Part shown: piece after piece, positions 1 to 64,000 of the stretch
Numbering within the stretch: position 1 is the first letter of the stretch
How the letters are laid out: each line of letters begins with the position of its first letter
Assembly: GCA_002840535.1 (NCBI GenBank)
Contig: PHBH01000029.1
Location: 1 to 64,000, forward strand
DNA from: Deltaproteobacteria bacterium HGW-Deltaproteobacteria-15
Lineage (GTDB): Bacteria > Desulfobacterota > DSM-4660 > Desulfatiglandales > HGW-15
Reading direction: 5' to 3'
Length of the DNA stretch: 64,000 nucleotides
Position numbers and translations under genes: made by a program
Notes under the pieces: generated by a model
The model's input: only the letters and a program-made list of their open reading frames with translations
Told to the model about the DNA's origin: nothing
The model's database searches: none

Positions 1-177
1 ACATCGAACGTCCAACGTCCAACATCGAATGAGAAGACAAAGGACCACTGAACGCTGAACACTGACCACTGACCACTGACCACTGAACACTGAACACTGA
101 CCACTGACCACTGAACCCTGAACCCTGAACACTGAACACTGAACACTGAACACTGAACACTGAACACTGAACACTTT
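1..177. repeat. Period-7 tandem repeats
   Basis: The stretch is built of near-identical seven-base units of the type CTGAACA / CTGACCA, preceded by a related CGAACGTCCAACGTC tract. It has no coding potential and ends about 20 bases before the dctQ-like gene. Similar period-7 tracts with other words occur in several intergenic gaps of this window. The function is unknown; slippage-driven expansion is a plausible origin. Confidence 0.85.
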
Positions 178-199
178 AACCCCCCTTACAGGAAGGGCG

Positions 200-682
200 A
201 TGAAACCGATCCGATCCCTCTCCCGCTTCATGAATGCGGTGGCGTGCGGCGTGCTCGTGCTCATGATGCTGCTCACCGTCTCAGACGTGGTTTTGCGCAG
301 TCTCCTGCGAAGCCCAATCCTGGGCACCACCGAGCTCACCGAAAACATGATGGCTTGTCTGGCATTCCTTGCTCTCGCATGGTGCGCGGTCGAGAGGAGC
401 CACCTGAAGGTCGATTTGGTGATGATCATGCTCCCGGCAAGGGTGCAGGCGATAGTAGACAGCCTCACCTTACTTGCCGGGCTGTGCCTGGTCGGTCTTA
501 TCTCCTGGCGGAGTTTCCTGGAAGCAATGGTCGTGAAGGAGCTCAACATAGAGAGCTCTCTGCTCAGAATCCCGGCATACCCCTTTTACTATGTGATGGC
601 CGTTGGATTCGCCATTTTGTGCCTGGTGATGGTGGTGCAGTTTGTAGAAGTGGTGGGGAAGGCGGTAAAAATTGAGCCCTGA
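200..682 (+). CDS. TRAP transporter small permease (DctQ family)
   Basis: A 160-residue protein with four hydrophobic segments (about residues 12-32, 45-63, 85-105 and 128-150), the size and topology of DctQ-type small TRAP subunits. In this family it partners the large permease for sodium-driven uptake of organic acids across the inner membrane. An AGGAAGGGCG ribosome site lies just before the ATG. Its last codons overlap the start of the DctM gene, so the two are translationally coupled. The extracytoplasmic binding protein is not in the window and is probably upstream. Substrate cannot be told from the sequence. Confidence 0.9.
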   Translation: MKPIRSLSRFMNAVACGVLVLMMLLTVSDVVLRSLLRSPILGTTELTENMMACLAFLALAWCAVERSHLKVDLVMIMLPARVQAIVDSLTLLAGLCLVGLISWRSFLEAMVVKELNIESSLLRIPAYPFYYVMAVGFAILCLVMVVQFVEVVGKAVKIEP

Positions 683-1967
683 AGCGGTCGGAATCATCGG
701 CATCGGTGTGGTGGTGGTCCTCATGCTCGCCCGCATGTGGATCGGCCTGTCCATGGCGCTGGTCGGTTTTCTGGGCGTTGCCTATCTGAGGGGACTCGAC
801 GGGGCATTGGGGGTGTTGGGGACGGTTCCCTTCAAGTACGTTGCCTTCTATCCCATATCGGCCATACCCCTGTTCGTGTTCATGGCCGTTATCATCGCCA
901 ACACGGGGATCGGTTCCAGCCTCTTCAACTCGGCCCACGCCTGGCTGGGTCAACTGCGGGGTGGGCTGGCAATGGCCAGCATCCTTGCCTGTGCGGGCAT
1001 GGCTGCCATCATGGGCGACAGCGTGGCCGAGGTGGTCACCATGAGCAAGGTGGCGGTGCCGGAAATGAAGAAGTACAAGTATGACTCACAATTGGCCAGC
1101 GGATCCGTGGCGGCCGGAGGCACACTCGGAATCCTGATACCCCCCAGCCTTGGCTTCATCATGTACGGGATCCTGACGGAGCAATCCGTGGGTGCGCTCT
1201 TCATGGCGGGCATCCTGCCGGGGCTGCTTCTCACCTGCCTGTTCCTGGCCGCCGTCCGGATCGTCGTTGCAATGCGGCCGGATGCAGGGCCCCCGGGGCC
1301 AAGAACCACTTTCAAGGAAAAGGTTCTCTCGCTCAAAGGAACGTGGCACACGATGCTCCTGTTTGTGATGATCATCGGCGGCATCTATGCAGGAATATTC
1401 ACTCCTACCGAAGCGGCGGCTGTGGGGGCCTTTGGGGCGATCGTTATCAGCGCCGCGAGTCGGAGGCTTACCCTGAAAGGTCTTGTCGGCTCGATTGTGG
1501 AGGCCACCAGGGTGAGTGCCATGATCGTGCTCCTCATCATGGGAGCTTTCATTTTGATGAAATTCCTGGCCATGAGCAAGTTCCCTTTTGCCCTTGCCGA
1601 TTTCATCAATGACCTGGCCCTGCCCCGCTACGGGGTTTTTGCCGCCATCATCATCCTTTACGTCCTGCTCGGCATGTTCCTGGACGTCTTCGCCGCGGTG
1701 GTTCTCACCATCCCCGTCATCTTCCCGGTAGTGACAGGACTCGGGTTTGATCCCATCTGGTTTGGCGTGATCATCGTGCTGGTCCTGGAAATGGGGCTGA
1801 TTACCCCGCCAGTAGGCATGAATGTCTTTGCCATGGCCGGCGTGACAGGCATTCCGCTCGATACCATTTTCCGCGGCGTATTGCCTTTTGTGATCGCCAT
1901 GATCGTGTGCGTGATCCTTCTCGTGATTTTCCCGCAAATCGCCCTGTTCATACCGGGAAGAGTTTGA
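672..1967 (+). CDS. TRAP transporter large permease (DctM family)
   Basis: A 431-residue, strongly hydrophobic protein with about twelve membrane segments. The family hallmarks are present: a GILIPPS loop near residue 156, a TPTEAAAVGAFGA segment near residue 245 and EMGLITPPVGMN near residue 375. It forms the ion-coupled channel of a TRAP uptake system together with the preceding DctQ. The start is a TTG overlapping the dctQ stop by 11 bases, with GGAAGG about nine bases upstream; no better in-frame ATG exists. It is not the closest relative of the two DctM paralogues at 43.0 and 47.2 kb, which resemble each other more. Confidence 0.93.
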   Translation: MSPEAVGIIGIGVVVVLMLARMWIGLSMALVGFLGVAYLRGLDGALGVLGTVPFKYVAFYPISAIPLFVFMAVIIANTGIGSSLFNSAHAWLGQLRGGLAMASILACAGMAAIMGDSVAEVVTMSKVAVPEMKKYKYDSQLASGSVAAGGTLGILIPPSLGFIMYGILTEQSVGALFMAGILPGLLLTCLFLAAVRIVVAMRPDAGPPGPRTTFKEKVLSLKGTWHTMLLFVMIIGGIYAGIFTPTEAAAVGAFGAIVISAASRRLTLKGLVGSIVEATRVSAMIVLLIMGAFILMKFLAMSKFPFALADFINDLALPRYGVFAAIIILYVLLGMFLDVFAAVVLTIPVIFPVVTGLGFDPIWFGVIIVLVLEMGLITPPVGMNVFAMAGVTGIPLDTIFRGVLPFVIAMIVCVILLVIFPQIALFIPGRV

Positions 1968-2040
1968 AAGGAAGGGGGAAGGTGGAAGGAGGAGGGTGGA
2001 AGGGGGAAGGCGGAAGTCAGCCAGCCGTCAGTCATAAGTA
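1968..2040. repeat. Purine-rich short repeats
   Basis: Between the TRAP gene and the next oxidoreductase lie repeated GGAAGG / GGTGGAA words with an approximate seven-base step. A similar GGAAGGC / GGAAGTC tract follows the next gene at 4168-4205. They are non-coding and look like another word-class of the period-7 repeats seen at the window start. Confidence 0.6.
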
Positions 2041-2066
2041 GCAGCAACTTTGGCCAAACAGAAAGA

Positions 2067-4163
2067 ATGAACATCGAACGTTGGGGAAGGGGAGCAAGAG
2101 TCATCAGACTGATCATCGATGGGAAAGAGGTCGACGCAAGCAAGGGCAAGACCGTGCTGGAGGCAGCACTGGCGGCAGGGATCTATATCCCCCACCTCTG
2201 CCACCACCCGGACCTCAGGCCGGTAGGGACCTGCGGGTTGTGCGTTGTAGATGTCGAAGGCATGGAGGATCCATGCGTGTCCTGCACCACTCCGGCCGAG
2301 GAAGGCATGGTGGTGAAGACAAAGAGTGAGCGTATCGATCTCCTGCGGCGAAAGGCCATGGAGTCGCTCCTGGTGGACCATCCTTCCGAATGTTTGGAGT
2401 GCAGCCAGTATCTCCATTGCGAACTGCAGTCCGTCAAGCAGTATCTGGGCATGACCGAGGTGCTGAGTGTGCCCAGGCGCATCAGGCCGATCCCCGTCAA
2501 TACGTCCAATCCCCTTTTCGTGCATGACTTCGCGCGCTGCATCCGCTGCGGGCGGTGCGTGAGGGCATGCAACGAACTGCGGGGTGCAGGGGTCCTCCAG
2601 TTGAAGGAGGAAGGGGGAGAAAGCAGGATCTCCATCCCTGATGACAAAACCCTCGCCAAGGCCGGATGCCGGTTCTGCGGGGCATGCGTGGAGGTCTGTC
2701 CCACCGGAGCGATGCGGGACAAGGAAGAACTGGTAAGGGGCAAGAAACGCGGACCGGCCCTTGTTCCGTGCAAGTATACCTGCCCCGCGGAGATCGACGT
2801 TCCCCGCTATATTCGTTTCATCCGTGAAAAGAGGTATGCGGAAGCAGCGGCGGTGATCAGAGAAAAGGTGCCGTTCCCCAAAGTGCTGGGCTACGTCTGC
2901 CATCATCCCTGTGAGTCTGTCTGTCGCAGGGCAGCGGTGAATGAAGCGGTTTCCATCAGGGAACTCAAGCTGTTTGCCGCGGAGAACGACAGAGAACTGC
3001 TTTGGGAAAAGAATGCCAGGAGAGATGCTCCCACAGGCAAGCGCGTTGCCGTGGCAGGCGCCGGGCCGGCCGGATTGACGGCCGCATACTATCTTGCAAA
3101 GCAGGGGCACGGCGTGACCGTGTTTGAAACCCTCCCCTTTGCCGGCGGCATGATGCGATTCGGCATACCGGAATACCGGCTGCCGAGGGATGTCCTGGAA
3201 AGCGAAATTAGGGAAATCGAGAATACCGGGGTCGAGATCAGAACCAATGCAAGGGTCGAATCCCTGGATGGACTGATGAAGGAGCAGGGATACCATGCGG
3301 TGCTGGTAGCCGTGGGCGCTCACAGGGGCCACAGACTTCGCATTCCGGGCAAAGACCTGGATGGGGTTTGGGCAGGCGTCGATTTTCTCAGGGAAGTCAA
3401 CCTGGGGAAAAGGGTGGAGGTGGGGGAGAGCGTCCTGGTCGTGGGGGGAGGCAATGCAGCCCTGGATTGCGGCCGCGCGGCCCATCGTGCCGGGGCGAGA
3501 GAGGTTCACATCGTCTGCCTGGAAGCGAGGGCCGGCATGCCCGCCGTCCAGGAGGAGATCGAAGAGGGCGAGAAGGAGGGGATCCTCATCCACCCTTCGC
3601 GGACGTGCACAAGGGTTCTGAGCATAAGCGGAAGGATCACCGGTGTCGAGTGTCTGGAAGTGGAATCCTTTTCACTGGACGACGACGGGAAAGCTCAGGT
3701 GGAAACCGTCGAGGGTTCGGAGCACGTTTTCCCGGCGGACACCGTCATCTTCGCCGTCGGACAGACTCCGGATATCCCGGTTGGGTTCGAACTCGAAAAG
3801 AATGAACGACACCTTATTGAAATGGATTCCTATACCCTTGAGACCAGCCGGGAAGGAGTCTTTGCCGCCGGCGATGCCGTGACCGGGACATCGTGGGTCA
3901 TCGAGGCGATTGGTTCCGGCAGAAAGGCGGCAGCAGCCGTTGATCGGTATCTCGGGGGGAGCGGCGACATCGATGAGCGCCTGGCGCCGAAGGAAGAACC
4001 TGAATCCTGGCTTGGGCCGTGCGAAGGGTTTGCAGGGCTTATGCGAAGAACAGAATGGAGTGACGGTCTCGATGAGGGATCTGCTCGGGCCGAAGCCTCG
4101 AGGTGCCTGCGGTGCGATTTGAGACTCAGGATCACACCGGTGAAGTTCTGGGGGGAATACTAA
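2067..4163 (+). CDS. Multidomain Fe-S/FAD NAD(P)H oxidoreductase (NuoG-type N-terminus fused to GltD-type domain)
   Basis: A 698-residue electron-transfer protein. Residues 13-90 form a plant-type 2Fe-2S domain with C45, C56, C59 and C73. A DHPSECLECS motif near residue 112 matches the His-Cys cluster region of NuoG/Fe-hydrogenase proteins, and two 4Fe-4S motifs (CIRCGRCVRAC and CRFCGACVEVC) follow by residue 220. From about 235 on it is GltD-like, with an FAD Rossmann motif (GAGPAGLTAAYYLA) and an NAD(P) site (VVGGGNAALDCGRAA). Such proteins pass electrons between NAD(P)H and ferredoxin or a partner enzyme. Neighbouring flavoproteins suggest a shared redox route, but the partner is unknown. 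The ribosome site is weak, so the first dozen residues are uncertain. Confidence 0.9.
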   Translation: MNIERWGRGARVIRLIIDGKEVDASKGKTVLEAALAAGIYIPHLCHHPDLRPVGTCGLCVVDVEGMEDPCVSCTTPAEEGMVVKTKSERIDLLRRKAMESLLVDHPSECLECSQYLHCELQSVKQYLGMTEVLSVPRRIRPIPVNTSNPLFVHDFARCIRCGRCVRACNELRGAGVLQLKEEGGESRISIPDDKTLAKAGCRFCGACVEVCPTGAMRDKEELVRGKKRGPALVPCKYTCPAEIDVPRYIRFIREKRYAEAAAVIREKVPFPKVLGYVCHHPCESVCRRAAVNEAVSIRELKLFAAENDRELLWEKNARRDAPTGKRVAVAGAGPAGLTAAYYLAKQGHGVTVFETLPFAGGMMRFGIPEYRLPRDVLESEIREIENTGVEIRTNARVESLDGLMKEQGYHAVLVAVGAHRGHRLRIPGKDLDGVWAGVDFLREVNLGKRVEVGESVLVVGGGNAALDCGRAAHRAGAREVHIVCLEARAGMPAVQEEIEEGEKEGILIHPSRTCTRVLSISGRITGVECLEVESFSLDDDGKAQVETVEGSEHVFPADTVIFAVGQTPDIPVGFELEKNERHLIEMDSYTLETSREGVFAAGDAVTGTSWVIEAIGSGRKAAAAVDRYLGGSGDIDERLAPKEEPESWLGPCEGFAGLMRRTEWSDGLDEGSARAEASRCLRCDLRLRITPVKFWGEY

Positions 4164-4230
4164 AAGAAAGGCGGAAGTCGGAAGGCGGAAGTCGGAAGGC
4201 GAAACTCAGGTGCCGGGAGTCAATAGCCGG

Positions 4231-4343
4231 TAGGATGGGTAGAGCGAAGTGAAACCCATCAATTCATGGCGTCTACGAGGGCGCAAACCATCGAACCGAT
4301 GGGTTTTCCCCAGCCTGAAACCTGTCGGGTCTAGCCATCGTAC
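4231..4343. repeat. Palindromic element with GGATGGGT arms (copy 1)
   Basis: The left part begins TAGGATGGGTAGAGCGAAG and folds on itself (GATGGGT pairing with ACCCATC). A second half carries GATGGGTTTT and decays toward 4343. The same element, better preserved, lies at 9916-10005. It is non-coding and sits between two genes transcribed in the same direction; a small non-autonomous mobile repeat is the likely nature. Confidence 0.7.
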
Positions 4344-4382
4344 GCCAAGCCATAAAGTACAAGAGGGAATTAGGAGGGAGCC

Positions 4383-5837
4383 ATGAGCAAATTAGAGGCG
4401 GATGTCGTTGTCGTTGCGGGGGGTGCGGCCGGTTTGGCTGCAGCCGTGGCTGCGGCCCAGCAGGGGGCAAAGGTGATTGTTTTCGAGAAGGGCGCCACCA
4501 CCGGAGGAACCGGAAACATGGGCATGGGTCCCCTGGGCATTGAAAGCAGGCATACACGGCTGAAACAGTTCAGGCCCTCGAAGGATGAGGCCTTCGAGGT
4601 CTTCATGAATTACACCCACTGGCGGGTGGATGCCAAGCTGGTACGGGCATACCTCAACAAGTCAGGCGATACGATTCATTGGCTGGAGGATCTGGGGGTT
4701 GAATTCGTCGAACCCGCGTCCTACTTCCCGACAGCTTATCCTACATGGCACCTCGTGAAGCCGGGCACCGGCGGCAGGCCCGGCCCCATGTCTTCGGCCA
4801 CCATGATGAAGGTATTGACGGACCGGGCGAAGGAGATGGGCGTCCGGATTCTTCTTCAGACGCCGGCCAGAAAAGTCCTGAAGACGGGGGACCGCGTCAC
4901 CGGTGTGGTCGCGGAGGACAGGGCAGGGGAAACCATCGAGGCCCATGCCAAGGCTGTGATCATCGCCACGGGAGGGTTTGGGGACAATCCGGAAATGATC
5001 AAGAAATTTACCGGGTATGAATACGGCAAGGACATCTTCTCCTTCCGCATCCCCGGGCTGGAAGGGGACGGCATTCGCATGGCCTGGGAAGCGGGTGCTG
5101 CGCGGACCGACATGAACATGGAAATCATTTACGGCATGCCGGACGTCATGGCCATCGGTCCTGAGCTTCACGAAGCCTGTCGTCAACCCCATCTCCTGGT
5201 AAATCTCCTGGGAGAGCGCTTTATGAACGAAGCAGTGCTCCCCAACACGACGTTCACGGGAAATGCCATATCCATCCAAAAGGAGCGGTGCGCCTTTCTG
5301 ATTTTCGATGAAGAGATCAAGAAGAAGATGGAAGCAGGCTTTGACTTTCTGAGTGTGGTCTTCCCCTTCATGCGGATCGCGGACTTCGACAAGGCTATTC
5401 ACGATGCACAGGACAAGGGCTACGCGCATCTCTTTGTGGCGGATTCCATCGAGGAACTGGCAGGAAAGACCGGGATCGACCCTCATGGGTTGAGAAAGAC
5501 CGTCGAAGAATACAACAAATCCTGCGAAGGGGGATATGACGATCTCTTCAACAAGGAGCATCGGTATCTCAGGCCGATCAAAAGCCCGAAGTTCTATGCC
5601 GCCAGGCACCTGCCCAGTGCATACGGCAGCGTAGGCGGGATCAAGATCAACCACAGGACAGAGGTTCTCGGCAAGGACTGGAAAAAGATTCCGGGCCTGT
5701 ATGCAGCCGGTGTGGATGCCTGTTCCATCTATGGGGACAGCTATGTCTTTGTGCTGCCGGGAAATACCATGGGCTTTTCCCTCAACACCGGGCGCATGGC
5801 CGGAGAAAACGCAGCGGAGTACATCAAGGACGTGTAG
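4383..5837 (+). CDS. FAD-dependent dehydrogenase, fumarate reductase/3-ketosteroid dehydrogenase-like flavoprotein
   Basis: A 484-residue soluble flavoprotein. An N-terminal dinucleotide-binding fold (VVVAGGAAGLAAAVAAA, residues 9-25, then VFEKG) and the C-terminal GVDACSIYGDSYVFVLPGN / GFSLNTGRMAGENAA region place it in the FAD_binding_2 family with fumarate reductases and ketosteroid dehydrogenases. It lacks the heme and FMN domains of periplasmic fumarate reductases and has no signal peptide, so it should act in the cytoplasm on an enoate-type or cyclic keto substrate. AGGAGG lies six bases before the ATG. It is flanked by the Fe-S oxidoreductase and a flavodoxin-ferredoxin protein, which could supply or take electrons. 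The exact substrate is unknown. Confidence 0.88.
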   Translation: MSKLEADVVVVAGGAAGLAAAVAAAQQGAKVIVFEKGATTGGTGNMGMGPLGIESRHTRLKQFRPSKDEAFEVFMNYTHWRVDAKLVRAYLNKSGDTIHWLEDLGVEFVEPASYFPTAYPTWHLVKPGTGGRPGPMSSATMMKVLTDRAKEMGVRILLQTPARKVLKTGDRVTGVVAEDRAGETIEAHAKAVIIATGGFGDNPEMIKKFTGYEYGKDIFSFRIPGLEGDGIRMAWEAGAARTDMNMEIIYGMPDVMAIGPELHEACRQPHLLVNLLGERFMNEAVLPNTTFTGNAISIQKERCAFLIFDEEIKKKMEAGFDFLSVVFPFMRIADFDKAIHDAQDKGYAHLFVADSIEELAGKTGIDPHGLRKTVEEYNKSCEGGYDDLFNKEHRYLRPIKSPKFYAARHLPSAYGSVGGIKINHRTEVLGKDWKKIPGLYAAGVDACSIYGDSYVFVLPGNTMGFSLNTGRMAGENAAEYIKDV

Positions 5838-5867
5838 CTTTATGAAGTGCAGGATATTTTGAATTTT

Positions 5868-5968
5868 TCTCTCGCAGAGGTCACAGAGATGCCCTGCTTC
5901 TTGGTCCAAGAAGCAGGGCAAGCGGACTCTCCCTGTGAGCTCTGCGTCCTGGCGAAGCGGGCGAGAGA
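5868..5968. repeat. Nested palindromic element with CGCAGAG arms (copy 1)
   Basis: Outer arms TCTCTCGC (5868-5875) and GCGAGAGA (5961-5968) enclose a perfect inner hairpin with 15-base arms at 5890-5904 and 5906-5920 (TGCCCTGCTTCTTGG and its complement) around one central base. A related element with a different inner hairpin is at 51455-51546. It lies just upstream of the flavodoxin-like gene and could also affect its transcription. Confidence 0.8.
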
Positions 5969-6036
5969 CGCATTCCTTTTCTTGGAACTGTCCTGAAAAT
6001 AAGGATGTGCTCTGCTCGGTAATGAGGATACCGATT

Positions 6037-6993
6037 ATGAGATGCCTGATCATCTACTATTCTCAGTCGGGAAGCACCAGGAAGATCGCCCGTGCGATTC
6101 ACAAAGGGCTAAGCCGATCGACGGAGCAATGCGACATCTTTGCGATCAAAGAGGCAAAGCCTCAGGATTTGGACCGATACGACCTGATCGGCTTGGGCAG
6201 TCCTGTATGGTGCGGCGCCGAGACACCTAATGTCAGACGTTTTGTGGAGAGCCTGGCACATCAACAGGGAAAGCACATTTTCACCTTCAACACCCACGGA
6301 GTCATGCCGGAACAGTATTTCCCGGCCGTAGTGAGGAGGCTCAAGGCAAGGGGTTTCACGGTCATTGGGATGCGGGACTGGTTTGGGGACGTCCGTTTTC
6401 AGTTTGCCCCCAGCCCCTACTTCACCCACGGCCACCCGGATGAGATCGAACTCCGGGAGGCCGAGACATTCGGGGTAGAGATGGCGGAGACAAGCCGGAG
6501 AATATCGGCCGGCGAGACCCAACTGATTCCTCCGGTTCCCCCCTATGTCCTGACAGAGCAACTGCTGGTCCTTGCCGAATTCTACCGTGCTGGGCGCAAC
6601 CCCCATGGGTACATGAGATATGACGAGAAGAAGTGTCTCTATCCCAAATGCCGCCTGTGCATGGATCACTGCCTCATGGACTATATCGACCTGTCTGTAG
6701 AGCCCCGGCGCTTCGGCTCGGAGGGGAAGGAGTGCGACATGTGGCTCGGCTGCACATTTTGCGAGATGATCTGCCCTTCCGGCGCGATATCGTGCGACTG
6801 GGAAGGATTCATGAAGGAGTTCGGCGGGAAGATTCACGCGGCCATTGAAGGCAACCCTCTGGAGAATGCAGCGGAGGCGTGCATCGGTTCGGGACGTCTG
6901 CGGATGCTGATACCCAGGGAAGAGGTGAGATTCGACAGGCCTTACCTGATGGTCCACAACAAACGGCCGCGGTTCAAGATTGAGAACGAGTAG
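6037..6993 (+). CDS. Flavodoxin-ferredoxin fusion protein (EFR1-type)
   Basis: About 318 residues. The first 160 form a flavodoxin fold (MRCLIIYYSQSGSTRKIA, the FMN phosphate loop). The C-terminal third carries Cys-rich motifs, CLYPKCRLCMDHC and CTFCEMICPSGAIS, consistent with two 4Fe-4S clusters. The family is thought to pass single electrons between ferredoxins and flavins in the cytoplasm. I chose the ATG at 6037 because GAGG lies nine bases upstream and the flavodoxin fold starts there; an in-frame ATG at 6022 is the alternative, and the open frame further upstream runs through the palindromic repeat. Cluster ligation is inferred from spacing. Confidence 0.85.
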   Translation: MRCLIIYYSQSGSTRKIARAIHKGLSRSTEQCDIFAIKEAKPQDLDRYDLIGLGSPVWCGAETPNVRRFVESLAHQQGKHIFTFNTHGVMPEQYFPAVVRRLKARGFTVIGMRDWFGDVRFQFAPSPYFTHGHPDEIELREAETFGVEMAETSRRISAGETQLIPPVPPYVLTEQLLVLAEFYRAGRNPHGYMRYDEKKCLYPKCRLCMDHCLMDYIDLSVEPRRFGSEGKECDMWLGCTFCEMICPSGAISCDWEGFMKEFGGKIHAAIEGNPLENAAEACIGSGRLRMLIPREEVRFDRPYLMVHNKRPRFKIENE

Positions 6994-7039
6994 TCTGTCA
7001 ATGTGCTTTTCACGGAAAATATCCCTGTCTCTTCTTTGA

Positions 7040-7192
7040 TGTCATTTCGGGCCGCGGGGAGAAATCTGCCTTGCGAAGCGGGTCATCCTGAGCAAAGCGA
7101 AGGATCTCTAGGCATTAGAACAGGTCCCTCACGTCCATTCGGGACAATGCTCCGCATGGATTTCTCTGTCGCTTCGCTCCTTTGAAATGACA
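7040..7192. repeat. Palindromic repeat ending in TGTCATTTC / GAAATGACA
   Basis: A 153-base element with nine-base terminal inverted repeats (7040-7048 and 7184-7192). Inside are TCATCCTGAGCAAAGCGAAGG and its partial complement near CTGTCGCTTCGCTCC. This resembles intergenic elements of the type seen in many environmental bacterial genomes. A short open frame across it is an artefact of the repeat. Confidence 0.75.
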
Positions 7193-7235
7193 GACAAGTG
7201 GGATCTGACAGTGGAGGCGCGGTGCAGGAGCCGTT

Positions 7236-7619
7236 ATGGTCATGGGCATAGGTGTGGACATCATCGCGATCAGCAGGATGAGAGACATTCTGGAGACCAG
7301 CGGCAAGGTGTTCATGGACAAGGTGCTGACGTCCTATGAGCGGGAGCGGTCTGAAACACACCATGACCGCGTTGCCTATGTCGCAATGACCTTTGCCGCC
7401 AAGGAGGCCATTTTCAAGACCTTCGGCATAGGCTGGGAGACGGGAGTGCAGTTGAAGGAAATAGAGGTGCGGGACGGGGAGTGGGGAGAGCCGATTCCCG
7501 TTCTGACCGGAAGATTTCTCGAGCTTGTCTCTGAACGCAAGGCAACCAGGGTGCTCCTGAGTTTGTCTTATGATGGTGACTACGCCATCGCAGTAGCCAC
7601 GCTGGCAGGAGGGGAATGA
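7236..7619 (+). CDS. acpS: Holo-[acyl-carrier-protein] synthase
   Basis: A 127-residue protein of normal AcpS length with the signature GIGVDII at the N-terminus and FAAKEAIFKTFG near residue 54. The Asp of GVD and the Glu of AAKEA are the family's magnesium ligands. It transfers the 4'-phosphopantetheine arm from coenzyme A to a serine of acyl carrier proteins. A GGAG ribosome site precedes the ATG at 7236. The stop overlaps the next ATG (ATGA), coupling it to the phosphotransacylase gene. A dedicated acyl carrier protein lies 2.4 kb downstream and is its probable local substrate. Confidence 0.93.
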   Translation: MVMGIGVDIIAISRMRDILETSGKVFMDKVLTSYERERSETHHDRVAYVAMTFAAKEAIFKTFGIGWETGVQLKEIEVRDGEWGEPIPVLTGRFLELVSERKATRVLLSLSYDGDYAIAVATLAGGE

Positions 7620-8632
7620 TGACGACGGACATTATGGAGCAATTGCGGGCCAGGGCCAGGGCCAATCCACAACGGGTTGTCTTCCCGGAAGCACGTGAAG
7701 AGAAGATCCTGCGCGCTGTCTGTGAGATTCGGGACCAGGGAATAGCTCAACCCATGCTCATCGGCACGCCCGATGTCATCTCCGTGCAGGCGCAGGGCAT
7801 GGGGTTGTCCCTTGAGGCCATTCAGATCATCGATCATACGGCTCAGGAAACAGTCGAGCGCTTTGCTGAAGCTTTTGGAAAGGTCAACTCGGATTTTCCC
7901 GCCTCTGCCATCAAGCGCAAACTGAGAGACCCCCTCATGTTCGCGGCCATGATGGCCAGGCTGGATGAAGCGGATTGCATGGTGGCCGGGCTCTCCCATA
8001 CGACGGGAGAGGTCATCATGGCCAGCGAGATGATCATCGGTCTTCAGGAAGGAATCTCCACCGTCTCGAGTACGGGGATTCTGGTGATACCGGGCTATGA
8101 AGGACCTGAAGGCAGCCTTCTCGGAATTGCCGATTGCGCAGTCTGCCCGGCTCCCGGTTCGCAGGAACTGGCCGATATAGCCATCTCCACGGCAGATACA
8201 ATACGAACTCTTCTGGACTGGGAGCCGCGCGTGGCCCTGCTCTCTTTCTCCACAAAAGGCAGCGCCGGCCATGAGCGCGTGGACACCGTACTGAAGGCCC
8301 TGGAAATGGTCCGCGAGCGAAGACCGGACATTCTCATAGACGGTGAACTGCAACTGGATGCCGCCATCGTGCCGGAGGTTGCCGCCAAGAAGGTGAAGGG
8401 GGACAGCCCCGTGGCAGGCAAGGCCAATATCCTGATTTTTCCGGATCTCGGATCCGGCAACATCGGGGTCAAACTGGTCCAGTGTTTTGCTCACGCCGTC
8501 GCCTATGGGCCGTTGCTCCAGGGATTTGCCAAGACCGTATCGGACTTGTCCAGGGGAGCGCCTGTGGAAGAGATCATAGGCGCCGTCACCATGGCAGTGG
8601 TGCGGGCGCAGAATCAGAGGAATGTCCAATGA
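7616..8632 (+). CDS. Phosphate acyltransferase (phosphate acetyl/butyryltransferase, PTA_PTB family)
   Basis: A 338-residue single-domain member of the PTA/PTB family, with the C-terminal signature ANILIFPDLGSGNIGVKLVQ near residue 265 and no N-terminal regulatory domain. It interconverts acyl-CoA plus phosphate with acyl-phosphate and CoA in the cytoplasm. The length is typical for either acetyl or butyryl enzymes. The butyrate kinase gene directly downstream argues for butyryl or another short acyl group rather than acetyl. Start is one of two adjacent ATG codons overlapping the acpS stop. Confidence 0.88.
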   Translation: MMTTDIMEQLRARARANPQRVVFPEAREEKILRAVCEIRDQGIAQPMLIGTPDVISVQAQGMGLSLEAIQIIDHTAQETVERFAEAFGKVNSDFPASAIKRKLRDPLMFAAMMARLDEADCMVAGLSHTTGEVIMASEMIIGLQEGISTVSSTGILVIPGYEGPEGSLLGIADCAVCPAPGSQELADIAISTADTIRTLLDWEPRVALLSFSTKGSAGHERVDTVLKALEMVRERRPDILIDGELQLDAAIVPEVAAKKVKGDSPVAGKANILIFPDLGSGNIGVKLVQCFAHAVAYGPLLQGFAKTVSDLSRGAPVEEIIGAVTMAVVRAQNQRNVQ

Positions 8633-8689
8633 CCAGTTCCGAATGTCCAATATCCAAGTAAGGGAGAGGACGGACAGGAGCAGAAGGTG

Positions 8690-8740
8690 AGAAGTTTAGA
8701 AGATTTCTTCTTAGTGTCTTAGTGTCTTGGTGGCAGATCT
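8690..8740. repeat. Solitary repeat arm (AGTGTCTTAGTGTCTTGGTGG)
   Basis: The gap before the kinase gene holds a TTAGTGTCTTAGTGTCTTGG segment. Similar segments stand alone at 35280-35310 and 53087-53116, and resemble one outer arm of the nested elements at 12129 and 60131. I see no matching second arm here, so this looks like a decayed or half element. Confidence 0.5.
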
Positions 8741-8758
8741 ACGAGGGAGCCCCCGGCT

Positions 8759-9862
8759 ATGAGTAGAAAATTTAGAATTTTTGCGATCAACCCGGGTTCC
8801 ACCTCGACAAAGATCGCACTCTTTGAAAACGAGACGGAGGTCTTTGCCTCCAGCGTCTCTCATGATGCGGCAAGGCTCGAGGAGTTCCGCGAGATCGGAG
8901 ACCAGCTCCCTTACCGGAAAGAGACGATCATGAGGGAACTGGCCAAATGCAATATCTCTCTCCGGGGAACCGATGCCTTTGCCGGGCGCGGCGGCGGGCT
9001 GGTCGGGCTCGAGGGGGGCACATACATCATTAACGAAACCCTTCTCCATCACGCCAGAATCGGCTTTACCGTAAAGCACCCTGCTACCCTCGGCAGTCAG
9101 CTGGCCCATGAGTTCGCAGCCACGTACGGAGGCAAACCGTTTGTCGTCAATCCTCCCGATGTGGATGAGTTCGATCCTGTTGCGCGCGTCAGCGGGTTGT
9201 CCGACGTTTATCGCGAGAGCAGGGGGCATCCGCTGAATCAGAAGGAGGTTGCCATACGCTATGCGCGGGACGTGGGAAAGCGCTACGAGGATCTGAATCT
9301 GGTCATCTCTCATATCGGCGGCGGCGTATCGGTCACGGCCCACAAAAGAGGCCGCATGGCGGACTCCAGCGACGTGATCAACGGCGACGGCCCCATGGCC
9401 CCTACCAGGGCCGGCGCCATACCGGCCACGGCCATCATAAAAATGTGTTTCTCCGGCAAATACACCGAAAGGGAGATGTATGACCGGATCACCAAGACCG
9501 GAGGCCTTGTCGATCATCTCGGGACCTCTGATGTCACAGAGGTGCTGGAACGGATCCGGAACAAAGATGGTTATGCAAAGATCGTCTACGACGCCATGAT
9601 CTACCAGATCGCGAAGAACATCGGCGCCTATGCGACGGTCCTCAAAGGGCGAGTCGATGCCATTCTGCTCACCGGCGGCATCGCTCATGATGACTACCTC
9701 GTAGACCGGATCACCGACAGGGTGAAGTACATCGCCCCTGTCGTGGTTTATGCCGGTGAGTTCGAGATGGAAGCCCTGGCAGCGGGCGCACTCAGGGTGT
9801 TGACGGGCCAGGAACAGGCAAAGACCTATACCGGAAGACCTGTTTGGGATGGATTTCATTAA
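8759..9862 (+). CDS. buk: Butyrate kinase
   Basis: A 367-residue member of the acetate/butyrate kinase branch of the ASKHA fold. The phosphate loop AINPGSTSTKIALFEN (residues 9-24), the ISHIGGGVSVTAH segment near residue 182 and ILLTGGIAHDDYLVDRI near residue 301 match butyrate kinase, as does the length (acetate kinases are about 400). It makes ATP and butyrate, or a related short or branched acid, from acyl-phosphate and ADP. With the upstream phosphotransacylase it forms a complete acyl-CoA to ATP route. GAGGGAG lies ten bases ahead of the ATG. Confidence 0.93.
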   Translation: MSRKFRIFAINPGSTSTKIALFENETEVFASSVSHDAARLEEFREIGDQLPYRKETIMRELAKCNISLRGTDAFAGRGGGLVGLEGGTYIINETLLHHARIGFTVKHPATLGSQLAHEFAATYGGKPFVVNPPDVDEFDPVARVSGLSDVYRESRGHPLNQKEVAIRYARDVGKRYEDLNLVISHIGGGVSVTAHKRGRMADSSDVINGDGPMAPTRAGAIPATAIIKMCFSGKYTEREMYDRITKTGGLVDHLGTSDVTEVLERIRNKDGYAKIVYDAMIYQIAKNIGAYATVLKGRVDAILLTGGIAHDDYLVDRITDRVKYIAPVVVYAGEFEMEALAAGALRVLTGQEQAKTYTGRPVWDGFH

Positions 9863-9915
9863 ACGGGTGGCAGGGTGACATGGGAAACGATCCGCAACCC
9901 TCGTTCTTACAAATC

Positions 9916-10005
9916 GTAGGATGGGTAGAGCGCAGCGAAACCCATCGATCTGCAAAGGGCGCACACTTAAAACAGATGGGTTTCGCTCCGCTCAACCCAT
10001 CCTAC
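9916..10005. repeat. Palindromic element with GTAGGATGGGT arms (copy 2)
   Basis: A well-kept 90-base element. It begins GTAGGATGGGTAGAGCGCAGC and ends with the near-complement GCTCCGCTCAACCCATCCTAC (19 of 21 positions). Each arm also folds on itself (GATGGGT with ACCCATC), so the RNA could form a cloverleaf. Copy 1 is at 4231. It sits between buk and the acyl carrier protein gene. Confidence 0.85.
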
Positions 10006-10059
10006 ATACTTGGTGGCTGAGTTTACATCGTTAAAGCAATGAAACAGGAGAAGATAATT

Positions 10060-10308
10060 ATGGGATTGCGAGAAGAGGTGTTGGAAAAAATCATCCAGCG
10101 AGCAGCAGAGATTTTCAAGAAGAACCCCGGCGAATTGAGCGCCGACACGCAGTTCGTGGCTGATCTCAAGGCCAAATCGGTGAATCTGGTGCAGATCATC
10201 GCCGTACTGGAGGATGCCTTTGATGTGGAGATCAACTTCATGCAGTTCAGGAGGAACAAGACGCTCGGTGAGGCAGCAGGCTTCGTCGCCCAGCTCTGCG
10301 GCGGCTGA
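10060..10308 (+). CDS. Acyl carrier protein
   Basis: An 82-residue acidic helical protein matching the ACP fold: helix 1, then the LKAKSVNLVQII segment with the probable phosphopantetheine serine (residue 40 from this start), then a DVEINFMQFRRNKT loop and last helix. The usual Asp before the serine is a Lys here. An AGGAG at 10046-10050 favours the ATG at 10060 over the ATG at 10039. The serine should be modified by AcpS; which acyl group it carries is unknown. The nearby acpS, acyl-phosphate enzymes and CocE-like hydrolase suggest a role outside standard fatty acid synthesis. Confidence 0.85.
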   Translation: MGLREEVLEKIIQRAAEIFKKNPGELSADTQFVADLKAKSVNLVQIIAVLEDAFDVEINFMQFRRNKTLGEAAGFVAQLCGG

Positions 10309-10346
10309 TCGTCTCAATAACCAAGACAGAAGGAAGGAAGATCATC

Positions 10347-12116
10347 ATGGCTGAGAAAATCAGAAAAAAAGAACTCTTCGGCAACGTGGAGATCGAAGGG
10401 ATTTACCGCGAGACCAGAAGGCCGGCTCCCCAGGCCGACAAGAAAGCCAGGGAAGGGAAGGAAGAGAACTGGGACGGACTGGAGGAAAAATCGCTGGAAG
10501 GAGCAGGACACGGTTTTTGCTCGCCCTTTAATCAGCGAACCTATCTGGCGGAAGACGGCATCCTCTGCGAGCAGGATGTTCCCGTTACCTTGCGGGACGG
10601 CATCGTCATTTATACTGACATCTATCGCCCCGTGGGGCAGACTGGCATCCCTGCCATCGTTGCATGGAGCTATTTCGGAAAGCGCCCCGGCGATGGCTTT
10701 GACGAATGGCAGATTATCGGAGTCCCCCCGGGAACGGTCTCCCGCATGGCCAAATTTGAGGCCCCGGATCCTGCGTACTGGTGCCGTCATGGATATGCGG
10801 TTGCCAACGTCGACCCCCGCGGTGTCGGTCATTCACAGGGCAACGTCAATATGTTCGGCACGCAGGACGGGCGGGACGGCTATGATTTCATTGAATGGAT
10901 CGCAACCCGGCACTGGTGCAACGGCAAGGTCAGCATGGGCGGGAACTCAGGAGTGGCTATGACCCAGTGGCGGATCGCCGCAGAGCAGCCGCCCCACCTG
11001 GCCTGCATTGCCCCGTGGGAGGGAACAGGAGACCTCTATCGCGAATCGCTTTACGAGGGAGGCATCCCTGCTCTGGGTTTCAACGACTTCATCGTAGGTT
11101 CTCTGACGGGCACCGGATACGTCGATGACACTGCGGCCATGGCAATGGAGCACCCCTTCCTGGACGCGTACTGGGAAGACAAGATCCCCAAGTGGAGGAA
11201 CATCAGAATCCCGGTTTCGACCACAGTATGCTGGAACCACTTCCACCTGCGCGGTTCCATGGAAGGGTTCAGAAGAATCCGTTCAACCAAGAAGTGGCTT
11301 CGCGCCCACAGGGAGTTCGAGTGGCCCGATACTTTCGGCACCGCCGGCATCCTCGATCTGAAGCTCTTCTATGACCGATATCTCAAGGACATTCGCAACG
11401 GCTGGGAGCTCACCCCGAGGGTCCGGCTCGAGGTGATGGACGCTTACGAGTACGACTTTCAGACCAATCGTGCGGAAAGGGAATTTCCCCTTGCCAGGAC
11501 CCAGTACAGGAAACTCTATGTAGATGCTGCAAAGGGGGCGCTTTCCCTTGTCCCCGTAACCGTCGAATCCAAGATAAGCTACGAGGCGGAGAAGGGCTCC
11601 ACGACCTTCGATATCAGATTTGAGGAAGACACGGAGATCACCGGTTTCATGAAACTCCGCCTGTGGGTCGAGGCCGCCGGCAATGATGACATGGACCTCT
11701 TCATCGCGATCCGCAAGCTCGACGAGCAAGGCAACTGGCTGCCCGTAAACGTCCTTGGAGAGCCCCATCCGGGCGCATGGGGAAAGATGAGGGTGTCGCG
11801 CCGGGAACTGGATGAGAAGCTGTCCACCGATTTTCAGCCGGTCCAGGCCCATCGTAGAGATCAAAAGCTGAAACCCGGCGAGATTGTTCCCGTGGACATC
11901 GAGATATGGCCCCACAGCAGGATCTGGCACAAAGGCCAGCAGTTACGGGTGCTCGTATCGGGCCATTACATCCGCGAAGGGTGGTTTGAGCCCTTCTCGT
12001 GGGAGCTGAATAACAAAGGCAAGCACGTCATCCACTCCGGCGGCAAGTATGACTCGTACCTCCAGGTGCCCGTCATTCCGCCGAGATATCGGGCAGGCGA
12101 TTATGTGTATCGCTGA
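10347..12116 (+). CDS. CocE/NonD family alpha/beta hydrolase
   Basis: A 589-residue hydrolase of the cocaine esterase/X-Pro dipeptidyl peptidase S15 class. The catalytic fold begins near residue 75 (VPVTLRDGIVIYTDIYRP); the nucleophile is in VSMGGNSGVAMTQW near residue 197, and the last 200 residues form the C-terminal jelly-roll domain (ARTQYRKLYVDAAKG onward). It lacks a signal peptide, so it should act in the cytoplasm on an ester or amide. The N-terminal 60 residues are lysine- and glutamate-rich and not part of the core fold. Its position after the ACP gene suggests, but does not prove, that it acts on a compound of the same pathway. Confidence 0.87.
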   Translation: MAEKIRKKELFGNVEIEGIYRETRRPAPQADKKAREGKEENWDGLEEKSLEGAGHGFCSPFNQRTYLAEDGILCEQDVPVTLRDGIVIYTDIYRPVGQTGIPAIVAWSYFGKRPGDGFDEWQIIGVPPGTVSRMAKFEAPDPAYWCRHGYAVANVDPRGVGHSQGNVNMFGTQDGRDGYDFIEWIATRHWCNGKVSMGGNSGVAMTQWRIAAEQPPHLACIAPWEGTGDLYRESLYEGGIPALGFNDFIVGSLTGTGYVDDTAAMAMEHPFLDAYWEDKIPKWRNIRIPVSTTVCWNHFHLRGSMEGFRRIRSTKKWLRAHREFEWPDTFGTAGILDLKLFYDRYLKDIRNGWELTPRVRLEVMDAYEYDFQTNRAEREFPLARTQYRKLYVDAAKGALSLVPVTVESKISYEAEKGSTTFDIRFEEDTEITGFMKLRLWVEAAGNDDMDLFIAIRKLDEQGNWLPVNVLGEPHPGAWGKMRVSRRELDEKLSTDFQPVQAHRRDQKLKPGEIVPVDIEIWPHSRIWHKGQQLRVLVSGHYIREGWFEPFSWELNNKGKHVIHSGGKYDSYLQVPVIPPRYRAGDYVYR

Positions 12117-12128
12117 GGCTGAATAATT

Positions 12129-12250
12129 GAACCGCGAGGCGCTAAGGACGCAAAGAAGATCACAAAGCTTGTTTTTTCACCTGCCGGAGGCCGCTCCGGC
12201 AGGTGAAAAAACAAGTCTTCTCTTAGCGCACTTGGCGTCTTGGCGGTTGA
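12129..12250. repeat. Nested palindromic element with ACCGCGAGGCGC arms and perfect inner hairpin
   Basis: Outer arms GAACCGCGAGGCGCTAAGG and CTTAGCGCACTTGGCGTC...GCGGTT flank a perfect inner hairpin with 21-base arms at 12168-12188 and 12195-12215 (core CACCTGCCGGA / TCCGGCAGGTG) and a six-base loop. Relatives lie at 19982-20239 and 60131-60333. It is non-coding and could also terminate transcription after the hydrolase gene. Confidence 0.88.
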
Positions 12251-12329
12251 AAGCTGTCGTGTTTGCCTTTTTCGACTTTGGTTAACCGGTCGTCTCAGAA
12301 GTCACAAAAACATAGAGGGAGGTAGTAAT

Positions 12330-13277
12330 ATGAAACTTCTCGGATTGTCGGCAGGCAGGAAAATGGGCAACTCTGAAATTCTCCTCAAGGAGGCCCTCAT
12401 GGCCGCTGAGGAGACAGGCGTGGAGGCCGAGATCCTGCGGCTCCACGATCTCAAGATTAAACCCTGCACAGGCTGCACCTCCTGTGTCCAGGGCAAGAAC
12501 GGCCTCATTTTTGGAGGTTCAGGGCAGTGCGTAATCAAGAACGACGATATGCCGTTGTTCAATGAGAAACTCTGGGAATCGGATGGCATCATCATCAGCA
12601 TGCCCGTGTTCATCTTCCAACCGCCCGGTTACCTGAAGGTGCTCATCGACCGGTGCGGCCCTTCCCATGACCAGGCCTTTGTCATGGAGGCAAAAAAGGT
12701 GGCTGGCGGAAAAAGCGGTGCCGATCCGCGTATCTTCAAATCCAGGGTCGCAGGGTTTCTCTCTGTGGGCGGGGCGCCCCACTTTGACTGGGCTTCCCTG
12801 GCCCTGCCGCTCATGAACACCTTCACCTTTCCCATGGAGATCAAGGTTGTCGATATGCACCAGGTGATGGGCTCTGCCATACCCGGTCAGGTGTCCCTTA
12901 ACGATTCGGCCCTGGCCCGGGCCAGGAAGCTTGGCCAGAATGTGGCAAACGCCATGGGGAAGCCGAAGGAAAAGGTGAAGTACATGGGAGATGATCCCGG
13001 CACCTGCCCGGTTTGCCACTGCAATGCCATGCTGGTAGGCAGGGAATCCATGGTGGAGTGCGCCATCTGCGGCATCAAAGGCGAGCTGGAACAAAAGGAC
13101 GGGAAGATCACCGTCACCTTTTCGAAGGAGCAGCAGGCGATTTCCAGACTGACCCTCGAGGGGAAAAGGCGACATTTCTACGAGATCGCCGACGTACAGA
13201 GGGAGTTCGACAGCCGAAAGGTGGAGCTGCCGGCCAAACTTGAGAAATACAAGAGCTACAAACCTGCATGGAAATAG
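12330..13277 (+). CDS. NADPH-dependent FMN reductase-like flavoprotein
   Basis: About 315 residues. The first 200 match the flavodoxin-like NADPH-dependent FMN reductase fold (MKLLGLSAGRKMGNSEILL; CTGCTSCVQGKNG near residue 49; a PVFIFQPPGYLKVLIDR segment near residue 92). The C-terminal third adds a small Cys-rich region (CPVCHCNAML, then CAICG), which could bind zinc or an Fe-S cluster, and a lysine-rich tail. Such iron-sulfur flavoproteins reduce flavins or quinone-like or aromatic substrates in anaerobes. Start chosen at 12330 because GAGGGAGG sits eight bases upstream; the longer open frame runs back into a repeat. The substrate is not known. Confidence 0.85.
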   Translation: MKLLGLSAGRKMGNSEILLKEALMAAEETGVEAEILRLHDLKIKPCTGCTSCVQGKNGLIFGGSGQCVIKNDDMPLFNEKLWESDGIIISMPVFIFQPPGYLKVLIDRCGPSHDQAFVMEAKKVAGGKSGADPRIFKSRVAGFLSVGGAPHFDWASLALPLMNTFTFPMEIKVVDMHQVMGSAIPGQVSLNDSALARARKLGQNVANAMGKPKEKVKYMGDDPGTCPVCHCNAMLVGRESMVECAICGIKGELEQKDGKITVTFSKEQQAISRLTLEGKRRHFYEIADVQREFDSRKVELPAKLEKYKSYKPAWK

Positions 13278-13417
13278 CGACCGATTCTGATCACGCCCCC
13301 GGATGCGGTTGGCAGGGGGCGTGGTTGCATCGGCGCCGGGTAGATCCGATGGCTGCATTCCCACGACATGTTTTTTTCGTGTGCCGCTATTTGCAGTGCG
13401 CATGAGAGGAGATGGAC

Positions 13418-14548
13418 ATGGACGAGCAGAAGAGAATGGGAAGAAGGGAGTTCCTCGGAAAAGCCGCTGTTGCGGCGATGATGGTGCCCGCCGTACTTGG
13501 TGCGGGATCCGGGAATATCGGTGCGCAGGGTCAAGCTTCAGGCGACGTCGGGGACAAGGCCCGTGCCAAGATAAAGAAGATCGCCATTGAGGAACACTGG
13601 GCCAACCAGGAATTGAACGAGTTGCGGATTGAGTGGGGAAAGAGGACCGGCTATCCTACCACAGTCGATCCGAAGGCTATCGGCTACTCCTTTCCCAGGA
13701 CTCCGGATTTTGAGAAGTTCCGCATCCCTTTCATGGACGAGTTCGGCATTGCCATGCAGGTCATCTCAACAGGCTCTCCGGGTGTTCAGGGCTTTGCAGA
13801 TGCGCAGTCCGCCGTTGCCAAGGCCAAGAAGATCAACGACGCACAAGCGGAGACCATCGCCAAATACCCCGGCCGGTTTGCAGGTTTTGCGGGTCTCCCC
13901 ACGCAGGACCCGAAGGCTGCTGCCGATGAGCTTGAACGAGCGGTGAAGCAACTGGGATTCAAGGGCGCTATGATACAGGGCAGCACCAACTGGGAGTACC
14001 TCGACGCCGAGAAATACTGGGTGATCTGGGAAAGAGCAGCGGCACTTGAAGTGCCTATCTACCTCCATGTGCAGGAGCCTTCCTTTGACTCCGCAAAGGT
14101 GTACGCCGGACACCCCGAACTGACGGGAGCAACGTGGGCCTGGGGAGTCGAGACCGGAACACACGCGCTGCGCATTATCAACGCCGGGGTCTTCGATGCC
14201 TTCCCCAAGGCCACACTGATCCTGGGGCACCTGGGTGAAACACTCCCCTATCTTCTCGGTCGTCTGGATGAGGGGTATGTCATGGCGGCCAAGAGCGGCA
14301 GGAAGCTCCAGAAGCGGCTTTCCGACTATGTCAGGAGCAACATTCTGGTTACCACGAGCGGTCTATACAGGCCGGAGGCGCTGGTGTGCGCTATTAGCGC
14401 GATGGGGGAAGATCGCGTCCTCTATGCGATGGACTACCCCTTTGTGCAGCCCAAAGATTCCATTGATTGCTTTGAGAGTACTCCCATGAGCGACGAAGTC
14501 AGAGAGAAGATATCGCACCTGAATGCAAAACGATGGCTTAAGTTATAA
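13418..14548 (+). CDS. Amidohydrolase-2 family protein, gamma-resorcylate decarboxylase-like, with Tat signal
   Basis: A 376-residue protein. The N-terminus has a twin-arginine motif (GRREFLG) followed by an alanine-rich hydrophobic stretch, predicting export in folded form. The mature part is a TIM-barrel amidohydrolase: KIAIEEHW (metal-binding EEH), VPIYLHVQEP, LILGHLGETLPYLLGRLD and YAMDYPF match the ACMSD/gamma-resorcylate decarboxylase branch, whose members remove CO2 from hydroxybenzoates or related acids with a zinc or manganese ion. AGGAG six bases upstream favours the second ATG (13418). Export is unusual for this branch. It could equally be a hydrolase; the reaction is inferred from fold and motifs only. 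Confidence 0.85.
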   Translation: MDEQKRMGRREFLGKAAVAAMMVPAVLGAGSGNIGAQGQASGDVGDKARAKIKKIAIEEHWANQELNELRIEWGKRTGYPTTVDPKAIGYSFPRTPDFEKFRIPFMDEFGIAMQVISTGSPGVQGFADAQSAVAKAKKINDAQAETIAKYPGRFAGFAGLPTQDPKAAADELERAVKQLGFKGAMIQGSTNWEYLDAEKYWVIWERAAALEVPIYLHVQEPSFDSAKVYAGHPELTGATWAWGVETGTHALRIINAGVFDAFPKATLILGHLGETLPYLLGRLDEGYVMAAKSGRKLQKRLSDYVRSNILVTTSGLYRPEALVCAISAMGEDRVLYAMDYPFVQPKDSIDCFESTPMSDEVREKISHLNAKRWLKL

Positions 14549-14563
14549 GTACGTCGCAACAAG

Positions 14564-14590
14564 CCTGTCCCGTGCTTGACACGGGACAGG
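14564..14590. other. Perfect 11-base hairpin after the amidohydrolase
   Basis: CCTGTCCCGTG and its exact complement surround a five-base loop, 15 bases after the stop codon. There is no T-run behind it, so it is not a classical intrinsic terminator; it could stabilise the 3' end of the mRNA or be a small repeat. Confidence 0.6.
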
Positions 14591-14698
14591 ACGAGGGCAA
14601 CGCCGCTCGAAGATCCCGCGTCTCTTGCGGGGGAGATGAGCGTTTTTCACCAACCTGCTGGACCTCTGCGCCTTCAGCCTGACATTACTCCGGGCTTT

Positions 14699-15012
14699 CT
14701 ACCCTTTCAGTTGGGCGCCGTCTCGGCAGTAGTAACCCGCCGGCTTTCCGCTGGAGAGATTGTACTCGGCAAAGACAGAGCAACTCCCGCACTGACATTG
14801 CTGGCTCGGATCGAGATCGGTGCATGTGGCCTTGCCTGTCGAACAGTACACCCCCGGGATCTCCTCCCGTTTCAGAGGAGTTCTGGCAAGGGCCCCCTGT
14901 AGATTTTTCTTGAGACCCGCCACGCAACTGCTCCTGGTCTGAACCGGACACCCCGGCATAAACACTTGCTCGCCGTCTCGGTATTGAATGGAACCTTCTG
15001 AATATCAGCCAT
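14699..15012 (-). pseudogene. DUF2769-type Cys-rich protein, broken by a one-base frameshift
   Basis: On the minus strand a near-perfect ribosome site (AAGGAGGT) precedes an ATG at 15012 that reads MADIQKVPFNTETASKCLC and then leaves frame near 14953. The next frame continues PGCPVQTRSSCVAG and on to EIPGVYCSTGKATCTDLD, QCQCGSCSVFAEYNL and GYYCRDG, ending at 14699. Joined by one extra C (reading CCCGGGG for CCGGGG), it gives about 104 residues with Cys pairs in the pattern of DUF2769 proteins, probably metal-binding and of unknown role. It is either a recent frameshift mutation or a sequencing or assembly error; the intact frames on both sides favour the latter or a very recent event. Confidence 0.75.
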
Positions 15013-15342
15013 TCCCTGACCTCCTTGAGTAAACAGTGCCAGTGTCGGCCATTTGTGATCTTTTTTGTATGGGCAAAGAAATGTAATTGATGTGGGCCGA
15101 GGAAGTAATACAACGCGCAGTAATATGAACAGATCTGAGAAGCGTGTAGACTCCTCACTAAAAGGAGCTTTGGGCTCGCTAAGCAGTCAGAATATATGAG
15201 GTTTTGCTGTTATAAATTATTTTATTTACTTTATATCCCAATTAAGCTACAATTTAGCTCAAAATGAAGGTTGGCTTTCGATTAATTAAAATAAGCTTCA
15301 ATTATCAGGCGTCTAGGTGGCCCTAGTTAGAAGGAGATGGCT
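15013..15342. other. AT-rich intergenic region
   Basis: About 330 bases between the divergent DUF2769 gene and the small exported protein. It is clearly more AT-rich than its surroundings, especially 15190-15300, and probably holds the promoters of both genes. I see no open frame, RNA gene or palindromic repeat that I can support. Confidence 0.5.
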
Positions 15343-15627
15343 ATGAAGAGAAGATTGGCAATGTTGGGGTTCTGCGTTCTGATCGTTTCACTGCTCTTCG
15401 CGGGATCCGCATTTGCCGCCGATCAGGTGACCCTCAAAGGAAAAATGGAAGAGGGCGGGACACGGCTGGATGGCGAAGACGGCAAGAAATACACGGTCAA
15501 CGCCACCAACGATGTGGCAAATGAAATCGGCAGACTCGCAGGAAAAATGGTAGAGATCACCGGAGTGGTCAAGGTGAGTCATGGACGGAATATTTTTACA
15601 GTACTGAGCTACAAGGCACTGGACTGA
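15343..15627 (+). CDS. Small exported protein of unknown function
   Basis: A 94-residue protein with a clear Sec signal peptide (MKRRLAMLGFCVLIVSLLF, cleavage likely after SAFA). The 70-residue mature part (VTLKGKMEEGGTRLDGEDGK, then AGKMVEITGVVKV) alternates strands and turns, in the manner of small OB-fold periplasmic proteins. AAGGAG six bases upstream supports the ATG at 15343 over the one at 15337. It stands alone and is followed by a strong hairpin, so it is probably monocistronic. I do not recognise a named family. Confidence 0.75.
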   Translation: MKRRLAMLGFCVLIVSLLFAGSAFAADQVTLKGKMEEGGTRLDGEDGKKYTVNATNDVANEIGRLAGKMVEITGVVKVSHGRNIFTVLSYKALD

Positions 15628-15650
15628 GATCGGCAAAGGCCCGTTTCACA

Positions 15651-15688
15651 AGATCCGTTCGTGGCGATGCGTCGGCACGAACGGATCT
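15651..15688 (+). terminator. Terminator-like hairpin
   Basis: Perfect 13-base arms (AGATCCGTTCGTG at 15651-15663 and its complement at 15676-15688) with a 12-base loop, 23 bases after the stop of the small exported protein. Only a short T-run follows, so termination is likely but not certain. Confidence 0.65.
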
Positions 15689-15934
15689 TTGTTGAGATCC
15701 GCACAAGATACCAAGTCGACATCCAATAGTTTGGCACGCAAGACCAGCCCTGCCGAAAGGCATGGGGCATCTCTTGACGTAGCGGGAATCTAAAGAGGAG
15801 CCATAAGACAGGATTTTTTAGGGATCTTCAAGGCAATCACTGCAAAAGACCCATTCAAAGCGCTTGCCAGTTGATTTCGAATCTTTTGTGGCTACGTTAA
15901 AATATCAAGGATATTCCATAAGAAGGAGTTGATG

Positions 15935-16426
15935 ATGGATAAGGTGGAAAACGGCTTGTTTGTGAGTGTCGAATACAAAGGAACACTTGGCAACGGGGAG
16001 GTATTCGACACCAGCCAAGGAACGCGGCCGCTGGAAGTGAAAATGGGCGCCGGACGACTCATCAAAGGTTTCGAGAACGCTTTGATGGGGATGTCCCTGA
16101 ACGAGAAAAAGACCTTTACTCTCCAACCGGAGGAGGCTTACGGCAATCGGGACGAAGAGCTCAAGACATCAATCCCCCGAAAGGAGATTCCGCCCGGCGC
16201 AAATCCGCAAGTCGGGCAGACCGTAACTCTTACCTCGCCGGAGGGGCAGCAGATACCCGGCCGAATCGCCGAGGTGAATGAAGAGGCTGTTACCATCGAT
16301 CTCAACCACCCGCTGGCGGGCGAATCATTGACCTTTGAAGTTGAAGTTGTCGGGATCAATAACGAGCCTACAAAAGCAGAACCGGGATGCTCTCCCTCTT
16401 GTGACTGTTCTTCCGGTTGTCACTGA
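15935..16426 (+). CDS. FKBP-type peptidyl-prolyl cis-trans isomerase, SlyD-like
   Basis: A 163-residue protein with the SlyD arrangement: a split FKBP domain (VSVEYKGTLGNGEVFDTSQG, then LIKGFENALMGMSLNEKKTF), the insert-in-flap chaperone segment (residues about 75-125), and a C-terminal Cys/His tail (CSPSCDCSSGCH) able to bind nickel or zinc. It speeds proline isomerisation in folding proteins, and in SlyD the tail helps deliver nickel to hydrogenases. AAGGAG six bases before the ATG at 15935 decides the start among two tandem ATGs and a TTG. No hydrogenase gene is in the window. Confidence 0.9.
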   Translation: MDKVENGLFVSVEYKGTLGNGEVFDTSQGTRPLEVKMGAGRLIKGFENALMGMSLNEKKTFTLQPEEAYGNRDEELKTSIPRKEIPPGANPQVGQTVTLTSPEGQQIPGRIAEVNEEAVTIDLNHPLAGESLTFEVEVVGINNEPTKAEPGCSPSCDCSSGCH

Positions 16427-16437
16427 TCAGGCAAAGC

Positions 16438-16483
16438 GCAAGGGGCATAGCGAGACAGTTTGCCGTTGTGCCCCACTTGCGAC
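16438..16483 (+). terminator. Candidate terminator after the SlyD-like gene
   Basis: CGCAAG-GGGCA pairs with TGCCC-CA-CTTGCG across a long loop, followed by CTCCTTTTTA. Two bulged bases make it imperfect. Its position a dozen bases after the stop and the T-rich tail suit an intrinsic terminator. Confidence 0.45.
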
Positions 16484-16568
16484 TCTCCTTTTTATATCTT
16501 CCTGTTTACTGTCTTTCCAGTGCTATGCTATAAAGAAAAATTACCTCTGAGAATGGAAGGAGAATGCG

Positions 16569-16982
16569 ATGACTCCCAAGGGAAAGGTATACATCGAAGA
16601 GCAGAAGCAGAGTGCCCAGACAAAACTGGAGGCTCGGCGGGTCTTCCTGAAAGAAAAAGGGATGAACGAAGATTCCATCAGGAAGGACGCCACGGTGCGG
16701 AAGCTGAAGGCGTGGGTGAGAAAGGCGGATTTCAGGCTGTCCAGCATAGCTGCCGAGGAGAAACAGAAACAGGATCTTGCGAAGGCAAAGGCCGAAAAGC
16801 AGGCAGCAAAGGCCGAAAAGAAGGCAGCCGGGAAGCAGCCGAAGAAGGCGGCAAAGGAAGCACCGCCGGAAAAGAAAGAGAAAAAAGCCAAGAAGGAAAA
16901 GCCTGAGAAGCAGGCCAAGGCCAAAGAGAAGAAGGGTGGTTCAGAGGAGAAGAGTCCCGAAGAGCAGGCCGCGGCACAATAG
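16569..16982 (+). CDS. Lysine/alanine-rich basic protein of unknown function
   Basis: A 137-residue protein. The first 60 residues look like a folded, mixed helical domain (MTPKGKVYIEEQKQSAQTKL, then DATVRKLKAWVRKADFRL). The remainder is low-complexity Lys/Ala/Glu sequence with repeated KAEKKA / KKEKPEKQAK units, reminiscent of histone H1-like or AlgP-type tails. The tail may bind nucleic acid or be disordered. GGAAGGAGAA lies seven bases before the ATG. It ends ten bases from the convergent MoCo-carrier-like gene. No family recognised; coding status is supported by the ribosome site and frame bias. Confidence 0.7.
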   Translation: MTPKGKVYIEEQKQSAQTKLEARRVFLKEKGMNEDSIRKDATVRKLKAWVRKADFRLSSIAAEEKQKQDLAKAKAEKQAAKAEKKAAGKQPKKAAKEAPPEKKEKKAKKEKPEKQAKAKEKKGGSEEKSPEEQAAAQ

Positions 16983-16991
16983 TGTTCAGGC

Positions 16992-17741
16992 TCAAACCGA
17001 TCTGATCGAATGGGTGGCTTTCAATGTCTCCCATAAGCGCCGGATGATGACTGCGGACGCCTCGTAAAGCTCAATCCGGTCTTTGCCGGAATATTGACGG
17101 CACGATTCCAACAGGGCTGAACTCCCCAACCATAGCCTGATCCTTCCTTGAATAGCTCGTCCAAGCGGAGGATCAAGGCGCAGAAGATCCTGCTCCTTCA
17201 TCTTTGCGATAGAAGCTTTTTCTTTTAAAGGAAGAGCCGATGAGAGCCTCTCAACGGCTTCTTCCAGTGAGCGGGGGGAAGACTGCTCGATGACGAGCCT
17301 CAGAAGCTTCTTCGCGTCCTCATAGATGTTGGAATCTTCGCTGGCACGAGGGCCTGCCACGTTCAGTACCTTGATTTCCCTCGCATCGATCCAATTCGCT
17401 GCCGCGGCGGCAGCTTCAGTGAATCCGAGTTCGCGCAGATCGATATGCAGGCAAGGTTTTCTGTGCTTTGCCGCCAGGGCTCTTGCGACAGCCGTTCCGC
17501 CGATCAGTTTCCCATGGGAGATGATCAGCGTGCCGTCTGAATCGATGATATTCATCAGCGTTCTTTGAAAATAGCTGATGGATGAGACCTCCTTCACAAG
17601 ATATTGATCCGGCAGCCTGCCTTCTTCTGTTTTCCTGCCTCTGGGCACCCAACCGCCGTGCGGAATTGCCAGCTCTATCGCCACATCTAGCCCGGCGCGG
17701 TCGGCCCCTGTTTGCCCGCCTGATACGATCTTTTCAATCAT
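16992..17741 (-). CDS. Putative molybdenum carrier-like protein with C-terminal DUF6794-like domain
   Basis: A 249-residue protein. Residues 1-150 match the MoCo-carrier/LOG-like Rossmann fold (IVSGGQTGADRAGLDVAI at the N-terminus, then GTLIISHGKLIGGTAVARAL near residue 70). Residues 155-240 (SPRSLEEAVERLSSALPLKE, then LGRAIQGRIRLWLG and YEASAVIIRRLWETL) resemble the DUF6794 helical domain. Members of the first family bind molybdenum cofactor or nucleotides; a role here is inferred only. It overlaps the upstream ferritin-like gene by four bases (ATGA), so the two are co-translated. Confidence 0.75.
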   Translation of the reverse strand: MIEKIVSGGQTGADRAGLDVAIELAIPHGGWVPRGRKTEEGRLPDQYLVKEVSSISYFQRTLMNIIDSDGTLIISHGKLIGGTAVARALAAKHRKPCLHIDLRELGFTEAAAAAANWIDAREIKVLNVAGPRASEDSNIYEDAKKLLRLVIEQSSPRSLEEAVERLSSALPLKEKASIAKMKEQDLLRLDPPLGRAIQGRIRLWLGSSALLESCRQYSGKDRIELYEASAVIIRRLWETLKATHSIRSV

Positions 17742-18241
17742 CTCCGGGGCTCTGATTTCGATAATGAGTGTTTCAGGCTATCGACCTTCATTTTCAGGCT
17801 GTCCCGATGATCAAACGTCTCCTTCATGATGGCGGAGGAGAGGTCCTGAAATTCCAGATCCTTCGATTTTACAATCTCGAAATAACGTGTTTCGAGTACC
17901 GAGTTTTCCAGGTCCATAGCAAGGAAAAAGGGCTTGGTATCCAGCAGCCGCCCTTCCTTAAGATCGGCGATATTCCGTCTTATATAGGAAATAATGGTTT
18001 TAAGCGCCACGGTATTGAAGGGCCTTCCGGCCTCGAAGCGATCCGGTCTCGACTTGACAATCTCCGAGATCCTGCGAATGTTCTCCGCGTGCAGTTTTTC
18101 CGTTTCAGCCAGTGCGTGCCAGAATGAAGAGTCTTTTTGAGTGAATTCAGAGCACGTCTGATAAAATTCAGCGAGAGCAAGCTCATTCTCGATCATGATC
18201 TCGAAAACCGAAAGAAGCATCGGCACGTTGATGGGCGCCAT
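17738..18241 (-). CDS. Ferritin-like/rubrerythrin-type di-iron domain protein
   Basis: A 167-residue four-helix protein. ENELALAEFY, EKLHAENIRRI, ENSVLETRYFE and MKETFDHRDSL carry Glu and His residues at the spacing of rubrerythrin-type di-iron carboxylate sites. There is no rubredoxin domain. Such proteins handle peroxide or store or sense iron in anaerobes. The start at 18241 follows AAGGAG by six bases; the longer open frame to 18442 runs through non-coding sequence. It is the first gene of a two-gene unit with the MoCo-carrier-like gene. Metal content is inferred from the motifs. Confidence 0.75.
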   Translation of the reverse strand: MAPINVPMLLSVFEIMIENELALAEFYQTCSEFTQKDSSFWHALAETEKLHAENIRRISEIVKSRPDRFEAGRPFNTVALKTIISYIRRNIADLKEGRLLDTKPFFLAMDLENSVLETRYFEIVKSKDLEFQDLSSAIMKETFDHRDSLKMKVDSLKHSLSKSEPRR

Positions 18242-18510
18242 CCGGTCTCCTTTTCCCAGCGGGGCGGGAATCGAAAATTCGACGATTCTGTTGTATATCA
18301 CATTTTCTTCGCTTGAGAGAAAATGAAACAATAAATATCCGACCCCCACAGGGACCGGCTTTGATGCACCCCGAAGGGGTGAAGTTTGTGGCGCTAGCTC
18401 AACCGATCGGCTTGAGGTTGGTAGGGACCAATTCCGTCCCATGTGCTATAAGGCAGGAGTCGGCGGATTAGAGTCGCAAATGAATCCGAAGTGGATGAGA
18501 GGTGTATTCC

Positions 18511-18948
18511 ATGCTGAGAGAAGCAGGATTGTCGGAGACGGTGAAGAAAGGGATCCCGCGGGAACACTGCATCTATGTGGCGCGGAAGAGAGGAAACGAC
18601 GAAATCGCACCCTCGGATGATCTCTATCGTGATTTTGATGAGAGAAAAAAGAGGCTGGAAAGCGAATACGGGAAGGGGAGTGATGAAGCCCACAACAGGG
18701 CATTTCTGGAATGCGATTATGAACGCCGGTTCAGAGAGAACATTCTGAAAGACCCGGAGGCGATGAAAAAGCTTGAGAGCATCTCCGCTCGATCCGGGAC
18801 ACGGGAGATTTATCTTGTTTGTTACGAAGGACGGTCAAAGGCATGCCACCGGAGGATTCTTCTCAGGATGGCTGAGGAACTTTTTGCCGCCGAGATCGTC
18901 ATCGAGGGGATCGAGCCGAAAGCGAAGAGGACCGGAACGATGGAATGA
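18511..18948 (+). CDS. DUF488 family protein
   Basis: About 145 residues. The C-terminal motif IYLVCYEGRSKACHRRILL is the DUF488 signature (Cys...CHR), and the FDERKKRLESEYGK stretch fits YeaO-like members. The conserved Cys/His pair suggests a thiol- or metal-based activity, but no biochemical role is firmly known. The ATG at 18511 is preferred to the GTG at 18502. The final codons (Thr-Met-Glu-stop) lie inside the start of the inverted repeat at 18941, so an insertion may have redefined the end of this protein. Confidence 0.8.
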   Translation: MLREAGLSETVKKGIPREHCIYVARKRGNDEIAPSDDLYRDFDERKKRLESEYGKGSDEAHNRAFLECDYERRFRENILKDPEAMKKLESISARSGTREIYLVCYEGRSKACHRRILLRMAEELFAAEIVIEGIEPKAKRTGTME

Positions 18949-19049
18949 TGGAATAGTGGAAAATTGGGGAACAACAACCAAAGACGTGGGGGTGGGCTTT
19001 GACTCATCTCAGACCCATTATTCCAAAATTCCAGTATTCCATCATTCCA
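18941..19049. repeat. Inverted-repeat element with TGGAATGATGGAATA arms
   Basis: The left arm begins TGGAATGATGGAATAGTGGA and the right arm ends in the near-complement TCCAGTATTCCATCATTCCA, about 30 bases each with few mismatches, around a 46-base centre. The left arm contains the stop codon of the DUF488 gene. A MITE-like nature is likely; no target duplication is obvious. Confidence 0.75.
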
Positions 19050-19138
19050 GGAGGTCTTTTTCCGGCTGAGCGATTGTCTCCGGTTCGGCCCGAAGGACCG
19101 GGTTTTCCGCCAGACAATATGACCCTGGGGGCGCTCCT

Positions 19139-19930
19139 TCAAACTGCCGTAAACATCGCGGACAGCTTCTCCCTGCTGATACGCAGATAATCCCTGTCCC
19201 TTGAGAAAACCTCGAGCGTGATCGTATCGTCGTATCCGATCTCCCTCAGAGCCTTCACAACCCGTGGAAAGTCGATGGAACCAGCTCCGATGGGGAGATG
19301 CTCATCATCCCGACCCGAATTATCGCTCGCGTGAATATGGCCGATCCTGCCGGCGTGCCTGTGGATAAAAGCGCTGATTCTCTCGATGCCGCCGATGTGC
19401 GCATGTCCCGTATCCAGTGCAAGCCTTGCAGAAGGAAACCTGCGGAAAAGCGCATCGAAGTCTTCCGGGTTTACCAGGGAGCACGACCGTGGAAAAAGGT
19501 TTTCTACACAAATCGGAAAACTCAACCGTTCGGCCTCGTTCAGGATCCGGTCCAACGCCTCAACGGCATATTGGCGTGTCTGCTCCAGCATCATGGTGCC
19601 CAGCCCTTGTATGAAGCTTGGGTGAAGAACCACTTTCAGAGGTTTGAGATCAGAGGCTTCCTTGAGCGAAAGGATCGTCTCCTGGATGGAGGCTTCCCTC
19701 AAGCTCTCCGTCGGGTCCGCCGTGGAGACGAAGGTCGGCAGATGGCAGACAACCGCCATCCCGTACCGGGCCAGTCCATCCAACACATCCCGCCTCTGTT
19801 TCCTGATGAGGGTATGATGGGCCTGGGGGGGATCCATTGTCAGCTCGAGATAGTCGAATCCCATTCTGCCGATTTCATGGATTTCCTGCAGAAGAGGCCG
19901 CAACGGAGAATTCATCGCCCCGTAAAGCAT
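19139..19930 (-). CDS. Sugar phosphate isomerase/epimerase family protein (xylose isomerase-like TIM barrel)
   Basis: A 263-residue TIM barrel of the AP-endonuclease-2/xylose isomerase-like family. Visible motifs are MGFDYLELTMDPP, KVVLHPSF, ICVENLFPRS, LALDTGHAHIGG and IGHIHASDNSGRDDEHLPIG, which supply the Glu/His/Asp residues of the metal site at strand ends. Members isomerise or epimerise sugars and cyclitols, or act as endonuclease IV-like enzymes; the substrate cannot be told. AAGGAA seven bases upstream supports the start at 19930. It stands alone between two repeat elements. Confidence 0.83.
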   Translation of the reverse strand: MLYGAMNSPLRPLLQEIHEIGRMGFDYLELTMDPPQAHHTLIRKQRRDVLDGLARYGMAVVCHLPTFVSTADPTESLREASIQETILSLKEASDLKPLKVVLHPSFIQGLGTMMLEQTRQYAVEALDRILNEAERLSFPICVENLFPRSCSLVNPEDFDALFRRFPSARLALDTGHAHIGGIERISAFIHRHAGRIGHIHASDNSGRDDEHLPIGAGSIDFPRVVKALREIGYDDTITLEVFSRDRDYLRISREKLSAMFTAV

Positions 19931-19981
19931 TTCAAAAGTTCCTTTTCGGTATTCTGAGCAACCGACTCGCCCTGGAAGATC

Positions 19982-20239
19982 GTTCACCGCAGAGACGCAG
20001 AGGGCGCAGAGTTGACAATTTTTTCATTGCCGGTGGCACATCCCGTGGTTTGTGCGGGGAGATGCCGGCAAATGAAAAGAACGCTGCTCTTCGAGATATG
20101 TGTGAGCTGCCTACTTGCCTGTATCGGTTTTCTTTTGGCTTGCAGTCGTCTCCCCCGCAAACCGGCGGGACGTGCCGCCTGCAAGCCAAAAACAAACATT
20201 CTCTGCGAACTCCGCGCCTCTAGCGCAGCGGGCGGTGAA
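19982..20239. repeat. Composite nested palindromic element with two inner hairpins
   Basis: Outer arms TTCACCGC and GCGGTGAA bound a 258-base element with CGCAGAG / CTCTGCG sub-arms. Two inner hairpins are present: TTTTCATTGCCGG paired with CCGGCAAATGAAAA (20020-20078), and a perfect 13-base pair TTTTGGCTTGCAG / CTGCAAGCCAAAA (20133-20191). The TGCCGG core echoes the copies at 12129 and 60131. It looks like two elements nested or fused. Confidence 0.75.
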
Positions 20240-20276
20240 ATGATTTTACCATATATGAACCGCACTCCTTCCGTGA

Positions 20277-20894
20277 TCATACTGGCTCGCCAGGCCGGGC
20301 AGCTCCGGCCAGCCACTCCTTGCCTTCTGCGTAGAGCTTCTCCACGGCCGGCCCGCGAAGACCGGGAAGACCCTCCTTTACCTTGAACCCGTTCTTCGAT
20401 TGCAGATAGCCCAGGTGCTTATATCCTTCCGGGAAACGGCTGAGCACTTTGCCGTCGAGATGGAGAACCGCAGCCGGGTCGACCGGGACGATCCAGTCCT
20501 TTTCGTAGATCGGCTGCCGCCGGACAATGGCCCAGCGGCCTTCCCGCTTGTCGAAGAAATCATAGAACCGGCCCATGCACGAAACATCCACAGGCATGCC
20601 GTCCAACAATGCACGCTGATATATAGTCATTTTCGTTTGGGAGATCGCTCTGGTTCCGGCAATGTCACATGTCCACCCTCCGAGCAGGTGCAGAATATTC
20701 ACTCCCTTATTAAAGCCTTCACGGCTCACTTCGATGAACTCCCGTGCAGGTCCCTGAAACCAGGTGGCCGTCATCCAGCCGTCCGGGTGCCACACGGTTG
20801 CAAAGCGTTCCCAGTCCCCGGAGTCGCGGTACAAAACCCAATTTTCCACGACTTCACGAATTGCGAGTTTTTCGCCGGTCAAGACATCGAGCAT
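20277..20894 (-). CDS. NTF2/SnoaL-like domain protein
   Basis: A 205-residue protein. The first 130 residues fit the cone-shaped NTF2-like fold (IREVVENWVLYRDSGDWERF, HPDGWMTATWFQG, SCMGRFYDFFDK), used by many small dehydratases, isomerases and ligand-binding proteins. The C-terminal 70 residues extend the family core. It has no signal peptide. AAGGAGAGG upstream supports the ATG at 20894 rather than the longer frame. Catalytic residues typical of scytalone dehydratase or SnoaL are not obvious, so the function is open. Confidence 0.8.
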   Translation of the reverse strand: MLDVLTGEKLAIREVVENWVLYRDSGDWERFATVWHPDGWMTATWFQGPAREFIEVSREGFNKGVNILHLLGGWTCDIAGTRAISQTKMTIYQRALLDGMPVDVSCMGRFYDFFDKREGRWAIVRRQPIYEKDWIVPVDPAAVLHLDGKVLSRFPEGYKHLGYLQSKNGFKVKEGLPGLRGPAVEKLYAEGKEWLAGAARPGEPV

Positions 20895-21296
20895 GGTTCC
20901 TCTCCTTCCCTGGTATTCGACTTTCAGTAACACCTTAGCTTTATGAAACAAAGAGCTGATGAGGTCGGGCCTGCGCCCAATTTCAAAGAGCTCCTAAGAA
21001 ACTTCATTTCAGGTTTCAGTGTTCAGGTGTCAGAAAACTGATGAACTACTTTGCTGACACCCGACACCCGACACCTACAGAGTTTCTTTCATCTATAAGC
21101 CTGGCGCCTGGCGCCGGGGTTGGTTGCTAAAGTGTTACGACTTTCAAAGGGGATCTTTTAAAGCGCATTATACAATTTCCCCGACAAAGGCAAAGAACAA
21201 ATAACCCCAATGCAAGGAGAGTGGAGTGGATGCGGGACTTCACTTGTGGTACGGTATGAAGTGATCGAAATTCCGCCAAGCATGAAGGAGCAAAAA
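20895..21296. other. Intergenic region with short tandem and inverted words
   Basis: About 400 bases. At 21003-21080 lie seven-base-step words (TTCAGGT / GTGTCAG, then CTGACACCCGACACCCGACA) arranged as an imperfect inverted repeat; 21100-21119 holds a GGCGCC palindrome. The remainder probably includes the promoter of the selenoprotein gene at 21297. No other gene seen. Confidence 0.5.
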
Positions 21297-21530
21297 ATGA
21301 CCAAGGACCAAATGAAGATTTCCATTACCTACTGCGGCGCCTGAAACTACTTTCCGCAAGCCTCCAGTCTGGCGGCCGCAATCTCAAAAGAGCTCGGGAT
21401 CGAGGCTGAGCTGATCCAGGGAAAGGGCGGGGTATTCGACGTGGTCGTGAATGACGATCTCGTTTTTTCCAAGAAGAAAGTGCACCGGTTTCCCCAGCAT
21501 GAAGAGATCCTCAGCAAGCTGCGAAAGTGA
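21297..21530 (+). CDS. SelW-like (Rdx family) selenoprotein, in-frame UGA read as selenocysteine
   Basis: A 77-residue thioredoxin-fold protein interrupted by TGA at 21342-21344. With that codon read as Sec (U), the start is MKISITYCGAUNYFPQASSL and the frame continues through KGGVFDVVVNDDLVFSKKKV to a TGA stop at 21528. The YCGAU motif is identical to the redox CxxU of animal selenoprotein W, and the following V-F-x-V-x-V and SKKK segments match the Rdx family in order and spacing. AAGGAG lies six bases before the ATG. A candidate SECIS hairpin follows the UGA. The protein is expected to be a cytoplasmic thiol/selenol oxidoreductase; its partner is unknown. Normal gene calling would miss it entirely. 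Confidence 0.88.
21360..21376 (+). promoter_or_regulatory. Candidate bacterial SECIS hairpin (SelW-like gene)
   Basis: GCCUCCA pairs with UGGCGGC with one U-C mismatch, leaving a three-base GUC loop. The loop G lies 23 bases after the UGA, inside the range known for bacterial SECIS elements, which also favour a G early in the apical loop. In bacteria SelB binds this hairpin to deliver Sec-tRNA. Confidence 0.6.
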
Positions 21531-21591
21531 GCAGGGGAGGGGGAGATAGACTCCCGGAGTTCAGGGTCCAGAATGAACGAAAGAGTCTTTC

Positions 21592-21619
21592 CTGAACACC
21601 GAACACTGAACGCTGAAAC
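21592..21619. repeat. Short period-7 tract
   Basis: GAACACCGAACACTGAACGCTGAA repeats the CTGAACA-type word of the window start in the gap between the selenoprotein gene and the convergent ABC permease gene. Confidence 0.55.
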
Positions 21620-21672
21620 TAGAAGAGATCTTCATCCCCTCCCCTTGCATATCCTGATTCGAGCCGGGTCAC

Positions 21673-22485
21673 TCATCCCTTCACCGCTCCCGCAGTCAAA
21701 CCTTCGACAATGCGTTTCTGAAACGCGAAAACTACCACGATGAGAGGAAGGGTCACTGTGACCGAGGCGGCCGCGATTTCTCCCCAGGGGATTTCATGCA
21801 CCCCGGGGAAGAGCGCAATGGCCACCGGAACGGTTCTCGACGCCTCTGTCGCCGTGAAGGTGAGGGCGAAGAGGAACTCATTCCAGGAGAAGATGAACAC
21901 GAGAATGGCCGTGGTGAAGAGACCGGGGAGCGAAAGGGGAAGCATGATGCGATAAAAACACTGGAAAGGCGAGCAACCGTCCACCCGTGCGGCGCGATGG
22001 ATTTCGTCGGGTATCTGTCTGAAAAAGTTCGTGAGGATCCATATCGAAAGAGGCAGAGAGAAGCTCGTGTAGGTCAGGACAAGCGCCCACAACGTATCGC
22101 GCAGCCCAAGTCCCCTGATGATCAGATAAAGGGGGCTGACTGTGGCAATAGGGGGAAACATGGATGCGGAGAGCACAAACCCAAGGACGGCGGCCTTGAA
22201 GGGCGTTCCCAGCTTGGCAAGAGCGAACGCGCAGAGGGAGCCGATGCCGAGGGAGAGTCCGGTGGTCATGGCAGCGACCCCTGCACTGTTGGCCATGCAC
22301 TTCACAAAAGACCGTTCGGCAAGCACAGAAATGTAATGATCCATGGTGAACCGGTCGGGCAGAATCGGGGGGAGTGTTGTAAGGATTTCGTTCGGCTTCA
22401 GGCTCGTCACAAGTTGCCAGAGCAGCGGGCCGAGGCAGAAAACACAGAGCATGAGGAGCATTGCGAAATGGGCCGGCCGTTTCAT
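21673..22485 (-). CDS. ABC transporter permease, MalG/UgpE-like (carbohydrate type)
   Basis: A 270-residue inner-membrane protein with six hydrophobic helices. The cytoplasmic EAA loop appears as EIHRAARVDGCSPFQCFYRI near residue 173, the docking site for the ATPase. It matches the second permease of CUT1 sugar or glycerol-phosphate importers (SFSLPLSIWILTNFFRQIP precedes the loop). It overlaps the upstream permease gene by four bases. The operon encodes binding protein, permease 1 and permease 2 but no ATP-binding subunit, so a shared ATPase elsewhere in the genome is expected. Confidence 0.9.
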   Translation of the reverse strand: MKRPAHFAMLLMLCVFCLGPLLWQLVTSLKPNEILTTLPPILPDRFTMDHYISVLAERSFVKCMANSAGVAAMTTGLSLGIGSLCAFALAKLGTPFKAAVLGFVLSASMFPPIATVSPLYLIIRGLGLRDTLWALVLTYTSFSLPLSIWILTNFFRQIPDEIHRAARVDGCSPFQCFYRIMLPLSLPGLFTTAILVFIFSWNEFLFALTFTATEASRTVPVAIALFPGVHEIPWGEIAAASVTVTLPLIVVVFAFQKRIVEGLTAGAVKG

Positions 22486-23333
22486 GCTGCAATCCCTCCC
22501 CGCAGCAGGCGCGCGTAGAAGAGACTGATCATCCCGACGCAGAGAAAAACCATGATCGCCAGGGTCGAGCCATAGCCGAACTGAAGCGTCTGGAAGAGCA
22601 TCTTGTATGCATAGATGGAAAGGGTCTCGGTGGTGTTGGCCGGACCGCCGCCGGTCAGAACATACACCGCGTCGAAGATCCTGAACGCGTCGAGGGTCCT
22701 GAAAGTGAGAACCACGAGGATTACGGGCTTCAGGAGGGGGAGGGTGATCCTCCTGAAGATGTCCAGGCTTCCTGCGCCGTCCACACGGGCCGCCTTGTAG
22801 AGCTCTCTTGGGATGACCTGCAGTCCTGCCATGAGGAGGATCGCCACAAAGGGCGTGGTTTTCCAGACATCCATGAACACCGCACCGTTCAGTGCCCAGA
22901 AGGGACTTCCCAACCAGTTGATGTCAGTCCCCAGCAGGTAGTTGAGGATTCCGAAATCGCTGTTGTACATCCATTCCCACATCTTTGCGGAGACCACCGT
23001 CGGGATTGCCCAGGGCACGAGGACAATCGCCCTGACAATGCCCCTCATGCGAAAAGCCTTGTCCAGGAGAACGGCAATGGCAAGGCCGAGAATGAGCTCA
23101 AGGGTGACCGATACGACCGTGAAGTAGAGCGTGTTCCGAAAGGCGTTCCAGAATCGCTCATCCCCGATGAGAAAGAGGTAGTTGTCCAGGCCGGTGAAAC
23201 GGCTGATCCCGAAGATGGGGAGTTTGCGGTGGAAGCTGAGGTACAACGCGTAGACAGCGGGGTAGACGGTGATCAATGCGATGAGGATGAGGGATGGAAC
23301 AATGAAGGGCGTGCCGTCATTGTGTCGTTTCAC
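22482..23333 (-). CDS. ABC transporter permease, MalF/UgpA-like (carbohydrate type)
   Basis: A 283-residue inner-membrane protein with six helices, the first permease of a CUT1-type importer. The EAA loop reads ELYKAARVDGAGSLDIFRRI near residue 199; VLVPWAIPTVVSAKMWEWMY and FMDVWKTTPFVAILLMAGLQ are further typical segments. The ATG overlaps the stop of the upstream binding-protein gene by four bases, and its own stop overlaps the next permease start, so all three are translationally coupled. The substrate is a sugar, polyol or similar solute by family; which one is unknown. Confidence 0.9.
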   Translation of the reverse strand: MKRHNDGTPFIVPSLILIALITVYPAVYALYLSFHRKLPIFGISRFTGLDNYLFLIGDERFWNAFRNTLYFTVVSVTLELILGLAIAVLLDKAFRMRGIVRAIVLVPWAIPTVVSAKMWEWMYNSDFGILNYLLGTDINWLGSPFWALNGAVFMDVWKTTPFVAILLMAGLQVIPRELYKAARVDGAGSLDIFRRITLPLLKPVILVVLTFRTLDAFRIFDAVYVLTGGGPANTTETLSIYAYKMLFQTLQFGYGSTLAIMVFLCVGMISLFYARLLRGGIAA

Positions 23334-24613
23334 CGGTCGGCCTCCAGGATGTGTTGGATCTGACGGCGGGTCGAGGCCAGAGCCGCTTCCGGACTCCTGA
23401 TTCCGGAGATGATCGCACTGAACTCGGGCTGCATCACCTGTGTCATCATCATGTAGTAAGGGGACACGGGGCGGGGTCTTGCCTTCATGAAGATGTCATG
23501 GAGGGAAACGATGAATGGCTGCATGGCCCTCAGCTCGGCATCCTGGTAAAGCGACCTGCGTGTGGGCTTGTAGCCGATGGTGATGGCGGCGGTTTTTTGA
23601 ACATCGGGCGAAGAAAGAAAGCGGACGAGCTTTTCCGCGGCCTCAGGATTTCTTGAGAAACGGTTTACACCCAATTGCCAGCCTCCCAGGGTCGATATGG
23701 GTGTTTTGCCGGGAAAGGAGGGGAGAGGCGCGATGCCGACTTTGCCCCGGAGGGGCGATCCTTCTGCATTATAGATATTCCACACGTACGGCCAATTGCG
23801 CATGAACAGGGCCCTTCCGTTCCCGAAGATATGCCTTGTCGGTTCCTCCATGGCCGTGGTGACGAGCGGGGGAGTGATTCCCGACTCGATGAGATTTCTC
23901 ATGAAGGCGGCAGCCTCCATGTTCTCCCTGCTGTCGATAACCAGACGGCCTTCTTTCAGGACATCGCCTCCGTTACCCCAGAAGAATTCGAGGACATTAC
24001 AAACGAGTCCCTCATATTGTTTCCCCTGCCAGATGTACCCATAGAGGTCCTTTTCCCGGGGCGTGATATGCTGTGCCGCTTCAACGAGTCCATTCCATGT
24101 CCTGGGAGGGGAAAAGCCGTATTTGTCCAGAAGGTCTTTCCTGTAATATAGCACCCCTGCATCGAGATACCAGGGAACGGCATACATCCGGCCCCTGTAG
24201 GTAACCGCTTCCATGGGGCCGGGGAAGAAATCGGACCTCTCCTGCTCGGAGGCCAGATGACTTAAATCCCTGATCCACCCTGCCCTGGCAAATTCCGGGA
24301 CCCATATGACATCCATGCTCAGGACGTCAAAATCAGAGGTTCTCCCCTCAAGATTGAGCGTGTAGAACTGGTGCTGCTCGTCGGTTGAAGCCGGAAGGGT
24401 CTCCTCCCTGACTGAAATTTCCGGATTCTCGGATTCAAACCGATCGAGAATCGCCCTGAAGATTGAGGGATCGCCGGAAATCTTACCATGCTTGAATACG
24501 ATGATACTCCTCGCAGCCTCTTCAGACGGACGTTTCCTTTCGCTGCATCCGATAAATAAGAGGAAGCAGAGAAGAGTAATTGCCGCGATGAAAATCGTGC
24601 TCCTGGTTCCCAT
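23330..24613 (-). CDS. ABC transporter extracellular solute-binding lipoprotein (carbohydrate type)
   Basis: About 427 residues. A lipoprotein signal peptide (TIFIAAITLLCFLLFIGC, lipid on the Cys) anchors it outside the inner membrane. The rest is a family-1 extracellular solute-binding protein: GKISGDPSIFRAILDRFE, DVLSMDVIWVPEFARAGWI, AVPWYLDAGVLYYRKDLLDK and STLGGWQLGVNRFSRNPEAA occur in the usual order. It captures a sugar-like ligand and passes it to the two permeases that follow. The start at 24613 keeps the signal peptide at the N-terminus; the frame is open further upstream but overlaps the region of the divergent LOG gene. Confidence 0.88.
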   Translation of the reverse strand: MGTRSTIFIAAITLLCFLLFIGCSERKRPSEEAARSIIVFKHGKISGDPSIFRAILDRFESENPEISVREETLPASTDEQHQFYTLNLEGRTSDFDVLSMDVIWVPEFARAGWIRDLSHLASEQERSDFFPGPMEAVTYRGRMYAVPWYLDAGVLYYRKDLLDKYGFSPPRTWNGLVEAAQHITPREKDLYGYIWQGKQYEGLVCNVLEFFWGNGGDVLKEGRLVIDSRENMEAAAFMRNLIESGITPPLVTTAMEEPTRHIFGNGRALFMRNWPYVWNIYNAEGSPLRGKVGIAPLPSFPGKTPISTLGGWQLGVNRFSRNPEAAEKLVRFLSSPDVQKTAAITIGYKPTRRSLYQDAELRAMQPFIVSLHDIFMKARPRPVSPYYMMMTQVMQPEFSAIISGIRSPEAALASTRRQIQHILEADR

Positions 24614-24892
24614 GCAAAAAGTATAGCAAAAGCGCTCTTTCGGGGGAACTTTTACCGTAGGAGTATGAAATCGTCTGGCGTTCACGACGCGTCAGGAAAG
24701 AACACGGATCTTGACAAATCCCAACCAGAAAACGGAAATCGGTGGGTAATGGGTTGGGGGGCGCTGCTTCTTGAAATGCCCCTTGGGGTGGCTATAACCA
24801 GATTGCGTTATTATCTTAAAACGAATGAAAGAAGAACGAAGGTGAAAGGCAATTCCAGGAAAGAAGAAAAGGGCTCCAAAGGAAAACCTCAA

Positions 24893-25924
24893 ATGCGGCA
24901 AATACGCTTGAGGGGGGACAATGGCCCTGTCGATAAAGTGATCGAGCGTTTGATCGCTTTGACAGGGGGCGTTCGGAGACACGCACTCGTCCGGGAGATG
25001 ATCCTGACGTCTTTGAAGGCCGGTCAGGAGGACACGGGGGGTGTCAACCTCAAGCTGATGAATACGTCTCTAAAGGAGATGAGGTATACGGCAAAGGTTT
25101 TCGGCGCCTATCCCGGCATGAGAAAGATATCCGTTTTCGGCTCGGCTCGCACCAGACCGGATCAGGAGCCTTATAAGACTGCCTTTCTGCTGGGCAGGAG
25201 ACTCGCAGAAAAGGGATACATGGTGATTACCGGCGGCGGGGGGGGGATCATGCAGGCGGTAAACGAGGGGGCCGGGTCCGAACACTCCTTCGGAATCAGC
25301 ATTCGACTTCCCTTTGAGCAGGCAAACCCAATTGTCCTTGGAAGCCCAAGGAGCGTGAACTACAAATATTTCTTCAATCGCAAAGTAGCCTTTATCAAAG
25401 AGTCCGATGCCGTCGTTCTATTTCCCGGAGGATTCGGAACCCTGGATGAGGCCATGGAACTCCTGACACTTGTCCAGACAGGCAAACGGAATCCGCTCCC
25501 GATACTCCTTGCGGAGGAGACCGGCGGCTCCTATTGGCTGGATTGGATCCGCTTCGTGCGGGAAACCGTACTCACGAACGGATATATCAGCGAACCTGAT
25601 CTCAGGCTCTTCCAGAGGGTTGAAACCGTGGATGAGGCGGTAGCGGCCATCGATCTCTTCTATCGGCGCTATCACAGCCTGCGCTATGTCGGTGACGATC
25701 TGGTGATTCGTCTGAGCTCGAGTATTGAACCTCGCCGGCTGGAGAAACTGCAGAGGGGTTTTTCCGACATCCTTGCACCACAGGGCGTGATGTGTTGTTC
25801 GGGGCCTCTGCCTGCCGAGATGGATGAGCCGGAGATCAGTCATCTTTCGAGACTGGTCGTGAAATTCAACAGGAGGGATTTTGCACGGCTCAAGGAATTC
25901 ATCGATGCCATCAACAGCGACTGA
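24893..25924 (+). CDS. LOG family protein (cytokinin-riboside/nucleotide phosphoribohydrolase-like)
   Basis: About 343 residues. The central Rossmann fold carries both LOG signatures, GYMVITGGGGGIMQAVNEGA and VVLFPGGFGTLDEAME, which form the nucleotide site. The family cleaves the base from nucleoside 5'-monophosphates. The N-terminal 60 residues (basic, helical) and the C-terminal 90 residues extend past the minimal LOG core, as in larger bacterial members. The true start is uncertain: the frame is open from 24665, but AAAGGA nine bases before the ATG at 24893 is the best ribosome site, and the upstream part overlaps the probable promoter of the divergent ABC operon. Confidence 0.8.
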   Translation: MRQIRLRGDNGPVDKVIERLIALTGGVRRHALVREMILTSLKAGQEDTGGVNLKLMNTSLKEMRYTAKVFGAYPGMRKISVFGSARTRPDQEPYKTAFLLGRRLAEKGYMVITGGGGGIMQAVNEGAGSEHSFGISIRLPFEQANPIVLGSPRSVNYKYFFNRKVAFIKESDAVVLFPGGFGTLDEAMELLTLVQTGKRNPLPILLAEETGGSYWLDWIRFVRETVLTNGYISEPDLRLFQRVETVDEAVAAIDLFYRRYHSLRYVGDDLVIRLSSSIEPRRLEKLQRGFSDILAPQGVMCCSGPLPAEMDEPEISHLSRLVVKFNRRDFARLKEFIDAINSD

Positions 25925-25971
25925 ACATTCGGCATGGAGCCTTTCTTTCGTCCCCGGTCGTCGGTCCGGTC

Positions 25972-27702
25972 TTAAATTATCCTGGGAGAGAGAATCTCCG
26001 AGAGGCTGCCGGAGAGCGCTGTCAGATCGAAGGGCTTTTGGATGAATCCGTCGCAGCCCCTGTTCAGGATTTCCTGCGCCTGTCCGTTCAGGCTGTACCC
26101 GCTTGAGAGAAGCACCTTCACATGGGGATTGATCTGCCGCATCCTGTCGAAGGTCTCCCCTCCGCCCATATGGGGCATGATCATATCAAGGATCACGAGA
26201 TCGATCTCCTCCTGATGAGACTTGTACAATCTCAGTGCCTCCTCCCCGCTGCCTGCCTGAAATACATCATAGCCCAGGGCGGTCAGCATCTGTCCGGCCA
26301 GGGTGAGAATCGTATCCTCATCGTCGACAAAAAGTATCGTGCCGCTGCCGGTGGAGATCTCCGGGATCGTGTCCTTCTTTTCCGATTTGGATATCTCCTG
26401 CGTTGCCGGGAGATAGATGGAAAAGGTGGTGCCGCGGCCGGGTTCCGACTCGACGTCGATGTACCCTCCATGAGCCTTGATGATGCCATAGGATGAGGCG
26501 AGCCCCAGGCCGGTGCCTTTGGCCAATCCCTTGGTCGTGAAAAAAGGCTCGAAGATATGCTCCAGAGTATCTTTGTCCATGCCCGTGCCGGTGTCGCGGA
26601 CGCTCAGCATGACGTAATTCCCGAGCTTCGGTCTGTATGGCTTCCCTTCCATGTCATCCGGGTCGACATTCCTTGTCATGAGGTACATGTCTCCTCCGCG
26701 GGGCATCGCTTCAGCGGCATTGACGTAGAGATTGAAGATGACTTGCTCGATCTGGCTTCGATCAGCCCGGACTGAAGACAACTCCTCTGCCAGTTGAAAA
26801 TGCACCTGGATCTCTTTCTTGGCGGAGCCGAAGGTCTCAGCCGTTTCCCTGACCATTGTGTTCAAACTGATCGGCTTTACCTCATACTTTCCCTCCATCG
26901 CATACCCGAGAAGCTGTCTCGTCAGGTCGGATCCGCTCCTGACCAGCGTCTCAATCACTTTGAGGTTGCCGTGGTGCTTGTGCTCCGAGCTCGTATCCAG
27001 GAGCATCAAGGATACGTTCCCCAGGATGCCCATAAGCAGATTATTGAAATTGTGCGCAATCCCGCCCGCCAGGGTTCCAAGGGATTTCATCCGCAACGCC
27101 TGCTGGAGCTGTGCGCTGAGCTTGGCCCGTTCCTCTTCCGCCTTCTCCAGATCCGTGACATCCAGCGCAAAGCCGATGAGTCCCAGGACCTTCTGATCGG
27201 GGCCTTTATATGGGATTCTGTCGATCAGCACCCGTCTTTTTCCCCAGGGAGTGGTGATGGATTCTCTCTTGTTCAGGACAGGCTCTCCGGTTCTTATCAC
27301 CTCCAGGTCCCTTTTATACGTTTCAGGGTCATATTCCGGAAAAAGATCGCTGTACTTCCTGCCGACAACGCTGTTAGCCGAAATACCGACTGCCTTTGCG
27401 AAGCTCCTGTTTGCGCGTATGAGTCTCTGATCCGCATCCTTGTAGAAAACAATTGCCGGGGTGGAGTCAAGCATGATCTCCAATTCATGGGCCTTTTGCT
27501 CCACGATCTTCTGCAGCCTCTGTACATCCCTCGTTCTCTCCGCCACCATGCTTTCCAGTTTGGAAACCATTTCGAAATAGTTGGTGGTGGCGATCTCGTT
27601 TTCTTCCTTGGTGAGACGAAGATCGTTCCTGAGATGCTTGACCTGGGTCTCCAGAGTCGCAATCTTTTCATTGAGGTCCAAAATGGCTGAGCTTTCTCCC
27701 AT
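25972..27702 (-). CDS. Hybrid sensor histidine kinase (PAS-HisKA-HATPase-REC)
   Basis: A 576-residue cytoplasmic kinase. The N-terminus is a coiled coil (about residues 5-75), followed by a PAS domain (about 77-186), a HisKA helix with the phospho-acceptor in [15 protein letters not shown] (about residue 217), an ATPase domain ([38 protein letters not shown]) and a C-terminal receiver ([29 protein letters not shown], then a KPF lysine). There are no membrane segments, so the signal is internal. Start chosen at 27702, where the ATG overlaps the stop of the upstream HDOD gene by one base, implying a joint signalling unit. The ligand is unknown. Confidence 0.92.
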
Positions 27703-28583
27703 CACCCCAAAAGCCCCTGTTCTTCCATTCTCGTGATCTGCTCTTGAACATCCTGTATAATCAGGTCGAGGCCGCGGCGCTCGACCCCGGACTCCCTCAT
27801 ACATCGGTTGAACAGCCCTTTATTATGATTCCGGTTGTCCACATGCCCGATCTTCTTTTCCTGGCACAATGTGTCTGCAAGGTACAGGGTGCAGGTCATC
27901 CTTTTGAATCGAGAGGAAGCCGGGTCAGGATTGTGGTGCTGCCCGATTGCCGAGCAGAGTTCTTCGGGCATGTCCCAAGCGGACATCACCGCTTTTCCCA
28001 GCTCGGCGTGGTCGAAACCGAAAGTCAATTTTTCCGTTTCCGTGAACTCCGTCTCTTCCTCTGCTGATTTTTTCAAGATCTCGCTGAACTGCTCGTGGCA
28101 AAACTGATCCACGACAATGAGCCCTATGTCATGAAGCAGGCCGGCGGCATAGATGTTTTCACCCTTTTCTCCGAATTCCCTCCTGTAGATCATCTTCCCC
28201 ATGACTGCGACCGCAACAGAATGCTTCCACAAGGAGAGCCTTGAATACCCGTCCGTGGCTTTGTCGTCCGAAAAAATTCTGCAGACTTTTTGATGTAGCG
28301 CCATTTCCTTGATGGCTTCAAACCCGACCCAGAGGATGGCCTTGAGGATTTCGCCTATCTTCGACGGGGGACAATAGTAGGCGGAATTGGCAACCTTCAA
28401 CACCTGAGCGGTGAGCGGAGGGTCGACCTCTATCAGCTCTTTCAACTCCTTGGCAGTGGATTGGGGGTCATTGATGATCTTGAGGATCCCGGATACCACA
28501 TTCTTGATGGAAGATATCTCCGAGTCTCTCACCAGGTTCAAGATCTTTTGAAGGTTTTTGGGAATCTCTTTCTGCGGGACCAT
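27702..28583 (-). CDS. HDOD domain protein
   Basis: A 293-residue protein. Residues about 12-215 are the HDOD domain (LKELIEVDPPLTAQVLKVAN, then the YAAGLLHDIGLIVVDQFCHE segment that resembles an HD site and a GFDHAELGKAVMSAWDMPEE motif). The HD-like residues are partly kept, but HDOD proteins are usually not phosphodiesterases; they act as docking or signalling modules in chemotaxis and two-component networks. It precedes and overlaps the hybrid kinase gene by one base (TGATG), so the two products are probably made together and may interact. Confidence 0.88.
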   Translation of the reverse strand: MVPQKEIPKNLQKILNLVRDSEISSIKNVVSGILKIINDPQSTAKELKELIEVDPPLTAQVLKVANSAYYCPPSKIGEILKAILWVGFEAIKEMALHQKVCRIFSDDKATDGYSRLSLWKHSVAVAVMGKMIYRREFGEKGENIYAAGLLHDIGLIVVDQFCHEQFSEILKKSAEEETEFTETEKLTFGFDHAELGKAVMSAWDMPEELCSAIGQHHNPDPASSRFKRMTCTLYLADTLCQEKKIGHVDNRNHNKGLFNRCMRESGVERRGLDLIIQDVQEQITRMEEQGLLG

Positions 28584-28907
28584 CGACTACCTTTCTGAAA
28601 TTCACAGGAATCGTTTTCATGCCCCCGTCATGTCCATCGGGTATGCGCCCGGACAGATACCACCCTTTTTCGGCCCCATTCGTTGCGGTCCCGAATAGAT
28701 TCGCTGAAAAGGCCTGATAGTGTATCGGAACATGAAGGGTGCAACTTGAACCGAAACAGCGCGAGAGTCCAAGACAGATGGAAAGTCCTCCCGATGTCGA
28801 AGATTCCCTGCAGCTTGTTATAGCGAAGCGGAAGATTGGCACCCGCCCGAAGGGTGTTCGAGGGGTAGCGAAGAAAAATCCCTGGATCCCGCGGCGGTAG
28901 AGCTTGT
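28584..28907. other. Intergenic region, nothing recognised
   Basis: A 324-base gap between the RND transporter gene and the HDOD gene, all on the minus strand. It should hold the promoter of the HDOD-kinase pair and the end of the RND transcript. Reading both strands I see no open frame with a ribosome site and no clear repeat. Confidence 0.4.
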
Positions 28908-31900
28908 CTACTCCTCCGGGCGAATGACCCTCTTGAGCCGAATTTCGAAAATCGTATACAGGGTCGGAATGAAGACCAGGGTCAGAAGGGTGGAGACGGA
29001 GAGCCCTCCGATAACGGCAATGGCCATGGGCGCATTCGATTCGGAGCCCTCGCCAAGGCCCACAGCCATGGGAATAAGGCCAAGGATCGTGCAGAGGGTG
29101 GTCATGAGAATGGGTCTCAGCCTGGTCCTTCCGGCAAGCACCACGGCCTCTTCGATTCCCAGTCCCTTTGCGCGCAGCCGGTTCGTGTAATCGATCAGCA
29201 GGATTCCATTGCTGACCACGATCCCGGCCATCATGATGACGCCCATGAAGGAGGTTACGGAAAGATTGGTTTCGGTCAGGAAAAGGGCCCACAAGACCCC
29301 GATCAACCCAAGCGGCACGGAGAACATGATGATGAAGGGGTCGAGGAGGGACTTGAACTGGGAGGCGAGTACCATGTACACCAGGACGACCGCCAGGAGA
29401 AACGCGCCCATCAAAGAGTAGAAAGAGTCCTGCTGGCTCTCCACCGCTCCTGCCAGGTTGATCTTGAAGTTCGCGGGGAGGTCCAACTCGTCCAGTTTGG
29501 ATTGTATCTCGGCTGCCACGCTCCCCAGATCACGTCCGAAGGTATTGGCGGTTACGTGAATGACGCGCTGCTGATATTTCCGCTCGATCTGGATCGGTCC
29601 GGCTCCCCGAGTGATTTCTGCAATATTGTCCAGGGAGATGGGCTGGCCCTGGGGATTGAAGATGAAGATCTGGCTGAGATCGTCCAGCGAAGCCCTGTCT
29701 TTTTCCTGGGCGCGTACGGTGATGTTGTACTGATTTCCCGTCTGGGGATCGGAGAAGATGGATGCTCGATATCCGTTGATGAAAGTCTGCACTGCCCTCG
29801 CCACCTGGGCGACGCTCAGCCCCATCAGCGCCGCTCTCACACGGTCGATGACGATGTTCTGTTGCGGGTAGTCCTGCTCCCTGCTGACGCGAACATCCTT
29901 TGCCCCCGGGGTGGAGCGCACCAGGGCCGCCACCTCCTCGGCAATTTTTTCGGATATCTTCAGCTCGTAACCTAAAATCTCCACATCGATCGGGTTTTCA
30001 TTACCGAAAGAGATGAGCCTGCTTACGATTCCGCCCGAGGTGAAGAAGACCTTCACACCGGGGAATTTTTCCAGCAGCTTTGGCCGCAGTTTTTCCATCA
30101 GCTCGTCGGAGGAAAGGCTTCGTTCTCCAGGGTCCACGAGCTTGCAGCGGACCCACCCCATATGCGGTCCCGTGTTCTGGGACCAAATGGCCGAGACGCC
30201 ACCCGAGGGCATGCCGAAATTAACCTGAACCGCCTCGGTTTCGTTTCCGATGGCGAGGTCGATGATCTCCTCCATCTGTGCCGCCACCCGCTCCGATTCC
30301 TCCAGGCGGGAGCCCACGGGCAGTTGCACCCAGAACCGGAACTGGCTTTCATCCATGGACGGAAAGAATTCGCTGCCGATAAAAAAGTAGAGAGGCAGGC
30401 TGCCGATCAGCACGGCTAAAACACAGACGACCACGCTCTTGCGGCGTCGGAGCGTCCATGTCAGTACGGATTGATATCCCGCGTCGATGCGGTCGAATCC
30501 CGACTTGAGTCTCCACTTCAAAGACTGGATCGAGGTGGGGGAGGAGGGGAGGACATCTTCAGTTTCCGGATGAAGGTACTTCCGGGAAAGAACCGGTATC
30601 ACGGTGAGGGATACGAAATAGGAGGCGATCAGGGAAAAGGCGACGGTGAGCGCAAGAGGGGTGAAGAGCAGCTTGGCAATTCCGGTAATGAATACCACAG
30701 GGAGGAAAACAACGATGGTCGTGATGGTGGAAGCCAGAACGGCCATGCCCACTTCACCGGAGCCCTGGATGGCCGCCTGCTCCGGAGACTCCCCCGCGCT
30801 TCGATGGCGGTAGATGTTTTCCAGGACAACAATGGCGTCGTCTACCAGACGGCCTACGCCCAGGGCCAGACCTCCAAGGGTAAACATGTTGACGCTGAGT
30901 TTACTGAAATAAAGAAGACTGAAGGCACAGACGATGGATATCGGGATAGAGAGGGAAACAATCAGGGTGCTCCGGACATTACGAAGAAAGATCAGGATGA
31001 CCAGCACCGCCAGCACCGCGCCGATCAGCGCCTCATGCTGCAGGTTCTTGATGGAGTTCCGGATGTATACGGATTGATCGAAGAGTTCCAGCATCTCCAC
31101 TCCCGGAGGCAGGAGCTTCTTGATTTTCGGCATGGCTTTGCGCACGTCGTCCACTACCTGGATCGTGTTGGTTCCCGACGTTTTTTGAACGGAAAGGGCC
31201 ACTGCCGGCTGCCCATTCACCCGTATCAGGTTTGTCTGCTCCTCGAAATCGTCCCTCACCTCTGCAACGTCGCGGATATAAAGCGGATGGTTTTGGATAT
31301 TGGTGACGATGATGTCCTCAATGGGTCTGACCAGGCTGAATTGAGTCTCGGTAAAGAGCCGGTAATCGAACGGCCCCGCCTTGATGTCTCCGGAGGGGAG
31401 GATCAGGTTGGCCTGCTGAACCGCCTGGATGATTGCTTCCGGAGAAAGATTGAAGGCCTGGAGCCTCTGCCGGTCGAAGTGGATCTGGATCTCGCGGACT
31501 TTTCCGCCCACCACCCTGGCGGAGGCAATGTTGGGCACGTGTTCGATCTCGGGCTCGATGACGTTGTAGGCGAGATCGTAAAGCTGCCCCTCTGAGAGTC
31601 CTCCTCCCATAAGGGTGATATAGATCACGGATATCTGGGAGACATCGAATTTTCGGATGATCGGGTACTCGACATCCCTGGGCAGGTCTCCATGTACCAG
31701 ATTGACCGACTGGAGCACGTCGGACTGGGCGCTGTCGAGATTGGTGCCCCAGTTGAAGTAAATGGTCACGACGGAAGCGCCCTGTCGCGAGATCGAGGAG
31801 ACGTACTTGACGCCGTTCACGGTGGAGACCGCCTTCTCGACCGGATAGGTGACCGTCCGCTCAATATCCTGGGGGTTTGCACCGGGATAAAAGGTTGCGA

Positions 31901-32039
31901 CCGTTATTGAAGGGTAGGTGATCTCCGGGAACATATCCACGGGCAACTTGGAAAAAGAGATGGCGCCCAGGATAATCGCGCCCAACACAGCCATGAGGAC
32001 CGTAATGGGATTATGGAGCGCAAATCGTGCCAGGTTCAT
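28908..32039 (-). CDS. RND efflux transporter, HAE1 family (AcrB/MexB-type)
   Basis: A 1043-residue protein of normal RND length with twelve membrane helices and two large periplasmic loops. The N-terminus LARFALHNPITVLMAVLGAI, the proton-relay Asp pair in LGVGRLVDDAIVVLENIYRH (TM4) and the C-terminal PMAIAVIGGLSVSTLLTLVF are characteristic. It is the inner-membrane pump of a tripartite efflux system, driven by proton flow. The adaptor gene lies seven bases upstream; no outer-membrane TolC-type gene is nearby. Hydrophobic drugs, solvents or lipids are the usual substrates; heavy-metal RND motifs are not seen. Confidence 0.95.
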   Translation of the reverse strand: MNLARFALHNPITVLMAVLGAIILGAISFSKLPVDMFPEITYPSITVATFYPGANPQDIERTVTYPVEKAVSTVNGVKYVSSISRQGASVVTIYFNWGTNLDSAQSDVLQSVNLVHGDLPRDVEYPIIRKFDVSQISVIYITLMGGGLSEGQLYDLAYNVIEPEIEHVPNIASARVVGGKVREIQIHFDRQRLQAFNLSPEAIIQAVQQANLILPSGDIKAGPFDYRLFTETQFSLVRPIEDIIVTNIQNHPLYIRDVAEVRDDFEEQTNLIRVNGQPAVALSVQKTSGTNTIQVVDDVRKAMPKIKKLLPPGVEMLELFDQSVYIRNSIKNLQHEALIGAVLAVLVILIFLRNVRSTLIVSLSIPISIVCAFSLLYFSKLSVNMFTLGGLALGVGRLVDDAIVVLENIYRHRSAGESPEQAAIQGSGEVGMAVLASTITTIVVFLPVVFITGIAKLLFTPLALTVAFSLIASYFVSLTVIPVLSRKYLHPETEDVLPSSPTSIQSLKWRLKSGFDRIDAGYQSVLTWTLRRRKSVVVCVLAVLIGSLPLYFFIGSEFFPSMDESQFRFWVQLPVGSRLEESERVAAQMEEIIDLAIGNETEAVQVNFGMPSGGVSAIWSQNTGPHMGWVRCKLVDPGERSLSSDELMEKLRPKLLEKFPGVKVFFTSGGIVSRLISFGNENPIDVEILGYELKISEKIAEEVAALVRSTPGAKDVRVSREQDYPQQNIVIDRVRAALMGLSVAQVARAVQTFINGYRASIFSDPQTGNQYNITVRAQEKDRASLDDLSQIFIFNPQGQPISLDNIAEITRGAGPIQIERKYQQRVIHVTANTFGRDLGSVAAEIQSKLDELDLPANFKINLAGAVESQQDSFYSLMGAFLLAVVLVYMVLASQFKSLLDPFIIMFSVPLGLIGVLWALFLTETNLSVTSFMGVIMMAGIVVSNGILLIDYTNRLRAKGLGIEEAVVLAGRTRLRPILMTTLCTILGLIPMAVGLGEGSESNAPMAIAVIGGLSVSTLLTLVFIPTLYTIFEIRLKRVIRPEE

Positions 32040-32046
32040 AAATTTC

Positions 32047-33279
32047 TCACTGGAGCGACAGCCTCACCTGACTTCCATCCTTCAGGGATGCCTGTCCTGC
32101 TGTAATGACCTGTTCTCCCGGGCTCAGCCCCTGAACTATCTCGACCGCCGTATCCCGTACCACGCCCTTTCTGATGTTCCGGCGAACGGCCTTGCTTTCC
32201 TGCAGCACAAAAACAAAATCCTTATCGACATCGGTGACCAGACTCTGGATTGGCACCATGACGGCGTGGGCATTGGATCGCAGGATGATCTCGGCTTTTC
32301 CGAACATTCCCGGCTTCAGGACAAAGTCGGGGTTGGGAATGGAAATCTGGATTTCCGCGGTGCGGGACTGCAGGTCCAGTGCGGGGGTGATGATCTGGAT
32401 GGTGCCGGAGAAGACCCGATCGGGGAAGGCATTGATGGTGATCTTCACAGGCTGGCCTTTTTTGAGGTGGATGAACTCCCTTTCGATGACATTGACGACC
32501 ATCTTCATTTCACTGAGGTCCATCAGCGTGAGGATGCGCGTTGTGTCTTTGACCATCGTGCCGGGGTCCACAAACCGTTTCGTCACCCCTCCCTTTATGG
32601 GAGAGACGATGATCAGGTTCCGGAGTTGGGCCTCGTACAAAGACAAAGTAGCCTTTGCCTGGTTGACCTGCGCCTCGACGAGCGCAATATCGTTCTCCCA
32701 TGTCTTCTTGCGGACGCTGTTCATGGCTAGATCGTAGGCTGCCTTGGCCACGTTGTACCTCATCCGCACTTCGTCCAGTTTCTGGCGTGCGACGAGATTC
32801 TTGTCGTGCAGCTCCTGGTTTCGGTTCAGGTCCACCTCGGCCAGCTCCAGGTTCGCCCTGGCGTGCTGGATCTGGGATTGAACCGTCTCCTGAGCCGTTG
32901 CGGTGACCTGCTTCAGGCGCGCCTTGGCAGCTTCCAGGCTGGCGCGGGCCTGAGCCACAGCGGCCTCTGCCTCGCGCTTGTCCAGGGTCGCGATCTCCTG
33001 ACCGACTTCGACAAGATCTCCTTCCCGAACGTGGACCTCTTCTAACCATCCCTGCACTTTGGAGTAGATGGTGACCTGGTAAATCGGGGCAATATCGCCG
33101 TTTCTGACTATTTTGTCCTCGATCAATCCCTGAGTCACAGGGGCGACTTCCACAAGAGGGATCTGGCCTAATCTCCCTCTTTTCGGCTCTTCCTTTTTGG
33201 CGGAGATCACCTGTACGGCGCGAAATGCCCCCAGGCTTCCTACTGCCACAATCACCAGTATGATCAAGATCTTTTTCAT
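32047..33279 (-). CDS. RND efflux periplasmic adaptor (membrane fusion protein)
   Basis: A 410-residue protein with an uncleaved or signal-type N-terminal helix (KKILIILVIVAVGSLGAFRA). The biotinyl-lipoyl fold is split by a long coiled coil (about residues 95-215), with KVQGWLEEVHVREGDLVEVG before it and IIVSPIKGGVTKRFVDPGTM after it; beta-barrel and membrane-proximal domains complete the HlyD/AcrA pattern. It bridges the RND pump and an outer-membrane channel. It is the first gene of the two-gene operon, with the pump seven bases downstream. Confidence 0.93.
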   Translation of the reverse strand: MKKILIILVIVAVGSLGAFRAVQVISAKKEEPKRGRLGQIPLVEVAPVTQGLIEDKIVRNGDIAPIYQVTIYSKVQGWLEEVHVREGDLVEVGQEIATLDKREAEAAVAQARASLEAAKARLKQVTATAQETVQSQIQHARANLELAEVDLNRNQELHDKNLVARQKLDEVRMRYNVAKAAYDLAMNSVRKKTWENDIALVEAQVNQAKATLSLYEAQLRNLIIVSPIKGGVTKRFVDPGTMVKDTTRILTLMDLSEMKMVVNVIEREFIHLKKGQPVKITINAFPDRVFSGTIQIITPALDLQSRTAEIQISIPNPDFVLKPGMFGKAEIILRSNAHAVMVPIQSLVTDVDKDFVFVLQESKAVRRNIRKGVVRDTAVEIVQGLSPGEQVITAGQASLKDGSQVRLSLQ

Positions 33280-33404
33280 TTACCGCCGGTCCCCGGGAAT
33301 TTCTCGACGTGCGAGTATAGGACAAATCCTCTTGCCTGCCAAGGGGCAAGGGGTGTAATTGCATTATAACAGATCGAAAGATTAAAGGGAGAGCATAAGA
33401 AAAA

Positions 33405-33935
33405 ATGAAAAGCCGCGACAAGGCCCCTATCGTTTCCGTGGTGGGCTTTTCGGGTTCCGGGAAGACAACCTATATCGAGCGGTTGATACCGGCCCTGAAA
33501 TCCCGCGGGCTCAAGGTGGCGACCATCAAACATCATCATCATGGGTTTGAGTTGGACAAACCCGGGAAAGATACGTGGCGGCACAAACAGGCCGGCGCGG
33601 CCGTTACCGTGATTTCATCCCCCAGCCGGATCGGCGTGGTCATGGATGTGGATCACGATCATTCACCGGAGGAACTGGCGCTGTTTGCACCCGGTGTCGA
33701 TCTGATTCTCACTGAGGGATACAAGAGAGGCCCTTATCCCAAGGTGGAGATCTTCAGGCCAGAGGCCACGGAAAACAAGAGACTCTTCTGCCTCGACGAT
33801 CCCGCCCTGCTGGCCGTGGTAAGCAGCGAGAACCTCACTTTGCGGGTGCCTGTTTTTGATTTTGAGGATGTCACCGGGGTTGCCGAACTGCTGATTCAGA
33901 CGTTCGGTCTCAAAGCTCACGCAGAAACAACCTGA
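33405..33935 (+). CDS. mobB: Molybdopterin-guanine dinucleotide biosynthesis protein MobB
   Basis: A 176-residue P-loop GTP-binding protein. VSVVGFSGSGKTTYIERLIP (Walker A, residues 10-29), then VATIKHHHHGFELDKPGKDT and DLILTEGYKRGPYPKVEIFR are the MobB signatures. It assists MobA in attaching GMP to molybdopterin for enzymes such as formate dehydrogenases and other Mo/W reductases. The gene stands alone, divergent from the RND operon, with GGGAGAG about ten bases upstream. No molybdoenzyme gene is in the window, although a MoCo-carrier-like gene is at 17 kb. Confidence 0.93.
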   Translation: MKSRDKAPIVSVVGFSGSGKTTYIERLIPALKSRGLKVATIKHHHHGFELDKPGKDTWRHKQAGAAVTVISSPSRIGVVMDVDHDHSPEELALFAPGVDLILTEGYKRGPYPKVEIFRPEATENKRLFCLDDPALLAVVSSENLTLRVPVFDFEDVTGVAELLIQTFGLKAHAETT

Positions 33936-34028
33936 CAAGTCCGCCAGGTCGAATTTGGCCAACGGCAATTCAGTAAATAATGCCCTCTGGGCGCAGGTCA
34001 AAGTCCGGGTTCTCTGTGCCGGGATTCT

Positions 34029-35123
34029 CTACAGGGCTTCTATGAGGATCTCCGACAGCTCCTTCACGGGGAGACCTTTTTCCGTGGCCGGATCCTCCAG
34101 GGTCATCACACAGAAGGGGCAGCTTGTTGCGAGCACTTCGGCGCCTTTCTCCACTGCCTCCAGCACCCTCCTCTCGCTGTTTCTTGTGTAAGGATGCTCG
34201 GCTTCGAAGAACATCCTCCCTCCGCCTCCTTCGCAGCAGAGCGAATTCTCCCTTGCCCAGGTAAACTCGAGCAGTTGAAGCCCCTCAATGGATTTCAGGA
34301 TATTCCTGGGGGCGTCGAAGACCTTGTTCTGCTTTCCCAGGAAGCAGGGGTCATGATAGATGACCTTCTTGGCATAGGCTGTCTTCGGGGCGACGGCGCC
34401 CTTTTCGATCATCTCAGCCAGAGGCTCGGTGTAATGGGAGATTTTGATTCCGAGATCGCCATACTCGTTTTTCAGGGTGTTCATGCAGTGAGGGGAGAGA
34501 GCGATGATCTCCTTTACGCCGTACTTCTTAAAAGTTGCCGCGTTCTGCCCTTGCAACTCCTCGAAGAGCCCTGCCTCCCCCATTCTTCTTATCTCATTGC
34601 CGCAACAGGATTCCTCCGCGCCCAGAATTCCGAATTCGAACCCCGCCTTGTTGAAAATCCTGGCCACGTTCAGGGGAATGACCATGCACCTCGGATCGTA
34701 GGCCTGAATGCAGCAGGTAAAAAGCAGCCTTTTGGACTGCGTTTCCTTTACATGGGGAACCTTGAAATCCAACTCGGCGGTCCAGGCGCCTCTCTTGGGC
34801 TTGGGCCGGCCCCAGGGATTCTTCTGAACATAGGTGTTCTCGAGAGCCTTCTGTATGGTTGTCGGGATCTGCCCTTCCTCGACAAGGGAAGCTCTCAGCT
34901 CGATGATCATCTCCGAAGGTTTGACATCCCTTGGGCATCTGAGGGTGCATTCCCCGCAGGAGGTGCAGTACCAGGGAAGGGATTCTTCGACTTCACGCTG
35001 CAGCAGATTTTTCCTGACGAGCTTTCTTATGTTGAAAGGAGTAATGGAGGTTTCAGGGCAACTCCCTGAACACATTCCGCACTGCATGCACATAGAAACC
35101 TTGCTCAATTTCTCATCGGCCAT
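34029..35123 (-). CDS. Heterodisulfide reductase-like Fe-S protein (HdrD/GlpC type, two CCG domains)
   Basis: A 364-residue protein. Two 4Fe-4S motifs open it (CMQCGMCSGSCPE at residues 12-24; CTSCGECTLRCPRD near residue 54). Two CCG domains follow: CCIQAYDPRC ... ESCCGNEIRR ... SPHC, and DPCFLGKQ ... SLCCEGGGGRM ... CPFC, the ligands of the non-cubane clusters in HdrB/HdrD. It lacks membrane segments and a flavin domain. Such proteins pass electrons to or from disulfides, quinones or partner dehydrogenases in the cytoplasm. It is a single gene with no HdrA or HdrE beside it, so its partner is unknown. Confidence 0.92.
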   Translation of the reverse strand: MADEKLSKVSMCMQCGMCSGSCPETSITPFNIRKLVRKNLLQREVEESLPWYCTSCGECTLRCPRDVKPSEMIIELRASLVEEGQIPTTIQKALENTYVQKNPWGRPKPKRGAWTAELDFKVPHVKETQSKRLLFTCCIQAYDPRCMVIPLNVARIFNKAGFEFGILGAEESCCGNEIRRMGEAGLFEELQGQNAATFKKYGVKEIIALSPHCMNTLKNEYGDLGIKISHYTEPLAEMIEKGAVAPKTAYAKKVIYHDPCFLGKQNKVFDAPRNILKSIEGLQLLEFTWARENSLCCEGGGGRMFFEAEHPYTRNSERRVLEAVEKGAEVLATSCPFCVMTLEDPATEKGLPVKELSEILIEAL

Positions 35124-35443
35124 AGGAGGACTCCGTTTAGAGGAAGTGCCTTTTCTCCCGGAATAGAACCGTGAAAAGAGGCTAAAGAATTGTTAAATGA
35201 ATCGCGGCTCAGTGTCAAGGCGATTCAGGTTCCTCTCAGCCACCCAGGACGGAAAGACACCGGGATATTCATTATGACTCTCTTTGTGTCTTAGTGCCTT
35301 GGTGGCTGATCTCCAGCTTTCCGTTCTTGCTTTTTCAGCCCCTTTGTCTATTATGATAGACGCACGGGGATCAGCGATCCCTTCCTTTTTTTGGGGAGAG
35401 TAAGGCTTGGCAATAATGATGAGCCTGCCAAGGAGGGACGAGA
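35124..35443. other. Divergent intergenic region with a solitary repeat arm
   Basis: A 320-base gap between the Hdr-like gene (minus) and gpmA (plus), so it must hold both promoters. At 35280-35312 lies a CTTTGTGTCTTAGTGCCTTGG segment, like the solitary arms at 8700 and 53087. I see no other gene or RNA. Confidence 0.5.
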
Positions 35444-36193
35444 ATGAAAAAGATCGTATTGCTCCGCCATGGTGAGAGCACCTGGAACATGGAAAACCGG
35501 TTTACAGGCTGGACAGATGTTCCGCTCAGCGAAAAGGGTACTGCGGAGGCAGTAGAAGCCGGCCGGGTTCTGCTCAAGGAGGGGTACTCGTTCGACGTGG
35601 CTTTCACGTCCGTACTGAAGAGAGCCATCAAAACTCTCTGGATCGCACTGGAGGAGATGGACCTCATGTGGATTCCGGTCTTCCGAAGCTGGAGACTCAA
35701 CGAGCGGCATTACGGCGCACTTCAGGGGTTGAACAAAGCGGAAACCGCGGAAAAGCACGGTATGGAAAAGGTCAAGATCTGGCGCAGAAGCTATGACATT
35801 CGTCCGCCCGCCCTCACCCCGGACGATCCCCGGTTCCCCGGCAGCGATCCAAGGTATGCGGGTCTGAGTCCGGAACAGGTGCCTCTGACCGAGTGTTTGA
35901 AAGACACGGTCGAGCGGTTTCTGCCCTACTGGCATGACACCATTGCACCGGCCGTAAAAGAGGGGAAACGGGTGCTCATTGCAGCTCACGGAAACAGCCT
36001 GAGGGCGCTGATCAAGTACCTGGACAATATTTCCGAAGAGGAGATTGTCGGACTGAATGTCCCGACGGGGATCCCGCTGGTTTATGAACTGAAGGAAGAC
36101 CTGAGCCCGATACGCAGCTACTATCTGGGCGATCAGGAGGCTGTCGCAAAGGCCGCTCAGGCTGTTGCAGATCAACTCAAGGGGAAAAAGTAG
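35444..36193 (+). CDS. gpmA: 2,3-bisphosphoglycerate-dependent phosphoglycerate mutase
   Basis: A 249-residue histidine phosphatase-fold enzyme. The catalytic [20 protein letters not shown] at the N-terminus, [20 protein letters not shown] near residue 86 and [17 protein letters not shown] near residue 182 are the dPGM signatures, and the length is normal. It interconverts 3- and 2-phosphoglycerate in glycolysis and gluconeogenesis. AGGGACGAGA precedes the ATG. It is followed after five bases by a phosphofructokinase gene and then a glycogen debranching gene, so the three form a central carbohydrate unit. Confidence 0.95.
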
Positions 36194-36198
36194 ACGCC

Positions 36199-37488
36199 AT
36201 GTCCGACGAAGATCTTGATTTTACGGTTTCCCACCTCGGTGAACCCCGCATTCCCTCACCCATGCGGAACGCAAGTTTCGTGGTAGACGACCAACGCGTT
36301 CTGTTTCACAGCGATCTCGGGCTGATCTGCGGTTTTATGGAAAAAGGGATTCAACCTCCCCAATTCGAGACGGCCGGACCTCGGGAAAAGATCTACTTTG
36401 ACCCTTCCAAGCTCAAGTGCGGTATCGTCACGTGCGGGGGATTGTGCCCCGGTTTGAACGACGTGATCAGGGCCATTGTTCTGGCGCTTATCCATCACTA
36501 TGGGGTCAAGACCATCTTCGGATTTCGTTTCGGTTTTGAAGGATTGACCTATCGGCACGGGCACGTTCCACTGGAATTGACCCCGACCGTGGTGGAGGAG
36601 ATCCACAAATTCGGAGGGTCCATCCTGGGCTCATCCCGCGGCCCGCAGGATATCTCCGAGATGACGGATACCCTCGAGAGAATGAATGTAGGACTCCTGT
36701 TCACCATCGGCGGGGACGGAACCCTGAGGGGTGCACAGGCTATTGCCGAAGAGATCGGCCGCCGTGGTCTCAAGATAGGCATCGTCGGCATTCCAAAGAC
36801 CATCGATAACGACATCTCGTTTGTAGGGTCCTCATTCGGATTCGAGACGGCGGTCGCGGAATCCAGGACTGCCATTTATTCCGCCCATGCGGAGGCGGTC
36901 GGTGCGAGAAATGGAATCGGGCTGGTGAAACTCATGGGGCGCGAATCCGGCTTCATCGCCGCCAATGCCGCGCTGGCGAATAACGACGTCAACTTCTGCC
37001 TCGTGCCTGAGGTGTGTTTCAGCCTTGAGGGTTTCCTGAAAGTGCTGGAGCAGAGGCTGTCGAACAGAGGGCATGCCGTAGTCGTGGTCGGGGAGGGGGC
37101 CGGACAGACCCTGATGAAGGGAACGGGAGAACGGGACGCATCCGGGAACCCCCGCTTCAGCGACGTGGGTATTTTTCTGAAAAACAGGATCAATGAGCAT
37201 TTCAGAAAATTGGGTATAGAGGTGAATCTCAAGTACATCGATCCGAGCTATACGATCCGCAGTCTGCCGGCGAACCCCCGCGATTCCGCTTTTTGCCTGC
37301 GCCTCGGGCACAATGCGGTTCATGCCGGCATGACGGGCAGGACAAACATGCTGGTCGGGTTCTGGAAAGGCGAATTCACGCATGTGCCCATTCAGCTTGC
37401 CACATCCAGCCGTAAGAGAATCGATCCCAACGGGAGACTCTGGAGCGACGTTCTGTGCTCCACCGGACAACCCAGAGCAATGGACTGA
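36199..37488 (+). CDS. ATP-dependent 6-phosphofructokinase (group II/plant-like PFK)
   Basis: A 429-residue phosphofructokinase with the long N-terminal extension of the group that includes plant PFKs. GGLCPGLNDVIRAIV, TIGGDGTLRGAQ, GIPKTIDNDISF and LMGRESGFIAANAAL form the active site. The residue after GGD is Gly, the marker for ATP rather than pyrophosphate as donor; PKTIDND has Lys where classic bacterial ATP enzymes have Gly, as in other members of this group. It phosphorylates fructose 6-phosphate. The gene lies five bases after gpmA and 25 bases before the debranching enzyme gene. Confidence 0.92.
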   Translation: MSDEDLDFTVSHLGEPRIPSPMRNASFVVDDQRVLFHSDLGLICGFMEKGIQPPQFETAGPREKIYFDPSKLKCGIVTCGGLCPGLNDVIRAIVLALIHHYGVKTIFGFRFGFEGLTYRHGHVPLELTPTVVEEIHKFGGSILGSSRGPQDISEMTDTLERMNVGLLFTIGGDGTLRGAQAIAEEIGRRGLKIGIVGIPKTIDNDISFVGSSFGFETAVAESRTAIYSAHAEAVGARNGIGLVKLMGRESGFIAANAALANNDVNFCLVPEVCFSLEGFLKVLEQRLSNRGHAVVVVGEGAGQTLMKGTGERDASGNPRFSDVGIFLKNRINEHFRKLGIEVNLKYIDPSYTIRSLPANPRDSAFCLRLGHNAVHAGMTGRTNMLVGFWKGEFTHVPIQLATSSRKRIDPNGRLWSDVLCSTGQPRAMD

Positions 37489-37513
37489 TCCCATCAATGG
37501 ACAATGGTGAACG

Positions 37514-39595
37514 TTGACACACCGGACCCGTCCAGGTTCCAGATATCCACCCGGCGCCAAGGTATTTCCCGATGGTGTCAATTTCTCCATTTTCAGTCAG
37601 AACGCCTCTTCTGTTCAGCTCCACCTCTATGAGCGGGAAGAGAGTGTAGAGCCCTTCCAGATCATCCAGCTCGATCCCGTACGGAACAGGACCTTCTTTT
37701 TCTGGCACGTCTTTGTGGAGGGACTTGGACCGGGCGCCGTTTACGCGTGGCGAGCAGACGGCCCGAATCACACCAAAGAGAAGGGGTACCGGTTCGACAG
37801 GGAAAAGGATCTCGTGGATCCCTATGCCCGTGCCGTTTCGATGAAACTTTGGGACAGGGCAAAGGCGATCGCACCGGGGGACAACAGGGGTTCGTCCATG
37901 CGGGCCATCGTCGTCAAAGAGGAATACGACTGGGAAGGCGATCGGCCCCTCAACCACCCGTCTGAGAAGATGATCGTCTATGAACTCCACGTGGGCGGAT
38001 TCACCCGCCATTCCTCCGCCCTCACCGCAGCCCCCGGGACCTTCGCCGGGCTGGCGGAGAAAATCCCCTATCTGCTCGATCTCGGCGTCACCGATGTGGA
38101 ACTCATGCCGATCATGGCGTTCGACGAGCAGGATGTACCCAAAAGCGCGGCTCTTCGGGGCCTGACCAACTACTGGGGCTACAGCCCCCACAGCTTCTTC
38201 AGCCTCCATCCGAGTTATTGTTTCTCCTGCGGACACCGGGAGCAACTCAAGGAATTCCGTGACATGGTGAAGAAATTTCACCGGGCCGGCATCGGCGTCA
38301 TCCTGGACGTGGTTTTCAACCATACGGCGGAAGCAGGGGAAGACGGGGCAACAATCAACTTCAGGGGACTCACTAACGACATTTTCTACCACCTGGACCC
38401 GGAGGACCGGAGGATCTACAGGGATTTTACCGGCTGCGGGAACACCATAAACTGCAATCATCCCCTTGTTTGCAGCTTTCTGATCTCGTGTCTGGAATAC
38501 TGGGTGCGGGAACTGCATGTGGATGGTTTCCGTTTCGATCTGGCGAGCGTCTTGAGCCGGGGGGAACGGGGGGAGCCCATGTACAACGCCCCTGTTCTTT
38601 GGAATATCGAATTCAGCAACGAGCTTTCCCGCAGCCATGTGATCGCTGAGGCCTGGGATGCAGGAGGGCTGTTCCAGGTCGGCGGGTTTCCGGGATTTCG
38701 CTGGGCCGAGTGGAACGGAAGATACAGGGATGTGATAAGGAAATTCGTTCGCGGCGACAGGGGTCTCATCGGCGAAGTCGCAACCCGTCTCGGCGGGAGC
38801 AGTGATCTCTATGAGCACCAGGGCAGGCTTCCCATAAACAGCATCAACTTCGTTACCTGTCATGACGGGTTCACTCTCCACGATCTGGTGAGCTATGAAA
38901 AAAAGCATAACGAGATGAACGGGGAGGAGAACCGCGACGGATGGGATGAAAATCTCAGTTTGAATTGCGGTGTCGAGGGGGAAACCGACGACCCGAAGAT
39001 CCTCTCTCTCAGAGGGAAACTGGCGAAAAATGTCATGGCCGTCCTGCTCATCAGCCAGGGCGTCCCCATGATCCTTTCCGGTGACGAAATTCTTCGCACC
39101 CAGAAGGGCAACAACAATGCCTATTGCCAGGACAACGAGATCAGCTGGATCGACTGGACCCTCCTGGAGAAAAACAGGGAGATGCTCCGGTTCGTCCGCA
39201 TGATGATCGGTTTTCGCAAACGCCATCCCTGCCTCATGCGGAGACATTTCCTCCGAGGGACACGGCAGGAGGGGGGAAGGGTCGCCGATGTGACATGGCA
39301 CGGTCTCAGGCTGAACAAGCCCTTGTGGAATGACCCCGATGCGCAGGTCCTCTCCTTTACGCTCGGCGCCGTCCATCCGGAGGAAGAGGATCTGCACGTG
39401 ATCCTCAACATGTCGGAAGGGACGTTTCAAATGGCACTGCCGGAGGTCGAAGGACGGTACTGGACCCTGGCCATCGACACTTCGAAGCCTTCGCCGGGCG
39501 ATATCCTCGCGCCGGGCAAACAGCCGGTCGTCAGACGGAAGAGGATCCCGGTGAGAGGCCGGAGCGTGGTGGTTTTGGAGAGCAGACCGGTCTGA
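37514..39595 (+). CDS. glgX: Glycogen debranching enzyme GlgX
   Basis: A 693-residue GH13 enzyme. An N-terminal CBM48-like domain (KVFPDGVNFSIFSQNASSVQ) precedes the catalytic barrel, with VIYELHVGGFTRH, ILDVVFNHTAEAG, DGFRFDLASVLSR (nucleophile Asp), VIAEAWDAGG (acid Glu) and FVTCHDGFTLHDLVSY. It removes limit branches from phosphorylase-treated glycogen in the cytoplasm. Start is a TTG at 37514; no in-frame ATG gives the full N-terminal domain. It follows pfk closely and is probably part of the same transcript, implying a glycogen store in this organism. Confidence 0.93.
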   Translation: MTHRTRPGSRYPPGAKVFPDGVNFSIFSQNASSVQLHLYEREESVEPFQIIQLDPVRNRTFFFWHVFVEGLGPGAVYAWRADGPNHTKEKGYRFDREKDLVDPYARAVSMKLWDRAKAIAPGDNRGSSMRAIVVKEEYDWEGDRPLNHPSEKMIVYELHVGGFTRHSSALTAAPGTFAGLAEKIPYLLDLGVTDVELMPIMAFDEQDVPKSAALRGLTNYWGYSPHSFFSLHPSYCFSCGHREQLKEFRDMVKKFHRAGIGVILDVVFNHTAEAGEDGATINFRGLTNDIFYHLDPEDRRIYRDFTGCGNTINCNHPLVCSFLISCLEYWVRELHVDGFRFDLASVLSRGERGEPMYNAPVLWNIEFSNELSRSHVIAEAWDAGGLFQVGGFPGFRWAEWNGRYRDVIRKFVRGDRGLIGEVATRLGGSSDLYEHQGRLPINSINFVTCHDGFTLHDLVSYEKKHNEMNGEENRDGWDENLSLNCGVEGETDDPKILSLRGKLAKNVMAVLLISQGVPMILSGDEILRTQKGNNNAYCQDNEISWIDWTLLEKNREMLRFVRMMIGFRKRHPCLMRRHFLRGTRQEGGRVADVTWHGLRLNKPLWNDPDAQVLSFTLGAVHPEEEDLHVILNMSEGTFQMALPEVEGRYWTLAIDTSKPSPGDILAPGKQPVVRRKRIPVRGRSVVVLESRPV

Positions 39596-39599
39596 GGGA

Positions 39600-39682
39600 C
39601 CAGAAGACAGAGGTCAGAGGTCAGAAGACAGAAGACAGAGGTCAGAAGACAGAAGACAGAAGGCAGAAGACAGAAGACAGAA
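39600..39682. repeat. Period-7 tandem repeat tract
   Basis: Repeats of CAGAGGT / CAGAAGA words with a seven-base step, directly after the glgX stop. Related words occur at 50035-50072 and 51556-51597 in the complementary orientation (GACCTCTGACTTCTGACC). Non-coding. Confidence 0.8.
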
Positions 39683-39690
39683 GTAAACAA

Positions 39691-39946
39691 ACGAAATTCC
39701 TTATCGCCCCGACGCTGTACAGAACATCACCTTGAGATTCTTCCACCCACATCCGTTCCCCTCCGACATCCAATAAGAAACATCGTTGGGGGAGTTTCTT
39801 GCCCGGAAACTCCACCTCTCCTCAATGAAAGGACCGTTTTTGCTCTTATAATCTTCTTTTGCTACTCCTAAGGTATACTTATTTGATATCCATTCTGGTA
39901 CAATTGAAGATCCGTTCGATAAAAACGTTTTCCACGAGGAGTTGTA
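39691..39946. other. AT-richer intergenic segment with possible gene remnant
   Basis: The remaining 256 bases before the URO-D-like gene are AT-richer than their surroundings and include its promoter. On the minus strand the frame from about 39940 to 39701 is open and reads without low-complexity (for example VPEWISNKYTLGVAKEDYK and WKNLKVMFCTASGR), but has no start or ribosome site. It may be the tail of a degraded gene; I cannot name a family. Confidence 0.3.
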
Positions 39947-41203
39947 ATGTCCACTGAAATTGAGAGACTCTATGCCGAGAGGGAAAAGAGGGTCCGGGAT
40001 GCTATCGGCCTGAGAAAGCCGGATCGGGTTCCCATCGTCTCTGCTACCGAGATGTTTTTTATCCGTTCTGCAGGTCTGACGGCCGCGGAAGCGATGTATG
40101 ATTATGACAAGATGGCCGCGGCATGGAAGAGTTCCATGAAAAGATACAACTGGGACATGGCTCCCCTGCAGCACGCTATCCGCTCAGGGCCTACCATGGA
40201 GTTGCTCGGCATGAAGACTTTCAAATGGCCCGGCTACGACCTGCCCGAGAACAGTTATTACCAGTGGGTGGAACGCGAATACATGATGGCAGACGAGTAT
40301 GATGAGTTCCTGAGAGATCCGTCGGATTTTACCATCCGAAAACTCATGCCGCGAATGGCCACCAGCCTGGAGCCGCTGGGGAACCTTCCGCCGATCTCCT
40401 GGCTGGGCACCGGCTACACCCTGCTCGGCATGGGACCGACGATCACGGGGTTGCCGGCGATCCAGGAACTCATGGAGAGACTCCGAAAGGCAGGCGAGGA
40501 GAAAGCAAAATGGGACAGGATGCAGCAAAGGCTCCGTGAAGAGCTCGAGCAAATGGGCTATCCCCTCTTCACCATGGGGGTCACCTACTGCGCATTCGAC
40601 TGGATCTCCGACTGCCTGCGCGGGATGAAAGGGTCCATGCTCGACATGTACAGGCAGCCGGGCAAACTCAAGGCGGCCATCCAACTCCTCGAACCCATGA
40701 CAATCCAGATGGCCTTGACCGGGGCCGCCAAGAGCGGTATCCCGCGTGTTTGGATACCGCTTCACCGCGGGGCCGCCGGTTTCATGAACGATGGACAGTT
40801 CGATGAATTCTATTGGCCCTGTCTGAAAAACCTGATAATGGCAATCATTGAAAAGGGGCTCACGCCTGTGCCGTTTTTCGAGGGGGATTACACCCCCAGG
40901 CTCGAAAGGCTGGCGGAGTTTCCGCCGGGCAAGGTGCTGGGCCACTTCGACAGGATGGATCGAAAAAAATATAAGAAAATCCTGGGCGATGTGATGTGTT
41001 TCTGGGGCAACGTTCCCTCATCGCTCTTCATCGCAGGAACGCCGCAGCAGGTCAAGGATGACGTCAAGGAACTGATCGACATTTTTGCGGACAACGGCGG
41101 CCTCATCGTGGACGCCTCGAGCACCGGCCCGCCCCCGGAGTCGAAGCCGGAGAATGTGGAGGCAATGACCGAGGCCGTCTTTGAGTATGGCAGAAACGAG
41201 TAA
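39947..41203 (+). CDS. Uroporphyrinogen decarboxylase-like protein (URO-D/MtaA methyltransferase superfamily)
   Basis: A 418-residue TIM-barrel protein. The N-terminal RKPDRVPIVSATEMFF and the C-terminal GKVLGHFDRMDRKKYKKILG / NVPSSLFIAGTPQQVKDDVK / DNGGLIVDASSTGPP regions match the URO-D superfamily branch that includes corrinoid methyltransferases and many uncharacterised anaerobic enzymes. It lacks clear porphyrin-type arginines. ACGAGGAG eight bases upstream supports the ATG. It lies 112 bases ahead of a TRAP operon; a role in demethylation or decarboxylation of an imported aromatic acid is possible but inferred only. Confidence 0.85.
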   Translation: MSTEIERLYAEREKRVRDAIGLRKPDRVPIVSATEMFFIRSAGLTAAEAMYDYDKMAAAWKSSMKRYNWDMAPLQHAIRSGPTMELLGMKTFKWPGYDLPENSYYQWVEREYMMADEYDEFLRDPSDFTIRKLMPRMATSLEPLGNLPPISWLGTGYTLLGMGPTITGLPAIQELMERLRKAGEEKAKWDRMQQRLREELEQMGYPLFTMGVTYCAFDWISDCLRGMKGSMLDMYRQPGKLKAAIQLLEPMTIQMALTGAAKSGIPRVWIPLHRGAAGFMNDGQFDEFYWPCLKNLIMAIIEKGLTPVPFFEGDYTPRLERLAEFPPGKVLGHFDRMDRKKYKKILGDVMCFWGNVPSSLFIAGTPQQVKDDVKELIDIFADNGGLIVDASSTGPPPESKPENVEAMTEAVFEYGRNE

Positions 41204-41315
41204 CCTGATTTTGAAAGCATGACGAGATCGTGGCTATTTAGGAGAAGACCACTCCGGTGTGCTCACCTTCTTACGAACAGGAAACCTTAAACCCAAAACC
41301 AAAATGGAGGTATGA

Positions 41316-42329
41316 ATGAGAGGAGTTAGGGGTTACCACATTCCGGCGGTTCTTTTTTCTGCAATCGTTCTTGTGTTGGGGCCTGTCTCCATGGCATCGG
41401 CCGCAGAGCAATACACCATCAACTGCATCGCCGGGTTTGCAAAATCCACGCAGGTCACAAGTTTTTTTATCAAAGATTTTATGACGTCGGTTCAAAAGGC
41501 CGCTGACGAGAAATATCCAGGTCAATTGAAAATGGTGTTCAAAGGCGGCCCGGAACTGGTCCCCATCAACGAGCAGATCGTGGCCATTGAAAAAGGCATG
41601 GTCGACCTGATGTACACGTCCCCGGGCTTCTATGCCTCCAAGATGCCTGAACTCGATCTCATGAATATCACGACCATGAAGCCGTGGGAAGAAAAGGCCG
41701 TGGGCATGAATGACTATCTCGACAAGCTTCACAACGAGAAGGTCAACGCTCACTACCTTGTCCGGAACGGTATAGGCCGGGGGCACCAGTTCGGTCTCAT
41801 CAAACCTGTCGAAAAGCTCGAGGACTTCAAAGGCATGGGCATTCGAGGAAATCCCACCACGGTCCAGATCGTGAAGGCTCTGGGGGCGAACCCCGTGCAG
41901 GTCGCTCCGGCTGACGTGTATACGGCTTTGGAACGAGGCGTTGTCCAGGCCCACATCACGCCCCCGATCATGCTTCGGACCCTGGGTCTCGTGAAAGTGA
42001 CCAAGTATCTCCTGTTTCCTCAGTTCTTCGATTCCCCCAACGTGCTCATCGTGAACCTCAACACATGGAAGAAGCTGCCAAAGCATCTTCAGGACCTCCT
42101 CACCGAAGAAGCCGACAAGCACTCCCGGAACATGGTCGCCTACAACGCCGATCTTGAGAAGAACGAACTGGAGTTCTTCAAATCGCAAGGCATGAAATTC
42201 ATCGACCTGCCCAAACCTGAAGCGGACAAGTTCATGAAGCTCGCGAACGATACCCTGACCCAGGTGGTGATGGAGAAGGCGCCGAACGAGGGCAAGAAGA
42301 TTCTGGAGTATTTGCAGAAGAAACCGTAA
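41316..42329 (+). CDS. TRAP transporter substrate-binding protein (DctP family)
   Basis: A 337-residue periplasmic protein with a Sec signal peptide (cleavage likely after SMASA). It has the DctP fold: DFKGMGIRGNPTTVQIVKAL contains the conserved Arg that pairs with a carboxylate of the ligand, and ADVYTALERGVVQAHITPP and SPNVLIVNLNTWKKLPKHLQ follow in the usual places. It delivers an organic acid to the DctQ/DctM pair downstream. A GGAGGT site lies before the ATG. It resembles the DctP at 45643 in many segments, so the two operons are paralogous. The substrate is unknown; no aromatic or dicarboxylate specificity can be read directly. Confidence 0.93.
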   Translation: MRGVRGYHIPAVLFSAIVLVLGPVSMASAAEQYTINCIAGFAKSTQVTSFFIKDFMTSVQKAADEKYPGQLKMVFKGGPELVPINEQIVAIEKGMVDLMYTSPGFYASKMPELDLMNITTMKPWEEKAVGMNDYLDKLHNEKVNAHYLVRNGIGRGHQFGLIKPVEKLEDFKGMGIRGNPTTVQIVKALGANPVQVAPADVYTALERGVVQAHITPPIMLRTLGLVKVTKYLLFPQFFDSPNVLIVNLNTWKKLPKHLQDLLTEEADKHSRNMVAYNADLEKNELEFFKSQGMKFIDLPKPEADKFMKLANDTLTQVVMEKAPNEGKKILEYLQKKP

Positions 42330-42366
42330 CTGAGAACAGATGTGCGTGCTCGACCCGGCGATCCTA

Positions 42367-42453
42367 GTGTAGTGCGTCCAACGTTTCTTTACATTGAAGG
42401 GGGTCGGCCATGGCGGTAATTTCATAAGTAGAAGAACTTCTGTCGCACTACAC
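42367..42453. mobile_element. MITE-like element with GTGTAGTGCG terminal inverted repeats
   Basis: Perfect ten-base inverted termini (GTGTAGTGCG at 42367-42376 and CGCACTACAC at 42444-42453) extend imperfectly to about 29 bases each. The 87-base element lies inside the TRAP operon, between the DctP and DctQ genes. It has no open frame. The size and ends suit a miniature inverted-repeat transposable element mobilised by an unseen transposase. Confidence 0.7.
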
Positions 42454-42497
42454 CAGCAGGGGGCGAGGCGCACATTCTTAATTCTTACGGAGGATGG

Positions 42498-43046
42498 ATG
42501 TCCGGATTGTTTTCCAAAGTCAACTTGGTATTTGCCGTCCTGGGAGCCGCCCTGCTTTTGTTCATGGTGTTTTCCATCAGTTACGGGGCATTGACCCGCA
42601 GTTTCAACTTGCCGAGCCCCATTTGGATCGTCCAGATAAACGAATACAGTCTCGTGTGGGTCTGTTTTCTGGCGACGGCCTGGGTGTTGTCCGAGAACAA
42701 ACACGTCCGCGTCGATATCCTCTATTCCAGGTTCGGTCGGAAAGGGCAGAACATTCTTTTGATCCTTCAGAACACGGTGAGCGCACTCCTTTGCGCAGTC
42801 TTTTGTTACCTGGGCATTTTGTCCACGTGGGAACACTTCCGGGACAACGTGGTGGACGTCGGAAGCATAGACGTACCGAAATCCTGGATCATCGTGGTGA
42901 TCCCTCTGGGATTTCTTCTTCTCACCCTGCAGTTCCTGGTGAGAGTTTTTGAAGATGTGCAGAAATTCAAGTCGGGCGGCGGTTCCGGCGGGGGATCCTC
43001 ATCCAGGCGGGATGAGGGGACGGCTCCCGTGAAAGCAGGAGGTTGA
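42498..43046 (+). CDS. TRAP transporter small permease (DctQ family)
   Basis: A 182-residue, four-helix membrane protein of the DctQ family (LGAALLLFMVFSISYGALTR, WVCFLATAWVLSENKHVRVD). The tail of about 25 residues is Gly/Ser-rich and cytoplasmic. TTCTTACGGAGG lies just before the ATG. It ends one base before the DctM gene, and the DctP gene lies 168 bases upstream with a MITE-like element in the gap. The protein is closest in this window to the DctQ at 46741, in keeping with duplication of the operon. Confidence 0.9.
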   Translation: MSGLFSKVNLVFAVLGAALLLFMVFSISYGALTRSFNLPSPIWIVQINEYSLVWVCFLATAWVLSENKHVRVDILYSRFGRKGQNILLILQNTVSALLCAVFCYLGILSTWEHFRDNVVDVGSIDVPKSWIIVVIPLGFLLLTLQFLVRVFEDVQKFKSGGGSGGGSSSRRDEGTAPVKAGG

Positions 43047-43047
43047 T

Positions 43048-44361
43048 ATGGAGTGGTGGGCTTCATTGACCCTGGTTGTCGGGGGGCTCATTTTCATTCT
43101 CCTCCTTGGCTTTCCCGTCGCATTCGGGTTTCTGCTGACAGACCTTATATTCACCGCATATCTGATGGGCACATCCGGTATGGAGGTCTTGACTCTCCAG
43201 ATCTATGCGTCCCTCGCCTCCTTCGTCCTCTCTCCGGCGCCTATGTTCATCGTAATGGGCGAATTGATGTTTCACTCCAACCTCGCAAACGATACATTGG
43301 ATGTGTTGGACCGGTGGCTCAGTTGGATCCCGGGCCGCCTGAGCATATTGGCTGCGGTCAGTGGAACGATATTCGCCGCCACCAGCGGCTCCTCTCTGGC
43401 CAACACGGCCATGCTGGGGACCGTGCTCGTACCTGAAATGAAGAAGCGGGGATACAGCACGTTTATGTCTGTCGGTCCAATCATTGGCGTGGGGGGACTC
43501 GCCATGTTGATTCCCCCATCTGCCCTCGCCGTTATTTTCGCCAGTGTCGCGCAAATATCGGTTGGCCAGGTGCTCATAGGCGGCGTGGTCCCCGGTGTGC
43601 TCCTGGGACTGCTTTTTTGCGCCTTCATTGTCCTTTGTGCTGTGATCAAGCCTTCCTGCGCCCCGAATTTCCGAACAGAGCCGACACCGCTCTCGATGAA
43701 ACTCTATCTGAGCGTCAAGTATCTTTTGCCGGTAGGGTTGATTATCTTTTCGGTACTGGGGCTGATTTTTCTGGGCGTGGCAACACCCACCGAAGCCGCT
43801 GCTTTCGGGGCCCTCTCCACTTTGATCGTCAATATCTTCATGGGCCGGTTCAATTGGCGGATGCTCAAGGCATCCATGAAGGGATCCCTGGAGGTCACGA
43901 CCATGGTCTTGATGATCGTGGCCGCCTCCAAGACGTTCAGCACGGTCCTCGCCTTCACCAACGCAACCGACGGCATGGTGGAATTGGTCACAGGGCTCGC
44001 GCTTCACCCCATCCTCATTCTGATCGCCATGCAGGTGATCGTGGTGGTCCTCGGGTGCCTGATGGACCCGGTCTCCATCATGCTGATCACGATCCCGATC
44101 TTCATGCCCATTGTCGCGGCCCTGAACTTCGACCCCATCTGGTTTGCGGTGATCATGCTCGTCAACCTGGAAATGGGGAACATGACGCCGCCTTTCGGCA
44201 TGCTGATCTTCGTCATGCAAGGCGTGACCCCCAAGGATGTCACCTACGAGCAGATCGTTTGGGCGACTGTGCCTTATATGCTGTTTGATATAGTCGTAAT
44301 GGGCATCGTCATCGGCTGGCCCCAGGTCGCCCTTTGGCTGCCAAGGATGTTGGGGGAATAG
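43048..44361 (+). CDS. TRAP transporter large permease (DctM family)
   Basis: A 437-residue membrane protein with about twelve helices. GTIFAATSGSSLANTAMLGT, GGLAMLIPPSALAVIFASVA, GVATPTEAAAFGALST and LEMGNMTPPFGMLIF are the DctM hallmarks. It completes the second TRAP system (DctP 41316, DctQ 42498). Much of the chain can be aligned by eye with the DctM at 47240, including the SGS and LIPPSALAVI segments. An AGGAGG site lies before the ATG at 43048. The next gene is convergent on the minus strand, six bases from the stop. Confidence 0.94.
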   Translation: MEWWASLTLVVGGLIFILLLGFPVAFGFLLTDLIFTAYLMGTSGMEVLTLQIYASLASFVLSPAPMFIVMGELMFHSNLANDTLDVLDRWLSWIPGRLSILAAVSGTIFAATSGSSLANTAMLGTVLVPEMKKRGYSTFMSVGPIIGVGGLAMLIPPSALAVIFASVAQISVGQVLIGGVVPGVLLGLLFCAFIVLCAVIKPSCAPNFRTEPTPLSMKLYLSVKYLLPVGLIIFSVLGLIFLGVATPTEAAAFGALSTLIVNIFMGRFNWRMLKASMKGSLEVTTMVLMIVAASKTFSTVLAFTNATDGMVELVTGLALHPILILIAMQVIVVVLGCLMDPVSIMLITIPIFMPIVAALNFDPIWFAVIMLVNLEMGNMTPPFGMLIFVMQGVTPKDVTYEQIVWATVPYMLFDIVVMGIVIGWPQVALWLPRMLGE

Positions 44362-44367
44362 TCGTGT

Positions 44368-45381
44368 TTATGCTTCCAGGCCGAGCCTCCTGGCGTTGAG
44401 GCTGTAAATCTTATCTTTTTCTTCCTTCTTCAGGGGCAGTCCGTCCACAAACTCGATGCACTCCTCCATGTCTTCGTAGGGATAGTCCGTACCGAGCAGG
44501 ATTCGGTCTATTCCCATGGCCTCGTAGGCACACATGAAGGCGGGCTGGTAGTAATTTCCGCTGGTGGTGATGAATACGTTGTTCTTGAGGTATTCGCTGG
44601 GCTTCTTGTCAAGCTTCGGTCTGGCCTTGGGATCGAAAGGTCTCACATAGGCCCAGTCCACTCTCTTGAGGAGGAAGGGCAGGGCCTCTCCCAGATGTCC
44701 GAGGATGATTGTCAGGCCTGGGCACTCATCGAAGACGCCGCTGTAAATGAGGCGAATCATGCATATTGCCGTGTCAATGCCGAATCCGAAGGGGGCCCCG
44801 GCCAGAGCAAAGCCGTACCCTTTCAGCTGCGGGACTGCTGCAACGGTCGGGTGAAGGTAGATGGGAATACCGAGCTTCTCGGCTCTTCGGAGAATGGGAC
44901 AAAAGGCTGGGTCATCCAGCATGGTGTCGCCGTAATTCGAATGCGTGTTCCATCCCCTGAATCCGAGCTCGGTAACCGCCCGCTCCAGTTCATCCACCGC
45001 CGCCTTCGGATTCCTGGGCGCAAGCGCGGCATAGCCCATCATCCGCCCAGGGTATCTCTTCGTGACTTCATACAGGGCGTCGTTGGCTTTGCGGGCAAGC
45101 CCGGTTCCGGTCTCCGGGTCAAACTGCTCGATCCCGGGCGCCGACAAGCTCATCAACTGCACGCCTACACCGCATTTATCCATGTCCTGAATCCTCTTCT
45201 CCCCCAAATCCAGCAGCGGGTTAAGAAGCCCGTCTGCGAACGGCTGCCCGACCTCTGAGTTGTACCAGAGCCTGCGTCCGGCGGACGGGTCATCCGAAAA
45301 CCGCGGATACCCTTTGTTCCCATACATCGCCTTCATGTATTCCTGAGTGTAGAAATGGGCTTCGAAATCTATCCTCTTCAT
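44368..45381 (-). CDS. Amidohydrolase-2 family protein (ACMSD/decarboxylase-like)
   Basis: A 337-residue cytoplasmic TIM-barrel protein. RIDFEAHFYTQEYM (metal-binding Glu/His), IPIYLHPTVAAVPQ, GLTIILGHLGEALPFLLKRV and ILLGTDYPYEDME are the hallmarks shared with 2-amino-3-carboxymuconate-semialdehyde decarboxylase and hydroxybenzoate decarboxylases. Unlike the related protein at 13418 it has no signal sequence. AGGAGG is well placed before the ATG at 45381. It is inserted between two paralogous TRAP operons and oriented against them, which suggests it acts on the imported acid. The reaction could be a decarboxylation or a hydrolysis. Confidence 0.87.
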   Translation of the reverse strand: MKRIDFEAHFYTQEYMKAMYGNKGYPRFSDDPSAGRRLWYNSEVGQPFADGLLNPLLDLGEKRIQDMDKCGVGVQLMSLSAPGIEQFDPETGTGLARKANDALYEVTKRYPGRMMGYAALAPRNPKAAVDELERAVTELGFRGWNTHSNYGDTMLDDPAFCPILRRAEKLGIPIYLHPTVAAVPQLKGYGFALAGAPFGFGIDTAICMIRLIYSGVFDECPGLTIILGHLGEALPFLLKRVDWAYVRPFDPKARPKLDKKPSEYLKNNVFITTSGNYYQPAFMCAYEAMGIDRILLGTDYPYEDMEECIEFVDGLPLKKEEKDKIYSLNARRLGLEA

Positions 45382-45642
45382 CAGAGCTTCCTCCTGTTAT
45401 TGTCCGGATGTTTCGCACTTCATCCGTTCAGAGCTTACAATGACGGAAAGGACAAGTTCCAGGGGAAAATTGCAGTGATTGAAAACGCAATAAAGGGCTT
45501 TGCATGTGTGATCCTTTTTTCATTGATGTTTTCCCCAATTGCTGCTTGGATAGGAACGTTTACCGGGGCTTTTTGAAGAACAGGCCCTGAGCCGTAATGA
45601 ACGTCCGAAAGTCGATCACACACCCGAGAGAAAGGAGAAGCT

Positions 45643-46650
45643 ATGTTGAGCAAGAGGCTAAAAGCGATATCTCTGGCAGGAATTGGTATTCTCTTCATTC
45701 TGGGACTGCAGGTCCCTTCCCATGCTGCGGATAAATTCACCGTAAGAACCGTCAGCGCCTGGTCCCGAGCGGCCCAGTTCGAGAGTCAGCAGTTCGTCAG
45801 CTTTCTGGAGATGATCCAGAAGGATGCGGATCAGAAGTACCCCGGCCAGCTGGTCATCGATTACAAGGGCGCCGGGGAGGTCATCCCGACCGCTCAGCAG
45901 GTGGAGGCTCTCCGGAGCGGTCTTGTGGACATGATCATGACCGCAGCCAGCTACTATACCTCCATCATGCCGGAGATGGACGTCATGAGCCTGACCGCCA
46001 TGACCCCCGCCGAGGAGAGGAATGCGGGAGTGGTCGATTACCTGGAAACACTCCACAACAAGAAAGCAAATGCCCACTACATGGCCCGTCTTGGCTCAGG
46101 GGATCTTTTCCATGTTTTCATGGCTAAGCCGATCCAGAAGGTCGATGACTTCAAGGGGCTGAAGATCCGTGTTTCCCCCACCCATATTCCCTTCATGAAG
46201 TCCCTGGGCGCCGAGCCGGTGGTCACCCCTCCTGCGGAGATTTATACGGCCATGGAGCGGGCGGTCGTGTCGGGGTATATCCAGCCTGTGGCTTCGATCC
46301 GGACCATGGGCCTTCTCCCGGTCACGAAGCATATGGTAAAGCCCGGATTCTATCAGCCGATCGTTCTCGTTCTGGTCAATCTCGATTTCTGGAAGAAGCT
46401 GCCCGACAATTTGAAGACCCTTTTGACCGAGAATTTCAAGAAATCGGAAAATCTTGCGATGCAGAACATCCAAACGAAAATCAAGACGGAGCTCGAGGAG
46501 TTCCAGAAGGCGGGAGTGAGCACTATGCAGCTCTCTTCGGATGAAGCGGCCAAATTCTCGAAAATGGCTGACGATGCCTTGATGGAGGTGGTCCTCAAGA
46601 AAGTTCCGGAAGAGGGGAAGAAACTGAAAGCACTGATCACCAAGAAATAG
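45643..46650 (+). CDS. TRAP transporter substrate-binding protein (DctP family)
   Basis: A 335-residue periplasmic binding protein with a Sec signal peptide (cleavage likely after SHA). DFKGLKIRVSPTHIPFMKSL carries the conserved ligand-binding Arg; AEIYTAMERAVVSGYIQPVA and QPIVLVLVNLDFWKKLPDNL are further DctP segments. AAGGAG seven bases upstream fixes the start. It heads the third TRAP system of the window and is a paralogue of the DctP at 41316. Differences around the binding Arg (SPTH against NPTT) suggest the two systems take related but not identical acids. Confidence 0.93.
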   Translation: MLSKRLKAISLAGIGILFILGLQVPSHAADKFTVRTVSAWSRAAQFESQQFVSFLEMIQKDADQKYPGQLVIDYKGAGEVIPTAQQVEALRSGLVDMIMTAASYYTSIMPEMDVMSLTAMTPAEERNAGVVDYLETLHNKKANAHYMARLGSGDLFHVFMAKPIQKVDDFKGLKIRVSPTHIPFMKSLGAEPVVTPPAEIYTAMERAVVSGYIQPVASIRTMGLLPVTKHMVKPGFYQPIVLVLVNLDFWKKLPDNLKTLLTENFKKSENLAMQNIQTKIKTELEEFQKAGVSTMQLSSDEAAKFSKMADDALMEVVLKKVPEEGKKLKALITKK

Positions 46651-46740
46651 GTATTTCCTGGAGAAACCGGGCCAACAGGTCTTTGTGAGAGACCTCGCGG
46701 TCCGGTTTGTCTGTGAGATTTGTGAAAAGGGATCCTTCAC

Positions 46741-47238
46741 ATGACGAAGGCGCTGGACAAGATCCTTGATTTCCTGGCAGTGGTTACGGGTGTGATTCTT
46801 GTTTTCACGACCCTCTCTATTGGCTACGCCATACTGGTCCGAGCCCTGAAGCTCCCAGGCCCGGTATGGATCATCCAGTTCAACGAATATGCAATGCTCT
46901 TTGCAACTTTCCTGGGGGCGGCGTGGCTTCTCTCCAAGAAGAAACATGTCTCCATCGGGCTTCTTGTTTCCCGCTTCGGTCCAAGGGGCAGGAGGATGAT
47001 CGGCCTGTTCCACAGCCTGATCGGAATGGTTCTTTGTGCGGTTCTCTGCTGGTATGGAATCTTCACCACACTGGAAAACTTCAAGAGAAAGGTGATCCAT
47101 GTGCAGGCCGTTGACGTGCCGATGGCTTACATCATCTTCGTGATCCCCCTTGGGTTCTTTCTTCTATCCCTTCAATTCGGGAGAAGCTTGGTCAACGGAA
47201 TTCGCGAGATGGGAAAACCGGAAGGAGGCGGACAGTAG
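46741..47238 (+). CDS. TRAP transporter small permease (DctQ family)
   Basis: A 165-residue protein with four membrane helices (LDFLAVVTGVILVFTTLSIG near the start; AAWLLSKKKHVSIGLLVSRF in the middle). It is the small membrane subunit of the third TRAP system. The stop is one base before the DctM ATG, and the DctP gene lies 90 bases upstream. It shares the KHV-(S/R)-(I/V) and PGPVWIIQFNEY-like segments with the DctQ at 42498. Confidence 0.9.
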   Translation: MTKALDKILDFLAVVTGVILVFTTLSIGYAILVRALKLPGPVWIIQFNEYAMLFATFLGAAWLLSKKKHVSIGLLVSRFGPRGRRMIGLFHSLIGMVLCAVLCWYGIFTTLENFKRKVIHVQAVDVPMAYIIFVIPLGFFLLSLQFGRSLVNGIREMGKPEGGGQ

Positions 47239-47239
47239 A

Positions 47240-48556
47240 ATGGACTGGTGGCTTGTTCTTCTCTTTTTCCTTGGCGGGCTGATCCTTTTTCTCCTCTCAG
47301 GCTTTCCAGTCGCCTTTGCCTTCCTGCTGATGGATGTCTTGAGCATCGTCATTTTCATGGGCTCGGCCGGACTGCAAAACATCACCCTCGGAATCTTCAG
47401 CTCTCTCTCCATTTTCACGATTACGCCGGTCCCGCTGTTCATCCTGATGGGTGAGCTCATGTACCATTCCCGAATTGCGGACAGCACCCTTGACATCCTG
47501 GATCGCTGGCTGGGACGCATACCCGGAAGGCTAAGCCTGCTTGCCGCGGCAAGCGGCACCATTTTCGCCGCCACCAGCGGCTCGACCATGGCGAACACGG
47601 CCATGCTGGGCACCGTGCTCCTCCCCGAAATGAGGAAGCGCGGCTACAGCGTCTCCATGTCCGTAGGTCCCATCGTCGGGGTGGGCGGATTGGCCATGCT
47701 CATCCCCCCCTCTGCGCTGGCCGTGATTCTGGCAAGCATCGGAGGAATCTCGGTGGGGAAGCTCCTCATTGCAGGCGTGATCCCCGGCCTGCTCCTGGGA
47801 CTCTTCTTCTGCGCCTATATCGTGCTCACTGCCTGGCTCAACCCCTCCATAGCGCCTCCCTACGAGGTGGCTCCCAGCTCTTTAGGGCGGAAACTGGCTT
47901 TGACCGTGAAGTACCTGGTTCCGGTCGCCTTCATCATTTTCGCGGTCATAGGGGTGATTATTCTCGGTTTTGCAACGCCTACCGAAGCGGCGGCCTCGGG
48001 CACTATCGCCACGGCGATAGTCACGATTGTCTACCGGCGCTTCAGCTGGCGAATGCTTAAGGCATCTCTGAAGGGCTCGATCGAGATATGGGTCATGGTC
48101 TTTATGATCATTGCCGGATCCGCCACCTTCAGCAGCATCCTGGCTTACACGGGTGCAACCAGAGGACTGCTGGGGCTGGTCGAGGGTCTGGAGATCCATC
48201 CTCTTTTCATTATCATCGGAATGCAGATCATCATCGCCTTCATGGGATGTTTCATGGATGCCATATCCATCATGATGATATGCCTTCCCGTATTCATGCC
48301 CATCTCCGGTCTGCTCGGCTTTGATCCCGTCTGGTTCGGCGTGCTCATGCTCATCAACGTGGAGATGGGACAGATGACCCCTCCGTTCGGGATGCTCCTG
48401 TTTGTCATGAAGGGAGTAGCCCCGGATGACGTGACCATGGAGCAGATCATCTGGGCTTCATTCCCTTACATGCTGTTTGATGTCCTCATCATGGCAATGA
48501 TCATGGTCTGGCCTGGGATAGCCCTCTGGCTGCCCGGTTTTTTGAAGGTGTTTTGA
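47240..48556 (+). CDS. TRAP transporter large permease (DctM family)
   Basis: A 438-residue protein with about twelve membrane helices. GTIFAATSGSTMANTAMLGT, GGLAMLIPPSALAVILASIG, FATPTEAAASGTIAT and VEMGQMTPPFGMLLFVMKG match DctM. The start at 47240 follows GAAGGAGG and the stop of dctQ (TAGAATG); the frame is open further upstream but inside dctQ. It is the paralogue of the DctM at 43048 and ends 27 bases from the convergent acyl-CoA dehydrogenase gene. Confidence 0.94.
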   Translation: MDWWLVLLFFLGGLILFLLSGFPVAFAFLLMDVLSIVIFMGSAGLQNITLGIFSSLSIFTITPVPLFILMGELMYHSRIADSTLDILDRWLGRIPGRLSLLAAASGTIFAATSGSTMANTAMLGTVLLPEMRKRGYSVSMSVGPIVGVGGLAMLIPPSALAVILASIGGISVGKLLIAGVIPGLLLGLFFCAYIVLTAWLNPSIAPPYEVAPSSLGRKLALTVKYLVPVAFIIFAVIGVIILGFATPTEAAASGTIATAIVTIVYRRFSWRMLKASLKGSIEIWVMVFMIIAGSATFSSILAYTGATRGLLGLVEGLEIHPLFIIIGMQIIIAFMGCFMDAISIMMICLPVFMPISGLLGFDPVWFGVLMLINVEMGQMTPPFGMLLFVMKGVAPDDVTMEQIIWASFPYMLFDVLIMAMIMVWPGIALWLPGFLKVF

Positions 48557-48583
48557 TTCGTTTCCGCACTCTCCGGATTGGAA

Positions 48584-49852
48584 TCAGGGCCAGCCTTTCG
48601 TCCACATCTCGCCGTCCTCGTAGACTTTTTCTGACTCGAGATGGCCTTCCGTTGCATCGGTTTCGCTCAGACGCGGCGGGTTGGGATCGTTCAGGACCTC
48701 GTTGTAGTACTCGTGCTGGATGAGTAGACTCATGATGTCGTTTGTGCCGGTCCAGATCTGGGAGAGCCTTGCATCCCGGACCATCCGCTCTATTGGAAAC
48801 ACATTGGTATACCCTATGCCGCCGACTATCCGCATGGCCTGGTTGCAGACCTCCCAGCACATGTCGGTCGCAAACTTCTTAGCCTCGCTCACGAGACGGC
48901 GGGCCGAAGGCAGATGGGCCTGAGCCGCTTTTCCCGCAGCATGGGTGATCGCCCGGGCAGCGTCAAGCTGGGTCACGGCGTCGGCTACTTTGAAACTGAC
49001 GGCCTGAAATTCGCGGATTCTCTTCCCGAAGGCAAAGCGGCGGTTGCTGTAACGGGCGGCTACCTCAAGGGCAGCCCTTGCAAGACCGAGAGATCCACCT
49101 GCCGAGGTCAGCCGCTCAGGGATCATCATGGAGTTGAAGATCTCGGCCCCCTGATTCAGATTGCCGATCAGGTTGGAGGTCGGGACCTTTACGTCCTTGA
49201 AGACCAGCCGACCGGTCCCGCCTCCCCTGGTGCCCAGGAGATTGTACAGGTGCCCTACCTGAACTCCTTCCCGCTGGGATTCGATGAGCAGCAGACTGAT
49301 CCTCTCGTGTGCTTTTCCTCGAGGATTTGTCTTGCAGTAAACCACGAAAAAGTCAGCCCCGCTGGCCGCCACCACAAAACGCTTCTGCCCGTTTACAAGG
49401 AAATGATCCCCCTTGGACTCGGCAACGGTGGTGGCGCCGAAAAAGTCGGAGCCTCCGCGAGGCTCTGTCAGGGCCTCCGCGGAAATCAGTCGTCCCTCCA
49501 GCATTGGCTTGAGAAAACGGTCCTTGAGGTCTTCGGATGCAAATCCCTGAAGAGCTTCCCCGACAATGGAGGGCATGGAAAAGGCGCAGCCAAGTGCCAT
49601 CCCAAGTACGCCGATCTCCTCCAGGGCGGCAATTTCCGCGGTCCACCCGAGTCCTCGTCCCCCGTAGCGGGGCGGGAACCTCAGGCCAAGGAGGTTCCGC
49701 TCGCCCAGCGCTTTCACGAATTCCTTGGGATAAGTGACCTCGTCCCGATCCATCTTCTTGAGGAGATCGGATGAGACATCCCTCTTGACGAACTCTCTGA
49801 CTTCCTGCTTCAGCGTTCTTTCCTGGTCCGTGAGAAGCACATCCTGGAGCAT
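48584..49852 (-). CDS. Acyl-CoA dehydrogenase
   Basis: A 422-residue flavoprotein of the acyl-CoA dehydrogenase family: N-terminal helical domain, middle beta domain with ALTEPRGGSDFFGATTVAES, and C-terminal helices with GGIGYTNVFPIERMVRDARL. The residue at the MCAD catalytic position (WTGTN, usually YEGT) is Thr, but a Glu in MIPERLTSAGGSLGLARAAL sits where isovaleryl-CoA dehydrogenase has its base. A short branched or aromatic acyl-CoA is therefore possible. GAGGAGG eight bases upstream supports the start at 49852; the frame is open to 50104 but runs through a repeat. It lies upstream-adjacent to korDABC on the same strand. Confidence 0.9.
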   Translation of the reverse strand: MLQDVLLTDQERTLKQEVREFVKRDVSSDLLKKMDRDEVTYPKEFVKALGERNLLGLRFPPRYGGRGLGWTAEIAALEEIGVLGMALGCAFSMPSIVGEALQGFASEDLKDRFLKPMLEGRLISAEALTEPRGGSDFFGATTVAESKGDHFLVNGQKRFVVAASGADFFVVYCKTNPRGKAHERISLLLIESQREGVQVGHLYNLLGTRGGGTGRLVFKDVKVPTSNLIGNLNQGAEIFNSMMIPERLTSAGGSLGLARAALEVAARYSNRRFAFGKRIREFQAVSFKVADAVTQLDAARAITHAAGKAAQAHLPSARRLVSEAKKFATDMCWEVCNQAMRIVGGIGYTNVFPIERMVRDARLSQIWTGTNDIMSLLIQHEYYNEVLNDPNPPRLSETDATEGHLESEKVYEDGEMWTKGWP

Positions 49853-49912
49853 GTTCAGTTCCTCCTCTGAAGTCATACAAATTAGACAGGATAACAGGAT
49901 CGACAGGATGAG

Positions 49913-49983
49913 GTAGGAGCGAGAGCTCCTGCTCGCGATGGATGGAGCTTCAGACGGAATCGCAACCAGGAGGTCGCTCCTAC
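49913..49983. repeat. REP-like palindrome with GTAGGAGCGA arms
   Basis: GTAGGAGCGAGAGCTCCTGC...GCGAT on the left pairs imperfectly with ATCGCAACCAGGAGGTCGCTCCTAC on the right, and the left arm folds on itself. The GTAGGAGCGAG...CTCGCGA words look like Pseudomonas-type REP sequences. A GACAGGATAACAGGAT tract precedes it at 49885. It lies between the acyl-CoA dehydrogenase and korC genes. Confidence 0.7.
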
Positions 49984-50015
49984 AGTTCAGAGATCGATGG
50001 GGCTGAGCCAAACCT

Positions 50016-50615
50016 CTACGGTTTTCGCTGTTGGCTGACTTCCGACCTCTGCCCTCTGACCTCTGGTTTTTCAGATCCCTCCGCCAGTTCCAGCCCGATA
50101 TCAAAGGCTGCCTTGTTCAATTCGAGGAGATCGGGCGGAACCCTGTTTCCCAGCACCTTCATGATCGATTCCGTGCTTACCAGACGGGTGAGGCCGAGCG
50201 TGGCGCCAAGGACGCAGATGTTATACACAATGGATTTTCCGAGCCTGCCCATCACGGTCTCATGCATGGGAAGCCCGAGTTGCCTTGCGTCGACCTTTCT
50301 CTCCGGCTTGACAAACTGGCTGTCGGATAGGAGCAGGCCTCCCGGTCTGATAGTCGCCGAAAACTTGTTGTAGGCCTCCTGTGTGAGGCAGACAAGGACA
50401 TTGGGCTGGGTCACCTTAGGGAACCGGATGTCTCTGTTGGAGATGATTACATCCGCCCGGGTCGCGCCTCCGCGGGCCTCGGGCCCATAGCTCTGCGACT
50501 GCACTGCATTCAGTCCTTCGTAGATGACGGCAGCCTCTGCCAGGATGATCGCGGCCGTGATGACGCCCTGGCCGCCGGAGCCTGAAAACACGAGCCTGTA
50601 TCTTTCCCTCTCCAT
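50016..50615 (-). CDS. korC: 2-oxoacid:ferredoxin oxidoreductase gamma subunit
   Basis: A 199-residue subunit. FSGSGGQGVITAAIILAEAA at the N-terminus, QSYGPEARGGATRADVIIS near residue 46 and the LGATLGLTRLVS segment near residue 137 are the gamma-domain hallmarks. It forms part of the KorABCD complex that oxidatively decarboxylates a 2-oxoacid to acyl-CoA while reducing ferredoxin. The start at 50615 lies two bases after the korB stop. The last 20 residues (EKPEVRGQRSEVSQQRKP) are encoded by a period-7 repeat at 50035-50072 and are not part of the fold. Confidence 0.9.
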   Translation of the reverse strand: MERERYRLVFSGSGGQGVITAAIILAEAAVIYEGLNAVQSQSYGPEARGGATRADVIISNRDIRFPKVTQPNVLVCLTQEAYNKFSATIRPGGLLLSDSQFVKPERKVDARQLGLPMHETVMGRLGKSIVYNICVLGATLGLTRLVSTESIMKVLGNRVPPDLLELNKAAFDIGLELAEGSEKPEVRGQRSEVSQQRKP

Positions 50616-50617
50616 GG

Positions 50618-51421
50618 TTACCGGCCCTTTCTCGATCTTTCCACGACCTTGGCGTATTCCGAGCAGTACTCCGGCCGCTCTTCCTGCACAAAGATGCCTC
50701 TCTCGATCAGGGTCGGGTCCGCCTGCTTTTTGCCCGATCCTACGGGTGTCGTATGATCCCTGTAATGTTTCATCATCTCCGCCGCATCTCCGAGCTTGTT
50801 CTTTCTCCCGAAATAGGTCGGGCACTGGGAAAGAACCTCGACGATGCTGAACCCCTTGTGCGTGATCGCTTTGACGAAAAGCTCCTTCATGGAGGCGGCG
50901 TGATACGTTGTCGTGCGCGCCACAAAAGATGCACCGGCGCCCCTGGCAAGCTCCACGATGTCAAAGGATTCGTAGATGTTCCCGAAAGGCGCGGTCGTAG
51001 CCATAGCGCCGTAACCCGAAAGCGGAGAGAACTGGCCCCCGGTCATGCCGTAAATGCTGTTGTTCATGATAATCGCGGTGATGTCTATGTTCCGGCGGGC
51101 GGCATGAATGAAGTGATTGCCTCCGATCGCCAGGGCATCCCCGTCTCCCATTGGGACGATCAGGGACAGATCGGGGCGGGATAGCTTGACCCCGGTCGCA
51201 AAGGCCAGCGCCCTCCCGTGAAGGGTGTGGAGCGTGTGAAAATCCATATACCCGGAGATCCTGGCCGAGCACCCGATGCCGGTAACCATCACGATGTCGT
51301 TTTTGGGGATGCCGAGCTCGGCAATGGCCCGGATGAGATTGTTCATCACGATCCCATGGCCACATCCCGGGCACCAGATGTGCGGCATGAATCTTTCCCT
51401 TACGTACTCTCTCGCTGCCAT
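50618..51421 (-). CDS. korB: 2-oxoacid:ferredoxin oxidoreductase beta subunit (TPP-binding)
   Basis: A 267-residue subunit. WCPGCGHGIVMNNLIRAI near the N-terminus and the thiamine pyrophosphate site GDGDALAIGGNHFIHAARRN followed by IIMNNSIYGMTGGQFSP identify the beta subunit. It binds TPP and a 4Fe-4S cluster (Cys of CPGCG and later Cys). The size and sequence fit 2-oxoglutarate-type (Kor) enzymes, although 2-oxoisovalerate or indolepyruvate specificity cannot be excluded. A 168-base gap with a nested palindrome separates it from korA. Confidence 0.92.
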   Translation of the reverse strand: MAAREYVRERFMPHIWCPGCGHGIVMNNLIRAIAELGIPKNDIVMVTGIGCSARISGYMDFHTLHTLHGRALAFATGVKLSRPDLSLIVPMGDGDALAIGGNHFIHAARRNIDITAIIMNNSIYGMTGGQFSPLSGYGAMATTAPFGNIYESFDIVELARGAGASFVARTTTYHAASMKELFVKAITHKGFSIVEVLSQCPTYFGRKNKLGDAAEMMKHYRDHTTPVGSGKKQADPTLIERGIFVQEERPEYCSEYAKVVERSRKGR

Positions 51422-51454
51422 CGCGATAGGCTTCCTTTCGTCGAAAAAAACAAT

Positions 51455-51546
51455 CTCTCACAGAGTTCACAGAGATCTTTTTCTGATCGTATCGATCAGA
51501 AAAAGATTCTTTCTCTCTTTATTCTCCGCGATCTCTGCGAGAGAAA
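51455..51546. repeat. Nested palindromic element with CTCTCACAGAG arms (copy 2)
   Basis: Outer arms CTCTCACAGAGTTCACAGAG and CTCCGCGATCTCTGCGAGAG enclose a perfect inner hairpin with 15-base arms (ATCTTTTTCTGATCG at 51475-51489 and complement at 51493-51507). The outer arms match the element at 5868 but the inner hairpin is unrelated. It lies inside the kor operon, between korA and korB; 51556-51597 adds period-7 words. Confidence 0.8.
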
Positions 51547-51589
51547 TTTCTTTTGCTGACCTCCGACCTCTGACTTCTGACCTCTGTCT

Positions 51590-52738
51590 TCAGACTCCCC
51601 TTCCCTGGATCAGCCGCAGGATGTTCCTGATATCGGTCGGGCTGATGAAGACACCGTCGATGCGGTTGGCGAGAAAGACCTTTTCCGGGTCAGCGACTGC
51701 CTTCTTGACCTCCTGGAGAACCTGCCCCATATTCAGCTCGACAACCATGACGAACTTGGCTCTTTCGCATCGCTCCCGCACCAGCTCGGTCGGGAAGGGC
51801 CACAAGGACTGCAACTCCAGCAGACCGAGTCGTTCCCCCCTGGCCCTCCTGTTTTCCACGACGTGCAGGGCGGACCTGGCCGGCGCCCCATAGGAGATCA
51901 GCACCCCGTCCGCATCGTCCAGAAAGTATTCCTTGAATCTGGTGATCTCGCTCAAGCGGCCTTCGATCTTGTCCGTAAGGTGACGCATCAGCCCGTGAGC
52001 GACTTGTGGATTGTCCGTCGGAAAGCCCCACATGTCATGGTGAAGCCCTGTGACATTGTACCGGTGGACCCCGCCGAAATCGCTCATGGGGAGCCGGCCG
52101 TCCTCTCTCGGGAGATAAGGATGGTAGTCGGTGCCTTCCCTTACCGAGGTCCTCAACCTCTTGACCAGAGGGATCTCGCCCGGTTCGGGCATGACGAGTT
52201 TCTCCCGCATGTGGCCCACTACCTCATCGAGAAGCAGTATAACAGGCGTGCGATAGGTTTCCGACAGGTTGAAGGCTTCCACCGTGACGGCAAAGAGATC
52301 CTGGTGGTTGGAGGCGGTCAGGGTGATGATCGCGTGATCCCCATGGGTCCCCCAACGCGCCTGCATCACGTCTCCCTGGCTGACCCTTGTAGGCATTCCG
52401 GTAGAGGGACCGGCCCTCATGACATTCACCACAACGCAGGGGACCTCGGCCATGATAGCATACCCGATAGCCTCCTGCTTGAGAGAGAACCCGGGTCCGC
52501 TCGTTGCCGTCATGGATTTGAGGCCAGTCAGGGAAGCCCCGATGATCGCGCACATGGACGCGATTTCATCCTCCATCTGGATGAATTTGCCTCCCGCCTG
52601 GGGAAGGCGACGGGCAAGGGTCTCTGCAATCTCCGTGGAGGGAGTGATGGGGTACCCCGCAAAGAAGTCAAGACCGGCATAGAGCGCACCTTCGACGCAG
52701 GCCTCGTTCCCCTGCAGAAATAAGACATTCTCGTTCAT
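51590..52738 (-). CDS. korA: 2-oxoacid:ferredoxin oxidoreductase alpha subunit
   Basis: A 382-residue subunit. NVLFLQGNEACVEGALYAGL, FFAGYPITPSTEIAETLARR and MEDEIASMCAIIGASLTGLK at the N-terminus and the HGDHAIITLTASNHQDLFAV and WPFPTELVRERCERAKFVMV segments are typical of the alpha chain. With beta, gamma and delta it converts a 2-oxoacid and CoA to acyl-CoA, CO2 and reduced ferredoxin, or runs in reverse for reductive carboxylation. The start overlaps the korD stop by four bases. The last residues extend into a period-7 tract after 51597. Confidence 0.93.
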   Translation of the reverse strand: MNENVLFLQGNEACVEGALYAGLDFFAGYPITPSTEIAETLARRLPQAGGKFIQMEDEIASMCAIIGASLTGLKSMTATSGPGFSLKQEAIGYAIMAEVPCVVVNVMRAGPSTGMPTRVSQGDVMQARWGTHGDHAIITLTASNHQDLFAVTVEAFNLSETYRTPVILLLDEVVGHMREKLVMPEPGEIPLVKRLRTSVREGTDYHPYLPREDGRLPMSDFGGVHRYNVTGLHHDMWGFPTDNPQVAHGLMRHLTDKIEGRLSEITRFKEYFLDDADGVLISYGAPARSALHVVENRRARGERLGLLELQSLWPFPTELVRERCERAKFVMVVELNMGQVLQEVKKAVADPEKVFLANRIDGVFISPTDIRNILRLIQGRGV

Positions 52739-52956
52739 TCCTGTTTCACCTCAATGGCCATGTCCGGGCATCGGAGCTCGCACGCGCCGCAACAGATGCA
52801 GTTCTCCGGGGACCAGCATGCCTTATCATCATCGCCCCCGGTCAGAGCCCCCTTGGGGCAGAAGGCGATGCATATGCCGCAGCCTTTGCACCACTCCCGG
52901 TTGATTTCGACAATACACTTTTTCTTCCTGGTGCCTTTTGGCTTTTGTTTTGTCAT
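52735..52956 (-). CDS. korD: 2-oxoacid:ferredoxin oxidoreductase delta subunit (2[4Fe-4S] ferredoxin)
   Basis: A 73-residue ferredoxin with two cluster motifs: CKGCGICIAFCPKGAL and CICCGACELRCPDMAI. The N-terminus is lysine-rich (KQKPKGTRKKK). It is the delta subunit that takes electrons from the TPP enzyme and hands them to free ferredoxin. The gene overlaps korA by four bases and opens the korDABC operon. It is the most upstream gene of this transcription unit. Confidence 0.92.
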   Translation of the reverse strand: MTKQKPKGTRKKKCIVEINREWCKGCGICIAFCPKGALTGGDDDKACWSPENCICCGACELRCPDMAIEVKQE

Positions 52957-53039
52957 AGGGAAATCCCTTGCACGGCCGGATGGGAAATCATCCGGTGTTC
53001 AGAGTGTTGCCAGCATAACGCTGCAGGGGAAAAGGGTCA

Positions 53040-53125
53040 AGGCAATGTCGAACGGCAGAATATCGAACCGCAGAACTGCTTTTTTTCTTCGTGTCTTGGT
53101 GCCTTCGTGGCCAGGTATTGTCTTT
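53040..53125. repeat. Solitary repeat arm region
   Basis: The gap between korD and the DUF362 gene contains TCGAACGGCAGAATATCGAA (a 14-15-base step repeat) and TTCGTGTCTTGGTGCCTTCG, which matches the solitary arms at 8700 and 35280. Non-coding, with no second arm visible. Confidence 0.45.
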
Positions 53126-53145
53126 CGATGTTCTGTTCTTCAAGT

Positions 53146-54600
53146 TCATCCAAAAAACCTGTTCCAGAGCCGATGGGCCCGCATCTGCCAGTAGGCGAGC
53201 GTAACGGGGAGGACCATCCTCCGGTCGAAATTGGGATTTCCTATCTTTCCCAAAGACGAGAGATAGCTGACATGCTGTGCAACCGAGACCGGACAACCTT
53301 TGACATGGAGGAACCGGGAGGATCTGCGCCGGAAGCAGTGCCAGAGGGCTCCCGTGAGTTTCAGGAGCATGTCATTGGATTTTGTTTCGGTCACCTCTTC
53401 CTCTGCATTTCGTTTGTAGGTGCTTTGGATGGTCACCTTGCTGCCGTCCAGAAAACCTTCCCATGCCGTACAATCGCCGGCAAAAAGGACCCGCTCATCC
53501 GGTTGGAGGTCGAGAGGCCCCCTTACGTTTCCGACTACGAAGCGGACCTTTTTCATCTTGTTGTCCACATCCGGGTCGTAGCCCCGAAAGATATGCATGG
53601 CCTCCTGGAGTGCGCCCGGACATCCTCCCCAGCAGTACTCGCGCGAACACTCTTCCGGAAAGGAGCCGACGGTGCAGGATAAATTGGCTGGGGGAGTGAA
53701 GTACCGGTCGATTCTTTCCATGCAGAACTGGAACCCTTTCGTCTTCTCCCTCACCTCCTCGAGTGGATAGTCGCCGAGAAGTTCGATTTCTTCCAGACGG
53801 CGAGGACCATGTCCCCGCTCCGATGCCAATCGGAGATGAACCACGTCGTCACTGCGGAGATGAATCATGTGAGAGCACACTGTGTCCACAGCGCACGCAT
53901 TGAGCCCCAGCACAACGGCGCCTATGTGAAAGGGAGTAGGGGTGAGCATCATCTTCTGTCCGGCGATAATGGCATCCACGGCAATAAGACCGGGCGGGAT
54001 CGCTTCCTGGAGATCTGCGATCTTATGCTCCAGAAAGGAGTTGTGATCGATCAGCCTGTGGCGGTCATCCTGGATTCCAATGAGGTTCTTGAGAGCGGCC
54101 GTCATCCTCGTCCAGGGGTGGGCCTTGAGTTTGGGCAGATTGATGAAGAAGTCGCAATCCAGAACCGGCTTGGCGACGAAGATCACCTTGTGGAGGCTTC
54201 CCTTCTTTGTGAGCCTGAGAGGAACCTGCCGGCATTCATCGAAATAGTAAGCCCTGGCCCTGTTCTTTCTGAGCACTTCCGGGTATCCGGCGTTTCTGAA
54301 ACTGAAACGGGTGGGGATAGTGATCCCGGACCGTTCCCCCACTGCAAGTTCCTCGATAACCGTTCCACAATCGCGGACAGCCGAGAGGACGCCTTCCAGA
54401 AACTCCTTGCGCGTAAATGCATGGGGGAAAACATCGGCATGGGCGAGAACGGCATTGGGTTTGGCAAGGACTTTGCCGGAGGGTTTCGCTCCAAGAATGT
54501 CCATTCCCCGGCGAATGATCCTGGAGATTGCGGCAGGATCATATTCCGGGCATTTCATGATGAGGACTTTGTGCCTGCCTCTGTAACCCGCGGGTTCCAT
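53146..54600 (-). CDS. DUF362 domain protein
   Basis: A 484-residue protein. Residues about 10-260 form the DUF362 domain (KVLAKPNAVLAHADVFPHAF, VLDCDFFINLPKLKAHPWTR, ALKNLIGIQDDRHRLIDHNS). The C-terminal half adds Cys residues (CSREYCWGGCPGALQEAMHI, RVLFAGDCTAWEG) that could ligate a cluster or metal. DUF362 proteins are common in strict anaerobes, often next to ferredoxin modules, and their activity is not established. A GGGAGGGAA site lies 11 bases before the ATG. It is the next gene upstream of korD on the same strand and could belong to the same regulon. Confidence 0.85.
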   Translation of the reverse strand: MEPAGYRGRHKVLIMKCPEYDPAAISRIIRRGMDILGAKPSGKVLAKPNAVLAHADVFPHAFTRKEFLEGVLSAVRDCGTVIEELAVGERSGITIPTRFSFRNAGYPEVLRKNRARAYYFDECRQVPLRLTKKGSLHKVIFVAKPVLDCDFFINLPKLKAHPWTRMTAALKNLIGIQDDRHRLIDHNSFLEHKIADLQEAIPPGLIAVDAIIAGQKMMLTPTPFHIGAVVLGLNACAVDTVCSHMIHLRSDDVVHLRLASERGHGPRRLEEIELLGDYPLEEVREKTKGFQFCMERIDRYFTPPANLSCTVGSFPEECSREYCWGGCPGALQEAMHIFRGYDPDVDNKMKKVRFVVGNVRGPLDLQPDERVLFAGDCTAWEGFLDGSKVTIQSTYKRNAEEEVTETKSNDMLLKLTGALWHCFRRRSSRFLHVKGCPVSVAQHVSYLSSLGKIGNPNFDRRMVLPVTLAYWQMRAHRLWNRFFG

Positions 54601-54694
54601 ATGTAAGATTCCCTCCCTTCACGATCGGAAAGGATGTGGAAAGGAGATCATGGTCGACAGGAGACCGGCTGAGAAGGTACGAATTTAGTCACCT

Positions 54695-55645
54695 TTACGG
54701 CTGCGCGGGCGATGAACTGACCGCTTCGACGGTGAACTCGCTCAGGTTCTCGGGAAGATTTTCGATGACAATGGAAAACGGGACCTGGCCTTCCGGCTTG
54801 ACCGCGGCGTTGGCGTTCTGGGCTCCGGGACGGTTCTTCATCCCCTTATCGATCTCCTCGAGAGGCAGGGTCTTGAGTTGTTCGTCGTTGAAGACATTCC
54901 CGGCGTAGGCCAACTTTGTCTTGACGACCTGCCCCTTGTCATCCAGAAGGGATCCTTTCACCAGGATATAGCTCCGGCCCTTGGGATAGTTGTTGATCAC
55001 GATCCCCTGTATCACAAACAACTGACCTCCCTTCTCGGATTGGACAAAGCCTCCCTTCACGTTTCCGAAGGAAAGCCTGGATGTTCCCATGTCCGCTACT
55101 TCCGCCTTTTGCTGGGGTTTCAGAAAAGAGAGGGAGTCGGGAAGCAACTGGGGGGCCAGGAAGTATATGGCCGCTGATCCTGCAAGCAGAATCAGCACGA
55201 GCACGAGGATGATGGGCAGAGCGCGGATGGTTCTTTTATCGCGTCTGGTGGAAGGGGCTTCTTCCTCGGGCTCGGCCGTGTCCAGATCCTGATCGTCCAT
55301 CCCGGAAGGGCCTTCCAGATCGTCGCGGCCCCCGGACTCTTCCTCTTTTCCGGATATCACCGAGTCGTCCGGAGGTTCTTCGAGAGCATCCTGAAAGGCC
55401 CGATCGAATTCCTGATCGCGGGGCCGAGCGGGAGAGGAGTCGTCTCTTTCCGCAAGGATGGGCGGAGAATCCAGAGCCACGGTCTCCTCCATTTCCATTC
55501 GGCCGGAACCGGGAAATTCCGGTTCGGGTGGATAGGCGGTGAAGATGTGTTTGCAGACCGAACACCTCACCTTTGAGCCTTCTCTCTTCAGCAGGCTCTC
55601 ATCAAGGTTGAATTTCGATCGACACCCCTCACATTCGATGATCAT
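54695..55645 (-). CDS. MJ0042-type zinc-finger and DUF3426 membrane protein
   Basis: A 316-residue protein. C5, C8, C28 and C31 form the N-terminal MJ0042 zinc finger. An acidic linker of about 100 residues follows, then one membrane helix (ALPIILVLVLILLAGSAAIY) and a periplasmic DUF3426 domain (residues about 190-305) that resembles LEA/FxLYD folds (FVIQGIVINNYPKGRSYILV, SIVIENLPENLSEFTVEA). The exact role is unknown; members are linked with envelope or regulatory functions. It is 18 bases downstream of hpt on the same strand. Confidence 0.88.
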   Translation of the reverse strand: MIIECEGCRSKFNLDESLLKREGSKVRCSVCKHIFTAYPPEPEFPGSGRMEMEETVALDSPPILAERDDSSPARPRDQEFDRAFQDALEEPPDDSVISGKEEESGGRDDLEGPSGMDDQDLDTAEPEEEAPSTRRDKRTIRALPIILVLVLILLAGSAAIYFLAPQLLPDSLSFLKPQQKAEVADMGTSRLSFGNVKGGFVQSEKGGQLFVIQGIVINNYPKGRSYILVKGSLLDDKGQVVKTKLAYAGNVFNDEQLKTLPLEEIDKGMKNRPGAQNANAAVKPEGQVPFSIVIENLPENLSEFTVEAVSSSPAQP

Positions 55646-55663
55646 GACTGCCCTCCTTGTTCG

Positions 55664-56176
55664 TCACCTGAGCACGCAGATGTCCGGCAGATATCTATAC
55701 TGCTCATCGTAATCCAGCCCATATCCCACAAGGAAGCCTTCCTCGACTTCAAACCCGCTGTAATCGAGTTGTACGGCCTCCTCCCTTCGTTCCTTCTTGT
55801 CGATCAGGGCGCATACGCGGATCGATTCCGGGCCTTTCTGCCGGAGCGCTTTGACGATGCGATTCAAAGTCAAACCCGTGTCTACGATGTCTTCCACCAG
55901 AATCACCGGTTTTCCGGAAATCGGGATACTCACATCCTTTACGAGTCTCACTTCTCCGCTGGAATTCCGGCCCGATCCGTAGCTGGCTGCACCGATGAAG
56001 TCGATTCTGCAAGGAATGGTCAGATGCATGACAAGATCGGCGAAGAAAAAGACGGCCCCCTTCAGAACGCCGATCAATACCGGTTCTTTCCCTGCATAAT
56101 CCGCGGAAATCCTCTCGGCTATCTCCTGAACCTTGGCCAGAATAAACCGTCTCTCTATCAGGATTTCCCTTTCCAT
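55664..56176 (-). CDS. hpt: Hypoxanthine phosphoribosyltransferase
   Basis: A 170-residue enzyme of normal length. The PRPP loop VILVEDIVDTGLTLNRIV (residues about 91-108), VLIGVLKGAVFFFADLV near residue 33, and GLDYDEQYRYLPDICVL at the C-terminus are the Hpt signatures. It salvages hypoxanthine and guanine by joining them to PRPP. A GAGAGATG site precedes the ATG. The MJ0042/DUF3426 gene lies directly downstream and probably shares the transcript. Confidence 0.93.
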   Translation of the reverse strand: MEREILIERRFILAKVQEIAERISADYAGKEPVLIGVLKGAVFFFADLVMHLTIPCRIDFIGAASYGSGRNSSGEVRLVKDVSIPISGKPVILVEDIVDTGLTLNRIVKALRQKGPESIRVCALIDKKERREEAVQLDYSGFEVEEGFLVGYGLDYDEQYRYLPDICVLR

Positions 56177-56272
56177 CTCTCTTCTCTTCCCGTTGCGGTC
56201 TCGCGCAGGACCGCTCCATGCAGCTTCCGATCCGTGTGCACCTTACGGTATTTATTTCGTATTGTCAATAAG

Positions 56273-56701
56273 CTAGCAGTCTTTCTCCATGAACGGCAGG
56301 GGATTTTCCTTTCTGTATGCCAGGGCCTGGCAGGAAGCTATCAGCAGATGTTTCCCATCCCGCACCTTTATCTCATAAGTTGCGGTTTTTCGGGAACGGT
56401 GGATTTCCTGGGATTCGGCCCTGAGAACGGCGCCGGGCGCCGGCGGGTTGTGAAAGGTCACACTCATGCTCAGAGCGACGGCAACCGTGCCGTGGGCGTT
56501 GCACGAGAGCTCGAACGCTTCGTCGATGAGGGAGAAAATGGCCCCTCCATGGACCATGTCGAAGATATTGGAGAGTTCCTCTCGCAGCGCCATTTCCACC
56601 ACGGCTCGGCCGGGCCCGAGTTCCACCAGGGTAATGCCGAGCATTTTTGCATATCTTTCTGATTGGGCCCTTTTCTTCAAGGCAGTAATAGGATCAGCCA
56701 A
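56273..56701 (-). CDS. PaaI-type hotdog thioesterase
   Basis: A 142-residue hotdog-fold protein. ELGPGRAVVEMALREELSNI, MVHGGAIFSLIDEAFELSCN (with the conserved HGG and catalytic Asp/Glu helix) and ALSMSVTFHNPPAPG match the phenylacetic-acid thioesterase family. It hydrolyses acyl- or aryl-CoA thioesters in the cytoplasm, releasing CoA from dead-end products. Its presence agrees with an aromatic or branched-acid CoA metabolism in this organism. GGGGGGATG is the start region on the minus strand. It lies 61 bases downstream of the large histidine kinase gene. Confidence 0.88.
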   Translation of the reverse strand: MADPITALKKRAQSERYAKMLGITLVELGPGRAVVEMALREELSNIFDMVHGGAIFSLIDEAFELSCNAHGTVAVALSMSVTFHNPPAPGAVLRAESQEIHRSRKTATYEIKVRDGKHLLIASCQALAYRKENPLPFMEKDC

Positions 56702-56762
56702 TGCATCCCCCCTTTGTCGATTTGCTTCACGAGAACCTTCGGTTTCACAATTTTTCAGGTCT

Positions 56763-59060
56763 TTAGCATCCTTCTTTCGGTGCCGCAGGAAAGTAGACAG
56801 TGAAAGAAGTTCCGCCTGAATCCCTGCAATCTTCCTTGTCCCCGCAGAATGTGCATCGGCTGATGGTGCCCGCGCAGTGATCGCCGTCGTTCGGCAGGTG
56901 GGAGCACCTTGATGAGGTCATGCCTATCCGGAAGCCATATCTTTCCGCAAAAATCTTCATGCGAAGGAGATCCGCGCCTTTGCCGCCTGCATTGAAGTCG
57001 AAAGGTCTTTTGGATGAGTAGGACATGGTCTCCTGAGTGGTGAAGAATCCCTCGAAAATGCGGCTCTGGTTCTCCTCTGTGATTCCGATGCCGCAATCGG
57101 TCACAACGAGTTCGGTGCCGCCGCCCTTTTTCTGCACGATAACCTCGATTTTCCCCTCATCGGGTGTCGCCTCCACCGCATTGCGAATCAGTCCGTCCAC
57201 AACCTTGCGGAGCACGTCCACGGGAACAGATACTACCTGCGCGGATTCGAGCCGGGTCTCGATGTTGACCTGTCGATGGTGAAACAAGGGTCGGAGAATC
57301 TCCAGCCGCTCCGCCACGAACTCTCTGAGCGGGACTTCCGAACTCCTGAGTTCTCGAGGACCGTAGATCTCCTGGATCCTCCCCCGGATGAATTCAACGA
57401 AGTCCCCTTCTCCCGTCTTTTCTGCTGCGAACGCCTCGATCTGATCTTCACACTGGCTCAGGAGATTGTTCAGGAGACCATAGCTCTTGTAAGACTTGCC
57501 CTCCATGATGTCTTCAGCCTGATACTGTATCCCCAGGATGCGATCGAGATTTCTTCGCGCCCTCTCGATTGTGGTTTTCCATTTTTCTTCCGGCAGCAAA
57601 GCCAGCTTTTTGGAGAGGATGTTCAGGGATGCCATCAGCACGGAAACAGGCGTCTTCAGTTCATGGCTGAGACGGTTGATCATCCTGTCTTTAGCCCTGT
57701 TCAGACTGCTCACTTCCTTGTAGGCTCTTTGAATCTCCCGGGAGAAGCGCGCGTTTTCAATGGAAGGGGCCACGGTTGCGGCGATCATGCTCAGGATCTC
57801 CACGTCATCCTGATCGAAAGCCCCCCCTTTCTTGTTGATGGCGCAAAGTACCCCCACGATTCGATCACCGCTTCTCATCGGAACATCCAGCATGGATCGC
57901 GACCGGTAGCCGAGACGCTGGTCGACCACCCGATAGAAGTCAGGGTCCTTGTAGGTGTCATGAACAATGACCGGTTCTCCTGTCTTGATCACCTTGCCTG
58001 AAACTCCCTTGTCCGCGGGATAACGGATCTCCTTGGCCCTTTGTTCGGTAGCCCGGTCATCATAGGCCGCCCCCAGAAAGAAGAGCTCGTTCTTCTCCCG
58101 GTCAAGGAGAATGACCAACGCCCCTTCCACGTCCAGCACTTTTCTGATCTCCTCGCTGACATAATCCAGCAGATCCTCGAGGTCAGGATATGCAGGGAGG
58201 GCGGTGCTGATGTGGAGCATGGCTTCGCTGATTCTGGCCTGTCTTTTTTCCTGGGAGATTTCACGCAGGAGCACGATCTCTCCGGCCGGCTCGGAACCCT
58301 GCTCTGTGAACAGGACACCTCGCATGAGAACGTCCACGGTCCGTCCGTCCTTGGTGAGCCTTCTGCTCTCATGGTGGAGGATCACCTTGTCCCGGATAAG
58401 CCTTTCGATGCTTTCTCGGGTCTCCTCCTCATGGTCGGCCGGGACATAAGGAATTCGCCTGCCGCGCAGTTCTTCGAGGGACCATCCGAAGATCTCGGTA
58501 AACGCAGGGTTCAGATAACTGACCGTGCCGTCCAGATTGAAGACGACCAGAGGATAGGGAAGGAAATCGAGAAGGGTCTTGTACCTCGTCTCAGCGAGGC
58601 GGCTTGCTTCGAGCGCCCTCTGAAGACGCAGCTCCGATTCTACAAGGGCCGATTGAGCCCTCGCTCTCTCGGTGACGTCTCTGGCAATTCCCCTGAATCC
58701 GACTTTCTCCCCGCCGGAATCGGTGATGAGGTTGGCAGAGAGCTCGACTGACCTGGGGTTGCCTTCCTTATCGATGGTCTCCCAAAGGAGATCGGATATT
58801 CCCCTGCCCGTGACATAGATCTGGTTGAAGATGTCGAATGCGGCTCGGGCTCTCTTCTCATCCATGAACTTGCTGAAGTTCTGCCCCTGGATATCTTCCC
58901 GAGGATAGCCGAAGACCTTGCATAGACTATTGTTGAAGTACGTGAAATTCCCCTGGAGGTCCACTTCATACACGCCGTCGTCGAGATTCTCGATGAAAGC
59001 CTTGTATCTTTCTTCCGATGACGCGAACGGTGGGCCGGCAATGTTTTTCTTTTTTGACAT
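56763..59060 (-). CDS. Sensor histidine kinase (PAS-PAS-GAF-HisKA-HATPase) with Cys-rich insert
   Basis: About 765 residues, cytoplasmic. Two PAS domains (about residues 15-130 and 150-270; YKAFIENLDDGVYEVDLQGN and LLDFLPYPLVVFNLDGTVSY), a GAF domain (about 285-440), HisKA with MINRLSHELKTPVSVLMASL and an ATPase domain (VVTDCGIGITEENQSRIFEG). Between the ATP lid and the end, CSHLPNDGDHCAG, CTFCGDKEDC form a five-Cys cluster that could bind metal or an Fe-S cluster, so the kinase may sense redox state. The start is uncertain: the ATG at 59060 begins the conserved part; the open frame extends to 59252 without a clear ribosome site. Confidence 0.87.
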   Translation of the reverse strand: MSKKKNIAGPPFASSEERYKAFIENLDDGVYEVDLQGNFTYFNNSLCKVFGYPREDIQGQNFSKFMDEKRARAAFDIFNQIYVTGRGISDLLWETIDKEGNPRSVELSANLITDSGGEKVGFRGIARDVTERARAQSALVESELRLQRALEASRLAETRYKTLLDFLPYPLVVFNLDGTVSYLNPAFTEIFGWSLEELRGRRIPYVPADHEEETRESIERLIRDKVILHHESRRLTKDGRTVDVLMRGVLFTEQGSEPAGEIVLLREISQEKRQARISEAMLHISTALPAYPDLEDLLDYVSEEIRKVLDVEGALVILLDREKNELFFLGAAYDDRATEQRAKEIRYPADKGVSGKVIKTGEPVIVHDTYKDPDFYRVVDQRLGYRSRSMLDVPMRSGDRIVGVLCAINKKGGAFDQDDVEILSMIAATVAPSIENARFSREIQRAYKEVSSLNRAKDRMINRLSHELKTPVSVLMASLNILSKKLALLPEEKWKTTIERARRNLDRILGIQYQAEDIMEGKSYKSYGLLNNLLSQCEDQIEAFAAEKTGEGDFVEFIRGRIQEIYGPRELRSSEVPLREFVAERLEILRPLFHHRQVNIETRLESAQVVSVPVDVLRKVVDGLIRNAVEATPDEGKIEVIVQKKGGGTELVVTDCGIGITEENQSRIFEGFFTTQETMSYSSKRPFDFNAGGKGADLLRMKIFAERYGFRIGMTSSRCSHLPNDGDHCAGTISRCTFCGDKEDCRDSGGTSFTVYFPAAPKEGC

Positions 59061-59430
59061 ACTGAGTGACGACAGGTCCTGCAAAAATTTATGATTTTTT
59101 TTCGTGCTCTTCGAGTCCTCCGTGTTGGAAACAAAGGGTTCTCGGAAGAGAGGGTCTATCCTGCCACGAAGCGTACGAAGGGGTGTATCATTTTCTTTGT
59201 TAGAAGTTCCGGTTCGGCCAACCGTGCCGCCCCGGCGGCTTACCAGTGACAAGGCACACTCTAACGGAAATCAGGTGCCTTTGCCATGACATTTTTGTTG
59301 TTATCCTCTTTGAGGCCATGCTATCAAGTGAGAGCCGTAGCATGGCTTGCAGGTTGGCCGGAACACGAGCCCCACTGTTTCGCCGATCGGCCGGCCATTG
59401 ACTGCCGAGTACTGCATGGGGAGGCACGGA
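59061..59430. other. Divergent intergenic region with a 9-base hairpin
   Basis: A 370-base gap between the kinase gene (minus) and the DUF1573 selenoprotein gene (plus), so it should hold both promoters. GCCATGCTA at 59315-59323 pairs exactly with TAGCATGGC at 59338-59346; this may be an operator or a small repeat. I see no further gene. Confidence 0.45.
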
Positions 59431-60129
59431 ATGAAGATTTGCAGGCTTGCTCTGGTTCTTGCAGCAGCCTTTCTCGTTCATCTCAACGCTGTTCCTGCAG
59501 CCTGTTCCGACAAGGTTTCAGGGCCGCTGATTCAGCTGAGTGAAAGAAACCACAACTTCGGGGAAGTGGATGAAGGCGCACTGCTCGAGCATACCTTTAA
59601 GGTGTTCAACCGCGGGGATCAACCCTTGCACATAGACAAGGTCAGTCCCTCGTGAGGGTGCGCGGTTGCCTCTTTCGATAAGAGCATCCTCCCCGGTGGG
59701 GAGGGCGGCATTACGCTGAAAGTCGACACGCGCGGTTATAGCGGCAGGGTTCATAAATCGGCGACAGTACATACCAACGATCCCAGGTCCAAGTCCAGCC
59801 TGATCGCTCTTGAGGCATTCATTCGTCCGCTCATCAGCATCACACCCACAGTGATTTATCTGGAGGGACAGCAGGATCAGGTCGTCAAGGGGAGCGTGGA
59901 AATAAAGGGTATGAAGGGGAGAGAACTCCGCCTGGAGCCTTCTCATTTCGATCTGCACAATAAGGTGGTCTATACGATTGAAGAGGTCGAGCCCGGAAAA
60001 AGGTATATAGTCCATTTTTCCAATGACCCGGGTCTGTCGGGCATCGCCTATGGGAATCTGAGGTTGAAAACAAACTATCCTGAAAAGCCCGAAGTGAGCA
60101 TTCGCATACGGTGCAAATTCGGATCGTAG
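59431..60129 (+). CDS. DUF1573 family selenoprotein, in-frame UGA read as selenocysteine
   Basis: A 232-residue exported protein with a TGA at 59653-59655. The N-terminus is a signal peptide (KICRLALVLAAAFLVHLNAV). The DUF1573 domain runs through the stop: ERNHNFGEVDEGALLEHTFK, VFNRGDQPLHIDKVSPS, then U-GCAVASFDKSILPGGEGG and on in the same frame to 60129. In DUF1573 proteins this place holds the conserved CGC motif, so Sec replaces the first Cys (UGC). The second half is a further beta-sandwich. GGGAGG precedes the ATG. A candidate SECIS hairpin follows the UGA. Standard annotation would split this gene in two. Confidence 0.85.
59664..59689 (+). promoter_or_regulatory. Candidate bacterial SECIS hairpin (DUF1573 gene)
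   Basis: GG-U-UG-C-CUCUU pairs with AAGAG-CA-U-CC with one bulged C and one U-U mismatch, leaving a UCGAU loop. The loop begins 20 bases after the UGA, within the range of bacterial SECIS elements, and contains a G. Confidence 0.55.
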
Positions 60130-60130
60130 A

Positions 60131-60333
60131 ATAGAGCGAACCGCGAAGGCGCAATGAACAAGAGTTGAACCGCGAAGGCGCAGTGACTGAAAAAGCTTTA
60201 AACCGCCAAGACGCCAAGTACGCCAAGAGAAACATTTGTCTTTTCATCTGCCGGAAGTCACTCCGGCAGATGAAATTACAAATTCTTGCGTTCTTCTTTG
60301 CGTCCTTCGCGCCTTGGCGGTTCGATTTATTCA
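60131..60333. repeat. Nested palindromic element with GAACCGCGAAGGCGCA arms
   Basis: The left arm is duplicated (GAACCGCGAAGGCGCA at 60138-60153 and 60167-60182). CCGCCAAGACGCC...CGCCAAGAG and TTCGCGCCTTGGCGGTTCG are the outer pair. The inner hairpin has 14-base arms (TTTCATCTGCCGGA at 60242-60255 and complement at 60262-60275), with the same CTGCCGGA core as the element at 12129. It lies between the selenoprotein gene and rnhA. Confidence 0.82.
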
Positions 60334-60384
60334 ATTCTCGGCGACTCGGATGCTCGCTGTTTTTTTGCACGGAGAGTGAAACGC

Positions 60385-60849
60385 GTGGTTAAGCTCGTGG
60401 AAATTTTTGCCGATGGTGCCTGCAGCGGTAACCCGGGTCCGGGAGGCTATGGCGCCATCCTCAGGTACGGGGAAAGGGTGAAAGAGATTTCAGGATGCGA
60501 GTTGAAGACCACCAACAACCGAATGGAATTGAGGGCGGTCATCGAAGCCCTCAAATTGATTAAGCGGCCGAGCAGAATCAGGGTCTCTACCGATTCGACA
60601 TATCTGGTCAAGGGGATGTCCGAATGGGTTCCCCAATGGATCAGGAAAAACTGGATCGGCTCCAGCAAGAAACCGGTTCTGAATCGTGAACTCTGGGAGA
60701 CTCTCATTGAATTGAGCCGTCCTCATGTGGTGGAGTGGCAGTGGATCAGGGGGCATGCAGGACACAAGGAAAATGAACGGTGCGACCAGCTTGCAAGGGC
60801 GGCTATTCTCAAATGCCTGGAGGAGGCGGCAAAGGGGAATCGGGACTGA
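60385..60849 (+). CDS. rnhA: Ribonuclease HI
   Basis: A 154-residue enzyme of normal length. The four catalytic acids are present: Asp in [16 protein letters not shown], Glu in [13 protein letters not shown], Asp in [11 protein letters not shown] and Asp in [11 protein letters not shown]. It cuts the RNA strand of RNA-DNA hybrids. The start is a GTG at 60385 with GGAG ten bases upstream; there is no suitable ATG, and the longer open frame runs back through the palindromic element. It is followed by the acidic zinc-ribbon gene after 121 bases. Confidence 0.93.
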
Positions 60850-60970
60850 AGAGAACAATGGACAATCAGTGCTTGACTTTTTTGAGAGATTATGATAGCT
60901 TACACCCCCTTTCAGGTCGCGGGAATATTTCGCCGCAAATTCAGGAAGAGCATCTAGCCAGGAGAAGGTC

Positions 60971-61966
60971 ATGAAATGCCCGAAGTGCAATTACATCAGT
61001 TTCGATTACAATCAGGCATGCCCTAAATGTCATAAGGACCTCGGTCTTGAACAGGAGAAACTGAACATCCCCGCATTCAAACCCGAGCCCCCTTCGCTTT
61101 TAGGCGGTCTCCTAGGAGATCAGGTTCAACCGGACCACGCTTTGAGCGGCCAGGCGCAGGCAGATCACCAGCCGCGTTCGCTGGATGAAGCCACGGTCCA
61201 GTTGAACGAGCCCTTTCTTGACGACTCACAGGAAATCGACCTTGGTCCCGACCTTCAGGAAGAGAAGGAGGATCTCGGACTCGATGGTATCGCTGAAGAG
61301 CCTGTGCAGGGAATCGAAATGAGACCCATGGGGGGAACTGCGGCTGAACAGGAATCGGTTCCGCTGGAGGAGCCCGGGATCGAGGGCACCATCTCCCTTG
61401 CAGACTCCGAGGTCTTTGCCGGTCAAGAACCGGAGAAAGAAGAACCGGCGGCAGAGATCTCCCTGGACCTGGAAGAGATCACGCTGGATTTCGATGAGCC
61501 CGCCGAAAAGAAACAGGAAGCCGGACAAGCGGATGAGGGCCTGGAGATCGATCTGGGCGATTTCTCTCTGGAGGATTCAGGAGCAGAGACATCGCAGGTA
61601 TCAGCCGGGGGAACGGGAGAGCAGATCTCCGATCGCGCTGCCGACTTGATAAAAGAGGAGAAGGATCCTAAATCAGGGACGGATGAAATTACACTGACCC
61701 TGGACGATCTCCAGGTGAACAATGAGACGGGTCAGTTGGAGATCGGAAAGTTCATTCCCGGCATTTCCGGAAAGAGGGGGCCGGTCAAGACGGTGGACTT
61801 GAACCCTGATCAGACAAAGCCATCTGGCGCAGAGCAGGAAGACGAGTTGAGCCTGCTGCTTGGCGATGATGCAATCGAAGCTCCGGCTGCTTCCGAAGGT
61901 GTGGAGAGCCTGGATCTCGAGAACCTGGACCTTGAGCTGGACCTCGAAGGCCCGGAGCGCAAATAG
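60971..61966 (+). CDS. Acidic protein with N-terminal zinc ribbon, function unknown
   Basis: A 331-residue protein. C3, C6, C17 and C20 (MKCPKCNYISFDYNQACPKC) form a zinc ribbon. The rest is strongly acidic and low in aromatic residues, with repeated short Asp/Glu/Leu motifs such as ISLDLEEITLDFDEPAEKK and the closing LDLENLDLELDLEGPE. There are no membrane segments. The composition suggests a mostly unfolded regulator or scaffold that docks by short linear motifs. AGGAGAAGG lies just before the ATG. I do not recognise a named family beyond the zinc ribbon. It precedes the tRNA gene. Confidence 0.75.
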   Translation: MKCPKCNYISFDYNQACPKCHKDLGLEQEKLNIPAFKPEPPSLLGGLLGDQVQPDHALSGQAQADHQPRSLDEATVQLNEPFLDDSQEIDLGPDLQEEKEDLGLDGIAEEPVQGIEMRPMGGTAAEQESVPLEEPGIEGTISLADSEVFAGQEPEKEEPAAEISLDLEEITLDFDEPAEKKQEAGQADEGLEIDLGDFSLEDSGAETSQVSAGGTGEQISDRAADLIKEEKDPKSGTDEITLTLDDLQVNNETGQLEIGKFIPGISGKRGPVKTVDLNPDQTKPSGAEQEDELSLLLGDDAIEAPAASEGVESLDLENLDLELDLEGPERK

Positions 61967-62022
61967 AGTTACGCAATTTCATTCTTGACCTGAGGAGAGC
62001 ATCAAAATATAATTCCCCTCAT

Positions 62023-62095
62023 GCCGAGATAGCTCAGTCGGTAGAGCAGGGGACTGAAAATCCCCGTGTCCACAGTTCGATTCTGTGTCTCGGCA
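62023..62095 (+). tRNA. tRNA-Phe (anticodon GAA)
   Basis: A 73-base cloverleaf. The acceptor stem GCCGAGA pairs with TCTCGGC, the discriminator is A, the D arm is GCTC...GAGC, and the anticodon arm GGGGA-CTGAAAA-TCCCC carries GAA at 62056-62058. The T arm CACAG-TTCGATT-CTGTG is complete. The CCA end is not encoded. No integrated element is seen at its 3' end. Confidence 0.97.
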
Positions 62096-62116
62096 TTTCA
62101 AAATGTGAAGATAGAG

Positions 62117-62152
62117 AAGGGGTTGGCTGAAGTTGAGGCTAACCCCTTTTTC
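62117..62152 (+). terminator. Rho-independent terminator after tRNA-Phe
   Basis: A 12-base stem, AAGGGGTTGGCT (62117-62128) with GGCTAACCCCTT (62137-62148, including two G-U pairs), and an eight-base loop, followed by a run of T residues. It ends the tRNA transcript 22 bases after the tRNA. Confidence 0.9.
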
Positions 62153-62354
62153 TTGTGAAACAACGATTCGCGATTTGTACAAGGGCTGTACAAGGATGCG
62201 GGAGCAGGGGATCCTCTGTCAACCATGCTCTGGTATTCACTGTCTTCCGACCATTTAAAATAAGCCCCTGGCTTCCTGCAGGAAACCTGATAAACGCCAG
62301 GATGGATTCCATCTGCCAGCTGCACCCCGTTGGACAATGCCGGGCAGTTGAAGT

Positions 62355-62813
62355 TTATGTCGATGAATGATGGGATTGAAGATAGGAGATGGAATCATGG
62401 AGGCGGGGGAATTTTACTGTCTCGAACCGGTGCGTGAGTATCTGATCCAGGGTATGCACCCACTCATCAAATGTGTTTGGCTTGGTGACGGTGGGCTTTA
62501 CACAAGTCTTGGCTTCCTCCCCGCAGACAGGCGATCCGGTCACAACGACCAAAGGTATCGTGTTCAGCTGCGGATTCTCTTCAATAGCGGAAATCACTTC
62601 ATCGAAGCTCATCCCAGGCATTCTGAAGTCCATGATGATCAGAGAAGGTCTTGGATTACTTTCATCGTGGAGGTACTTGATCAATTCATCACCGCTTCCT
62701 ACAAATGCACAGGAAACCTGATAGCCGCCATGCTGGATCGCTTCCTTATATAGGAGGCGATCATCGAAATCATCTTCAGCGATCAGAATGAACTGCGAGA
62801 CATCCTGTGACAT
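62355..62813 (-). CDS. Single-domain response regulator (Rcp1/CheY-like)
   Basis: A 152-residue receiver without an output domain. ILIAEDDFDDRLLYKEAIQH carries the acidic pair, LIIMDFRMPGMS the phospho-acceptor Asp (about residue 62), VVVTGSP the Thr, and a Lys in TVTKPNTFDEW the last active-site residue. The wide loop before the Asp fits Rcp-type regulators that pair with phytochrome-like or hybrid kinases. The TTGACA at 62953-62958 on the minus strand is a possible -35 box about 140 bases upstream. No kinase gene is adjacent in the window. Confidence 0.92.
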   Translation of the reverse strand: MSQDVSQFILIAEDDFDDRLLYKEAIQHGGYQVSCAFVGSGDELIKYLHDESNPRPSLIIMDFRMPGMSFDEVISAIEENPQLNTIPLVVVTGSPVCGEEAKTCVKPTVTKPNTFDEWVHTLDQILTHRFETVKFPRLHDSISYLQSHHSST

Positions 62814-63301
62814 CCCTCTACCTCAGATTCCTTGGGGGTGACAGGTTGAATGATATAGCGGACTGCACCAGAGCTGTTCGGCAACGGTGTCAGCGCATGA
62901 AAATATCCCAACTCCACTACCCGGACGTTATTTCTCAAAAGGAATGAGCATGTGTCAAGAAGAAAAAATATGAGTTTTATAGGAAACACAGGAGGTTACA
63001 AGGTGAACTGTCGGGAACTTTAACTGTGGATATTGTCAGGAACTCATCTATGGATGCGATTCTTGGAGTAAAGTTATTGACAAGGCTTTGTCAGAAACCT
63101 CTTTAAAAGAAGACTCAGATCATTGCTCATTCCAAGGATTGCAGTTGCACCTAAATGGGTCAGGCGAGCCGGAACACCCAAGTGCTTTTCAGCTATGAAT
63201 GGACCAAGCTATGGTCAGAATGCGGGATTGGACAGCTTGCGTGGGAGGGCTTTACTCTTGCCCGCAAAGACTTAAAAGTATACGAAAGGGAGTGGTTGGA
63301 T
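62814..63301. other. Divergent intergenic region
   Basis: About 490 bases between the response regulator (minus) and the lipoprotein gene (plus). Both promoters should lie here; TTGACA occurs on the minus strand at 62953-62958 and on the plus strand near 63075. A minus-strand open frame at 62783-62989 lacks a ribosome site and reads into the regulator. I see no repeat or RNA gene. Confidence 0.45.
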
Positions 63302-63688
63302 ATGCGCAGAATAACGGTTGTCCTCATCATGGCTGTGACGTTTTTCTTCAGCGGGTGTGCAGTGTCCCGAGAAGTCCGTATACAAAAAATCCAATCCGGA
63401 TATCCTCAATGGGACCAGACGACCGTGGAGCGAGTGGCGGACGGCCGGGTCGAGGTCGGGATGACGGAAGAGATGGTCTTAGCTATCATGGGGCAACCAG
63501 GGTATGTCGCCCGTGAAGATCGCAAGGACGTCTGGATTTACATGGGCAGCGAAACGAGTTCGTGGGGCGTAATCGTGTCGGTTCCAGCCTTTTTCATCAC
63601 TGTCGAGGATGGGAGAGTTGTGGAAATAAAAGGCAGTCAACGCCGTGTGGTGACGCCCCTCTTATACTCTCGGTCATACGAACCCTAA
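63302..63688 (+). CDS. Outer-membrane or periplasmic lipoprotein with SmpA/OmlA-like domain
   Basis: A 128-residue lipoprotein. The signal sequence ITVVLIMAVTFFFSGC ends in a lipobox with the lipid on Cys19. The mature part contains the SmpA/OmlA-like pattern: RVEVGMTEEMVLAIMGQPGY followed by KDVWIYMGSE. Proteins with this fold bind partner outer-membrane assembly or envelope proteins. The start at 63302 keeps the signal peptide at the N-terminus; the frame is open to 63155 but adds an unlikely extension. The next gene begins 12 bases downstream. Confidence 0.8.
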   Translation: MRRITVVLIMAVTFFFSGCAVSREVRIQKIQSGYPQWDQTTVERVADGRVEVGMTEEMVLAIMGQPGYVAREDRKDVWIYMGSETSSWGVIVSVPAFFITVEDGRVVEIKGSQRRVVTPLLYSRSYEP

Positions 63689-63700
63689 AGTGCAGTCCTC

Positions 63701-64000
63701 ATGACCAACAGATTCAGAATTGGAATTCTTATTGTTCTCGTGGCGTTCCTCAGCTATCTCGCCTACCTCATCCTCGCGCCGTTTTTCATCCCCCTCACGT
63801 GGGCAGCAGTATTTGCGATCGTTTTCTATCCGGTTTACATTTTCATCCTTCGCTATATAAGGCGTCCCTCTGCGGCTTCCCTGGCAACGGTCGCCGTTGT
63901 TCTGATCGTGATTCTCGGGCCCCTTTCATATCTTTCCTATCGTCTGGTCGGGGAACTCCAGGATCTCTCGAACACCGGTTTAACGGTCGAAGGAGTGCGT
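63701..64000 (+). CDS. AI-2E family transporter, N-terminal part
   Basis: The first 100 residues of a membrane protein cut by the window end. Two or three hydrophobic segments are visible (IGILIVLVAFLSYLAYLILA, PFFIPLTWAAVFAIVFYPVY, ATVAVVLIVILGPLSYLSYR), separated by a short loop FILRYIRRPSAASL. The LAPFFIPLTWAAVFAIVFYP start and the later GELQDLSNTG are typical of the PerM/AI-2E (TqsA) family, whose members export signals or act as sodium/proton antiporters. It follows the lipoprotein gene after 12 bases. Confidence 0.85.
   Translation, partial: MTNRFRIGILIVLVAFLSYLAYLILAPFFIPLTWAAVFAIVFYPVYIFILRYIRRPSAASLATVAVVLIVILGPLSYLSYRLVGELQDLSNTGLTVEGVR

Follow-up and report, generated by a model that had tools for sequence, protein, structure and literature searches.

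A predicted SelW-like selenoprotein gene with a conserved bacterial SECIS hairpin in a deltaproteobacterial genome

Bacterial SelW-like selenoproteins, which combine a CxxU motif with a bacterial SECIS element, were described between 2005 and 2008, including from Deltaproteobacteria (PMC1088965, PMC1794560, PMC2398784), and are among the most abundant bacterial selenoprotein families known (PMC1088965, PMC2398784). In the GOS set, they form the most numerous prokaryotic selenoprotein family, with the motif CxxU (PMC2398784). Members are known from Desulfotalea psychrophila, Geobacter sulfurreducens, Alkaliphilus, Desulfotomaculum, and Symbiobacterium, and Cys forms are very few or none in Sec-using organisms (PMC1794560). 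According to a review, the exact functions of the Rdx family, to which these proteins belong, are still unknown (PMC10650576).

The window, i.e., the whole stretch of 64,000 nucleotides analysed, contains a gene of this type, with the following parts and neighbours:

21297..21530, + strand: Rdx-family gene for a SelW-like selenoprotein of 77 aa, counting the UGA as Sec, with a TGA stop codon; profile matches
21285..21290, + strand: Shine-Dalgarno-like AAGGAG, seen in the sequence, with the ATG 6 bases further 3'
21333..21344, + strand: CxxU redox motif (Cys-Gly-Ala-Sec), both columns invariant in a 20-homologue alignment in which Sec is written as Cys
21342..21344, + strand: UGA codon, predicted Sec; 56 placed homologues have UGA at this position and 4 have TGT (Cys)
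21360..21376, + strand: predicted bacterial SECIS hairpin; 53 distinct homologues keep the register and show compensatory changes
20277-20951, opposite strand to the SelW-like gene: SnoaL-like protein, neighbour
21673-24685, opposite strand to the SelW-like gene: solute-binding-protein-dependent ABC transporter, neighbour

The frame opens with ATG, carries TGA as codon 16, and ends with a second TGA as codon 78 (21528-21530), the coding part of the read-through protein spanning 21297-21527; an alternative in-frame ATG at 21282 is possible and would overlap the ribosome site. An earlier note on this DNA had proposed that reading the TGA at 21342 as selenocysteine yields a complete 77-residue Rdx-family protein with a YCGAU motif, preceded by a ribosome site and missed by standard ORF calling. 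Frame, coordinates, stop, motif, and ribosome site are all found in the sequence as described, and plain ORF calling does overlook the gene. The same note called the selenoprotein SelW-like, which stands, and unannotatable, which does not, since Pfam and TIGRFAM models match once the UGA is read through.

The profile search proposed there, of the read-through protein against PF10262 (Rdx), returned 65.2 bits (cut-off 22.6, E 6e-18) with all 74 positions matched, and TIGR02174 (SelT/SelW/SelH) scored 57.6 bits, above its cut-off of 34.2. NF041051 (SelT/SelW/SelH family (seleno)protein, SelTWH_Campy) also matched over the whole length, but its score of 86.6 bits misses the equivalog cut-off of 88 bits by 1.4. 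In the alignment, the UGA falls precisely on the position where every placed homologue has UGA or Cys, one Gly paralogue excepted. By model and alignment, CGAU ends strand 8-13, and a GGVFDV segment is present that compares with the GxFE-type segment of the family. The AlphaFold2 model, with 20 homologues as input, reached a pLDDT of 89.6, and its best PDB match is 2fa8 (TM 0.87). The SelW-related structures 2fa8, 2obk, 2p0g, and 3dex rank first, followed by MIEN1 and mouse SelW (2npb), with thioredoxins lower; the profile search agrees with these matches and recovers 2npb at E 2e-7. Profile cut-offs (PF10262, TIGR02174), motif, and fold thus place the protein in the Rdx / SelT-SelW-SelH family, and at the level of sequence it agrees with the bacterial SelW-like family in every feature tested, except for the narrower NF041051 cut-off.

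Of 395 phylum genomes, 57 gave an Rdx match, 58 matches in total, of which 53 carry one in-frame TGA; a search of the class added four UGA-form genomes and one contig-edge fragment. One of the 53 (L064, G193:C32:38644-38853) also has a TAG inside the matched stretch, which could mark it as a pseudogene or stem from misassembly. The earlier note had named close relatives ending at this TGA as counter-evidence. Instead, about 57 same-phylum homologues have an in-frame UGA, which aligns to this column in every one of the 56 placed, and four others have TGT (Cys) there, so that the UGA aligns with Cys or UGA, as is required of a bacterial selenoprotein. The remaining exception is a tandem second SelW-like gene (L080, G396:C134:8898-9113), with GGA (Gly) where its neighbour has UGA; its hairpin pairing is no better than chance expectation, and decay or altered function following duplication is possible. 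The nearest homologues share 57-59% identity with the window protein, and the sole match in a peptide-pattern scan of contigs was one actinobacterial fragment.

Observations from a single genome can be errors, but a false stop arising in sequencing or assembly is refuted, since 56 homologues in other assemblies share both the codon and its alignment position, leaving it a negligible probability. A dying gene, in which a Cys codon (TGC or TGT) has mutated to TGA, would need one step only, and Cys homologues do exist. Against this, the same UGA is kept over dozens of families, and downstream of it changes pile up at third codon positions, as expected if that part is translated. Hairpin pairing, moreover, exceeds chance only where the UGA is present. 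A pseudogene is therefore very unlikely.

The predicted SECIS is the hairpin GCC-U-CCA-GUC-UGG-C-GGC, which begins at 21360, 15 bases past the UGA, and contains one U-C stem mismatch; its apical loop GUC (21367-21369) lies 22 bases past the UGA. It had been claimed in this position and with this loop, and it is present with its register conserved. Across 54 UGA homologues, a mean of 6.26 of 7 pairs is formed vs 4.46 in synonymous recodings (z 13.8, a value that treats related sequences as independent), and at least 6 pairs are formed in 96% of the UGA homologues vs 19% of the recodings. The three loop bases of the UGA homologues always start with GU or GG, while pairing in the Cys and Gly homologues is near the null value. 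Among 53 distinct rows, 89.5% of cells are paired, both-side changes occur in 45 cells vs 13.2 in shuffled alignments, and the covariation score is 0.389 vs 0.157, a value reached by none of 500 shuffles. Slid registers all score far below the true one, and RNAalifold recovers the same helix unprompted.

On its own, the window hairpin is only modestly above chance: its pairing gives p 0.03 against synonymous recoding, the 17-mer folds at -6.2 kcal/mol with 20 of 200 shuffles folding equally well, and a 61-base stretch folds no better than shuffles. By the same method, the upper stem-loop of E. coli fdhF, in what we take to be its sequence, folds at -4.2. Taken singly, the local fold is not above shuffles; it is the comparison of homologues that supports the hairpin. 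At a lax threshold, Rfam reported no SECIS family in the region, its single weak match being a chance one. As judged from sequence, the element qualifies as a bacterial SECIS, being a hairpin just downstream of the UGA, inside the coding region, with a small G-bearing loop; a SECIS model specific to the family could be built from the 53-sequence covariation set.

The assembly (6.98 Mb, 106 contigs, estimated contamination 7.9%) contains selA (619 bits), selB (391 bits), selD (378 bits), and a tRNA-Sec gene (73.6 bits) with anticodon TCA (UCA). All four genes that the earlier note proposed to look for are thus present, and the absence of selB and selC, which would have spoken against its reading, does not apply. 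Because the SelW gene and the sel genes lie on separate contigs, it is the binning that links them. SelD of the same genome has its own UGA within a GAGU motif, and at least two formate dehydrogenase alpha (FdhA) genes, the full-length L086 and L088, carry one in-frame TGA each. Both are expected selenoproteins, and since they too carry in-frame UGA, the genome appears to use Sec in at least three known families.

UGA is reassigned in some bacteria, and a rival reading has it decoded here as Cys, Trp, or another residue, whether through general suppression or a changed genetic code. This is extremely unlikely given the complete Sec machinery including a tRNA-Sec with a UCA anticodon, the in-frame UGA codons in FdhA and, at the established Sec site, in SelD, and the use of UGA as the SelW-like gene's own stop. 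We rejected the pseudogene, error, and altered-code readings on the conserved UGA column, the coding evolution, the Sec machinery, and the UGA stop.

With the gene, its family, the Sec-column position, the conserved hairpin, and a complete Sec machinery all present in the sequence, the best explanation is almost certainly a single-gene SelW-family selenoprotein with SECIS-directed Sec insertion. This single-gene unit would produce a small thioredoxin-like SelW-family protein. SelB carrying selenocysteyl-tRNA(Sec) would bind the hairpin just 3' of the UGA and insert Sec, giving the active site Cys-Gly-Ala-Sec, and the second UGA would stop translation. Sec is probably inserted in the source organism.

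The gene stands alone between opposite-strand genes. Five flanking genes were looked for in the fetched homologue loci and none turned up there, so gene neighbourhood gives no clue to what the protein does, and function has to be deduced from the family. Membership suggests thiol/selenol oxidoreductase action, with a glutathione- or thioredoxin-type thiol as the likely partner. A scan of the window for further Cys-adjacent UGA codons with a hairpin yielded no other convincing case; judged by the look of their sequence, the candidates that scored higher do not seem to be coding. Elsewhere in the window (16992-18442, minus strand) lies a circularly permuted YpsA SLOG protein with a DUF6794 tail, adjoined by a 234-aa protein without a Pfam match.

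Among the 85 genomes of the class searched, selB occurs in 66 and an Rdx match in only 6, which makes the SelW-like gene patchy; it is patchy inside the window's own family as well. In a tree built on 79 columns, with many forks unresolved, the copies from the window's family and order (L012, L013, L011, and L028) are scattered relative to the window. Two other copies from the window's family cluster with other families, and among the four one groups with family f58 and another with f17 and others. This scatter suggests transfer, or misbinned contigs and binning noise. That the SelW-like gene is, within this lineage, a mobile selenium-dependent redox accessory, exchanged among distant families of the phylum as a solo gene with built-in SECIS, is an unlikely reading.

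The YCGAU motif, presumably identical to that of animal SelW, is a true likeness, but the special weight given to it in the earlier note was overstated, the motif being shared family-wide and SelW-like proteins being abundant in bacteria. Animal SelW (2npb) has the same family and thioredoxin-like fold and is remote in sequence; its SECIS lies in the 3' UTR, whereas that of the window gene would lie inside the coding region. The solved bacterial SelW-related proteins 2fa8, 2obk, 2p0g, and 3dex share the fold (TM about 0.87); 2fa8 has CxxC where the window protein has CxxU, and with CxxC in place of CxxU, as seen for 2fa8, such proteins need no SECIS. The gene adds a well-supported member of a kind that plain ORF calling misses, and, since the exact function of the Rdx family is still unknown (PMC10650576), a small bacterial member encoded on its own could be used as a test system, although the find changes no view. 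The observation is correct but ordinary, because bacterial SelW-like selenoproteins are already well known. With the same CxxU, the same Rdx family, and a SECIS right after the UGA, the window gene is a further member of that group, with no defining difference and only its host lineage new.

Follow-up and report, generated by a model that had tools for sequence, protein, structure and literature searches.

The question raised by this locus is whether the UGA codon at positions 59653-59655 ends a short protein or is decoded as selenocysteine (Sec) within a longer, exported one. The window, that is, the whole stretch of 64,000 nucleotides that was analysed, carries on its forward strand a reading frame at 59431-60129, whose ATG is preceded at a distance of 6 nt by GGGGAGG (59418-59424, forward strand), which on reading the sequence resembles a ribosome-binding site. 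Translated with TGA as U, the frame gives a protein of 232 aa with Sec as residue 75, and it ends in a TAG stop (60127-60129); the TGA is the sole in-frame stop before this TAG. A first-pass annotation of the DNA had described this frame, with the TGA as codon 75, a UGC motif and the TAG stop, and had claimed a signal peptide. Sequence and translation bear out both the frame and a signal-peptide-like N-terminus without a lipobox (residues 1-23; 59431-59499, forward strand), which has a charged start and, in an AlphaFold2 model, a hydrophobic helix at residues 4-19. A lipobox-like pattern within the first 60 residues occurs in one of 76 homologues. The protein matches PF07610 (DUF1573) over residues 34-124 (E 2.7e-21; 75.9 bits against a gathering cut-off of 26.1) and NF041425, the "OS_HP2 family (seleno)protein", over residues 37-130 (103 bits against a curated cut-off of 100); Pfam additionally matches it to the HYDIN/CFA65/VesB-like family.

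On its own, an open frame past a TGA says little, because 18 of the 2379 TGAs on both strands of the window are comparably framed, with at least 157 open codons after them and 74 before. It is the homologue column that decides the Sec reading. A protein search of genomes of the class gave matches in 68 of 85 genomes, and in 67 of these 68, by a hand count from the match table, at least one match has a single in-frame TGA (G019 is the exception). Named contigs, 30 automatic loci and 40 further regions supplied 76 distinct proteins covering the site; they are a subset of all matches, and seven distinct alignments, C-terminal or partial ones without the U column, were set aside beforehand. U75 aligns to the first Cys of the conserved DUF1573 C-G-C motif, and the column is occupied by TGA in 68 homologues, by a Cys codon in eight and by nothing else, so that the related genomes agree with the assignment made at first pass. 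The third place of the motif (the TGC codon at 59659-59661 on the forward strand, encoding C77, the second half of the U-G-C pair) is Cys in all 76, and the middle place is Gly in 70. The 68 homologues with one TGA at this column have no other in-frame stop, and their residues are conserved to the C-terminus. In a sample of the phylum (118 genomes, 50 of them with DUF1573; 30 loci read, of which L139 and L157 duplicate genes of the first set), the motif is present in 32 of 32 DUF1573 frames, with TGA in 10 and Cys in 22 at the first place. A tree of the 76 homologues requires at least five changes between U and C, as expected of an exchangeable redox Cys/Sec. Neither a Cys-free DUF1573 column nor an end of the protein at 59655, either of which would have contradicted the first-pass reading, was found by sequence.

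The same genome encodes the machinery for Sec: tRNA-Sec with the anticodon UCA, SelB (391 bits), SelA (619 bits) and SelD (378 bits). SelA was found in 73 of the 85 class genomes and in 61 of the 67 that have the UGA form; the other six (G009, G017, G020, G037, G053 and G062) are drafts with a completeness of 63-92%. The SelD gene of this genome (L126, C54:12650-13570) itself matches with one in-frame TGA, and its product is, from the sequence, probably a selenoprotein.

The hairpin that had been noted at 59664-59689 (forward strand) was reproduced in its exact extent by a 30-nt fold with nine pairs, the loop UCGAU and -8.3 kcal/mol. It is a probable bacterial SECIS element, constrained beyond the codons (z -4.03 against 1000 synonymous-codon shuffles, p 0.001). 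According to the bSECIS rule, the apical loop lies 16-37 nt after the UGA and has a G within its first two positions; here 19 nt separate the UGA from the loop, and the loop G is at the third position, a departure from the rule. As a folding control, random synonymous-codon versions of each gene were folded in sliding 30-nt windows. Between +9 and +38 after the UGA the mean z was -1.74 for the 68 Sec genes versus -0.38 for the eight Cys genes, and it was about 0 across most of the gene. With 1000 shuffles per gene, the mean z over the 68 Sec genes was -1.71, with p<0.05 in 32 and p<0.2 in 51 of them; these genes are related, and independent cases are fewer than 68. One of the eight Cys genes (L079, p 0.02) reached p<0.05, the Cys set labelled "C 7" in this summary comprising eight rows because a single key covers both Cys rows of L081. 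In a gapless DNA alignment of 66 Sec genes, which omits L085 and L091 for a length difference at the hairpin region, the pairs of a six-pair stem are preserved in 83.9% of cells, versus 31.7-46.6% in slid controls. Covariation at fixed columns was positive but modest, the score being matched in 3 of 500 shuffles and the pairs with change on both sides in 80 of 500; on our reading this is partly due to a shift of the stem by one or two positions from gene to gene. Dinucleotide shuffles of the 57-nt stretch after the UGA, which lack codon control, gave nothing unusual (z -0.15); since the signal shows only under codon control, this test was replaced by the synonymous shuffles of 30-nt windows. 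A search of the genome with Rfam RF00031 (SECIS_1) gave no match, as did its controls, and is hence uninformative. A second, GC-rich hairpin lies at +30 to +59 after the UGA (59683-59712 in the window), over P-P-G-G codons, with a mean z of -1.39 in the Sec genes versus 0.26 in the Cys genes.

Two other readings of the codon have to be weighed against this evidence. If the UGA were a genuine stop, the locus would encode a 74-residue protein or be a decaying gene. TGA does serve as an ordinary stop codon in this genome, for instance at the end of rnhA, and the frame signal is not rare in the window, but 68 of 76 homologues with TGA at one column, free of other in-frame stops and conserved at the C-terminus, together with a hairpin constrained beyond its codons, make this reading very unlikely on the alignment. 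Alternatively, a near-cognate tRNA could read the UGA through as Trp, Arg or Cys without selenium, as low selenium could permit; against this stand Cys as the sole replacement of UGA (8 of 8 homologues and 22 of 22 frames of the phylum sample), the complete Sec machinery and the hairpin constraint in the Sec genes, and we give it very little credence. The U/C column, the machinery and the constrained hairpin together lead to a selenoprotein: with a confidence close to certainty, the gene at 59431-60129 encodes an OS_HP2 protein, predicted to be exported, in which SelB and tRNA-Sec would decode UGA-59653 as Sec, aided by the hairpin at 59664-59689. The first-pass claim of an exported DUF1573 protein with Sec at the first Cys of its CGC motif is thus supported by the homologues, the machinery and the selected hairpin.

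The AlphaFold2 model, which took 60 of the 76 homologue sequences as input, consists of an N-terminal helix followed by two all-strand domains (mean pLDDT 94.2, pTM 0.77). The first predicted immunoglobulin-like domain (residues 34-132; 59530-59826, forward strand) holds the U-G-C turn, in which U75 follows strand 66-73 and precedes strand 78-82, and the second (residues 135-231; 59833-60123, forward strand) resembles an SbsC domain (Z 10.0). The closest solved folds are likewise immunoglobulin-like: VesB matches the first domain with Z 12.1 and an rmsd of 1.9 over 96 residues, and pilus chaperones reach Z 8-9. A sequence search of solved structures gave nothing meaningful for the window protein or a second query, and another DUF1573 protein matches 2qsv weakly by sequence (E 0.039). 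Immunoglobulin-like folds of the PapD/HYDIN type are mostly binding scaffolds, a point against a redox relay, and as modelled here this is an unusual scaffold for Sec; a shared fold reveals no function.

In the window the gene order is a PAS-domain sensor histidine kinase gene (56763-59252, reverse strand; labelled by reading its sequence), the OS_HP2 gene, rnhA for ribonuclease HI (60286-60849, forward strand; NF001236, 214 bits) and, further downstream, a gene for a zinc-ribbon protein (60971-61966, forward strand); rex is absent and no redox gene directly adjoins. Neighbours were counted over the 76 loci, 66 of which extend for 800 nt or more on either side of the gene. The divergent PAS kinase gene precedes OS_HP2 on the other strand in 19 loci, rnhA follows it on its own strand in 26, the zinc-ribbon gene is present in 22, and a flavin-reductase-like gene lies downstream in 13. 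The gene for Rex (282 bits in a homologue neighbourhood) precedes OS_HP2 on the same strand in 19 loci and accompanies rnhA in 16; no Rex over the cut-off was found in the window's own genome, though rex stands directly 5' of OS_HP2 in those 19 related loci. The rnhA/rex group makes up 29 of the 76 tree rows. The tree places the window copy only weakly (end branch 1.26, no starred set), so its assignment to this group is by gene order. In the interval between OS_HP2 and rnhA, at 60138-60322, there are three 20-nt direct repeats (GAACCGCGAAGGCGC type) and a 33-nt inverted repeat with an inner 22-nt inverted repeat; a REP-like insert may explain why this gap is wider than in many relatives.

A second group of 14 loci has zero overlap with the rnhA/rex group. 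Each of its loci has one or more of the following neighbours: Acr3 (TIGR00832, 372 and 458 bits) in eight loci, an Fe-S protein in six, a CDF exporter and a rhodanese in five each, a SurA-like/thioredoxin protein in four, and a DsbD/CcdA-like protein (DsbD_TM), an ArsR-like regulator and a permease in three each, the CDF, ArsR and permease labels coming from sequence reading rather than profile matches. MauE/DoxX follows the rhodanese in L033 and L116. On the tree, loci of one neighbourhood group tend to fall together (14 changes, compared with a mean of 33.1 after shuffling) but do not form clean clades. The window's own genome has a second UGA-bearing OS_HP2 copy (C3:41216-41848, in L077, C3:36216-46848), which belongs to this ars-type set, adjoins Acr3 (458 bits) and scores 98.4 bits against NF041425, just below the cut-off of 100; the genome thus holds one OS_HP2 copy of each neighbourhood group. 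Variants of the protein were also seen: six loci (L032, L036, L038, L040, L074 and L109) have a longer OS_HP2 of 340-397 residues between stops, whose C-terminal domain (query residues ~102-230) matches again nearby, L040 being the copy of the culturable relative NaphS2, and in L092, L094 and L095 U-S-C replaces U-G-C, next to genes labelled by sequence reading as a TetR-like regulator and an AMP-binding enzyme.

These contexts suggest what the protein may do. The signal peptide is predicted to route it across the inner membrane, outside which it would fold into the two immunoglobulin-like domains and display Sec75-Gly-Cys77 in a turn that joins two strands of the first. Its most likely role is that of an extracytoplasmic selenol-thiol pair, acting in a redox relay or in metal(loid) binding, and that the selenol is a reactive form, as had been proposed, is plausible. 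Thiol redox is favoured by the DsbD/CcdA-like, thioredoxin and rhodanese neighbours, metalloid handling by Acr3 and CDF, and redox-dependent expression by Rex. If the pair is a redox couple, selenol and thiol would cycle between a reduced and a selenenylsulfide state within an extracytoplasmic relay, which in the ars-operon group might be fed by the DsbD/CcdA-like and thioredoxin neighbours. This function is a separate matter from the near-certain Sec assignment; it is drawn wholly from the neighbours of homologues, and we hold it possible at somewhat less than an even chance. U-G-C could instead be a ligand site, a periplasmic selenolate-thiolate trap that captures arsenite or soft metal ions near the Acr3 or CDF exporter, the trapped ions being passed on to the exporter or the envelope being protected. 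C-x-C pairs commonly bind soft metals, and both the Acr3 and CDF neighbours (8 and 5 of 76 loci) and the Acr3-adjoining paralogue speak for such a site, but the larger rnhA/rex group (29 of 76) is free of metal-resistance clusters in the stretch read, and the U/C changes, at least five, are also expected for redox; we keep the trap as a tentative option. Returning to the selenol-thiol pair as such, a broader and rather doubtful proposal is that OS_HP2 forms a class of such pairs, built on an immunoglobulin-like scaffold and since divided between two functions. One would be Rex-linked (rex - OS_HP2 - rnhA) and might respond to the NADH state of the cell, and the other, as part of the same doubtful proposal, arsenite-linked, with Acr3, DsbD/CcdA-like, thioredoxin, rhodanese and MauE partners. 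If true, OS_HP2 would provide a periplasmic relay, for redox or for metalloids, that is based on selenium and does without a thioredoxin fold.

The novelty implied at first pass does not stand, for DUF1573 selenoproteins with UGC are already on record as OS_HP2 (NF041425). A table in PMC2398784 lists OS_HP2 (pfam07610, UxC) in a row reading 2, 2, 354, in which Sec sequences presumably come first and Cys homologues last, and passages of two reviews (PMC9312934, PMC13188914) name a "DUF1573 domain-containing protein" with UGC and credit it to Zhang and Gladyshev 2007. OS_HP2 has thus been on selenoprotein lists since 2007, and a limited search of titles, abstract openings and passages found no report of its function, its rex context or its ars context; within that search, the rex/rnhA and arsenite-efflux contexts look unreported. 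These conserved neighbourhoods give OS_HP2 testable claims, namely control by Rex and a role connected with arsenite or with thiol redox; the fold, as predicted, sets Sec on an immunoglobulin-like scaffold.

Among known systems, the HYDIN/ASH/PapD-like domains and P. gingivalis 2qsv are alike in fold: the HYDIN PapD-like domain 2e6j resembles the first domain with Z 10.2 and an rmsd of 3.2 over 104 residues, and 2qsv gives Z 10.4 over 192 with an rmsd of 12.1. Their identity to the window protein is 12-14%, and they are scaffolds, chaperones or proteins without an assigned function, whose titles name no Sec. The Cys-type DUF1573 proteins (PF07610; the eight Cys forms, L078-L084) share family and motif; they differ in having C-x-C for U-G-C and no Sec, and as a group they give no clear sign of a constrained hairpin behind the codon, L079 notwithstanding. 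In domain, motif and Sec position the OS_HP2 family (NF041425) is the same as the window protein. There is no defining difference; what is undescribed in the portions of PMC9312934, PMC13188914 and PMC2398784 consulted is the conserved rex/rnhA neighbourhood in which the window copy and its relatives are found. Taken singly, the gene at 59431-60129 is a confirmed yet ordinary OS_HP2 protein, and a solid additional member of a recorded selenoprotein family.
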